Shown here piece after piece: positions 1 through 36,879 of a stretch of DNA of 36,879 nt (within the stretch, counting starts at the first letter, position 1; every line of letters begins with the position of its first letter). The notes beneath the pieces are model-generated. The model had not been told where the DNA came from. It did no database searches and saw only the letters and a program-made list of their open reading frames with translations. The translations under genes were made by a program, and so were the position numbers. Source of the DNA: a virus. The stretch is from positions 1 to 36,879 of IMG/VR virus record IMGVR_UViG_3300010373_001376; one strand, written 5' to 3'.

Positions 1-330
1 ATGGCGCGCCGATCCGCGATCACAAAGCTGCCACGCGAACTGCAGGATAGCCTCGACAAGCGGCTGCGGGACAGCGTCTATGGCAACTTCGACGAGCAGG
101 CAGCGTGGCTGCAGTCGGAAGGCTACGCCGTGAGCCGCAGCGCGATACACCGCCACAGTACGGCGTTGCGGGCCGCGGATTCGAGCCTCGGCGATGCCCG
201 CGCACGCACGGCTGCGATCAAGGCCAACCCGCGGCGCACCCGCGACGAGTTGCTGATCGAGCTCGGTCGGTTGCACCTGGAGAAGGAACGCGTCATTGCA
301 CAGCTGATGGCGATGGAAAAAGCGGGATGA
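1..330 (+). CDS. Small Mu gp27-like (DUF3486-type) DNA-binding protein
   Basis: This 109-residue protein starts at the first base of the window. Its N-terminal half (residues about 5-58) resembles the start of the 184-residue gp27-like protein at 14160. Both have an S-A/T-I-x-x-L/M-P opening, an Arg-rich helix, and an S-R-S-A-I/L helix followed by an H/G-R-H/Y turn, suggesting a helix-turn-helix. The C-terminal half is a short charged helix (DELLIELGRLHLEKERV). It is much shorter than the terminase-associated gp27 proteins and lies in the regulatory region. A regulatory role is therefore an inference. The family assignment is by eye. Confidence 0.55.
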   Translation: MARRSAITKLPRELQDSLDKRLRDSVYGNFDEQAAWLQSEGYAVSRSAIHRHSTALRAADSSLGDARARTAAIKANPRRTRDELLIELGRLHLEKERVIAQLMAMEKAG

Positions 331-430
331 TCCCGAATTGAGATGCCGGCTGATGCCCATGCAGTGAGCGGCCAGACATGGTTTGCGAAATTGGGGCCGA
401 AAAGCACGCTTCGGACACTAGGATTGAGAA

Positions 431-458
431 TTGAAGCCGGCCATAGCGCCGGCTTCAA
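431..458. terminator. Perfect 11-bp inverted repeat, candidate bidirectional terminator or operator
   Basis: The arms TTGAAGCCGGC (431-441) and GCCGGCTTCAA (448-458) are perfect reverse complements around a 6-base loop. The element lies in the gap after the first gene and before the HTH gene. No clear T-tract follows on either strand, so it may be an operator or an RNA hairpin instead of an intrinsic terminator. Confidence 0.5.
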
Positions 459-568
459 GCGTCTTTGAAGGGCGTTCACAGCCAGGTGGAGACCAGCTTA
501 AACACTTCGTCCAGTTCGTCGTCGCCCAGCTCGATGAGGATGGCGGCGCCGATCAGGTTCGTCAGCAG

Positions 569-775
569 ATGCGCCAGCGAGGTCAGACGCTGACCCAGTG
601 GGCCGCCGCACGCGGCTATAGCCGGGAGGCGGTCTATCGCGTGCTCAACGGGAAGGACAAGGCCCATTACGGCCGTGCCCACGAAATCGCGGTGGCGCTG
701 GGCCTGAAGCTGCCCGAAGAAGAGCCTAGCACCCCATCCATTGGCCGCAATACGCAAGCGCGCCAAGCGGCCTAG
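569..775 (+). CDS. Ner/Cro-like helix-turn-helix DNA-binding protein
   Basis: This is a small HTH protein of about 68 residues from ATG 569. The core, TLTQWAAARGYSREAVYRVL followed by NGKDKAHYGRAHEIAVALGLK, matches small regulators found at the left end of Mu-like prophages, which resemble Ner or Cro. The frame is open back to a TTG at 431, but that codon lies inside the perfect inverted repeat and the extra residues look non-conserved, so ATG 569 is preferred. Its position upstream of the transposase genes suggests control of the early promoter; that is an inference. No separate c repressor is visible, so this gene could be the only lysogeny-type regulator in the window. Confidence 0.6.
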   Translation: MRQRGQTLTQWAAARGYSREAVYRVLNGKDKAHYGRAHEIAVALGLKLPEEEPSTPSIGRNTQARQAA

Positions 776-953
776 ACATGGCCGCTATCTATTGCAGCGT
801 GGCCCGCGCAAACGGGTGGGGATCAGCCGGCCAGTGCCCCGCGCCAGCGTACGCGAAAACCCCGGCAGCACGGGAGTCGGGAGCCGCGTCGCGGCGCTCG
901 CATGGGCATGCATGCGAGGTCACCTTCCCTGATGGGACCGTGCAACTTTCGCC
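776..953. promoter_or_regulatory. Candidate early control region with inverted repeat
   Basis: This gap of about 180 bases separates the HTH gene from the early transcription unit. It contains an inverted repeat, CTCGCATG (897-904), a 6-base spacer, and CATGCGAG (911-918). This could be an operator for the neighbouring HTH protein. I see no confident -35/-10 pair. A short ORF (778-975) crosses the region, but I do not support it as a gene. Confidence 0.3.
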
Positions 954-1424
954 ATGCACGCGGTGGCCCGCATGAGCCGCCGCGCCGTGAAGGGGAGCGG
1001 CACGGGCGACATGTTCGCCATTCCCCAGCCGCAGGCGCAGGTACCGGGGGCGATGGATTTTCGCACCACGGTATCTGAGCTGGTCAGCACCATGCTGGCC
1101 GAGGCACACCGCGCCGGCATGGATCGCTACGAAGTGGCGGCACGCGCGAGCCGCCTGGCCGGTCGTGACGTGACGTTCAACATGCTCAATGGCTATACCG
1201 CGATCTCCCGCGAGGAGTTCAACGTTCCGCTGTGGGTGGCGCCCGTGTTGGAGGTGGTCTGTTGCAGTACGCCGCTGGCCAGCTGGCATGCCAGTGTCCA
1301 CGGTGGGCGCCTGGTGGTGGGTGCGGAGACGCTGGACGCTGAGATCGGGCGCTTGATGCAGGAGCGCGAGCAGACCAACACGCGGTTGCGCGAACTGCAG
1401 GATCTGCGGCGGAGGGTGCGGTGA
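954..1424 (+). CDS. Mu/B3-like early regulatory protein of unknown function
   Basis: The protein has 156 residues from ATG 954; an alternative ATG lies at 972. A helical central region (residues about 28-75, VSELVSTMLAEAHRAGMDRY onward) looks like a degenerate HTH or helical bundle. The C-terminal third (DAEIGRLMQEREQTNTRLRE) is a charged probable coiled coil. Proteins of this kind occur just upstream of the transposase gene in B3-like transposable phages, but I know no established function. The next gene starts inside its stop codon (TGATG), so the two are translationally coupled. Confidence 0.55.
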   Translation: MHAVARMSRRAVKGSGTGDMFAIPQPQAQVPGAMDFRTTVSELVSTMLAEAHRAGMDRYEVAARASRLAGRDVTFNMLNGYTAISREEFNVPLWVAPVLEVVCCSTPLASWHASVHGGRLVVGAETLDAEIGRLMQEREQTNTRLRELQDLRRRVR

Positions 1425-1696
1425 TGGATATCGACGCCGCGATGCAACGCGCCGTCGGCGCGTTGAACCACATGGCCGATACCTGCCAGTACTTGGAGCA
1501 GAAGGCGGAACTGTGGCAGATCAGCCAGGAGCTGCTCAATGCGCGAGTCGCGTTCGCAGAGCTGATCAAGGCAGAAAATGCGGTTTGGGAAATCTACAGC
1601 CCCCTGATAGGCAATATGCGCACCGGTTCTGCGCGGAGCGTGGTGTGGGAACGGTTGCGTGACGCTCGCGCCCGGATCGGAGGCGCCAATGGCTGA
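1424..1696 (+). CDS. Hypothetical early protein upstream of transposase
   Basis: This is a 90-residue, mostly alpha-helical protein. ATG 1424 overlaps the previous stop as TGATG; a GTG at 1421 is the alternative start. No motif is recognised. Residues 5-45 form an amphipathic helix (AAMQRAVGALNHMADTCQYL). The transposase start codon lies 8 bases inside its 3' end, which supports a single early operon. Function is unknown. Confidence 0.55.
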   Translation: MDIDAAMQRAVGALNHMADTCQYLEQKAELWQISQELLNARVAFAELIKAENAVWEIYSPLIGNMRTGSARSVVWERLRDARARIGGANG

Positions 1697-3695
1697 CGGA
1701 TCGGACATCGAAAAACGCTGGTATGCCGCCACGGCCCTGGCCGGCGTGGCCGGTATGCCGACCACCAGCCGCAACGTCAATGCCCGCGCTCAGCGCGAGG
1801 TCTGGACATCGCGTCTGCGTGCGGCGCAAGGCGGTGGCCGCGAATACGCCTTCACCAGCCTCCCTGCGGCGACTCAGGCCGCGCTGCTGATGCGCGAACG
1901 CGGCAGCCTGCACGCGCTGGGCATGCAGGGGGCGGTGGAGCAGCTGGTGCAGGCGCGGCACACGCCGGACAGCCTGGCGTCGGCGCGGCAGGCGCTGGAG
2001 AACGCCAGCCAGGCGCGCAAGGACGAAGCGAACACGCGGCTGCATGCGGTGCTGGGCATCGAGGCGCTGTGCGGCACCGGCGCCACCGTGATGCAGGCGC
2101 GCGCGCTGGTGGCGGCACAGCTGCAACAGCAGTCGGTGAAAGGCGCCAGCACGGCCACGCTGGCTCGCTGGCAGGCGATGGTGGATGGGGCGCCGCGCGC
2201 GGATTGGCTGGCGCTGCTGCTGCCGAGCTACGTGGGCCGCACCGCCGAGGCACCGTGCGACCCGCTGGCATGGGAGTGGTACAAGAGCTACTGGCTCACA
2301 CGCCGGCAGCCCACGCACGCGGAAACGTACCGCCGCCTGCAGGAGATCGCTTCCGCCAAGGGCTGGGCCATCCCCAGCGACAAGACCCTGCAGCGCCGCA
2401 TCGAGCGCGAGATCGATCCGCACGTGGCCACGCTGCTGCGCCTCGGGCCGGAAGCCGCCGCGCACCGCACGCCGGTGCAGCAGCGCGACCGCAGCGTGTT
2501 CGGCGCTGGCGAGGCGGTGAACGGCGACGGCCTGAAATTCGACAAGCTGTGGGTGAAGTTCGAGGACGGCGAGATCCTCAACACCGCCACCGCGTGGTTC
2601 TGGCAAGACCTGCGTACCAACCGCGTGTTGGCGTGGCGCCTGGGCAAGACCGAAAACACCGACCTGTTCCGCCTGGCCACCTATGACCTGACCGGCGTAT
2701 GCGCACCGGCGCACGTGTGGATCGATAACACCCGCGTGGCCGCCAACAAGGAAATGACGGCCGGCGCCAAGGGCCGCCACCGGCACCTGGCGAAAGCCGC
2801 CGATGGTCTCGGCCTTTTGCTGATGCTTGGCATGGAGCCGCATTTCACCAATCCGGACAAGGAAACCGGTAATCCGGGCTCCAAGCCCATTGAACGCGGC
2901 TTCGGTATCGGCGGCCTGCACAGCGAGGTGGCTAATAATCCGCAGCTGCTCAATCGCGGCTACAACAAGACCACCGCGATTCCTGTGCAGGAATTGCGCG
3001 AGGTGATTACCTTCGAGGTGGCGCGATTCAACGCGCGCAGCGAGCGCCGCACGGCGGAATGCCGCGGCGTGCTGAGTTTCGACCAGGCCTGGGAAAACGC
3101 TGCAGCCGAACGCGCGCCGCGCGTGCTCGCCGAAAGCCAGCGCCGCATGCTGCTGATGAGCCGCGAAGCGGTGAAGGTCGACCGCGATCACGGCACCGTG
3201 TGGATCAAGGCCGGCCGCAGCCAATACGACAAGAATCGCTACTGGTGCGAATCGCTGGCGCGCTATGCGGGCCGCGAGCTGGTAGCGCACTTCGACCCCG
3301 AGAACCTGAGCGCCGGCATCCACCTGTACACGCTCGACGGCCGCTACCTGTTCCATGCCGACCACCTGGCGGGCCGCGCCTACAACGACCGCGACGCGGG
3401 CCGCGAAGACAACAAGCTGCGCCAGCGCTTGATCAAGCTCAACAAGAAACGCGCCGCCGAAACCGTGCGTCTGGACCAGCACGAGCGCGACAAGCTCTAC
3501 CAGCAGGCCACACACCAGCCCGCGGCGCCGAAAGGCAAGCGCAAGAGCAGCGGCAACGTGGTGCATGCGCACTTCCAGAAGCCGGCCGACCCCGCGCGCG
3601 ACGCGCAGCGCGCCACCGGCACCGACGGCGGCCTGACCGCACTCGACAAGGCCGCGCTGGCCTACATGGATCGCATGCGCAAAGACAGTTTTTGA
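1689..3695 (+). CDS. A: MuA-like DDE transposase
   Basis: This 668-residue transposase is expected to cut and join phage ends during integration and replicative transposition. The N-terminus (residues about 5-60, IEKRWYAATALAGVAGMPTT) matches the Mu-type HTH DNA-binding domain. The catalytic core shows D280 (NGDGLKFD), D346 (WIDNTRVA) and E402 (KPIERGFG). The spacings of 66 and 56 residues are nearly those of MuA (D269, D336, E392). A beta-barrel Mu-transposase C-terminal domain and a basic tail follow. ATG 1689 overlaps the previous gene by 8 bases and begins the conserved HTH. A GTG at 1659 is possible but adds unrelated residues. Confidence 0.95.
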   Translation: MADGSDIEKRWYAATALAGVAGMPTTSRNVNARAQREVWTSRLRAAQGGGREYAFTSLPAATQAALLMRERGSLHALGMQGAVEQLVQARHTPDSLASARQALENASQARKDEANTRLHAVLGIEALCGTGATVMQARALVAAQLQQQSVKGASTATLARWQAMVDGAPRADWLALLLPSYVGRTAEAPCDPLAWEWYKSYWLTRRQPTHAETYRRLQEIASAKGWAIPSDKTLQRRIEREIDPHVATLLRLGPEAAAHRTPVQQRDRSVFGAGEAVNGDGLKFDKLWVKFEDGEILNTATAWFWQDLRTNRVLAWRLGKTENTDLFRLATYDLTGVCAPAHVWIDNTRVAANKEMTAGAKGRHRHLAKAADGLGLLLMLGMEPHFTNPDKETGNPGSKPIERGFGIGGLHSEVANNPQLLNRGYNKTTAIPVQELREVITFEVARFNARSERRTAECRGVLSFDQAWENAAAERAPRVLAESQRRMLLMSREAVKVDRDHGTVWIKAGRSQYDKNRYWCESLARYAGRELVAHFDPENLSAGIHLYTLDGRYLFHADHLAGRAYNDRDAGREDNKLRQRLIKLNKKRAAETVRLDQHERDKLYQQATHQPAAPKGKRKSSGNVVHAHFQKPADPARDAQRATGTDGGLTALDKAALAYMDRMRKDSF

Positions 3696-3765
3696 AAGCG
3701 CCGCGCGCGGTGCAGCAACACCGCGCGCGGCTGGACACCGCACCACCCACTGAACGAGGCGAACA

Positions 3766-4725
3766 ATGAGCAACGAAGCATCCGGGGCAGGAATCTATCA
3801 GGGCGACGCGGAACTGCGCGAGCGCATCCGCGAGCGGCTGGACACCGACAAGAAGCTGTCGCAGTCCGCGCTGTCGAAAGAGGCCGGCATCAGCGCGGCC
3901 ACCCTCAACCAGTGGCTGGCCAGCAAATACGCCGGCGACAACGAGAACATCGACACCAAGCTCAAGCTGTGGGAGGAAGCGGACAAGGCGCGGCGCGCCG
4001 CCGGCAGCCTGATGCCGAAGGCGCCGAACTTCCAGGCGCTACCCACCGCCACCCGCGTGCTGAGCGCGCTGGCCTACGTACAGATGGCCGGCGACATCGG
4101 CGCCATCTACGGTGGCGCTGGCCTGGGCAAGACCAGCGCGTGCATGCACTACCAGGCCAGCAACCCCAATGTGTGGCTGGTCACCATGACCGAGAGCTCC
4201 AGCGGGCTGGTGACGGCTCTGCAGGAGATCTGCGAGGAGCTGTCGCTGGGCACCGAGGGAGGCGCGCGCGAGATGAGCAAGCGCATCCGCAGGAAGGTGC
4301 GCGGCACCAATGGGCTGCTGCTGATCGACGAAGCGCAGCACCTGGGTGTGCAGGCGCTGGAGGAGATCCGCCAGATCCACGATGCCACCGGCATTGCCGT
4401 CGCCCTGGTAGGCAACGAGGGCGTATTCAGCCGCATGGCCGGCGGCCGGGGCGCGGAGCGGCTGGACCGACTCTTCAGCCGCGTGGGCAAGCGCCTGGCG
4501 CTGCGCCAGAGCACCGAGGCCGACGTGCTTGGCCTGGTGAAGGCGTGGGGAGTACTCGACGCGAAGTGCCATTCCACGTTGCTGCAGGTGGCGCGCGGTG
4601 CCGGTGCGCTGCGCACGCTCACCAAGACGCTGCGGCTCGCGGCAATGAACGCCGCGGCCGAAGGGCGCGCCGTGTGCTGCGAAGACGTGCGCGCCGCCGC
4701 GGCCGAGCTGGGAGGCACCGTATGA
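3766..4725 (+). CDS. B: MuB-like AAA+ ATPase, transposition target-selection protein
   Basis: This 319-residue ATPase should bind target DNA, stimulate the transposase and mediate target immunity. The N-terminus (residues about 31-70, SQSALSKEAGISAATLNQWL) is an HTH. The Walker A motif is GGAGLGKTS (116-124) and the Walker B motif is LLLIDEAQ (184-191). A winged-helix-like C-terminal part follows. The order A then B matches all Mu-like phages. A GAGG ribosome-binding site precedes ATG 3766. Its stop overlaps the next ATG. Confidence 0.95.
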   Translation: MSNEASGAGIYQGDAELRERIRERLDTDKKLSQSALSKEAGISAATLNQWLASKYAGDNENIDTKLKLWEEADKARRAAGSLMPKAPNFQALPTATRVLSALAYVQMAGDIGAIYGGAGLGKTSACMHYQASNPNVWLVTMTESSSGLVTALQEICEELSLGTEGGAREMSKRIRRKVRGTNGLLLIDEAQHLGVQALEEIRQIHDATGIAVALVGNEGVFSRMAGGRGAERLDRLFSRVGKRLALRQSTEADVLGLVKAWGVLDAKCHSTLLQVARGAGALRTLTKTLRLAAMNAAAEGRAVCCEDVRAAAAELGGTV

Positions 4726-4943
4726 GCCTAAGGAACGAACCCTACGCGCTGATCGGCGAGGCCGCGCGCGTGATGCTGCACGGCTCCGAGGTGCTCTACG
4801 AGCAGCCGGGACACAAGCTGCTCAAGGTGTCGTCGGGCGCCCTCGGCCTGCGCCTGGGCCTGTTCGACAGCACCGAGCAGAAGGTGACCGTGCTGGATGG
4901 CGCCCAGGTGGTGGACGTGCTGCGCCAGGCGCTGAAGCGGTAA
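4722..4943 (+). CDS. Hypothetical early protein after MuB
   Basis: This is a 73-residue protein whose ATG overlaps the MuB stop (ATGA). It reads as a small mixed alpha/beta fold (HKLLKVSSGALGLRLGLFDS) with a C-terminal helix. No domain is recognised. Tight coupling to MuB and Mu-like codon use support a real gene. Function is unknown. Confidence 0.6.
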   Translation: MSLRNEPYALIGEAARVMLHGSEVLYEQPGHKLLKVSSGALGLRLGLFDSTEQKVTVLDGAQVVDVLRQALKR

Positions 4944-4947
4944 CGCC

Positions 4948-5325
4948 ATGCACCAGGCCGACCTCTACACGCAGGAACTGACGCCCGATGCGGTGCGTGC
5001 GGCACTGCGCGTGGGAGCGGCCAACGGGCAAGCCGCCGACGAGCTGGTGCTGGCCATCCTCGGGCGACGCAGCGCAGCGGCCGAACGGCAGCTGAGGGAC
5101 ATCATCGTCGCCCTTCGCATGGCCGGCCACGCCGTCTGCGCCGAGCCCACGCATGGCTACTACATCGCCGCCGATAGCACCGAACTGACGCGCTGCTGCG
5201 AATTCCTGCTGGCGCGATCCATGACAACCCTCCGGCAGATCAGCGCCATGAAGCGCGTGTCGTTGCCGGATCTACGCGGGCAGCTCGGGCTGCCGCTGGA
5301 GAAAAGCGATGAATCCCATGAATGA
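4948..5325 (+). CDS. Probable winged-helix early protein
   Basis: The protein has 125 residues. Residues 43-70 (AAERQLRDIIVALRMAGHAV followed by CAEPTHGYYIA) read as a recognition helix followed by a wing, the pattern of small phage winged-helix proteins. The C-terminal helices (TRCCEFLLARSMTTLRQISA) may be a dimerisation or partner surface. It is an early gene in the transposition-gam interval, so a regulatory or replication-accessory role is possible but unproven. Its 3' end overlaps the next gene. Confidence 0.55.
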   Translation: MHQADLYTQELTPDAVRAALRVGAANGQAADELVLAILGRRSAAAERQLRDIIVALRMAGHAVCAEPTHGYYIAADSTELTRCCEFLLARSMTTLRQISAMKRVSLPDLRGQLGLPLEKSDESHE

Positions 5326-5596
5326 ACTGCTGCGCGTGGCCACGGGCAACGCGCTGGAGGCGCTTGTGTTCCTCGACCAGGCCGGCGCCACCGTGATCGG
5401 CATCGAGATCCGCAACGCGCGGCCGGTGATCACCCTGGACGGCGAGCCGCCCCGCTTCGTGCGCGGCGCGCTGCACAAGACCCACCCGGTGGGCAGCAAC
5501 CAGCGCGAGCACGTGATGGTGGCGATGGTGAAGGGCTGCCGCGTGGAGTGGACGGTGCGCACGGTGCGCGGCGTGACCGAACAGGGAGCGGCCTGA
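5309..5596 (+). CDS. Hypothetical early protein
   Basis: This is a 95-residue protein from ATG 5309; a second ATG occurs a few codons later. The central part (GATVIGIEIRNARPVITLDG) looks like a small beta-sheet, followed by a KTHP-x-x-SNQREHVMVAMVKGCRVEWTV beta region. Similar short proteins lie between B and gam in B3-like phages, with no known role. It is coupled to its neighbours at both ends. Confidence 0.6.
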   Translation: MNPMNELLRVATGNALEALVFLDQAGATVIGIEIRNARPVITLDGEPPRFVRGALHKTHPVGSNQREHVMVAMVKGCRVEWTVRTVRGVTEQGAA

Positions 5597-5760
5597 TGGA
5601 CATTCTCCCGCCTGTCCTGGCGCGCTGCGTTCACCGGCCAGAGCTCGATGACGAATTGCCGCCCTGGCTGGGCGAGCGTTTCCGCGATATCACCCATGAC
5701 ATCCATCGCGCCGCGTTCGAGACGCAGCAAGACAAGGAGCCCACCAATGGCCACCAGTAA
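5596..5760 (+). CDS. Small hypothetical early protein
   Basis: This is a 54-residue ORF whose ATG 5596 overlaps the preceding stop (TGATG). It contains a DDELPPWLGERFRDITHDIH helix. The 3' end overlaps the start of gam by 14 bases. It has no recognised domain. Support comes from position and coupling only. Confidence 0.45.
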   Translation: MDILPPVLARCVHRPELDDELPPWLGERFRDITHDIHRAAFETQQDKEPTNGHQ

Positions 5761-6277
5761 GACACGCGTCAAGACCGACGCCGTGCAACACCCCGTGCCG
5801 CAGACGCGCGAGGACGTGACCAGCGCCATCGCCATGATCGGCGCGCACCAGCGCGAACGCGACCGCATCCAAGCCGCGATGAACGACGAGTTGAGCCGCA
5901 TTCGCGAGCGATTCGAGGCCGAGGCCAAGCCGCACGCCGACGTGATCGGCCAACTCACCAAGGGCGTGCACCTGTATTGCGAGGCGCACCGCGACGAGAT
6001 CACCAAGGGCGGCAAGGTCAAGACGCATGCTTTCGCCAGCGGTGAGGTCAAGTGGCGCCTGCGGCCGCCATCCGTGGTGCTGCGCGGCGCGGACGCGGTG
6101 CTTGACGCACTCAAGGCGCTCAAGCTCGACCGCTTCGTGCGCGTGAAGGAAGAGGTCAACAAGGACGCCATCCTCGCCGACCCGGAAGCCGTCGCAGGCG
6201 TGAAGGGCATCAGCGTGCGCCAGACCGAGGATTTCGTGGTGCAGCCCTGGGATACCGAGCTGGAGGAGGTCGCCTGA
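5747..6277 (+). CDS. gam: Gam-like host-nuclease inhibitor, DNA-end-binding protein
   Basis: This 176-residue protein matches the Mu Gam family, Ku-like proteins that bind double-stranded DNA ends and block exonucleases such as RecBCD. A long N-terminal helix pair (residues about 25-90, including RERDRIQAAMNDELSRIRER) is followed by a beta region (AFASGEVKWRLRPPSVVLRG) typical of the family. A C-terminal VRQTEDFVVQPWDTELEEV tail follows. ATG 5747 overlaps the previous gene, and its stop overlaps the start of the first DGR target gene. The DGR cassette therefore continues the early operon. Confidence 0.9.
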   Translation: MATSKTRVKTDAVQHPVPQTREDVTSAIAMIGAHQRERDRIQAAMNDELSRIRERFEAEAKPHADVIGQLTKGVHLYCEAHRDEITKGGKVKTHAFASGEVKWRLRPPSVVLRGADAVLDALKALKLDRFVRVKEEVNKDAILADPEAVAGVKGISVRQTEDFVVQPWDTELEEVA

Positions 6278-6705
6278 TGCTCACTCTCCAGATCAAACCG
6301 GATGGCACCGTCGCCATCGGCATCGACCGGCCTGCCGCCGACATCGCAATGGCAGATGCCACGACAGCAACCGCACCGAAGCTCGAATGGAGCGGCACCC
6401 TCTGCGACGGCAAGTCCGTGGACTACGCCGCCGCCGAGAAAGCCTGTGCCGCCCTCGGCGAGGGCTGGCGCCTGCCGACGCGCATGGAGCTGGAATCGAT
6501 CCTCGACCTCACGCGTCACGATCCGGCCATCGACTCCGCGCGGTTCCCCGACACGAAGAGCACCTGGTACTGGACCAGCACGCCGTGCGCGTGGGCGCCG
6601 TCCTGCGCGTGGCTCGTCTACTTCTACAGCGGCTACGCCGACCTCAGCGACCGCCTCAGCCAGGCCTGCGTGCGGGCGGTGCGTGTCGTGTCGGCCGGTC
6701 AGTAA
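6277..6705 (+). CDS. DGR variable protein 1 (DUF1566/C-type-lectin-like fold)
   Basis: This 142-residue target protein of the adjacent retroelement carries a DUF1566 (Lcl C-terminal) domain (residues about 36-142, with GWRLPTRMELESILD, FPDTKSTWYWTST and CVRAVRVVSAGQ). Such domains have a lectin/sulfatase-modifying-factor-like fold that tolerates surface diversity. The last 38 residues are encoded by VR1. Codons 113-129 carry 13 substitutions relative to the template, all at template adenines. No signal peptide or membrane segment is visible. The N-terminal 35 residues (MLTLQIKPDGTVAIGIDRPA) are not shared with the second target. Its ligand is unknown. ATG overlaps the gam stop. Confidence 0.93.
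   Translation: MLTLQIKPDGTVAIGIDRPAADIAMADATTATAPKLEWSGTLCDGKSVDYAAAEKACAALGEGWRLPTRMELESILDLTRHDPAIDSARFPDTKSTWYWTSTPCAWAPSCAWLVYFYSGYADLSDRLSQACVRAVRVVSAGQ
6589..6704 (+). repeat. DGR variable repeat VR1
   Basis: This 116-bp stretch aligns without gaps to the template at 7637-7752 (offset 1048). The first 24 bases and the 36 GC-rich bases corresponding to TR 7712-7747 are identical. Between them are 13 substitutions, each at a template A. The extra difference is C at 6700 against template G 7748. It ends in the TAA stop of the target gene. Confidence 0.96.
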
Positions 6706-6737
6706 TTGGCCTTTTTGACCTCTTTCAGGAGCACACC

Positions 6738-7124
6738 ATGAAGCGATTCACCGACAACGGTGACGGCACCGTCACCGACACCCTGACTGGCCTGATGTGG
6801 ACCAAGGCCACCGTCGCGAAGGGCAAGACCCACAAGAAGGCCACTGCGGCGGCGAAGAAGCTCGATGTGGCCGGCCACAAGGACTGGCGGCTGCCGACCG
6901 TTGAGGAGCTTTTCCTGCTGGCCGACCGCTCGCGCTTGCGCCCGGCGATCGACGTGGAGGCCTTCCCGGACACCGAGAACGATTGGTACTGGACCAGTAC
7001 GGACAGTGCGTGGGCGCCGTCCTGCGCGTGGCTCGTCTACTTCTACTACGGCAGCGCCTACCACAGCGACCGCGACTACAGGGCCTGCGTGCGGGCGGTG
7101 CGTGTCGTGTCGGCCGGTCAGTAA
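6738..7124 (+). CDS. DGR variable protein 2 (DUF1566/C-type-lectin-like fold)
   Basis: This is a 128-residue second target gene, in tandem with the first. It is a full DUF1566 domain: FTDNGDGTVTDTLTGLMWTK at residues 4-23, DWRLPTVEELFLLADRS, FPDTENDWYWTST and the conserved CVRAVRVVSAGQ end. Codons 99-115 are the diversified segment, with 11 substitutions against the template, again only at adenines. A good AGGAG ribosome-binding site lies 5' of ATG 6738. There is no signal peptide. It shares the WYWTST block with target 1 upstream of the VR, so the pair probably arose by gene duplication. Confidence 0.93.
   Translation: MKRFTDNGDGTVTDTLTGLMWTKATVAKGKTHKKATAAAKKLDVAGHKDWRLPTVEELFLLADRSRLRPAIDVEAFPDTENDWYWTSTDSAWAPSCAWLVYFYYGSAYHSDRDYRACVRAVRVVSAGQ
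7008..7123 (+). repeat. DGR variable repeat VR2
   Basis: This 116-bp stretch aligns without gaps to template 7637-7752 (offset 629). There are 11 substitutions, all at template adenines. The flanking 24-base and 36-base blocks are identical. C at 7119 replaces template G 7748, as in VR1. It ends in the TAA stop of the second target gene. Confidence 0.96.
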
Positions 7125-7142
7125 CTCTGCCTCTTTGAACCC

Positions 7143-7580
7143 ATGAACCATTCGCTGCCGCCCATCGTGAGGACCGCCGAACGCCTGCTCCGCGAGATCG
7201 AGCAGGCGGTTCGCGGCTTCGCGCGATATCACAAATACACCATCGGCATCGACCTGCGGCAGCAGGCCATGACGGTGGTGCGCGTGTGCCATCGCGCATG
7301 GCGGGACAGGCAGCGGCAGGCTCACTGGGTCGACCAGCTTCGCTGGGCGATCGACGAGATCAAACTGAGCCTGCAGATGGGCAGCCAGATCCGTGCGTTC
7401 AAGAGCTTCAACCAGTTCGAGATGCTGATCCGGCTGGCCGAGGAACTCGGCCGTCAGGCTGGCGGCTGGTGGCGGCAGCAGCAAATCCCCAAGGGCCAGA
7501 ATCCGGCGCGCGAAGCCGCGCCGGAGCGTGCCCAGATACTGAGTACCCGCGGCGCCTCATTCCAAGGGGCCAACCCATGA
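7143..7580 (+). CDS. avd: Avd-like DGR accessory variability determinant
   Basis: This 145-residue, helix-rich, basic protein lies directly upstream of the template and reverse transcriptase, the usual place of avd. The helices LPPIVRTAERLLREIEQAVR, the segment up to IDLRQQAMTVVRVCHRAWRD, WVDQLRWAIDEIKLSLQMGS and FNQFEMLIRLAEELGRQAGG fit the four-helix-bundle Avd family. In that family the protein forms a pentamer that binds the reverse transcriptase and template RNA. The C-terminal tail (about 120-145) is probably disordered. Its stop overlaps the next ATG (ATGA). Confidence 0.9.
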   Translation: MNHSLPPIVRTAERLLREIEQAVRGFARYHKYTIGIDLRQQAMTVVRVCHRAWRDRQRQAHWVDQLRWAIDEIKLSLQMGSQIRAFKSFNQFEMLIRLAEELGRQAGGWWRQQQIPKGQNPAREAAPERAQILSTRGASFQGANP

Positions 7581-8932
7581 CGAAGGCGCGCAACTCCAGG
7601 CTGGACTGTTCGCCCAGGTCGCAAGTTCGCGGGGAAGCGTGGGCGCCGTCCTGCGCGTGGATCGTCAACTTCAACAACGGCAACGCCAACAACAACGACC
7701 GCAACAACAAGGCCTGCGTGCGGGCGGTGCGTGTCGTGTCGGCCGGTGAGTATCAGGGGACGGGCGCCGAGGCGGTTTCGCTTCGCGCGCTTCACGACGC
7801 CTGGCGCATGGCGCGCCGTGGCAAGCAGCCGAGCCGCAACCAGCTCGCGTTCGATGCCCGATGGGCAGATGGCCTGCTGCAGCTGCAGCGCGATCTGCAG
7901 GGTGGCACATGGCAACCGCGTTCCAGCGTGTGTTTTGTAGCTACGCGGCCGAAGGCGCGCGAGATCCACGCGCCGGATTTCGCCGACCGCGTGGTGCACC
8001 ACTGGCTCGTACCGCGCCTGGAAACGATCTGGGAGCCGCGGTTCATCACGGATAGTTACGCCAACCGCCGCGGCCGGGGCAGCCATGCCGCCGTGCGCCG
8101 CGTGCAGCAATTCGTCCGACAGGTGCACAGCGGCCAAGGCGGCGGGTATTACCTGCAGCTCGACATCCGCAACTTCTTCAACTCGATCCACCGGCCCACG
8201 CTGTGGCGCATCCTGAAGCCGGTGCTGGCGCGGCATGCGGTACCACTGCCCATGCAGCGCGCCACGCATGCCCTGCTGCGCCGGCCACCGCTGGACGCCG
8301 GGGTGAAGTTGCGCGGCACACCCGAAGAGTTCGCCCTGGTGCCGGCGCACAAGCGGCTTGCCAACGCCGCGCCGGGTTGCGGCCTGCCGATCGGAAACCT
8401 CAGCTCGCAGCTGTTCGCCAACATCTACCTCGACCGCCTCGACCAGTTCGTGAAGCACGTCCTGCGGGCGAAGCGATATGTGCGCTACGTCGACGACTTC
8501 GTGCTTGTCCACCACGACCGCGAGGTTCTGGCCGACTGGCAGCGTCGAATCGCCGACTTCCTGCAGCGTGAACTTCGCCTGGCGCTGAAGGATGACGTGC
8601 GCCTGCGGCCACTCACCGATGGCATCGACTTCCTTGGTTACGTAGTGCGGCCAACCCACACGCTGGTACGCCGCCGTGTCGTGGCACATGCCCGCGCCGC
8701 ACTGGCTAATTGGGAGCGAAAGCACGTACGGGGCCGCGATCTGCATGCATCCCCCGAAGAGCTGCATCAAATTCAATCCATAGCTGCCAGCTACGCCGGC
8801 CACCTTCGGCATGCCCACAGCTTCCGGCTGGGGCAATCCATTCATCGTCGCTATCCGTGGCTGAACGCCGCGATGAGACGGCGCCATTTCCATCATCGGT
8901 TGGCACACCGCCAGCTTGTTCTGAGGGCTTGA
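7577..8932 (+). CDS. DGR-type reverse transcriptase, with the template repeat inside its 5' coding region
   Basis: Read from ATG 7577 the protein has 451 residues. Residues about 75-380 are a reverse transcriptase: FADRVVHHWLVPRLETIWEP and RFITDSYANRRGRGSHAA, YYLQLDIRNFF with D196, the DGR-diagnostic LPIGNLSSQ (270-278) in place of the usual QG motif, and YVDD with D306/D307. The C-terminal SYAGHLRHAHSFRLGQSI region is typical of DGR enzymes. The enzyme should copy the template RNA with errors at adenines. ATG 7577 gives ATGA coupling to avd and reads straight through the template in frame. Initiation could instead occur at in-frame GTG codons 7718, 7727 or 7736, or at ATG 7808, just before or inside the conserved RT start. 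No HNH or maturase domain is present. Confidence 0.95.
   Translation: MTKARNSRLDCSPRSQVRGEAWAPSCAWIVNFNNGNANNNDRNNKACVRAVRVVSAGEYQGTGAEAVSLRALHDAWRMARRGKQPSRNQLAFDARWADGLLQLQRDLQGGTWQPRSSVCFVATRPKAREIHAPDFADRVVHHWLVPRLETIWEPRFITDSYANRRGRGSHAAVRRVQQFVRQVHSGQGGGYYLQLDIRNFFNSIHRPTLWRILKPVLARHAVPLPMQRATHALLRRPPLDAGVKLRGTPEEFALVPAHKRLANAAPGCGLPIGNLSSQLFANIYLDRLDQFVKHVLRAKRYVRYVDDFVLVHHDREVLADWQRRIADFLQRELRLALKDDVRLRPLTDGIDFLGYVVRPTHTLVRRRVVAHARAALANWERKHVRGRDLHASPEELHQIQSIAASYAGHLRHAHSFRLGQSIHRRYPWLNAAMRRRHFHHRLAHRQLVLRA
7637..7752 (+). repeat. DGR template repeat TR
   Basis: This 116-bp template is adenine-rich in its core (7661-7710): one ATC, nine AAC, one GAC and one AAG codon, with 22 adenines. 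It is identical to VR1 and VR2 except at adenines and at G7748. The 3' GC-rich block (7712-7747) is where the IMH/IMH* boundary is expected. All nine AAC codons become NNC on mutagenesis, which can never give a stop. Confidence 0.96.
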
Positions 8933-8934
8933 CC

Positions 8935-9150
8935 ATGATTCCACGCGACCCACGCATCGATCCGCAGTTCGGTGACAGCGTTACCAGCCATGACGAGACC
9001 CGCGAAGTGGAGAAGCGCATCGGCGATCGCGTGATCTACAGCTGGCCCGGAAAGCTGGCCGTGCGCACGTTGCAGTTGTCGGCCTGGCAGGCCTGGGCAG
9101 CGCAGGCCAGCGAATGGCATGCAGCGGATGCCGAGAGCGCGGCGGCGTGA
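8935..9150 (+). CDS. Small hypothetical early/middle protein
   Basis: This is a 71-residue protein from ATG 8935, 2 bases after the RT stop. Its pattern is MIPRDPRIDPQFGDSV, then beta strands (KRIGDRVIYSW) and a WQAWAAQASEW helix. It resembles small Mu-like phage proteins found near gemA, which have no assigned role. Support comes from position and coupling. Confidence 0.5.
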   Translation: MIPRDPRIDPQFGDSVTSHDETREVEKRIGDRVIYSWPGKLAVRTLQLSAWQAWAAQASEWHAADAESAAA

Positions 9151-9152
9151 GC

Positions 9153-9341
9153 ATGCCCCGCGGCACGCCGTCGGAAATCGCCTACTGGCTCGGCACGCAG
9201 CGCGTGGTGCCGAGCGTATGGGAGCTGATGCAGGTGTGGGACTTGTCGCGCGCCGCCGCGTTCCGGTGGCGCGCATTTGCAAGGGCCGGTGGCCGTTGTC
9301 AGCAACGCCACCATGAAGGCGAGAACCGGAAAGCGAAATGA
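9153..9341 (+). CDS. Small HTH-like hypothetical protein
   Basis: This is a 62-residue ORF from ATG 9153; a GTG at 9147 overlapping the previous stop is the alternative. Residues 19-41 (VWELMQVWDLSRAAAFRWRA) look like a helix-turn-helix recognition region. The C-terminus is very basic. The gemA ATG lies within its stop. Function is unknown; a DNA-binding regulator is possible. Confidence 0.5.
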   Translation: MPRGTPSEIAYWLGTQRVVPSVWELMQVWDLSRAAAFRWRAFARAGGRCQQRHHEGENRKAK

Positions 9342-9790
9342 GCGTGACGACGATGATGCAAGCCTCCGACCGACGCAACAAGCAACTGGCCGCCATCCAC
9401 GTGATGGCGGCCAAGCAGCTGCACCTCGATCGCGAGACCTATGTGGCGCTCCTGCAGCGCGTTGCCGGCGTGGACAGTGCGGGCAAGCTCAATGCGCTCG
9501 GCCGCGCCACGGTGCTGGACGAGCTACGCCGCCTCGCCGGCCAGGGCCAGCAGCACATGCGCAACGCGGTGAACCTGCCCGATGCCCCGCACAACGTGCG
9601 CGAGGAGATCGCCGGCATGGTGGCCAAGGTGGGCGCGATCCTGGCCGAGACGTGCAAAAGCTGGAACTACGCGCACGGCACGGCCAAGCGGATGTTCCGT
9701 GTGCAGCGGGTGGAGTGGTTGCGCGCCGACCAGCTGCACAAGCTGGTGGCGGCGCTGCAGATCAGTGCGAATCGGCGAAGGGGGAAGTGA
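9338..9790 (+). CDS. gemA: GemA-like regulatory protein (DUF1018, Mu gp16)
   Basis: This 150-residue protein matches the GemA/DUF1018 family of Mu-like phages. The N-terminal region RRNKQLAAIHVMAAKQLHLD has the family's I-H-x-x-x-K/A-x-L-x-L-D pattern. It is followed by RETYVALLQRVAGVDSAGKL, and the C-terminal segment (TAKRMFRVQRVEWLRADQLH onward) is also characteristic. In Mu, GemA affects host gene expression and DNA relaxation; the mechanism is poorly understood. It is coupled at both ends in the early/middle operon. Confidence 0.85.
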   Translation: MSVTTMMQASDRRNKQLAAIHVMAAKQLHLDRETYVALLQRVAGVDSAGKLNALGRATVLDELRRLAGQGQQHMRNAVNLPDAPHNVREEIAGMVAKVGAILAETCKSWNYAHGTAKRMFRVQRVEWLRADQLHKLVAALQISANRRRGK

Positions 9791-10032
9791 TGGCCACCAT
9801 CCATGTCAAATACCGCTGCGACGAATGCGGCGAGATCCACGAGGAAGAGTCGGACGCGCGCGGTTGCTGTCCGCCGGAGATCTCCGAGATTTTCTATTGC
9901 TCCGTGTGCCATGCCGAGTTCTACGACGAGTTGGACGCCGACGAGCACTGCAACACCCACAACGATGACGAGCCCGACGTGCCGACGAAAGCGGAACTGG
10001 AAGCCGCGGGTCAAATGAGGCTGGAGATCTGA
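9790..10032 (+). CDS. Small zinc-ribbon-like protein
   Basis: This is an 80-residue acidic protein. It contains CDEC (residues 10-13), a CC pair near residue 27, CSVC (37-40) and a C/H-rich segment (DADEHCNTHNDD), consistent with one or two zinc-binding knuckles. It starts in the gemA stop (TGATG) and ends in the next start. Function is unknown; a small zinc-finger adaptor is plausible. Confidence 0.6.
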   Translation: MATIHVKYRCDECGEIHEEESDARGCCPPEISEIFYCSVCHAEFYDELDADEHCNTHNDDEPDVPTKAELEAAGQMRLEI

Positions 10033-10289
10033 TGAGCATCCTGCACCCGCTATCCGCGGAAGAGATCCACCGCGACTTTACCCATATCGGCTGGTTCGCC
10101 TTTTGCCCCGTATACCTGGCCGAGGATGGCGCCGAGGGCATGAACGTCTGCGAGCGTAACGGCGTACCCGCATGGTGGTTCGGTGCGGCCGAAGTGTTTA
10201 TGTCGTTGGTGATCTTCATGCTCAGCATCTTGCCGGGCGATTACGAGCCGCAGTGGGGATTCATCGTCACCGGGGAGATCAAGCGCTGA
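10032..10289 (+). CDS. Hypothetical protein with a hydrophobic segment
   Basis: This is an 85-residue protein. The N-terminal half (EEIHRDFTHIGWFAFCPVYL) is followed by a hydrophobic stretch (residues about 53-68, EVFMSLVIFMLSILPGDY) that could be one membrane helix or a buried core helix. It is coupled to both neighbours. No family is recognised. Confidence 0.5.
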   Translation: MSILHPLSAEEIHRDFTHIGWFAFCPVYLAEDGAEGMNVCERNGVPAWWFGAAEVFMSLVIFMLSILPGDYEPQWGFIVTGEIKR

Positions 10290-10879
10290 TGCACGTTACT
10301 TGTCCCTCCTGCCACGAACCGTTCCCCATCGCCGCCGGCTTCCTGGAAGTCGACGGCAAGCGCCTTGCCGCGCTGCTGGCGGAGATGGAGCCGGTGCTGG
10401 GACGCGCGGTGCTGGCGTACCTGCGGCTGTTCAAGCCGGCCAAGCAGGGGCTGCGCACGGCGCGAGCGGCGAAGCTGGTGGCCGAGCTGGATGGCCTGGT
10501 GCGCGAGGGCACGGTGTGCCGCGACGAGCGCGGCGGCGTGCGCCGGCCGGCGACGCCGGCGATGTGGGCGCAGGGCATCGAGCAGCTGCTGCAGCAGATG
10601 GATCGCCTGACGCTCCCGCTGGCGAATCACCACTACCTGCGCGCCGTGGTGTACGGCATCGCCGACCAGGTGGACGCGGCGGCCGAGCGCAAGGCGCATG
10701 ACGACAAGCGCGCCGGTCGCCACCTGGACAGCCGCGGCGGCGATGCCGGCGCCGCCGCCGAGCGCCTGGCGCTGCAGGAGGCCATCGGCCGGATCCGCAG
10801 CGACGCGCAGCTGGGGCTGATCGACGCGGCCGAGGCGCAGCGGCGCCTGCTGGCGCTGGGGCTGAAAGCCAAGTCATGA
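10289..10879 (+). CDS. Hypothetical middle-region protein with an N-terminal CxxC knuckle
   Basis: This is a 196-residue helical protein. It opens with a zinc-knuckle-like CPSC (residues 5-8), and the rest is rich in Arg/Ala/Leu helices (QGIEQLLQQMDRLTLPLANH, then AVVYGIADQVDAAAERKAHD). It lies immediately upstream of the Mor-type activator and overlaps it by 4 bases. B3-like phages carry similar-sized proteins here, but I know no function. Confidence 0.55.
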   Translation: MHVTCPSCHEPFPIAAGFLEVDGKRLAALLAEMEPVLGRAVLAYLRLFKPAKQGLRTARAAKLVAELDGLVREGTVCRDERGGVRRPATPAMWAQGIEQLLQQMDRLTLPLANHHYLRAVVYGIADQVDAAAERKAHDDKRAGRHLDSRGGDAGAAAERLALQEAIGRIRSDAQLGLIDAAEAQRRLLALGLKAKS

Positions 10880-11292
10880 CCGCCACGTTCGACAGCGTCG
10901 TTGCCGATGATCTGCCGCCGCGCCTCGCGCAGCTGGCGGAGCTGATCGGGTTGCCGGCCACGCTGCGGCTGGTGGAGGCACGCGGCGGCACCAGCATCTA
11001 TGTGCCCGACGTGGCCACCACGGATCACTGGCTGGCACGGCTGCTGGGCATCGAGGCGATGCTGCAGCTGGTGGGCGCATACCCGCGCGACTACATGCAC
11101 ATCGATCGCGCGGCCGCCGCCTTGCGCGCCGCGCGGGATCGCCATATCGTTTCTCGGCATCGCGCCGGCGAATCCACGGCGTCGCTGGCGTTGACCTATG
11201 GCCTGACGCAACGTCAGGTGTTCAACATACTGGCCCGCGCCTGCGCGGGCGACGACTCCGAACCGGACCTGTTCCAGTCCGCCGCCCGCTGA
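10876..11292 (+). CDS. mor: Mor-family transcription activator
   Basis: This 138-residue protein matches the Mor/C family of Mu middle and late activators. An N-terminal dimerisation region (residues about 1-60, with the beta strand GGTSIYVPD) precedes a C-terminal HTH (residues about 88-128, RHIVSRHRAGESTASLALTY followed by GLTQRQVFNILARA). Only one Mor/C-type gene is visible, so it may serve for both middle and late transcription. The palindrome at its stop codon is a possible binding site. Confidence 0.85.
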   Translation: MTATFDSVVADDLPPRLAQLAELIGLPATLRLVEARGGTSIYVPDVATTDHWLARLLGIEAMLQLVGAYPRDYMHIDRAAAALRAARDRHIVSRHRAGESTASLALTYGLTQRQVFNILARACAGDDSEPDLFQSAAR

Positions 11293-11310
11293 AGCGCTTC
11301 AGCCTGATTC
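11288..11310. promoter_or_regulatory. Repeated palindrome, copy 1, candidate activator operator or RNA hairpin
   Basis: The perfect 16-bp palindrome GCTGAAGCGCTTCAGC (11288-11303) is followed by CTGATTC. The same 23 bases occur at 19609-19631. This copy overlaps the mor stop and lies ahead of the lysis/packaging block. It could be a Mor-type operator, or an RNA stem with a GCGC loop. Confidence 0.45.
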
Positions 11311-11364
11311 ACCCAACCCTGCATCCGTAGCCTGTCCGCGTGGCGCGCCGCCTCGTGCGCCACT

Positions 11365-11414
11365 GCCGGCGCGGTGTTTGTCTCCCCAACGGGCACCGCG
11401 CCGGCTCCCTTTTT
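11365..11414 (+). terminator. Intrinsic terminator after mor, overlapping an alternative hairpin
   Basis: The arms GCCGGCGCGGTG (11365-11376) and CACCGCGCCGGC (11394-11405) are perfect complements. They are followed by TCCCTTTTT (11406-11414), which gives a rho-independent terminator. The right arm also pairs in a second hairpin (11400-11408 with 11417-11425), so the two structures are mutually exclusive. Confidence 0.6.
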
Positions 11415-11425
11415 GCGGAGCCGGC
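11400..11425 (+). promoter_or_regulatory. Alternative 9-bp hairpin just before the holin-like start
   Basis: GCCGGCTCC (11400-11408) pairs perfectly with GGAGCCGGC (11417-11425), and ATG 11427 follows at once. The GGAG in the right arm (11417-11420) is the likely ribosome-binding site, so folding would hide it and would also break the upstream terminator stem. Confidence 0.45.
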
Positions 11426-11426
11426 G

Positions 11427-11750
11427 ATGACCCTGAAAGACCGTTTGCATGCCGCCTATGCGCGCTTTGCGGCCGTGGTGGACGACGGCGGCCGCATGCT
11501 GCTATGGGCGCTCCTGTCGCTGCTGCTGCTGGCGGTGATCGCCGCATTCCTGAACCCGGCGAAGTTCGGCAGCTACCTTTGGGTGGTGAGCAAGCTGAGC
11601 CTGGCGGCCACGCTGGGTTACGGCTTCGACCGCGCCGCGGCACCGGGCGGCAGCCCGGCCAAGCTGGACGGCATCGAGAAGGCGATGGCGCAGACGCGCC
11701 GCGCCACGCTGATGGCGGCGGCGATCATCGCCGCGGGGTTGATGCCGTGA
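11427..11750 (+). CDS. Putative holin or holin-like membrane protein
   Basis: This 107-residue protein has a strong membrane segment at residues 22-42 (MLLWALLSLLLLAVIAAFLN). A second hydrophobic stretch lies at about 48-64 and a third at the C-terminus (about 92-107). It stands directly before the lytic transglycosylase and spanin genes, which suggests the holin of the lysis cassette. The family is not recognised by motif. ATG 11427 is chosen because upstream codons run through the hairpins. Confidence 0.6.
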   Translation: MTLKDRLHAAYARFAAVVDDGGRMLLWALLSLLLLAVIAAFLNPAKFGSYLWVVSKLSLAATLGYGFDRAAAPGGSPAKLDGIEKAMAQTRRATLMAAAIIAAGLMP

Positions 11751-12472
11751 GCATCCTCCTCTATGCGGTCGCCGTCGTGTGCTGGTTGAGCACGGCATGG
11801 CTTTTGCCGAGTTCGCGCTCCGAGGCAATGGATCCGCACGCGCCCTATCGGACGGTGCGCGCAGTGATCTATCTGATGCTCGGGCTGATGGCGTGGTCAA
11901 ACGTCTCTCACGCCGCCACCGTCCGAGTGCCCGACGTCGACGCCCGCATCCGCCTGCAGGTGGAACAGGCGGTGGCCGACGAATGGGGCGTCGACGGCTC
12001 GCCCGCGTTGCTGGCGGCGCAGCTGCATCAGGAGTCCGGCTGGGACGCGCATGCGCGTAGCCCCTCCGGCGCGGAGGGCCTGGCGCAGGTGATGCCAGCC
12101 ACCGGACGCTGGCTGGCGAAGACGTTCCCGCAGCTCGGCGACTACGACCCGTGGGATCCAGCATGGTCGGCGCGCGCGGCGGCGGTGTATGACCACTGGC
12201 TGCTGAAGCGCAACCCCGGCCTGGGCGAGTGCAGCAGTTGGGCGTTTGCGCTCAGCGCGTACAACGGCGGCGAGGGGCTGCTGCACCGCGAGCAGGCGCT
12301 GGCCAGCGCGCACGGGCGCAAGGCGGCGCTGTGGTTCGGCAACACGGCCGACTATCGCGCCCGCTCGCTGGCCGCTTGGCAGCAGAACCGCGACTACGTG
12401 CATCGCATTCTGATCGTGCTTGAGCCGGCCTACATCGCGAATGGCTGGTCGGGCCGTGCGGTGTGCGCGTGA
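11747..12472 (+). CDS. Lytic transglycosylase (SLT domain), phage endolysin
   Basis: The protein has 241 residues from GTG 11747, which overlaps the previous stop. Two hydrophobic segments (about 2-20 and 37-52) may act as signal-anchor or export elements. The SLT lysozyme-like domain starts near residue 68; LHQESGW with E96 is the catalytic motif, followed by GAEGLAQVMPATG and FALSAYNGGEG. It should cleave peptidoglycan glycan strands at lysis. If translation started at ATG 11828 the first hydrophobic segment would be lost. Confidence 0.9.
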   Translation: MSILLYAVAVVCWLSTAWLLPSSRSEAMDPHAPYRTVRAVIYLMLGLMAWSNVSHAATVRVPDVDARIRLQVEQAVADEWGVDGSPALLAAQLHQESGWDAHARSPSGAEGLAQVMPATGRWLAKTFPQLGDYDPWDPAWSARAAAVYDHWLLKRNPGLGECSSWAFALSAYNGGEGLLHREQALASAHGRKAALWFGNTADYRARSLAAWQQNRDYVHRILIVLEPAYIANGWSGRAVCA

Positions 12473-12915
12473 GCATCCGCGACCTGGCGTGGGATGTGGG
12501 CGCGCTGGCGGCGGCGCTGGCGCTGGGCCTGGGCGTGGGCTACGTGCGCGGCGACTCGCACGGCGTGGAATCCATGAACCCCAAGGTGCTGGCCGCGCAG
12601 CAGGCCGAGGCGCAGGCCGAGCAGCGCGCCAAGCAGGCCGGCGAGGCGCTGGGCACCGTCAAAGCGCAGCTGGCCACGCAGCAGCAGGAGCTGATGGACG
12701 CCCAGGCGCGCGCCGCGCAGGCGCTGAAGGAACGCGCGCAGCTCACCACGCAACTGGCCGCGGCCACCCAGCAACGCATCAACCAGGATCGGAAGACTCT
12801 CCATGAACACGACTGCATGGCGCTGGATAGCGTGCCTGTGTGCCCTGTGCTGGCTCACCGGCTGTTCGACCCACCTGCCGAAGCCGGCTCCGCCGACGCC
12901 CCCGCAGGTCATTGA
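12469..12915 (+). CDS. Rz: Rz-like inner-membrane spanin
   Basis: The protein has 148 residues from GTG 12469. An N-terminal membrane segment (about 8-26, AWDVGALAAALALGLGVGYV) is followed by a long Gln/Ala-rich coiled coil (about 40-110), the form of i-spanins. Together with Rz1 it should fuse inner and outer membranes at lysis. The reading frame of the o-spanin starts inside it at 12803. The final residues are shaped by this overlap. Confidence 0.8.
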   Translation: MSIRDLAWDVGALAAALALGLGVGYVRGDSHGVESMNPKVLAAQQAEAQAEQRAKQAGEALGTVKAQLATQQQELMDAQARAAQALKERAQLTTQLAAATQQRINQDRKTLHEHDCMALDSVPVCPVLAHRLFDPPAEAGSADAPAGH

Positions 12916-13129
12916 GGTGCCGGTGCCGGCCTATCGGCCGCTGCCGGCCGCGCTGACCGCACCGCTGGCCGAGCCCACCGCGCCGCCCGCGCAGTGCACG
13001 TGGCTGGGCATCTCCACGCAATGCGCCAGCGATGCCCTGCTGTGGATCGAGTCGTGGCGCGGCGAGCTGCAGCAGTGCAACGCCGACCGCGCCACGGCGG
13101 CGAAGCTGTCGGCGGGTATCGCGCCGTGA
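12803..13129 (+). CDS. Rz1: Rz1-like outer-membrane lipoprotein spanin
   Basis: This is a 108-residue lipoprotein read in a different frame and overlapping the end of Rz by 113 bases. The signal peptide (IACLCALCWLTGC) ends in a lipobox LTGC with the lipidated C21, followed by a Pro-rich segment (HLPKPAPPTPPQVIEVPVPA), typical of Rz1. It is longer than lambda Rz1. It should span the periplasm with the partner i-spanin. Confidence 0.85.
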   Translation: MNTTAWRWIACLCALCWLTGCSTHLPKPAPPTPPQVIEVPVPAYRPLPAALTAPLAEPTAPPAQCTWLGISTQCASDALLWIESWRGELQQCNADRATAAKLSAGIAP

Positions 13130-13323
13130 CGACCCTGGAACAAGACCTGGTGGACATGCTGAAGCGCTACCGCGGCGAGGTGCGCGACCTGGAACGCAGC
13201 GTGGCGAGGCTGGAAACGGCCGCGGAGAAGACGGCGGCGAAGACGCATGCCCATGTGAAGTCCGCCTGCGCCAGCGAGATCAGCCGGCTGCTGCAACGCC
13301 ACGGCGCGAAGGTGGTGGCATGA
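13126..13323 (+). CDS. Small coiled-coil hypothetical protein
   Basis: This is a 65-residue ORF from GTG 13126, overlapping the Rz1 stop. It is nearly all helix (LVDMLKRYRGEVRDLERSVA followed by RLETAAEKTAAKTHAHVKSA), suggesting a coiled coil. No family is recognised. It lies between the spanins and the DksA-like gene. Support is from coupling at both ends. Confidence 0.5.
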   Translation: MTTLEQDLVDMLKRYRGEVRDLERSVARLETAAEKTAAKTHAHVKSACASEISRLLQRHGAKVVA

Positions 13324-13562
13324 GCGACGTGGTGGACGATGCACAGGCGCGCGAGCAACTGGACCGGGATTTTGCGATCCATGCGCAGGCGCAGCGCGTG
13401 GCCGAGAGCCATGCACCGCGACGTGCCGGCATCGATGCGCTGTGCATCGACTGCGACGAACCCATCGAGCCGGCGCGGCTCGCCGTGCTGGCCGGCAAGA
13501 CCAGCCGCTGCGCGCAGTGCGCGCACGATCACGAACAACGCATGAGGGGGTACCGCCGGTGA
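13320..13562 (+). CDS. TraR/DksA-like C4 zinc-finger protein
   Basis: This is an 80-residue protein. The C-terminal CIDC-x17-CAQC zinc finger (about residues 42-66, with EPIEPARLAVLAGKTSRC) matches the TraR/DksA family. The phage members are short and bind the RNA polymerase secondary channel to alter promoter use. The N-terminal helix (DDAQAREQLDRDFAIHAQAQ) fits the TraR coiled tip, including acidic residues. It occurs at this position in many Mu-like phages. Confidence 0.85.
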   Translation: MSDVVDDAQAREQLDRDFAIHAQAQRVAESHAPRRAGIDALCIDCDEPIEPARLAVLAGKTSRCAQCAHDHEQRMRGYRR

Positions 13563-13852
13563 GCGACGCATCCATCGCCATCATCATCGGCTTGCTGGTG
13601 CTGAACCTGATCGGCTTGCTTGTGATCGGCATCTGGGTGGCGTTGCTTGGCAGCGACGACCGAAAGATGAACAACCGGCTGGTCCACCTTGAGGCATGGG
13701 TGAAAAACGCGCCGACCCACCGCGACCTGGGCGAGCTGCGCAGCGGCATCAGTGAGGTGGTGGAGAGCGTGGCCGGCTTGAGCGGCCAGACGGCCACCAT
13801 GACTCAGATGCTGCGCACGATTCAGGAACATCTGCTGGAGAACGACCGATGA
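13559..13852 (+). CDS. Mu gp25-like membrane protein (DUF2730)
   Basis: The protein has 97 residues from GTG 13559. An N-terminal membrane helix (residues 5-30, SIAIIIGLLVLNLIGLLVIG) precedes a coiled-coil region (NRLVHLEAWVKNAPTHRDLG onward). This is the layout of the DUF2730 family, found just upstream of the terminase genes in Mu-like phages. Its role is unknown. Both ends overlap neighbours. Confidence 0.75.
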   Translation: MSDASIAIIIGLLVLNLIGLLVIGIWVALLGSDDRKMNNRLVHLEAWVKNAPTHRDLGELRSGISEVVESVAGLSGQTATMTQMLRTIQEHLLENDR

Positions 13853-14157
13853 GCAAGACCTTTGCCGACCGCGTGCGCGAGGATCGGCGCCTGGTACTGC
13901 TGCGCCTGCTGTCGGAGCAGCCGGGCTACCGTGCGAACAGCAGCAATCTGCACGCTGGTCTGTACGCCCTGGGCATCGCCGCCAGCCGCGACGACGTGAC
14001 CACCGACCTGCACTGGCTGCGCGACCAGGGACTGCTGCGCCTGGACGATGTGACCGAGGCGCCGGGCCTGTGCGTGGCGGAGATCACCTCGCGCGGCGAC
14101 GATGTGGCCAACGGCCGGGCGGTGGTGCCCGGCGTGCGCAAGCCCGGGCCGCGGTAA
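13849..14157 (+). CDS. Mu gp26-like winged-helix protein (VpaChn25_0724 family)
   Basis: This is a 102-residue protein with a winged-helix pattern: RRLVLLRLLSEQPGYRANSS (helices 1-2), then ASRDDVTTDLHWLRDQGLLR (recognition helix) and a beta wing. The conserved gp25-gp26-gp27-gp28 order supports the family. Its exact role is not established; it may act with the packaging proteins as a DNA-binding factor. Confidence 0.75.
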   Translation: MSKTFADRVREDRRLVLLRLLSEQPGYRANSSNLHAGLYALGIAASRDDVTTDLHWLRDQGLLRLDDVTEAPGLCVAEITSRGDDVANGRAVVPGVRKPGPR

Positions 14158-14159
14158 CC

Positions 14160-14714
14160 ATGCCGCGTCCCTCCACCATCAAACGGATGCCGCCCGCGGA
14201 GCGCGACTACCTGGAGAAGCTGATCCGCCAGGATCGGTACACTCTGGACGAGCTCCGCGCGAAAGTGCGTGAGCGATTTCCCGAGGCGACGCCGCCCAGC
14301 CGCAGCGCGTTGGGCCGGTATACCCAGCAGGTGGGCGAGCTCGCCGGCCGCATGCGCGACATCCAGGCGGCCAGCACCGCACTGGTGAGCGAGTTGGGCG
14401 AGGATCCCAACGACCGCGCCGGCCAGCTGCTGGTGCAGGCGGTGACCACGCTGGCCACCGATGCCGCGCTGAAGGCCAATAACGCCGACGACGGCGTGTC
14501 GATCAAGCAGGTGGGCGAGCTGGCGCGCGGCGCGCGGGCCATTCTGCAGGCGCGCAAGATGAGCATGCAGGAGAGGCAGGAGATCGCGCGGGTGGCGCGG
14601 GAGACGCTGCAGGCCGAGCAGGCCGAGGCGCTGAAGAGCGTGGTGAAGGCTGGTGGCATGACGGCGGCGACGGCCGACACCATCAAGCGGCAAATTCTGG
14701 GCATTGCCGAATGA
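14160..14714 (+). CDS. Mu gp27-like protein (DUF3486), probable small-terminase-type protein
   Basis: The protein has 184 residues from ATG 14160. The N-terminal PSTIKRMPPAERDYLEKLIR and PPSRSALGRYTQQV form a DNA-binding HTH. The rest is helical, with a probable coiled coil (MSMQERQEIARVARETLQAE). It precedes and overlaps the large terminase gene, so a small-subunit role in packaging recognition is likely but inferred. It is a longer relative of the first gene in the window. Confidence 0.8.
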   Translation: MPRPSTIKRMPPAERDYLEKLIRQDRYTLDELRAKVRERFPEATPPSRSALGRYTQQVGELAGRMRDIQAASTALVSELGEDPNDRAGQLLVQAVTTLATDAALKANNADDGVSIKQVGELARGARAILQARKMSMQERQEIARVARETLQAEQAEALKSVVKAGGMTAATADTIKRQILGIAE

Positions 14715-16312
14715 GCGACGTGCTGACCCGCAAGCCGCTGGCAGCCACGCTGGAGGAACAGCTGCGCAGCGATCTGCCCAGCACTGCCGCCAGCGCAGTG
14801 CCGGCGGCGCTGCTGCCCTATCAGCAGGCGTGGCTGGCCGATCAAAGCGACTTCAAGGTGTGCGAGAAGAGCCGTCGCACGGGCCTGACCTGGGCGGAAG
14901 CGGCGGACGACGTGCTGATCGCCGGGCGCGCACGCGCCGCCGGCGGCATGAACGTGTACTACATCGGCTACAACATGGACATGGCCATCGAGTTCATCGA
15001 GGCCTGCGCCATGTGGGCGCGCGTGTTCGACCAGGCGGCCGAAGCCATCGAGGAAGGCGAGGAGCTGTTCAAGGACGGCAACGACGAGAAGGCGATCAAG
15101 ACCTACACGATCCGCTTCGCCTCCGGCTTCCGCATCGTGGCGCTCAGCAGCCGCCCCGCCAACCTGCGCGGCAAGCAGGGCGTGGTGGTGATCGACGAAG
15201 CGGCGTTCCACAACGACCTGGACGAACTGCTGAAGGCGGCCATCGCGCTGCTGATGTGGGGCGGCAAGGTGCGCGTGATCAGCACGCACAACGGCACCGA
15301 CAACCCGTTCAACCAGCTGATCGAGGACATTCGCGCTCGCAAACGCGCGGGCAGCGTTCATCGCATCACTTTCGAGGATGCGTGCCTGCAGATGCTCTAC
15401 GAGCGCGTTTGCCTGCGCCTGGCCAAAGCCTGGACGCCGGAGACCGAAGCAGCCTGGAAGGCCGCCATCCGCAAGACCTATGGCGATGCAGCCAGCGAGG
15501 AGCTGGACGTCATCCCGTCGCAGGGCTCCGGCACGTGGCTATCCGGCATCCTGATCGAGGAACGCATGTGCGTGGCGCCTGTGCTGCGCTACACCTCCCC
15601 GCCGGGCTTCGAACGCGAGCCGGACGAGCATCGCAAGCAGGTGATCCAAGCGTGGCTGGACGAGAAGGTCGGCCCGGTACTGGCCAAGCTGGATCCGAAG
15701 CTGCAGAGCGTGCTGGGCGAAGACTTCGGCCGCACCGGCGACCTCACGGTGATCACGCCGGGCCAGATCGAGCAGGATCTGACGCGGCGCGTGCCTTTCA
15801 TGCTGGAGCTGCGCAACATGCCGCACCGGCAGCAGGAGCAGATCCTGTACTACGTGTGCGACCGGTTGCCACGCTTCGTGAAGGCGGCGGTGGACGCGCG
15901 CGGCAACTGCAACGCGGTGGCGGAGTTCCTGGCGCAGCGGTATGGCTGGTCGCGCATCGAGCTGGTGATGTTCACCGAGAACTGGTACCGGCTGCAGATG
16001 CCGCCGCTCAAGGCGGCGTTCGAGGACGGCACCATCGCCATTCCGCGCGACGTCGACGTGGCCAGCGACCTGCGCCTGGTGAAGCTGAACGGCGGCGTGG
16101 CGCGCGTGCCCGACCAGCGCAGCACGGGCACCGAAGGCAAGCGCCACGGCGACGCGGCGATCTCTATCGCGCTGATGCATTACGCCAGCCGGCAGGAGTT
16201 CTCGGAATACGCCTACCAGGCCGTGCCCACGCGCTACGAGGAGGGCAAGGATCTGCCAGAGCGCACCATCCGGCTCACCGCCGGCTTCAAGACTTCGCAG
16301 AGGTGCCTGTAA
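14711..16312 (+). CDS. Terminase large subunit (Mu gp28-like)
   Basis: This 533-residue packaging motor ATPase/nuclease shows a Walker-A-like CEKSRRTGLTW (51-61) and a Walker B VVVIDEA (158-164). A C-terminal nuclease region begins around GEDFGRTGDLTVI with D338. This matches Mu gp28. It should drive headful packaging of phage DNA flanked by host DNA after cleavage. ATG 14711 overlaps the gp27 stop; its TAA overlaps the portal ATG. Confidence 0.93.
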   Translation: MSDVLTRKPLAATLEEQLRSDLPSTAASAVPAALLPYQQAWLADQSDFKVCEKSRRTGLTWAEAADDVLIAGRARAAGGMNVYYIGYNMDMAIEFIEACAMWARVFDQAAEAIEEGEELFKDGNDEKAIKTYTIRFASGFRIVALSSRPANLRGKQGVVVIDEAAFHNDLDELLKAAIALLMWGGKVRVISTHNGTDNPFNQLIEDIRARKRAGSVHRITFEDACLQMLYERVCLRLAKAWTPETEAAWKAAIRKTYGDAASEELDVIPSQGSGTWLSGILIEERMCVAPVLRYTSPPGFEREPDEHRKQVIQAWLDEKVGPVLAKLDPKLQSVLGEDFGRTGDLTVITPGQIEQDLTRRVPFMLELRNMPHRQQEQILYYVCDRLPRFVKAAVDARGNCNAVAEFLAQRYGWSRIELVMFTENWYRLQMPPLKAAFEDGTIAIPRDVDVASDLRLVKLNGGVARVPDQRSTGTEGKRHGDAAISIALMHYASRQEFSEYAYQAVPTRYEEGKDLPERTIRLTAGFKTSQRCL

Positions 16313-17898
16313 TGGCCACGTCCCGCGTCACATCCAAGATCGTGGGGACCAACGGCGAGCCGTTGCAGTACGAAGTGCTGCAGGAAGAGATCGCGCGCCC
16401 CACGCTCACCGGCATCCGCACCGTGTGGGGCAACCCGCCGATCGCGCCGGGGCTGACGCCCACGCGCCTGGCGCAGGTGCTGCTGGACGCGCAGGAAGGC
16501 TGGCCGCGCGATTACCTGACGCTGGCCGAGGAGATGGAGGAGCGCGACTGGCACTACAGCGCCGTGCTGGGCACGCGCAAACGCGCGGTGAGCGGCCTTA
16601 CTGTGAACGTGGAGGCGGCCAGCGACAGCGCGGCCGACGTGAAGCTGGCCGATGCGGTGCGCGACCTGGTCGACGCGCCGGCGTTCGGCGAGATGGTGGA
16701 CGATGCGCTCGATGCGCTGGGCAAGGGCTACAGCGCGGTCGAGATCGTATGGGACCGCAGCGGCAAGGCGTGGATGCCCACCTACGCCTGGCGCGACCCG
16801 CGGTTCTTCCGCTTCGACTACGCCACCCAGAACGAGCTGCTGCTGCTCAACGACGACAACATCATGGGCAGCCCGCTGCCGCCCTTCAAGTTCATCACGC
16901 ACCGGCCGCGGCTGAAATCCGGCGTGGCGCTGCGCGGCGGCCTGGCGCGCCTGGTGGCGGCGGCCTACATGTGCAAGAGCTACACGCTGACGGACTGGCT
17001 GGCGTTTGCCGAGGTGTTCGGCATGCCGCTGCGCATCGGCAAGTACGATGCCGGCGCCACGCAGGCGGACATCAACACCCTGATCACGGCGGTGGCCAAC
17101 ATCGGCACGGACGCCGCGGCGATCATCCCGAAGTCGATGGAGATCCAGTTCGCCGAGCTGCCCAAGACCAGCGACGGTGGCGCGGTAGTGTTCTCCAGCC
17201 TGGCCGACTGGCTGGACCGTCAGGTGAGCAAGGCGGTGCTGGGCCAGACCATGACCACGGACGCGCAGTCCACCGGGCTGGGCAGCAACACGGCCAGCGT
17301 GCACAACGAGGTGCGCACCGACATCCAGATCAGCGATGCCAAGCAACTGGCCAACACGCTCAACCGCGACCTGGTGAAGCCTTACGTCGACCTCAACCAC
17401 GGCCCGCAGGCGAAGTATCCACGGCTGAAGATCGAGGTGGTCGAGCCGGACGACATCGGCAAGATGACGCAGGCGCTGTCGCTGCTCGTACCGCTGGGGC
17501 TGCGTGTGGGCGCCAGCACGATCCGCGACAAGCTGGGGTTGCCGGATCCCGGCGAGGATGAAGAGGTGCTGCATCCGGCTGCGACGGCGCCGAAACCGGG
17601 CGAGGGTCACTTGGATACCGCGACCAACCGCGCGCGGCGCGGGCGCCCCCCCGTGCCGGTGACGGACTCGGTGGACGAGCTCGCGCTCGGCGCGATGCGC
17701 GACTGGGAGCCGCAGATCGACCCGCTGGCCGATCCGGTGCGCGCGCTGGCGGCGCAGTCGACCGATGAGGAGGAGTTCGTCGCCGGCCTCGCCGCGCTGA
17801 TGCAAGGAGGCGATCCCGCCGCGCTGATGCGCTCGCTGGCCAGCAACGCGTTCAAGGCGCACGCGCTGGGCGACGTGAGCGACGATCCCGAGCGCTGA
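16312..17898 (+). CDS. Portal protein (DUF935, Mu gp29-like)
   Basis: This 528-residue protein has DUF935 features: the N-terminal region IRTVWGNPPIAPGLTPTRLA, the RDYLTLAEEMEERDWHYSAV helix, WRDPRFFRFD, and a C-terminal region with TMTTDAQSTGLGSNTASVHN. It forms the dodecameric head vertex channel. The last 120 residues are Pro/Gly- and acid-rich and more variable. ATG 16312 shares its A with the terminase TAA. The same frame is open upstream by GC bias but is not coding there. Confidence 0.93.
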   Translation: MATSRVTSKIVGTNGEPLQYEVLQEEIARPTLTGIRTVWGNPPIAPGLTPTRLAQVLLDAQEGWPRDYLTLAEEMEERDWHYSAVLGTRKRAVSGLTVNVEAASDSAADVKLADAVRDLVDAPAFGEMVDDALDALGKGYSAVEIVWDRSGKAWMPTYAWRDPRFFRFDYATQNELLLLNDDNIMGSPLPPFKFITHRPRLKSGVALRGGLARLVAAAYMCKSYTLTDWLAFAEVFGMPLRIGKYDAGATQADINTLITAVANIGTDAAAIIPKSMEIQFAELPKTSDGGAVVFSSLADWLDRQVSKAVLGQTMTTDAQSTGLGSNTASVHNEVRTDIQISDAKQLANTLNRDLVKPYVDLNHGPQAKYPRLKIEVVEPDDIGKMTQALSLLVPLGLRVGASTIRDKLGLPDPGEDEEVLHPAATAPKPGEGHLDTATNRARRGRPPVPVTDSVDELALGAMRDWEPQIDPLADPVRALAAQSTDEEEFVAGLAALMQGGDPAALMRSLASNAFKAHALGDVSDDPER

Positions 17899-17901
17899 CC
17901 G

Positions 17902-19272
17902 ATGGCTGACGGCAGCGGCCCCATCCCGCAGGAGGCGCTCGCCTACCTGCAGGCCAAGAAGCTCAAGCCCGGCTTCGACTACCGCGACGTGTGGCGCGAG
18001 GAACACGCCGGCATGTTCACCGTGGCCAAGATGGGCCAGTTGGACATGCTGAGCGACATGCGCGACTCCCTGGTCGAGGCGATGGCCAAGGGCAAGACCT
18101 ACCGCCAGTGGGCCAAGCAGGTGACGCCGGAGCTGCAGAAGCGCGGCTGGTGGGGCGTGCAGGAGGCCACCGACCCGCTGACCGGCGAGAAGGGCCTGGT
18201 GCAGCTGGGGTCGCCGCGGCGCCTGCAGACGATCTACGAGGCCAACCTGCGCACGGCGCGGCAGGCCGGCCAGTGGGAGCGCGCGCAGCGCACGGCCACC
18301 ACGCATCCCTACCTGCTCTACCAGCTCGGGCCGAGCGCGCGCCACCGCCCGCAGCATGTGGCCTGGGCGGGCACGCTGCTGCCGATCGAGGACGAGTTCT
18401 GGCGCTACGCGTACCCGCCCAACGGCTGGGGCTGCAAGTGCTGGGTGCGGCAGATCAGCAAGGTGGAATACGGGCGCCTGCGCGACAAGGGCTACCAGGA
18501 TCCGCTGGCGCCGCAGATCATCAACCCGCGCACCGGCCTGCCGACCGGCCACCGCGAGCAGCGCCTGCTGCCGGTGAGCACGGAATCGCCCAAGCTGCAG
18601 TGGCGCGACTGGGTGAACAAGCGCACCGGCGAGGTGGAACGCGTGCCGGACGGCATCGACCCCGGCTGGGACACCAACCCCGGCATGGCCGCGCGGCGCC
18701 AGCAGCAGGCGCGGGAGTTCATGCAGTCGGTGGACCGCGCGCCGGCCGCGGCGGGGGCGGCGGCCGCGGCGCAGGTGATGCCGCACATCGCCGGCGACCT
18801 GCAGCGCGCCTACACCGACTGGGTGGACACCATCGCCGAGGGCAAGCTGGCCGATACCGGCGGCCGGCGAACGATCGGCGCGATCAGCCCGCAGATCCTG
18901 CAGGCGCTCAAGACCAAGGTGGGCATGGTGCCCAGCACGGCCGGCCTGACCATCGAACAGCGCGAGATATCGCACCTGCTGGCGGATGCGCGCAAGGGCG
19001 ACAAGGCGCTGACCGGGGACCAGGTGCGCTACCTGGTGCATTACCTGGCCAATCCGGCCGCGGTGATCTGGGACGGTGCCGGCCGGCAGCCTGCGCTGCT
19101 CTACGTGATCGAAGGGGACGAAGCGGATGGGCGCCTGGGACGCGTGGCCGTGCGCATCGACTTTGCGCGGGACGGGGTGAAGATCAATGCGATCCGCAGC
19201 GGCGCACGTGTGGCCAAGGCCAACCTGGAACAGCCCGGCATGGTGCGGCTGGATGAAGGTGAGGCGCTGTAG
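17902..19272 (+). CDS. F: MuF-like minor head protein with a C-terminal extension
   Basis: This is a 456-residue head-morphogenesis protein. The MuF domain (residues about 20-215) includes YRQWAKQVTPELQKRGWWGV, the conserved ANLRTARQAGQWER, and WRYAYPPNGWGCKCWVRQIS. The C-terminal 125 residues (from about 330) form a separate alpha/beta block: EISHLLADARKGDKALTGDQ, then AAVIWDGAGRQPALLYVIEG. Such tails on MuF proteins are often nuclease- or toxin-like (PBECR-type). That part is inferred. A candidate terminator hairpin follows its stop. Confidence 0.9.
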   Translation: MADGSGPIPQEALAYLQAKKLKPGFDYRDVWREEHAGMFTVAKMGQLDMLSDMRDSLVEAMAKGKTYRQWAKQVTPELQKRGWWGVQEATDPLTGEKGLVQLGSPRRLQTIYEANLRTARQAGQWERAQRTATTHPYLLYQLGPSARHRPQHVAWAGTLLPIEDEFWRYAYPPNGWGCKCWVRQISKVEYGRLRDKGYQDPLAPQIINPRTGLPTGHREQRLLPVSTESPKLQWRDWVNKRTGEVERVPDGIDPGWDTNPGMAARRQQQAREFMQSVDRAPAAAGAAAAAQVMPHIAGDLQRAYTDWVDTIAEGKLADTGGRRTIGAISPQILQALKTKVGMVPSTAGLTIEQREISHLLADARKGDKALTGDQVRYLVHYLANPAAVIWDGAGRQPALLYVIEGDEADGRLGRVAVRIDFARDGVKINAIRSGARVAKANLEQPGMVRLDEGEAL

Positions 19273-19652
19273 CCACGGTGGGACGCCCTCCAGCTCGAAG
19301 CTGGCACTCCCACATGGAAGCTCAGAAGCAACCACTGGCCCGGCGATTTTCCAGTCTTCGCGGCGACAGCGTGGCCAGCATACACCTGGGCGCGCTCCGG
19401 GCGCTTTTCGGGTATCCCGCGACAGCGCCCCTGTAAGCGGCTCCGGCGACCGGGGGCGCCACGATGGTGCATCCCCCGTATCCCGCGGCGGTTTCAAAGG
19501 CCGTTAAACGGCCTCAAAGGGCCTGCTGGGTACCTGGGCGCCTCGCCATTTGCGCCGGCACCCGGTTCGGGGCATCCTTTTCGCGCCTCGGCGACACTCC
19601 GTCGCCACGCTGAAGCGCTTCAGCCTGATTCGGCATCGCATGGCTCGGCAAC
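19273..19652 (+). promoter_or_regulatory. Gene-free 380-base region between head operons
   Basis: No convincing ORF is present. It holds nested inverted repeats at 19278-19313 (GTGGGA/TCCCAC around CCAGCT-CGA-AGCTGG), a candidate terminator for the packaging operon without a T-tract. A 15-base hairpin GGCCGTTAAACGGCC lies at 19499-19513. The direct repeat GTATCCCGCG occurs twice. The repeated 23-base palindrome element ends it (19609-19631). It probably contains the capsid-operon promoter, but I see no clear -10/-35. Confidence 0.45.
19609..19631. promoter_or_regulatory. Repeated palindrome, copy 2
   Basis: GCTGAAGCGCTTCAGC (19609-19624) plus CTGATTC is identical to the copy at the mor stop. 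It lies 21 bases before the protease ATG, a spacing that favours an RNA-level or operator role over a distant activator site. Confidence 0.45.
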
Positions 19653-20675
19653 ATGACCGCCATGCTCGATTGCCGCCCTTCCTCCGCCGTTGCCCTATGC
19701 GCTGCCGTCGCTGCCGACGAGCTGCGCGCGGCGCTGTGCTTCGCACTGTCCGATACCGCAACAGGCGACGGCGAGAAGTGGGTGGAGCTGATCCCCGCGC
19801 CGAATGCCCAGGGCAAGGTGCAGGGGCGCGACGGCCGCTGGTGGCGCATGGCCGACCCGAAAGCCGTGGCCACCCGCTTCGATCTGGCGCTTTCGGTCGA
19901 CGTGAATCATGCCAGCGAGCTGCAGGCTCCCAAGGGCGGCGAAGCGCCAGCCTATGGCTGGATCGAGGCGCTGGAGGTGCGCGAGGGCGCCATCTGGGGG
20001 CGCATCGAGTGGAACGAGGCCGGGCGCAATGCCGTGGCCGAGCGCAAGTACCGCTTCCTGTCGCCGGTGTTCACATTCGACGACAAGTCCCGCCAGATCC
20101 AGAAGGTGACCAGCGTCGCCCTGGTCAACGATCCGAACTTTCCGCTGGCGCTGAACCGCGCCGGCAACCCCGACCCTACCGTGGAGAACACCGTGGATGA
20201 AGCCATCCGCAAGGCCCTCGGCTTGTCCGAGCAGGCCACGCCCGACCAGGCCGTGACCGCCATCAATTCACTGCGCACGTCGGCGGCCAACCCGTCGATG
20301 GAGCACTTCGTGCCCAAGGCGCAATACGACGTTGCGCTGAACCGCGCCAGCGCCGCCGAGCAGAAGCTGCGCGAGCAGGAGCAGGTGCAGCAGCAGGCCG
20401 CCATCGATGCCGCCGTGGACGGTGCGGTGAAGGCCGGCAAGATCACGCCGCCTACGGTGGACTACTACAAGGCGCAGTGCGCCACCGAGGGCGGCCTGGA
20501 GCGCTTCCAGAAGTTCGTGGAGGCGCAGCCGGTGATCGCCGCCGCTACCGATCTGGGCGAGCGCAAGACGCCCGGCGCGGACGGTGGCAAGGCGCTCAAC
20601 GCCGCGACCAAATCCGTTGCCGCCCTGATGGGCGTCAGCGAGGAAGACATCGCGAAGTTCGGAGGTGACCAGTGA
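19653..20675 (+). CDS. I: Mu I-like prohead protease with scaffold C-terminus
   Basis: This is a 340-residue protein. The N-terminal half matches the Mu gpI/U35-type protease: VELIPAPNAQGKVQGRDGRW, DLALSVDVNHAS with a candidate catalytic His, YGWIEALEVREGAIWGRIEW, and YRFLSPVFTFDD. The C-terminal half (about 215-290, coiled coil RASAAEQKLREQEQVQQQAA) is the scaffold, which in Mu is also made alone as gpZ. ATG 19653 lacks a strong ribosome-binding site. A GGAGGTGA ribosome-binding site at its 3' end serves the next gene. Confidence 0.88.
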   Translation: MTAMLDCRPSSAVALCAAVAADELRAALCFALSDTATGDGEKWVELIPAPNAQGKVQGRDGRWWRMADPKAVATRFDLALSVDVNHASELQAPKGGEAPAYGWIEALEVREGAIWGRIEWNEAGRNAVAERKYRFLSPVFTFDDKSRQIQKVTSVALVNDPNFPLALNRAGNPDPTVENTVDEAIRKALGLSEQATPDQAVTAINSLRTSAANPSMEHFVPKAQYDVALNRASAAEQKLREQEQVQQQAAIDAAVDGAVKAGKITPPTVDYYKAQCATEGGLERFQKFVEAQPVIAAATDLGERKTPGADGGKALNAATKSVAALMGVSEEDIAKFGGDQ

Positions 20676-21073
20676 GCCTCGCAGCCGACCGCAATACCCC
20701 GATGCAGGACGCCGAGGTGATCTCGGTGCCTGTGGCCGCGGGCGTGAAGATCTTCGCCGGCGCCCTGGTGGCGGCCAGCGCCACCGGCTACGCCACGCCT
20801 GGCGCGGTAGCCACCACGCTCACCTACCTCGGCCGCGCCGAGGAGTACGCGGACAACACGGCCGGCGCCAACGGCGCCGTGAACGTGCGCGTGCGCCGCG
20901 GCCGCGCCTTCTACTGGGCGAACAAGGCCGCCGACCTGGTGACCCAGGCCAGCCTGGGCAAGGTCGCCTACATCGTCGATGACCAGACCGTCAGCGGCAC
21001 CAACGGCGCCAACACGCAGTCCGCTGCGGGTGTGGTCGTCGGCCTGGATGCCAACGGCGTGTGGGTCGAGTAA
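20672..21073 (+). CDS. Head decoration-like protein (DUF2190-type)
   Basis: The protein has 133 residues from GTG 20672, with a strong GGAGGTGA ribosome-binding site 3 bases upstream. Beta-rich sequence (VISVPVAAGVKIFAGALVAA and LTYLGRAEEYADNTAGANGA) fits capsid decoration proteins placed between protease and capsid genes. It probably trimerises on the capsid surface. That function is inferred from fold pattern and position. Confidence 0.7.
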   Translation: MSLAADRNTPMQDAEVISVPVAAGVKIFAGALVAASATGYATPGAVATTLTYLGRAEEYADNTAGANGAVNVRVRRGRAFYWANKAADLVTQASLGKVAYIVDDQTVSGTNGANTQSAAGVVVGLDANGVWVE

Positions 21074-21088
21074 CCGGAGCCCGCACCC

Positions 21089-22009
21089 ATGCTGATCAAT
21101 CGCGAAAACCTCACCGCCGTCTTCCTGTCGCTGAAGACCACCTTCAACAAGGCGTTCGACGCGGCGCCCAGCCAGTGGCGCGACACCGCCATGCTGGTGC
21201 CCAGCGGCAGCAGCCAGAACAACTACGACTGGCTGGACCGCTTCCCGCAGATGCGCCAGTGGATCGGCGCCAAGGTGGTCAAGTCGCTCAAGGCCAACCA
21301 GTACGTGATCGTGAACAACGACTGGGAAGCCACTGTCGGCGTGCGCCGCAACGACATCGAGGACGACAACCTGGGCATCTATGCGCCGATGGCGCAGGAC
21401 GCCGGCTACAGCGCCCAGCAGCTGGCGGACGAGATCGTCTCGACGCTCAAGAACAACGCCTTCACTACCACCTGCTACGACGGCCAGTACTTCTACGACA
21501 CCGATCATCCGGTGACCAACGCGGCCGGCGTGGTGGCCAGCGTCAGCAACAAGGGCACGGCGGTGCTGGATTCCAGCACGCGCGCCACGGCCACCGGCAG
21601 CTATGGTGCCGCGCGCACTGCCATCATGTCGATGACCGACAACGAGGGGCGCCCGCTGGGCCTGGTGCCGGACGTGCTGGAAGTGCCGCCGGCGCTGGAA
21701 GCGGTGGCCCGCATCATCTGCGAGGCGGCCAAGCTGGACGACAACGGCCCGAACCCGTTCAAGGGCACCGCCAAGGTGCTGGTGAACCCGCGCCTGACCA
21801 GCGCCACGGCCTGGTTCCTTCACTGCACCACGCGGCCGGTGAAGCCCTTCATCTACCAGCAGCGCAAGGCGCCGGTGTTCGTGCAGCAGGTGAACATGGA
21901 GTCTCCCGATGTGTTCAACCTGGGCGAATACAAGTTCGGTGCCGAGGCGCGTGCGGCCGGCGGCTACAGCTTCTGGCAGATGAGCTACGGCTCGACCGGC
22001 GCCGGCTGA
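21089..22009 (+). CDS. T: Major capsid protein (Mu gpT-like)
   Basis: This 306-residue HK97-fold capsid protein has the Mu gpT family pattern: MLINRENLTAVFLSLKTTFN, the WDRF-like DWLDRFPQMRQWIG, ATVGVRRNDIEDDNLGIYAP and FYDTDHPVTN. The C-terminus RAAGGYSFWQMSYGSTGAG is typical. It follows the protease/scaffold gene and a decoration gene. A strong hairpin follows its stop. Confidence 0.93.
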   Translation: MLINRENLTAVFLSLKTTFNKAFDAAPSQWRDTAMLVPSGSSQNNYDWLDRFPQMRQWIGAKVVKSLKANQYVIVNNDWEATVGVRRNDIEDDNLGIYAPMAQDAGYSAQQLADEIVSTLKNNAFTTTCYDGQYFYDTDHPVTNAAGVVASVSNKGTAVLDSSTRATATGSYGAARTAIMSMTDNEGRPLGLVPDVLEVPPALEAVARIICEAAKLDDNGPNPFKGTAKVLVNPRLTSATAWFLHCTTRPVKPFIYQQRKAPVFVQQVNMESPDVFNLGEYKFGAEARAAGGYSFWQMSYGSTGAG

Positions 22010-22076
22010 TAACCCACGCATGCGATGGCCCTAGGGCCGAACCGAGAAGGGCGCGCAACGCGCCCGCACCGAGGCC

Positions 22077-22100
22077 GGCCGCCGGGAGAGCCCGGCGGCC
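22077..22100 (+). terminator. Strong 10-bp hairpin after the capsid gene
   Basis: GGCCGCCGGG (22077-22086) and CCCGGCGGCC (22091-22100) pair perfectly around AGAG. A smaller GC stem lies just upstream (22049-22065). No T-tract follows, so partial termination or 3'-end stabilisation of the abundant capsid mRNA are both possible. Confidence 0.5.
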
Positions 22101-22164
22101 GAGCCCTTACAGGCACACCAGGGCGACGCCATAGCGAAGCCCCCACCCAGCGAGAGGCACAGCA

Positions 22165-22461
22165 ATGGCCGAGAACAAGCAGACCGACACCGCCGCCAAG
22201 GCGGAGGTGAAGAAGATCAAGGTGTATGTGGTGAAGTCGCTCGCCGAAGGCTTCCGCCGCATCGGCCTGGCGTTCACCCGCGAGGCACAGCACCTGGACG
22301 CATCGGTGCTCACCGAGGCGCAGAAGGCCGCGCTGACCAGCGACCCCAACCTCAGCGTGACCACCGCCACCGTGACGGTGGCGGCCGGCGGCACCACCGC
22401 CAATCCGGTGGTAACGCCGGCGCCGGCCGCGCCGGCCGCTGACGACAGCACCGGCAAGTAA
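22165..22461 (+). CDS. Mu gp35-like (HI1506-type) head protein
   Basis: This is a 98-residue protein. The N-terminal half (KIKVYVVKSLAEGFRRIGLA, FTREAQHLDASVLTEAQKAA) matches the small HI1506/gp35 family found between capsid and gp36 genes. The C-terminal third is an Ala/Pro/Thr-rich low-complexity tail. It probably has a structural or head-completion role; function is not established. Confidence 0.75.
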   Translation: MAENKQTDTAAKAEVKKIKVYVVKSLAEGFRRIGLAFTREAQHLDASVLTEAQKAALTSDPNLSVTTATVTVAAGGTTANPVVTPAPAAPAADDSTGK

Positions 22462-22472
22462 GCGAGACCGGC

Positions 22473-22883
22473 ATGAGCTACGCGGCGCAGGCGGACATCG
22501 AGGCACGGTACGGCAGCAACCTGCTGTTGACCATTGCCGACCCTGACGGCACCGGCGCGGTGGATGCCGCGCTGGTGACGCAGGCGCTGTCCGACGCCGA
22601 CGAGTTCATCGACAGCCACCTGCAGGAGCGCTACGTGCTGCCGCTGAACCCGGTGCCGCCGCTGCTGGTGACGCTTGGCGTGGACATTGCGGTGTACCGC
22701 ATCGCGGTGTTGCCCACCGAGGAGATGCGCAACCGCTACAGCGACGCCTTGAAGCTGCTGAAAAGCATCGCCACGGGCGTGTTGAAGCTGGGTATCACGC
22801 CGGTGCCCACCACCAGCGCGCAGCAGGCCACCCTAGTGGGGCCGGAGCGCATGTTCGGCCGCTGCAAGAGGCGCCCGCTGTGA
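22473..22883 (+). CDS. Mu gp36-like head-tail connector (DUF1320)
   Basis: This is a 136-residue protein. MSYAAQADIEARYGSNLLLT and ALSDADEFIDSHLQERYVLP, then VDIAVYRIAVL, match DUF1320, an adaptor on the portal ring. It is coupled to the next gene through a GTG inside its stop. Confidence 0.9.
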   Translation: MSYAAQADIEARYGSNLLLTIADPDGTGAVDAALVTQALSDADEFIDSHLQERYVLPLNPVPPLLVTLGVDIAVYRIAVLPTEEMRNRYSDALKLLKSIATGVLKLGITPVPTTSAQQATLVGPERMFGRCKRRPL

Positions 22884-23350
22884 GTGGCGTGGGCTTCGAG
22901 TGGAACCTGCAGGGCGAGATGGCCCTGCAGCTGCACATCAACCGCATGATCCACCTGGATAAGCGCGGCCTGCTCGATGTGGTGGGCACCGAGGTGGAGT
23001 CGCAATTCCGCCGGCGCATCGCCGACGAGAAGACCTCGCCGGACGGCACGCCCTGGCAAGCCTGGTCGGATGCGTATGCGCGCACGCGCCACGCGGGCCA
23101 GAGCCTGCTGCAGTCCGAAGGCCACCTGCTGGACAGCATGACGCACGTGGTGATGCTGGACGGCAGCAGCGTGGACGTGGGATCCAACATGATCTACGCC
23201 GCCATCCAGAACTTCGGCGGCGCCAAGGTCGGCAAGCCCGGCCTGCCGGCGCGCCCATTCGCGGGGCTGAGCGACGAGAACAAGCAGGACGTGCGCAGCA
23301 CAGCCGTGGACTGGCTGGATACGCACTGGCTGCTGGGGCTGCCCGCATGA
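22880..23350 (+). CDS. G: Virion morphogenesis protein (Mu gpG-like)
   Basis: The protein has 156 residues from GTG 22880. It matches the Mu G/P2 S tail-completion family: LLDVVGTEVESQFRRRIADE, TSPDGTPWQAWSDAYARTR, LLQSEGHLLDSM, and IYAAIQNFGGAKVGKPGLPA followed by RPF. It is expected at the head-tail joint. The order gp36-gpG-gp37 is as in Mu. Confidence 0.92.
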   Translation: MSGVGFEWNLQGEMALQLHINRMIHLDKRGLLDVVGTEVESQFRRRIADEKTSPDGTPWQAWSDAYARTRHAGQSLLQSEGHLLDSMTHVVMLDGSSVDVGSNMIYAAIQNFGGAKVGKPGLPARPFAGLSDENKQDVRSTAVDWLDTHWLLGLPA

Positions 23351-23898
23351 GCTTGCTGGACGTGCGCAATGCCATCGTGGCCACGCTGACCGCCAAGCTG
23401 GGCCCCAACGTGTCGGTACAGCCGCATCGCGGCCGCTTCGACAACGCGCAGGAGATCCAGCGTTTTGCCACCAAGGCCCCTGCCGTGCTGGTGGCGGCGC
23501 TGCGCGTACAGCGCGCGGACGACATGGGCGGCATATCGCGGCTCCCGGTGCAGTGGGGCATTTTCGTGATCACCAAGGATGAGCCCAAGCTGCCACGCGA
23601 CCAGGGCGCGATCGGTCTGGTGGAAACCATCCTGATGCTGACGCCGGACAATGACTGGGGCGGCCAGAGCGTGGGGGCTGTGTCCAACCTCGACGCGCGC
23701 AACCTGTATGCCCAGCAGGTGGACAGCCTTGGCATCGCCCTGTGGGGCATCGGCTTCGAACAGCCCATCGAGGAGCCGCTGCTCTCCGATGCGGAGTACG
23801 CCGCGCTCAATCCCTTCTTGACGTTCCACCAGGACATCGACATGGCGCCGGCTGACGGCGTCATCGACATCACCGAAACCGACACCCTGCCGCAGTAG
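23347..23898 (+). CDS. Mu gp37-like protein (DUF1834), tail terminator candidate
   Basis: This is a 183-residue protein matching DUF1834: an N-terminal VRNAIVATLTAKLGPNVSVQ helix, AVLVAALRVQRADD, WGIFVITKDEPKLPRD and a C-terminal beta region. By position it is probably the tail-terminator or joining protein. ATG overlaps the previous stop. Confidence 0.85.
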   Translation: MSLLDVRNAIVATLTAKLGPNVSVQPHRGRFDNAQEIQRFATKAPAVLVAALRVQRADDMGGISRLPVQWGIFVITKDEPKLPRDQGAIGLVETILMLTPDNDWGGQSVGAVSNLDARNLYAQQVDSLGIALWGIGFEQPIEEPLLSDAEYAALNPFLTFHQDIDMAPADGVIDITETDTLPQ

Positions 23899-23907
23899 GA
23901 GATTGCA

Positions 23908-24237
23908 GTGGCCACGACCCAACAGTTTTACCTGATCCCGGCCGAGGGCAAGCGCGTGCGCGATCCGCTCAACGGCCAGGTGCTGCCGACCGAAGGCGCC
24001 TTCAAACCGCGCACTGCCTACTGGTTCCGTCGACTGCGCGACAAGGACGTGGCCGAGGGCACGCCGCCGGCGGTGACGGTGGCCGCGCCTGCCGCGGCGA
24101 CCTCCCCGGAGGCGCAGCAGCTTGCCGACGCGGAAGCCGCCATCAAGACGGCCGAGGCTGCCCTTGAAACGGCAGCCGCCACCGGCACGAAGGCGGCTGG
24201 CCAGACCACGAACTCCAACAAGGGCGCTGCGAAATGA
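23908..24237 (+). CDS. DUF2635 protein (Mu gp38-like)
   Basis: The protein has 109 residues from GTG 23908. The first 50 residues (YLIPAEGKRVRDPLNGQVLP, WFRRLRDKDVAEG) match the short DUF2635 family found just before the sheath gene. The rest is an Ala-rich coiled tail, longer than usual. Its role is unknown. It is coupled to the sheath ATG. Confidence 0.8.
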   Translation: MATTQQFYLIPAEGKRVRDPLNGQVLPTEGAFKPRTAYWFRRLRDKDVAEGTPPAVTVAAPAAATSPEAQQLADAEAAIKTAEAALETAAATGTKAAGQTTNSNKGAAK

Positions 24238-25739
24238 GCATCGACTTCAACACCATCCCTGCCGGCGGCGACCTGCGCGTTCCGTTCGCCTACATCGAGT
24301 TCGACAACAGCCAGGCGCAGGGCGGCCTGCCCAGCGACCAGTACACCGTGCTGATGATCGGCCAGCGCCTGGCCGGCGGCAGCGTGGCGGCCAACGTGCC
24401 CACGCCGATCCAGAGCGGCGCGCAGGCGGCCGGCTATTTCGGCAACGGCAGCATGCTGGCCACCATGTGCGACTGGTTCAAGTCGGTGAACAGCACCACG
24501 CCGCTGGTGGCGATCGCGATGGACGACGCCGTGGCCGGAATCGCCGCGACCGGCAAGCTGGCGGTGACGGGGCCGGCCACCGGAGCAGGCACGCTGCAGC
24601 TCTACATCGCCGGCATCCGCGTGCAGGTGGCCGTGGCCGCGGGTGATGCGGCGGCGGCGATCGCCACCAACATCGTGGCGGCCATCAACGCGGTGGCCGG
24701 CAACGCGATCAACCCGCGCAACCAGTTGCCCATCACGGCCGTGGTGAACGCGGTGACCACCACCGAGGTGGACCTGACCGCGCGGCACAAGGGCGAGTGC
24801 GGCAACGACATCGACCTGCGCGTGAACTACTACACCGGCGACGTCACGCCGGCCGGTGTGGCCATCGCCATCACCGCGATGGCCGGCGGCACGTCGAACC
24901 CGGACATCAGCACCGTGATCGCGGCGCTGGGCGACGTGTGGTACCAGGCATGGGGCTACCCCTACACCGACGCGGCCAACCAGCTGGTGCTGGAAACCGA
25001 GCTGACCAGCCGCTTCGGCGGCATCCGGCAGATCGACGGCGTGGCGTACAACGCCTATCGCGGCACGGCAACCGCCACCGACACCTACGGCGCCACGCGC
25101 AACTCGCCGCTGGTGACCACGATGGGCACCGGCATCGCACCCGAGCCGCCCTACGTGTGGGCGGCGGTGAATGTCGCCGCCGCGGCGCCGGCTCTGAGCG
25201 CCGACCCGGCACGCCCGCTGCAGACGCTGCAGCTGACCGGCCTCAAGCCGCCGGCGCAGGCCGACCTGTTCCAGTTCGACGAGCGCAACCTGCACCTGCA
25301 CAGCGGCATCGCCACGTACAAGGTGGACGCCGGCGGCAACGTGCTGATCGAGCGGCAGGTGACCAACTACCAGAAGAACGCGAACAACATCGCGGACACC
25401 AGCTACCTGGACGTGGAGACCATCGCCACGCTCAGCTACCTGCGCTACAGCACGCGGTCGTGGATCACCAACAAGTACCCGCGCCACAAGCTGGCGGGCG
25501 ACACCGTGACGCCGGCGCCTGGCCAAGCAATCGTCACGCCCAAGGTCATCAACGGCGAACTGATGTCGCTGGCACAGGACTGGGTGACCGCGGGCCTGAT
25601 CGAGGATCTGGCCGACTACAAGGCCGCGCTGGTGTGCCAGATCAACGCCAACGACCCGAACCGCCTCGACGTGCTGGCGGTGCCCAACCTGGTCAACCAG
25701 TTCCGCATCTTCGCGGAACAGATCCAGTTCATTCTCTGA
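24234..25739 (+). CDS. L: Contractile tail sheath protein (Mu gpL-like)
   Basis: The protein has 501 residues. The N-terminus SIDFNTIPAGGDLRVPFAYI and SDQYTVLMIGQRLAGGSV, and the C-terminus (SWITNKYPRHKLAGDTVTPA, then VCQINANDPNRLDVLAVPNL), match the Mu sheath family. It forms the contractile outer tube. An Ala-rich insert domain lies at about 110-215. Confidence 0.95.
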   Translation: MSIDFNTIPAGGDLRVPFAYIEFDNSQAQGGLPSDQYTVLMIGQRLAGGSVAANVPTPIQSGAQAAGYFGNGSMLATMCDWFKSVNSTTPLVAIAMDDAVAGIAATGKLAVTGPATGAGTLQLYIAGIRVQVAVAAGDAAAAIATNIVAAINAVAGNAINPRNQLPITAVVNAVTTTEVDLTARHKGECGNDIDLRVNYYTGDVTPAGVAIAITAMAGGTSNPDISTVIAALGDVWYQAWGYPYTDAANQLVLETELTSRFGGIRQIDGVAYNAYRGTATATDTYGATRNSPLVTTMGTGIAPEPPYVWAAVNVAAAAPALSADPARPLQTLQLTGLKPPAQADLFQFDERNLHLHSGIATYKVDAGGNVLIERQVTNYQKNANNIADTSYLDVETIATLSYLRYSTRSWITNKYPRHKLAGDTVTPAPGQAIVTPKVINGELMSLAQDWVTAGLIEDLADYKAALVCQINANDPNRLDVLAVPNLVNQFRIFAEQIQFIL

Positions 25740-25748
25740 GGACACGAC

Positions 25749-26108
25749 ATGGCCAAGCTTTTCGGCAAGGCAAAGGTGGCCGTGGACGGCCAGTATCTTC
25801 TGGTCGACCAGGATGCCAAGCTCAACCTGGGCGGCGTGAGCCGCAACGTGGTGAAGGGCAACGATGTGTACGGCTTCGCCGAAGAGGCGATGGAAGCGAC
25901 CGTGGACATCAGCTTCTACCTGGACGCCAACACCAACCTGGACACGCTGAACAGCATCAGCGACTCCACGGTGACCTTCCAAGCTGACACCGGGCAGACC
26001 TACGTGCTGGCGCATGCCTTCTCCACCGTGCCGGTGGAGCTGGGCGCCAACGCCAAGGGCGGCAAGGCCACCCTCAAACTCGCGGCTCCGACGGCGGTGC
26101 AGGTATGA
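25749..26108 (+). CDS. M: Tail tube protein (Mu gpM-like)
   Basis: This 119-residue tube protein (VAVDGQYLLVDQDAKLNLGG; DISFYLDANTNLDTLNSISD) matches Mu gpM. It forms the inner tail tube and lies directly after the sheath gene. An AGGACACGAC leader precedes ATG 25749. Confidence 0.92.
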   Translation: MAKLFGKAKVAVDGQYLLVDQDAKLNLGGVSRNVVKGNDVYGFAEEAMEATVDISFYLDANTNLDTLNSISDSTVTFQADTGQTYVLAHAFSTVPVELGANAKGGKATLKLAAPTAVQV

Positions 26109-26401
26109 CGATCAAAGGCACGTTGAAGCGCGGCTTGAAGATCGGCGATGAGCTGCACAAGGATTTCGAGATGCGTGCCGCGTGCGCGGGCGACATGTTC
26201 GACGCCGAGAAAACCGCCACGGTGAGCACGCCGCTGACTTACCGCTCCGCGCTGATGGGCATCCAGCTCGTGCGGCTCGGCACCTTGAACGGCCCGATCG
26301 ACGTGAAGGTGCTGCGCGGCCTCCACCCGGCTGACCTGGACATCCTCACCCAGGCGCAGCAGGACGCGGACAACGAGGGAAACGAGCCGCCCAGCAGCTG
26401 A
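26105..26401 (+). CDS. Tail assembly chaperone, short form (Mu gp41-like, lambda G/P2 E type)
   Basis: This is a 98-residue zero-frame product. LKRGLKIGDELHKDFEMRAA and MGIQLVRLGTLNGPIDVKVL match the Mu gp41/tail-assembly family. It binds the tape measure before tube assembly. A slippery GGGAAAC near its end allows a longer form. Confidence 0.9.
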   Translation: MTIKGTLKRGLKIGDELHKDFEMRAACAGDMFDAEKTATVSTPLTYRSALMGIQLVRLGTLNGPIDVKVLRGLHPADLDILTQAQQDADNEGNEPPSS

Positions 26402-26529
26402 AAGCACGCCACCTGAAGGTGCTGCTGCTGGGCACGCGCACCGGCTGGACGCGCCAGGAAATCCTGGCGCTGCCCAAGGCGGTCTTCGATATGTACGTCG
26501 AGGCGCTGACACCCGAGGACGACGACTAG
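26105..26529 (+). CDS. Tail assembly chaperone, -1 frameshifted long form
   Basis: Slippage at GGGAAAC (26377-26383) shifts the ribosome back one base. The protein then reads 93 residues plus 48 in the new frame (RAAQQLKARHLKVLLLGTRT; LPKAVFDMYVEALTPEDDD), 141 in all, and stops at TAG 26527-26529. The second part has the expected helical pattern of GT/E' extensions, and the tape-measure ATG follows at once. The frameshift is inferred from conserved phage architecture. Confidence 0.85.
26377..26383 (+). other. Programmed -1 frameshift slippery site
   Basis: G GGA AAC is in zero-frame register (codons GAG GGA AAC). It fits X XXY YYZ and is close to lambda's GGGAAAG. Confidence 0.85.
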
Positions 26530-26530
26530 C

Positions 26531-28603
26531 ATGAGCGATACCCTGAACCTGGCGCTGCGCATCAGCGCCGTCGATCTTTTCAGCGGGGTGCTTCGGCGCT
26601 TCCGCCAGGAGGTTGCGGGTACAGGGGCGGAAGCGCAGGCGCTGCAGAAGCGCTACGACCAGATGATCAACCACACGGCGGCGGGGGTGAAGTCGCTGGC
26701 AGTGGGGGCGTACCTTTACGAAAAGCTGAAGCCGGCCGTCGACCAGGCTGCCGACCTGCAGGAATCCCTGCTTAGCGTGAAGGGCATCCTGCAGGGCGCA
26801 CACCCGCAGGCGGCGAAGCTGGCCGACGAGATGGATCGCGTGCGGCGCAACTCCATCGAAGTTGCCAGCCATATGAAGTACTCGGCCACGGCCGTCACGG
26901 ATGTGACGCGTGAGCTGATCCAGGGCGGCGTGCCGCTGGCGGCCATCCTGGAACGCACCGACAAGAGCGGACGCGTGACGGGCCACGGCGCGGCCTACAT
27001 GACGGAGGTGCTGGCCGAGACCAAGCACATGGACCCGGCCACCACTGCGGTGGACATTGCCAACCTCGGCCACAGCTTTCAGCTGCGCCCGGAACAGTAC
27101 GGCGAGGCGGCGGACATCATTGCCAGGGCCAGCGTGACGAGCTCGGGCACGCTGGAGCAGCTGTTCCACAACCTCGACCAGGTAGGCAGCCGCGCGCACA
27201 TGATCGGCGGCATGGATCTCAAGTCCACGGCCATTGCGCTGAAGGCGCTGGCGCCGCTTGGCGAGGAGGCGGGCTCGGATCTGGGCGAGTTTCTGGCACG
27301 CGTTACAGGCGGCAGCTATCGCGGTCGTAAATGGATGAAGGAATCAGGCCTCGACTTCTACGACAAGAAGGGCAATTTCATCGGCCTCGATGCCACGATC
27401 CACGAAATCCAGCAACACATGGCTGGCATGACGCAGCGACAGCGCAATCAGGAGCTGGGACTGCTCTTCGGCCAAACCGGCAATAAGGCCGTAACGCAGT
27501 TGATTGCGCCGGACATGCCGGGCGTGAAGAGCTACTGGGAGATCGAGAAGTCCTACGATCAGCAGGCGGGTCTCGCGCAGCAGAATGCCGTGTGGGAACA
27601 GGGCTTGAACGCCAGCAGCCAGATGTTGAGCTCCACCAATGCCAGCACGCTGGCCACTCTGTTCCAGCCGTTATTGGAGCCGCTTACCTCGCTCACCAAG
27701 GCCATGAACCATTTGAGCGGCCTGATCGGCAACGAGGCTGAGAAGCATCCGGCGCTGGCCAAGACCGTGTCGGGTGTCGCGGTGGCAGGTGTGGCTGCGG
27801 CCGGCTCGTATGGGATCTTCAGGCTGATGCAGGCCGCAAAGGCCGGTTCGCCGCTGCTCAAGAACTTCCTGCGAGGCACGGGGAGTACGGCGGTCGGCGT
27901 GGCTGAGGGCAAAGCCATCGAGAAGCTGACCGGTGTGACGCCGGTATTCGTGACCAACTGGCCTGGCTCCGCGCTGCCGTTTGGCAGCGGCGCGCCTGGC
28001 GCGCTGGCCAAAGGTGGCGAGGAGGCCGCCGCCGCCGCGCGTGCAGAGAGCGCGGCGGCTACTGCGGCCACCACGGTGGCGGAACGCACTGCCGGCATGG
28101 CGGCGAAGGCAGGTGAGGACGCCGCTGCGGCTGCACGCGCAGAAAGCGCGGTAGCTACCGCCACCACCACAGTGGCGGAACGCGCTGCCGCCGAACACGC
28201 TGCCGCGACAGGGGCGTCCGCCGTATCGAAGGCGGCCACGGTTGCCAAGGGCGCGTCCGAGGCAGGTATCGGCCTGCGCCTCGCCAGTTCACTCAAGTGG
28301 CTGAAGTTTCTGGACGGCGCCGCGTTTGTGCCCATCCCCGAAGACGATCACCTCCCCGCCAGTGTCCAGAAAATGGAGAAGGAACAGGCCGGAGAGTCGT
28401 ATCTCGACAAGTGGCGCGACCTGTTCAAGGCCAAGACCTGGCGCGAGGCCTTACATCACACGGATGCGTCCAGCGACTCGAACAAGCTGGAGGGCACGAT
28501 CCGCATCCAGATCGATCAGGAAGGCCGCGCCAAGGTCGCCCAGGTGAAGTCGAACCAGCCGGGCCTCCATCTGAATGTCGGCACGATGCTGGGGACGCCG
28601 TGA
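26531..28603 (+). CDS. Tail tape measure protein (Mu gp42-like)
   Basis: This is a 690-residue protein with a helical N-terminus (LALRISAVDLFSGVLRRFRQ, then ALQKRYDQMINHTAAGVKSL). A TMP core region follows (LADEMDRVRRNSIEVASHMK; AADIIARASVTSSGTLEQLF), with hydrophobic segments at about 415-440. Residues 496-551 hold two copies of an Ala-rich 32-residue-period repeat (AAAARAESAAATAATTVAER). Length sets tail length. It ends 2 bases from the antisense gene's stop. Confidence 0.92.
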   Translation: MSDTLNLALRISAVDLFSGVLRRFRQEVAGTGAEAQALQKRYDQMINHTAAGVKSLAVGAYLYEKLKPAVDQAADLQESLLSVKGILQGAHPQAAKLADEMDRVRRNSIEVASHMKYSATAVTDVTRELIQGGVPLAAILERTDKSGRVTGHGAAYMTEVLAETKHMDPATTAVDIANLGHSFQLRPEQYGEAADIIARASVTSSGTLEQLFHNLDQVGSRAHMIGGMDLKSTAIALKALAPLGEEAGSDLGEFLARVTGGSYRGRKWMKESGLDFYDKKGNFIGLDATIHEIQQHMAGMTQRQRNQELGLLFGQTGNKAVTQLIAPDMPGVKSYWEIEKSYDQQAGLAQQNAVWEQGLNASSQMLSSTNASTLATLFQPLLEPLTSLTKAMNHLSGLIGNEAEKHPALAKTVSGVAVAGVAAAGSYGIFRLMQAAKAGSPLLKNFLRGTGSTAVGVAEGKAIEKLTGVTPVFVTNWPGSALPFGSGAPGALAKGGEEAAAAARAESAAATAATTVAERTAGMAAKAGEDAAAAARAESAVATATTTVAERAAAEHAAATGASAVSKAATVAKGASEAGIGLRLASSLKWLKFLDGAAFVPIPEDDHLPASVQKMEKEQAGESYLDKWRDLFKAKTWREALHHTDASSDSNKLEGTIRIQIDQEGRAKVAQVKSNQPGLHLNVGTMLGTP

Positions 28604-28605
28604 AA

Positions 28606-29001
28606 TCAGTTGCTGACGCTTTCGGTCGTTACCCAGTATGGCGACATCTCGCCTTGCGGGCGTACCTGTGCGAGTCCCCAGTCGAATTTTTCAAAATAGA
28701 CCTTTTCGCCATTCTGAAATTCGCGACACTCGCCCTCGCCAACCTCTTGGTCGACAGCGGCCGATGCCCCCTCGTTGTCGCCCTCGGCAGCCATTTTGAT
28801 GATGCCCTTCAACTTATCTTTCGACAGGCAACCAAAGGTGGCTTGTTGCATGTGTCGAAGGTTGTATGGCTTCGAGTCATCGTGTGCGGGCGCAAAGATG
28901 ATCGCGCAAACCACGAATGCGGCAACGCTCAATACCGCGATCGAGATAGGGGCAACAACCAGCACCCTGAAGAGAATAGTGTCCCGCTTCGTCTTGGCCA
29001 T
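28606..29001 (-). CDS. Antisense moron: single-pass membrane protein of unknown function
   Basis: This is a 131-residue protein on the opposite strand inside the tail operon. From ATG (complement of 28999-29001), an AGGGG ribosome-binding site precedes it. A membrane segment at residues 10-36 (LFRVLVVAPISIAVLSVAAF) is followed by a soluble domain with C58 and C92 (ATFGCLSKDKLKGIIK; GECREFQNGEKVYFEKFD). The cysteines could form a disulfide outside the cytoplasm. Orientation and insertion between core tail genes suggest an independently expressed lysogenic gene. No family is recognised and no clear promoter is seen. Confidence 0.75.
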   Translation of the reverse strand: MAKTKRDTILFRVLVVAPISIAVLSVAAFVVCAIIFAPAHDDSKPYNLRHMQQATFGCLSKDKLKGIIKMAAEGDNEGASAAVDQEVGEGECREFQNGEKVYFEKFDWGLAQVRPQGEMSPYWVTTESVSN

Positions 29002-29041
29002 CGTCGTTCCCCTTCGATCCTGACGGCCGGGAGGATAGCGC

Positions 29042-30424
29042 ATGTCGTGGCGTGACCAGCTACGCGATGGCTCGTTCCGCGGTGTGCCGTTCAAGATCGA
29101 CGGAGTGGCGCGCACTGAAGTGGGTCGCCGTGGCCAGCTGCATGAGTACCCGCTGCGCGACACCCCCTATGCCGAGGATCTCGGCCGGCGGCGCCGGGCG
29201 TTCAACGTCGAGTGCCTGGTGTTGGGCCCTGACTACATGGCGGCACGCGATGCGCTGATCGCCGCGCTGGAGCAGAAAGGCGCCGGCACGTTGGTGCACC
29301 CGTACTACGGAACGCTCAGTGTGGTGGTGTTCGACCCGGCGCAGGTGGAGGAATCCACCAAGGAAGGCGGGATGGCGCGCTTCCGCATCCCGTTCATGGA
29401 GAGCGGCGAGAAGCTGGAGCCGGCCACCACCACGGATACCGCCGCGACGGTGAATGCGCAGGCCGCGAACGCGCAGTCGCAGCTGGTGAGCAGCTTCTCC
29501 AACGGGCAGTACTCCATGACGGGCGTGCCGTCGTGGGTGAGCAATTCGGCGCTGAGCGACCTGGGTGACCTGACCGCGCAGCTGCAGTCGCTGCGCGATG
29601 GCATTCCCGGCATACCCGATAGCGTGACGGCCTTCAACATGTTGCTGCAGGGCTTTACGGGCACGCTGAGTAGCCTGATCGAGACGCCGTTCAATCTGGG
29701 CGCCAGCATCATGGGCCTGGTAGTGGGCCTGGGCACGATGGCGCAGCAGCCGCTCGATGCGCTGAGCCTTTACCAGCAGCTGTCGCTGTTCGGCAGCAGC
29801 TACCCAAGCCTCGGTACCAGCACGCCGGCGCGCGCGCAGCAGGCGTCGAACCGCGCCGCGCTGGTGAGCCTGGTGCAGGGGCTCGCGGTGGCCAACGCGG
29901 CGGCCGCGAGCGCCGCCGTACCTTCCCAGACGCAGGTCATCGAGCTGCCGGCTTCGGTATCGGGCATGGCGGTTGCCAGCAATGGCACCACGTCGTCGTC
30001 CACGACGGTGGCCAGCAATGGCACCGCGTCATCGTCCACGCCGGTGCTGATTGCGCCGGCGGACGTGGATGCCGCGGCGCTGAATACAGTCACGTCGACG
30101 AACGGTTACGACACGGCGGACGCGGCAGCGAGCACGCGCGATGCGCTGACCAGCACTATCGACTCGCAGTGCCTGACGGCGGACGACAACGTATACCCGG
30201 CGCTGTGCGACCTGCGCGCGGCGGTGGTGAACGACCTGAATACGCGCGCGGCGACGCTGCCGTCGCTGCTGACGGTGACGCCGGTGAAGACAGAGGCCGC
30301 CCTGGTGCTGGCATGGCGCCTGTATGCCGATGCCACGCGCGACGCGGAGATCGTGGCGCGCAACGATGTGATCTATCCAGGCTTCGTGACGGGCGGCCAG
30401 CCGCTGGAGGTGCTCAGTGACTGA
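29042..30424 (+). CDS. N: Mu gpN-like DNA circularisation/baseplate protein
   Basis: The protein has 460 residues. The N-terminus SWRDQLRDGSFRGVPFKIDG and RGQLHEYPLRDTPYAEDLGR matches the gpN N-terminal domain, now seen as a baseplate hub component. The middle is Ala/Ser-rich. A two-copy 36-bp tandem repeat (29975-30010 and 30011-30046, 3 mismatches) encodes SNGT-rich linkers. The C-terminal part carries ATLPSLLTVTPVKTEAALVL. Its stop overlaps the gpP start. Confidence 0.88.
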   Translation: MSWRDQLRDGSFRGVPFKIDGVARTEVGRRGQLHEYPLRDTPYAEDLGRRRRAFNVECLVLGPDYMAARDALIAALEQKGAGTLVHPYYGTLSVVVFDPAQVEESTKEGGMARFRIPFMESGEKLEPATTTDTAATVNAQAANAQSQLVSSFSNGQYSMTGVPSWVSNSALSDLGDLTAQLQSLRDGIPGIPDSVTAFNMLLQGFTGTLSSLIETPFNLGASIMGLVVGLGTMAQQPLDALSLYQQLSLFGSSYPSLGTSTPARAQQASNRAALVSLVQGLAVANAAAASAAVPSQTQVIELPASVSGMAVASNGTTSSSTTVASNGTASSSTPVLIAPADVDAAALNTVTSTNGYDTADAAASTRDALTSTIDSQCLTADDNVYPALCDLRAAVVNDLNTRAATLPSLLTVTPVKTEAALVLAWRLYADATRDAEIVARNDVIYPGFVTGGQPLEVLSD

Positions 30425-31457
30425 TGCCGTGCTCGCATTGGGCGGCCAGCGCTACAGCGGCTGGACGGCGCTGCGCATGACCCGCGGCATCATGCAGATT
30501 GCCGGCGGCTACGAACTGACCGTGACGGAGCGCTTCGACGGCCTGACCGCCCCGCGGCCGATCAAGCCCGGCCAGGTGGCGTCGGTGGCGCTGGGCAGCC
30601 AGACGGTGATCCAGGGTTACGTGGACGTGGTGGCGCCCGATTACGACAAGGTCAACCATACGCTGACGGTGAGCGGCCGCGACGCCACCGGCGACTTGGT
30701 GGACTGCGCAGCCATCCACAAGTCGGGCAGCTGGTCGAACCGCACGATGGCGCAGATCGCCGCCGACCTGTGTGCGCCGTTCAAGGTGCCGGTGAAGGTG
30801 CTGACAAGCGTGGGCGCGCCGTTCGCCCACTGGAGCATCGAGCCTGGCGAAACGGTGATGGAGAACCTTGACCGGATGGCGCGCTATCGCGGCGTGCTGC
30901 TGATGAGCGATGGCGTGGGCAGCCTGCTGATCACGCAGCCGGGCCAGTACCAGGCGCCGGCGGCGCTGGTGCTGGGCGAGAACATCGAGAAGGCGCGCGG
31001 GCACTCCAGCCTGCAGGAGCGCTTCAGCGAGTACATCGTGAAAGCACAGCAGATGGGCGACGACGCGCTGTTCGGCAGCAATGCGGCGTCGCCATCGGGC
31101 AATGCGCTGGACACAGCGGTTGGTCGCTACCGGCCTACCGTGATCCTCGCCGAGGATCAGGCCAATGTGTCTGGTTGCAAGCTGCGTGCCGCCTGGCAGC
31201 GCACCGTTATTGCGGCCAAGGCGCAGTCCATCGTCTATACCGTGAACGGCTGGATGGCCAAGGGCAAGTTGTGGCAGCCGAACGCGCTGGTGCCGGTGCG
31301 CGATGCCTTCATGGGCATCAACGAGACGCGCCTGATCTCGCAGGTGGATTTCTACCTGGACGAAGGCGGTGAGCGCACGGAGCTGACGGTGACCGGTCGC
31401 CACGCGTTCGACCCGATCAAGGTGCCGCAGCCCAATCCGCATGGAGGGCTGTTCTGA
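30417..31457 (+). CDS. P: Mu gpP-like baseplate hub protein
   Basis: The protein has 346 residues from GTG 30417. GYELTVTERFDGLTAPRPIK, VIQGYVDVVAPDYDKVNHTL and VSGRDATGDLVDCAA match the gpP (gp27-like hub) family. It connects tube and spike. Coupled starts on both sides indicate a baseplate operon. Confidence 0.92.
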   Translation: MTDAVLALGGQRYSGWTALRMTRGIMQIAGGYELTVTERFDGLTAPRPIKPGQVASVALGSQTVIQGYVDVVAPDYDKVNHTLTVSGRDATGDLVDCAAIHKSGSWSNRTMAQIAADLCAPFKVPVKVLTSVGAPFAHWSIEPGETVMENLDRMARYRGVLLMSDGVGSLLITQPGQYQAPAALVLGENIEKARGHSSLQERFSEYIVKAQQMGDDALFGSNAASPSGNALDTAVGRYRPTVILAEDQANVSGCKLRAAWQRTVIAAKAQSIVYTVNGWMAKGKLWQPNALVPVRDAFMGINETRLISQVDFYLDEGGERTELTVTGRHAFDPIKVPQPNPHGGLF

Positions 31458-32020
31458 TGCATGCGCAGCTGGCCAACACGTTTGCGCGGCGCATCCGCAT
31501 GCTGCTCTCGCGGGCCGTGGTGAACCTGGTGAATGATGCCCTGCAGGTGCAGGAGCTGCAGATCTCCGTGCTCGATGGCGAGGTGGGCAGCGCGCAGCGC
31601 TTCCAGAACTACGGCTTCACCAGCAACCCGCAGCCAGGTGCGGAAGCGGTGGTGGCGTCGATCGCCGGTGCGCGCAGCCACCGCGTGGTGCTGGTGGTGG
31701 AGGACGGCCGCTACCGTCTCAAGAATCTGCAGCCTGGCGAGGTGGCGATGTTCACCGACGAAGGCGACAGCATCGTGTTCAACCGCGGCCGCATCGTCAA
31801 GGTGACGGCCGGTGCCGAGCTGGATGTGAGTGCGCCAGTGGTGAAGGTGACCGCCTCCACGTCGGTGACGCTGGACTCGCCCACGGTGACCTGCACTAAC
31901 AACCTGCAGGTGAACGGCACGATCCATGCCGACAGCGACATCACCACCGACACGCAGGTGACGGCCACCAACCAGGTGACGGCCAATGGCATCACGCTGA
32001 CATCGAGGGCGGCGGCATGA
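31457..32020 (+). CDS. Mu gp45-like baseplate spike protein
   Basis: The protein has 187 residues. The N-terminal LANTFARRIRMLLSRAVVNL and an OB-like region (FQNYGFTSNPQPGAEAVVAS) precede a repetitive beta-helix tip (VTASTSVTLDSPTVTCTNNL) typical of membrane-piercing spikes. It probably trimerises under the hub. Confidence 0.92.
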   Translation: MHAQLANTFARRIRMLLSRAVVNLVNDALQVQELQISVLDGEVGSAQRFQNYGFTSNPQPGAEAVVASIAGARSHRVVLVVEDGRYRLKNLQPGEVAMFTDEGDSIVFNRGRIVKVTAGAELDVSAPVVKVTASTSVTLDSPTVTCTNNLQVNGTIHADSDITTDTQVTATNQVTANGITLTSRAAA

Positions 32021-32463
32021 CCGATATCGCGCTCGTTTGGCAGGGCACGCACGGCGACATCGCCGTCGACGGCACGGATCTGCTGGCCGACGACGGGCTG
32101 GATACGGCGGTGATGCTGAGCCTGTTTCTGGATCGCCGCGCCGAGGATGCCGACAAGCTGCCGGACGACGTGGATCCACGCGGCTGGTGGGGCGACAGCT
32201 TTGCCGAGGTGCTGGGCGATGCCGTGGGCAGCCGCCTGTGGCTGCTGGGCCGCGAGAAGCAACTGCCGAGCGTGGCCAACCGCGTGCAGGAATACGCCGC
32301 CGAGGCGCTGGCGTGGCTGGTGGATGACGGCGTGGCGTCCAAGGTGAATACGCAAGCCACGTGGGTAGCACCGGGTATGTGCGCGCTGACCGTGACCATC
32401 TATCGGCCGAGTTCCCCGACGCCGTTTACACGCCAATTTCAGAACGTTTGGAGTGCCATGTAA
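32017..32463 (+). CDS. Mu gp46-like baseplate protein
   Basis: The protein has 148 residues. DIALVWQGTHGDIAVDGTDL, AVMLSLFLDRRAEDADKLP and RGWWGDSFAE match the GP46 family, a lysozyme-gp25-like baseplate wedge component. Its TAA shares a base with the next ATG. Confidence 0.9.
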   Translation: MTDIALVWQGTHGDIAVDGTDLLADDGLDTAVMLSLFLDRRAEDADKLPDDVDPRGWWGDSFAEVLGDAVGSRLWLLGREKQLPSVANRVQEYAAEALAWLVDDGVASKVNTQATWVAPGMCALTVTIYRPSSPTPFTRQFQNVWSAM

Positions 32464-33518
32464 TGGCGTTTGCTCGACCGCCCCTCGCCACCCTCATTGC
32501 GCGCATCCGTGCCGATCTGCAGGCCGCGCTGCAAGGCACGAATGCCTTCCTGCGGCGCGCGCTCATCAGCATCGTCGGCGTGGTGCAGGCGGGCGCCGTG
32601 CACGGGCTCTACGGCTTCCAGCAATGGATTGCACGCCAGGTGATGATGGACACATGCGACGCCGACACGCTGGCGCGCTGGGCACGCATCCTGGGCAAGC
32701 CGCAAAAGGCCGCCACCGCAGCGAGCGGCAACCTGCTGTGCATGGGTACGAATGGCACATTGATCCCGGCTGACACCACGCTCACACGCAGTGACGGCTG
32801 GACATACACGACCACGGCGGACAGCACGATTGCGGGCGGCACCGCGAGCGTGCCGCTGGTGGCTGTCACGGCGGGCGCAGCGGGCGATTGCGATGGGGGC
32901 ATGACGCTGAATTTCGCGTCCCCCATCGCGGGTGTGAATGCGGTGGCCACGGTGGATGCCTCGGGCCTGGGCGGCGGCGCCGATGTCGAGGACGTGGAGC
33001 TGTGGCGCGGGCGCGTGATCAGCCGCGTGCAGGATCCTCCCAAGGCGGGTACGAGCGACGACTACGTGGAATGGGCGTTGGAGGTGGCCGGCATCACGCG
33101 TGCATGGCCTTACCCGAAAGAGCTTGGGCCAGGCACGATGACGGTGCGCGTGATGACGGACTATGCGCCGGACGGCCCGTTCCCCGACGCGGCGGCCGTG
33201 GCCGCGGTGCAGGCCTACCTGGACAGTGTGGCGCCAGTGGGTTGCACGCCGTATGCCTATGCGCCGATGGCGCACGCATTGAACCCGGAGATCCACATCG
33301 TGCCGGACACGGCGGCGAATCGCACGGCGGTGACCAACGCGCTGAGCGACCTTCTGCTGCGTGAGGCGCAGCCAGGCGGAACGATCCCGCGCACCCATTT
33401 TGCCGATGCCATCGGCGACACGATCGGCATCACCGATTACGCCATCACCACCCCCGCGGACGACGTGGTGGAAGCCACTGGCTACATGACCACGCTGGGA
33501 GCCATCACGTGGGTATGA
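32463..33518 (+). CDS. Mu gp47-like baseplate wedge protein (baseplate J-like)
   Basis: The protein has 351 residues from ATG 32463. The helical N-terminus (IARIRADLQAALQGTNAFLR) and GLYGFQQWIARQVMMDTCDA, then the barrel core with GGGADVEDVELWRGRVISRV and TSDDYVEWALEVAGITRAW, match the J-like family. It forms the baseplate ring with gp48. Confidence 0.92.
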   Translation: MAFARPPLATLIARIRADLQAALQGTNAFLRRALISIVGVVQAGAVHGLYGFQQWIARQVMMDTCDADTLARWARILGKPQKAATAASGNLLCMGTNGTLIPADTTLTRSDGWTYTTTADSTIAGGTASVPLVAVTAGAAGDCDGGMTLNFASPIAGVNAVATVDASGLGGGADVEDVELWRGRVISRVQDPPKAGTSDDYVEWALEVAGITRAWPYPKELGPGTMTVRVMTDYAPDGPFPDAAAVAAVQAYLDSVAPVGCTPYAYAPMAHALNPEIHIVPDTAANRTAVTNALSDLLLREAQPGGTIPRTHFADAIGDTIGITDYAITTPADDVVEATGYMTTLGAITWV

Positions 33519-34093
33519 CGGCGCTCCAGTACCGCGAGCAGCTGCGCAGCCTGCTGCCGCCAGGCCGCGCGCTGGACGACTACGGCGCGGGCACGATCAC
33601 GCAGCTACTGGACGGCATGAGCCAGGAGTTTGCGCGCGTGGATGCAAGCGCGTGCAACCTGATCGACGAGTCCCTGCCGGATAGCACCGTGCAGCTGCTG
33701 CCTGACTGGGAGCGCGTGTGCGCATTGCCGGACGACTGCACGCCGACCGGGCAAACCATCAGCCAGCGGCAGCAGGCGGTGGTTGCGCGCTTCCTGGGCA
33801 ATGGCACGCCTTCGATTCCATACCTCACCGGCTTGGCGGCACAGCTCGGCTACACGGTGACGATCGTTCGTCGCCACCCGTTTCAATGCGGCATGACCTG
33901 TGGTAGCCCGCTGGGCAGCTTCGACTGGAACTTCGTGTGGGAAGTGCATGCCGCGCTCTACACCGTGAACTATTTCCTCGCCGGTCAAGGGCACGCCGGC
34001 GAGCCGTTGGCCAGCTGGCAGAACAACGTTCTGGAGTGCGTGATGCGGCAGCACGCGCCTGCGCACACCATCGTCAATTTCATCTACACCTGA
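33515..34093 (+). CDS. Mu gp48-like baseplate protein (DUF2313/YmfQ)
   Basis: The protein has 192 residues from ATG 33515, which overlaps the previous stop; a GTG at 33509 is an alternative. LQYREQLRSLLPPGRALDDY and LPDSTVQLLPDWERVCALPD match the DUF2313 family. It bridges the wedge and tail fibre. Confidence 0.9.
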   Translation: MTALQYREQLRSLLPPGRALDDYGAGTITQLLDGMSQEFARVDASACNLIDESLPDSTVQLLPDWERVCALPDDCTPTGQTISQRQQAVVARFLGNGTPSIPYLTGLAAQLGYTVTIVRRHPFQCGMTCGSPLGSFDWNFVWEVHAALYTVNYFLAGQGHAGEPLASWQNNVLECVMRQHAPAHTIVNFIYT

Positions 34094-34102
34094 GGTAGCA
34101 AC

Positions 34103-34918
34103 ATGGACTATCCCAAGACCGTAGCCAATGTGAATCTGCTTGCCGGCAAATTCACGGATGGCAATCCTGGTACGGGCGAACCCGCTTCGCTGGTGCCGGC
34201 GGAGTGGTGCAATGCGCTGACCGATGAGCAGCTCAACATCCTCGCCGCCGCGGGCATTGAGCCGAACGAGGCCGATTCCACTCAGCTCGGTGTGGCGATC
34301 CAGAGTGGGATGCTCAACATGGGCACCGACACGGGTGCGGCGAATGCCTATGCTGTTGCATACAATCCGCCTATTAAAATCCTGAACATAGGGCAGTTGC
34401 TGCGCTTCCGCGCAGCAACCGCTAACACCGGCGCGAGCACATTGAATGTCAATGGGCTCGGCGCGTTTCCGTTGGTGGGACTTGGTGGCCAACCATTACA
34501 GGGTGGAGAAATCAATGTCCATTGCGTAGTGAGCGTGGTGTATGTCGGTTCTGGCTCCTTCATCTTGCTTTCAGCGCAAAATGGATGCCTTCCTGTGGTG
34601 GCCGGACAAGCGTCAAACCATGCAATCAACTTGGGGCAATTCACTGGCTCAAATCAAAGTCTATTGTCTAACGGGTTCCAGAAAATTGCCGGAAGTCTAA
34701 TGATCCAGTAGGGTGCTGTCACTGTTTCGGCTAGTTCTAGTCAAACGTTCAACTTTCCCCTCGCATTTCCCAATGTTTGCTTTCAAGTCGTTGGCTCACG
34801 AAGTCAGCCAGGCAGCAACTCTTCCTATAATTTTGCTGCAAATTCACGATCACAGTTTACTGCCCAAAACTGCGCACCTAGTGCAGAGAACGCATCATGG
34901 TTCGCCATTGGCTATTGA
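34103..34918 (+). pseudogene. Tail fibre with an in-frame amber codon in its C-terminal domain
   Basis: The first part (202 residues, 34103-34711) is a tail fibre: MDYPKTVANVNLLAGKFTDG, a repetitive middle (LRFRAATANTGASTLNVNGL), then NGFQKIAGSLMIQ and TAG (34709-34711). Past the stop, the same frame continues for 68 residues (GAVTVSASSSQTFNFPLAFP to SWFAIGY, stop at 34916-34918), the gp53-like fibre tip. The family motif is IQWG, so TAG probably replaces TGG. The tip would be lost unless the codon is suppressed or is a sequencing error. This stretch is AT-richer than its neighbours. Confidence 0.85.
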
Positions 34919-34933
34919 CTCTAGGAAATTGAC

Positions 34934-35506
34934 ATGGGTACGAAACTTGCCGCTTACGATTCTTCCGGTAATATCATCGGTTACTACGATACGGACGATA
35001 GTCCTCTCCCGTTTGGATTGATGGCTATTGAGATCACCGATGCACAATGGCAAGAGTGCATTTCTTCGCCCGGTTGGATAGTGGTCGACAATGCACTCGT
35101 AGCGCCACCGGCTGCATCGTTGAATCAGGTGCAGGCCTCCGGGTGCATCGCCATCGATGCGGCAGCTGATACGGCTTATATTGTCATCGGCGGACCTTCA
35201 CCTGGGCGGCTTGCTGAATATCAGCAGGCGTCGGCCGATGCGAGCGCCTTCAAGGCCTCCGGCTATATCGGTACCGTACCTGTCACCGTCTCGTGCTGGG
35301 CGCAGGCAAATACAGGATGGACTGACCAGCAAGCTGCTGACGACATCATCGCCACGGCGCAAAAGTGGATCTCCGCGCTCCAGGGCATTCGCTCCGCGCG
35401 TCTGTTGGGCAAGTATGCGGTGATGCAAGCGGCGACGGTCGCCGCCGCCCAGGAGGCTGCCCATACCGCGATCACCAACGTCCAGACTGCGGCGGAAGCG
35501 GCATGA
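34934..35506 (+). CDS. Tail fibre-associated/assembly-like protein
   Basis: This is a 190-residue protein directly after the fibre. The N-terminus GTKLAAYDSSGNIIGYYDTD and ITDAQWQECISSPGWIVVDN resembles fibre-chaperone openings. The C-terminal helical half (DIIATAQKWISALQGIRSAR; AATVAAAQEAAHTAITNVQT) resembles tail-fibre assembly proteins. Family assignment is by position and pattern. The next gene overlaps its stop. Confidence 0.6.
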   Translation: MGTKLAAYDSSGNIIGYYDTDDSPLPFGLMAIEITDAQWQECISSPGWIVVDNALVAPPAASLNQVQASGCIAIDAAADTAYIVIGGPSPGRLAEYQQASADASAFKASGYIGTVPVTVSCWAQANTGWTDQQAADDIIATAQKWISALQGIRSARLLGKYAVMQAATVAAAQEAAHTAITNVQTAAEAA

Positions 35507-35961
35507 GCCAAATCCAGTTGATCTTCTGCACCAATCCGAGCAACCCATTGAGCTGGGCCATTCGTGCGGGTAGCTGGTCACGCTGGTCGCACGTCGCCGT
35601 CGTTGATGGCGAAACCGTTATCGAGGCGATAGCGCTGCATGGGGTGGTGCGCACCCCGCTTGCGCTTCGGCAGGCCCAAGATTCGCGCTGGTCAATGAGT
35701 TCGTTGCCTTGCGCCAATCCGCCAGCGGTAGTAGCTGCGGCGGCGAGCCAAATCGGCAAGCCCTATGACTACACCGGCGTGCTTGGTATCGGGCTTCACC
35801 GAAATTGGCAGGAGGACGACAGCTGGTTCTGCAGCGAGCTGGTCGCCTGGGCGTTCGAAACTGGCGGCTCGGCGTTGTTCCGTCCTAACGCTTCGCATCG
35901 CGTGACACCGCAGCATCTATGGATGCTGCAGCCCTGCGCGGACGCACTGCAGGCTGCATGA
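35503..35961 (+). CDS. YiiX-like (permuted NlpC/P60) cysteine peptidase-fold protein
   Basis: This is a 152-residue protein. H30 (WSHVAVVDGETVIEA) and C110 (WFCSELVAWAF) have the order of the circularly permuted papain-like YiiX/G6R family, which cleaves or binds amide or acyl substrates. There is no signal peptide. Located after the fibre genes, it could act on peptidoglycan, lipid or a virion partner; unknown. ATG overlaps the previous stop. Confidence 0.7.
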   Translation: MSQIQLIFCTNPSNPLSWAIRAGSWSRWSHVAVVDGETVIEAIALHGVVRTPLALRQAQDSRWSMSSLPCANPPAVVAAAASQIGKPYDYTGVLGIGLHRNWQEDDSWFCSELVAWAFETGGSALFRPNASHRVTPQHLWMLQPCADALQAA

Positions 35962-35971
35962 AATTCAGGGC

Positions 35972-35995
35972 ATCGGGCTGCGCCAACAGCCCGAT
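35972..35995 (+). terminator. Candidate hairpin after the peptidase gene
   Basis: ATCGGGCTG (35972-35980) pairs perfectly with CAGCCCGAT (35987-35995). A second 6-bp stem lies at 36000-36017. No T-tract follows. The pair probably ends the tail operon before the methylase. Confidence 0.5.
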
Positions 35996-36084
35996 CCTCT
36001 CCACGACAGGACGTGGATCAGCGAGGCCCCTAGCCAACGTCGGCGTGGACACCTTACCGACCCCACGTCTCAGGAGTGGAGACA

Positions 36085-36879
36085 ATGCTTCAACCCATCG
36101 TTCCCTGGCTTGGCGGAAAGCGCCGCCTTGCTTCACGCATCCTTCCGTTCTTTGACAACTCGCACCGCTGCTACGTCGAGCCTTTCGCCGGTGGCGCCGC
36201 CTTGTTCTTCGCCAAAGTGCCCAGCGATGTCGAGGTGCTTAACGACATCAATGGTGACCTGGTCAACCTCTATCGTGTGGTGCAACACCATCTTGAGGAG
36301 TTCGTGCGCCAGTTCAAATGGGCACTTAGCAGCCGCAAGGTGTTTGAGTGGTTGAAGGTTACGCAGCCGGCGACCCTCACGGATATCCAGCGTGCGGCGC
36401 GCTTCTACTACCTGCAGCAGAGCGCCTTCGGAGCCAAGGTCGAAGGCCAGACCTATGGTACCGCCACCACCACGCCGCCTGGCCTGAATCTGCTCCGCAT
36501 CGAGGAGACGCTCTCTGGCGCCCACCTTCGGCTGGCCAACGCCTACATCGAGCATCTGCCGTGGCAAGACTGCATGGCCAAATACGACCGCTCGCACACC
36601 CTGTTCTTCATGGATCCGCCGTACTGGGAAACAGAGGGCTACGGTGTGTCGTTCGGATGGGAGCAGTATCAGGCGCTCGCTACCACCCTGGCCGCCATCA
36701 AGGGCCGCGCCATCCTGACCCTGAATGACCACCCGGCCATTCGCAAGCTGTTCGCCGGGTTCCACATCGAGCGCGCCGAGCACACCTATACCGTCGGCGG
36801 CGGCGCCAAGGCAAAGGACGTGGGCGAGGTGCTGATCTTCAGCTGGGACGTACAGGCACAGCCGGCCGGCCTGTTCTAG
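36085..36879 (+). CDS. Dam-like DNA adenine N6-methyltransferase
   Basis: This is a 264-residue methylase. VPWLGGKRRLA and YVEPFAGGAALFF (S-adenosylmethionine site) are followed by DVEVLNDINGDLVN and the catalytic D177-P-P-Y180. It belongs to the D12 class (Dam type). No partner nuclease is present. It could protect phage DNA from host restriction, as Mom does in Mu by another chemistry. ATG 36085 follows an AGGAG site at 36072-36076; a GTG at 36076 is the alternative. Confidence 0.92.
   Translation: MLQPIVPWLGGKRRLASRILPFFDNSHRCYVEPFAGGAALFFAKVPSDVEVLNDINGDLVNLYRVVQHHLEEFVRQFKWALSSRKVFEWLKVTQPATLTDIQRAARFYYLQQSAFGAKVEGQTYGTATTTPPGLNLLRIEETLSGAHLRLANAYIEHLPWQDCMAKYDRSHTLFFMDPPYWETEGYGVSFGWEQYQALATTLAAIKGRAILTLNDHPAIRKLFAGFHIERAEHTYTVGGGAKAKDVGEVLIFSWDVQAQPAGLF

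Follow-up and report, generated by a model that had tools for sequence, protein, structure and literature searches.

A template that lies within the gene of its own enzyme raises the question of how translation and templating share one RNA. Such an arrangement is found in the window analysed here, the whole stretch of 36,879 nucleotides from IMG/VR virus record IMGVR_UViG_3300010373_001376, where the template repeat (TR) of a DGR is situated inside its reverse transcriptase (RT) gene. Probably, this DGR of the early region of a Mu-like phage rewrites the C-termini of two Lcl_C proteins from one template, and a single RNA is both RT mRNA and template.

The cassette is complete and serves two targets from one template, in agreement with the original prediction. 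It has Avd, a DGR-type RT, a single TR and two Lcl_C (DUF1566) genes with a C-terminal VR each (Table 1), and a scan of the whole record finds three copies of the repeat only, TR, VR2 and VR1. These parts and the adenine-confined TR/VR changes assign the element to the DGRs, among which it is of the ordinary two-target Lcl_C type. The RT has its best match, both in sequence and in fold, to the BPP-1 DGR RT (8ub7, bRT), its closest solved relative; the GNLSSQ-type and YVDD residues are invariant, and the RT motifs and all cassette parts are intact. The match of Avd to Pfam bAvd is below the Pfam cut-off. Both VRs end at the stop codon of their target gene. The Lcl_C domain assignment predicts that the targets are C-type-lectin-like, and by inspection neither Lcl_C (DUF1566) protein has a hydrophobic N-terminus.

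PHROG gene matches identify the window as a Mu-like phage with the DGR in its early region, next to gam. The scan of the whole record reveals no VR near the tail-fibre gene. Among the loci examined, the cassette has a Mu-like context only in the window and in the related contig L004; it adjoins a primase gene in L007, is found near ParB-like and integrase genes in L085, and does not adjoin tail genes.

Table 1. Features of the window (positions count from its first letter)
Feature	Position	Strand	Evidence or remark
Transposase A	1659-3695		
Transposition protein B	3766-4725		
Gam	5648-6277		upstream of DGR
Target gene 1, 142 aa, Lcl_C domain	6277..6705	+	Pfam PF07603, E 1.2e-22
VR1, C-terminal end of target 1	6589..6704	+	14 differences from TR, 13 at template A plus G7748C
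Target gene 2, 128 aa, Lcl_C domain	6738..7124	+	Pfam PF07603, E 4.9e-31
VR2, C-terminal end of target 2	7008..7123	+	12 differences from TR, 11 at template A plus G7748C
avd	7143..7580	+	phrog_3206 'Avd protein of DGR', E 5.6e-18
Structured RNA module 5' of TR	7532..7642	+	covariation; model R1, 99.1 bits
H0 5' arm, GATACT	7535..7540	+	pairs with 7749-7754
Candidate priming site, GAG left unpaired between H0 and H1	7541..7543	+	invariant columns of A1
Helix H1	7546-7552/7627-7633		
Helix H2	7554-7557/7567-7570		
Ribosome-binding-site-like AAGGGG of RT, partly within H2	7564..7569	+	sequence; 35-locus alignment
RT gene, 451 aa, YVDD and IGNLSSQ motifs	7577..8932	+	phrog_1423, E 1e-98
Helix H3	7585-7591/7608-7614		
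TR (template repeat)	7637..7752	+	RT codons about 21-58
H0 3' arm, AGTATC, just 3' of TR homology	7749..7754	+	pairs with 7535-7540
Conserved phage gene	9338-9790		taken for Mu gp16 type by position
Late activator	10876-11292		followed by head and tail genes
Tail-fibre gene	34103-34711		
Methyltransferase	right end of window		

The gap-free alignment of VR1 and VR2 to TR, with 13 and 11 core substitutions, was recovered in full on realignment. The core (TR 7661-7710) has 22 adenines, and all 24 core differences between TR and the VRs hit template adenines, none being located elsewhere in the core. Each 116-bp VR segment has one extra, non-adenine difference, G7748C, at the 3' edge of TR that distinguishes IMH from IMH*. 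Since G7748C is common to both VRs, the divergence can be called purely adenine-specific, as it had been, for the core but not for the full 116 bp. Past this edge the VRs reach the target stop codon (CAG TAA) while TR continues as GAG TAT CAG, and TR/VR homology effectively ends at 7747. The codon GAC at 7697-7699 is unchanged in both VRs of the window, as first noted; the near-identical phage L004 has a G in place of A7698 in its VR2, and GAC is therefore not a protected codon. A weakly conserved motif like CAGTAATTGGCCTTTTGGC (6705-6730 and 7124-7145 in the window) comes after each of 68 clade VRs and is not a BPP-1-like long hairpin. A BPP-1-like stem-loop after the VR was rejected, the best stems having 4.84 bp versus 4.83 in shuffles.

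Comparison with close relatives bears out the proposal that the DGR was recently active. L004, a viral contig from another metagenome, is near-identical to the window through the cassette (2567 aligned bases). Within the VRs the two phages differ at 30 of 48 template-adenine sites and at none of the 184 remaining ones, a contrast that excludes chance, while TR has no difference in 116 positions and the remaining aligned cassette has 8 in 2218. VR variation linked to one unchanged TR, the pattern by which activity was to be recognized, is thus found among related genomes. Because VR divergence is confined to template-adenine sites and TR is identical, the DGR has been active since the window and L004 separated. 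Two recent pairs among more distant relatives behave alike: L070 and L072 differ at 12 of 63 adenine sites and nowhere else, L053 and L056 at 14 of 52 adenine sites, 1 of 126 other VR sites and 0 of 2272 positions elsewhere. A gap-free scan of related loci finds adenine bias nearly everywhere, usually with two VRs and with four at most. Upstream of VR2, target 2 has six clustered differences from L004 (window 6930-6997) in an otherwise almost identical cassette, perhaps due to gene conversion. The transposase region (window 1679-3700) has ~89% protein identity to L004, while the segment from about 3750 to 11232 is nearly identical; the far greater divergence of the former suggests recombination between phages.

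The RT frame begins at ATG 7577, which overlaps the avd stop codon (ATGA) and is preceded by AAGGGG. It continues through TR, which it reads in the targets' frame, and on into the RT core. The ATGA overlap with avd occurs in nearly all loci of the clade, which has 53-100% RT identity, and TR ends about 0-10 nt from the RT core. Between RT start and RT core, 36 non-redundant loci have no stop in the RT frame, whereas stops interrupt the other two in 36 and 34 loci. The ATG-to-RT lengths are divisible by three in 32 of 32 cases, although spread over 14 lengths. In L043, identical to cultured Solimonas fluminis L132, TR is out of frame and the ATG and RT still share one frame. The stop-free RT frame, its lengths in multiples of three and its maintenance even where TR is out of frame form the pattern predicted under read-through of TR by ribosomes. 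Exceptions are found among the relatives: the frame is broken in L039, starts at GTG in L032, and in L026, as in L043, TR is in another frame. The overlap of TR with the end of the RT ORF places the element in DiGReF structural group 3.

The TR-encoded peptide itself seems unimportant, because RT residues 1-64 have a pLDDT of about 30-48 in the AlphaFold (AF2) model and the leader does not have the third-position excess seen in the RT core. The core is mostly above 90 and is folded from about residue 67. A selected RT domain encoded by TR is unlikely on the same grounds.

Constraint on the leader acts at the nucleotide level, judging from fourfold sites, whose variability is 0.14-0.27 in the leader and early TR and about 0.5-0.6 in RT. 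Alignment A1, which gathers 35 loci around the RT start, reveals a structured RNA module 5' of TR. Its helices H1-H3 are paired in 96.8% of cells over the 35 loci and covary strongly: they have 75 double-change cells, where shuffled alignments have 14 (sd 3.2) and slid controls at most 17. The ribosome-binding site and start codon of RT are within the module. A known Rfam family for the leader was rejected, as no family of this database matches the window RNA.

A blind scan of the 5' against the 3' flanks of TR yields a single long-range helix, H0; the reversed-orientation control yields no such helix. Across 36 loci the H0 arms occur in 11 combinations (GGAACT/AGTTCC, GCAACT/AGTTGC, GGCACT/AGTGCC and GATTCT/AGAATC among them) and pair in 215 of 216 cells; 0 of 10000 shuffles are as good, for a helix that is short (6 bp) and partly invariant. 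The unconstrained minimum-energy fold of the window RNA includes H0, whose 3' arm starts one base past G7748, the mismatch-bounded end of TR/VR homology. H0 thus closes over the module and the whole template.

The module model, which excludes H0, was searched against a sample of 299 genomes from the order to which Dyella lutea belongs and has matches in five, three of them new (L172-L174). These out-of-sample loci all have a perfect H0 and TR read-through (3/3). The model also matches DGRs of Hydrogenophilales (L091), of Methylococcaceae-type MAGs (L090 and L127), of Rubrivivax (L093) and of Desulfobulbales (L097), in each case adjoining the TR start, mostly at 10 bases or less. L091 and L093 have clear H0-like pairing; in L090, L097 and L127 it is weaker. 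In L090 and L127 TR is 740-800 nt away from RT and not in its frame, and the module is still positioned at the TR start; it therefore travels with the template.

A second clade, with 36-47% RT identity, has a different RNA at the same place, identified as Rfam RT-15 in the four loci scanned. It lies 5' of TR at 9721-9912 in L058, 9682-9873 in L081, 9724-9923 in L068 and 6541-6720 in L080; the observations on this clade also take in L166 3806-5089. The RT-n motifs reportedly originate from Weinberg 2017. DGRs with RT-15 RNA (RF03018), such as that of Burkholderia phage Magia, whose annotated RT contains TR, resemble the window in their structured RNA directly 5' of TR and in an RT frame mostly open through TR. 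However, they read TR in another frame, the helices are different, and the RF03018 covariance model has no match in the window at 6200-9000 (E 1) or 7500-7800 (E 10). An AAUCUG/CAGAUU pairing across TR is visible in this clade, with CAGAUU just 3' of TR and with AAUCUG left unpaired in the Rfam consensus. With arms that hardly vary and no long-range match in the blind scan, a closing pairing across TR is suggestive only in these DGRs.

The DGR of Bordetella phage BPP-1 (mtd/avd/TR/brt) shares with the window the order target-avd-TR-RT, adenine-specific change, the RT fold (8ub7) and Avd. In BPP-1, TR directly follows avd and a 144-nt structured spacer (Rfam Phage_DGR RF03022) lies 3' of TR before brt, while the window has its structured RNA 5' of TR, no spacer and TR inside the RT frame. 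The targets differ as well, being small Lcl_C proteins rather than a tail fibre. A Phage_DGR spacer was not found 3' of TR, where there is no Rfam match and TR abuts the RT core; a spacer RNA concealed at the 5' end of the RT coding sequence was rejected, given that there is no synonymous constraint 3' of TR. Reciprocally, model R1 has no match at the BPP-1 avd/TR junction, its best weak match lying elsewhere. The transposable Bacteroides phage Hankyphage, whose DGR is active (PMC12135933), is also of Mu type with Avd, TR and VR, but its DGR is at the right end and rewrites the tail fibre, in contrast to the early cassette next to gam and the tail-fibre gene without VR of the window.

These comparisons bear on whether the element is after all an ordinary BPP-1-type DGR, with RT starting within or after TR and with a 3' spacer RNA, now RT coding sequence, that recruits RT and primes synthesis. 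The BPP-1 TR-brt spacer of 144 nt, which is Rfam Phage_DGR, provides the precedent and alternative GTG codons are present in the TR region. Such an organization is nevertheless improbable: the frame from ATG 7577 is kept open in all loci, the short distance from TR to the RT core in the clade argues against a spacer, fourfold sites directly 3' of TR are as variable as in the remaining RT, and neither the window nor L004 has a Phage_DGR match.

A slightly smaller chance is given to the 5' RNA being a leader element that regulates RT translation only and is unrelated to cDNA synthesis. The presence of the RT ribosome-binding site and start codon in the module speaks for such a regulator, but H0 spans the whole TR and the module keeps to the TR start in L090 and L127, far from RT and out of its frame. 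That the DGR is decayed and inactive, with old VR differences, is hardly credible when near-identical phages differ within their VRs at template-adenine sites only and when RT motifs and all other parts are intact.

The reading preferred here, in which RT mRNA and template are one transcript, is built on four features read from the sequence, namely adenine-specific transfer, the RT frame through TR, the covarying 5' module and H0; RT-Avd binding, priming and translational switching we infer. Translating ribosomes would open the fold and produce RT with a disordered N-terminal tail. In the folded RNA, H2 would hide the RT ribosome-binding site and RT-Avd would bind the 5' module. Concealment of this site by the fold or by bound RT would make the RNA either messenger or template, one at a time. 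H0 would bring the TR 3' end beside the module for cDNA synthesis to start at about G7747, possibly primed from a 2'-OH in the invariant unpaired GAG. The error-prone cDNA would then replace VR1 or VR2. The process would resemble BPP-1 mutagenic retrohoming, except that its RNA platform lies on the 5' side of the template, a layout like that of a retron, where structured RNA and RT are carried on one msr-msd-RT transcript (PMC8867640). Sharing of one RNA by RT translation and template function would recall group II introns, in which RT binding to a high-affinity site of its own RNA autoregulates RT translation (Singh 2002, as cited in PMC4524724). Both are analogies of layout only. More tentatively, the clade of the window, the RT-15 clade and the scattered lineages may all use a retron-like template RNA with a 5' platform, a helix over TR and 5'-side priming; in the two clades this same RNA would be the RT mRNA and RT-Avd binding would switch it from translation to template.

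The template architecture appears to be new, within a DGR type that is known. DGRs with two DUF1566 targets have been described before, as has a transposable phage carrying a DGR (PMC6642488, PMC8143477, PMC12135933). A 2012 work (PMC3521204) lists as structural group 3 those DGRs in which TR overlaps the end of an annotated RT ORF. The consulted sections of this work and of the survey PMC6642488 feature DGRs with two DUF1566 targets per TR, like the window, but do not treat translation of TR within RT, the RNA module or H0. In the part of the literature covered by the search, no paper was found that treats TR as translated within RT or describes the window RNA or H0; earlier notice of the RNA parts is possible. 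DGR cDNA initiation was studied mainly in one element, BPP-1, with its RNA platform 3' of the template. If the reading is correct, a covarying 5' platform with a helix over the template is a second way of building a DGR ribonucleoprotein, and the conserved fold that holds the template gives a concrete, testable idea of how DGRs begin copying. Many Proteobacteria have the 5' platform in their phages and prophages. A compact element that carries TR and RT on a single transcript could, if confirmed, serve targeted-mutagenesis tools.

The RT gene has unusual forms in some of the relatives. In L015, Avd, TR and RT form a single open frame, uninterrupted at about 9557-11353, possibly a natural Avd-RT fusion. 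The RT genes of L127 and L128 have an apparent long insertion before the motif LDI(H/A)NFFNSIHRP, with repeats such as RGNDKGMA in L127.
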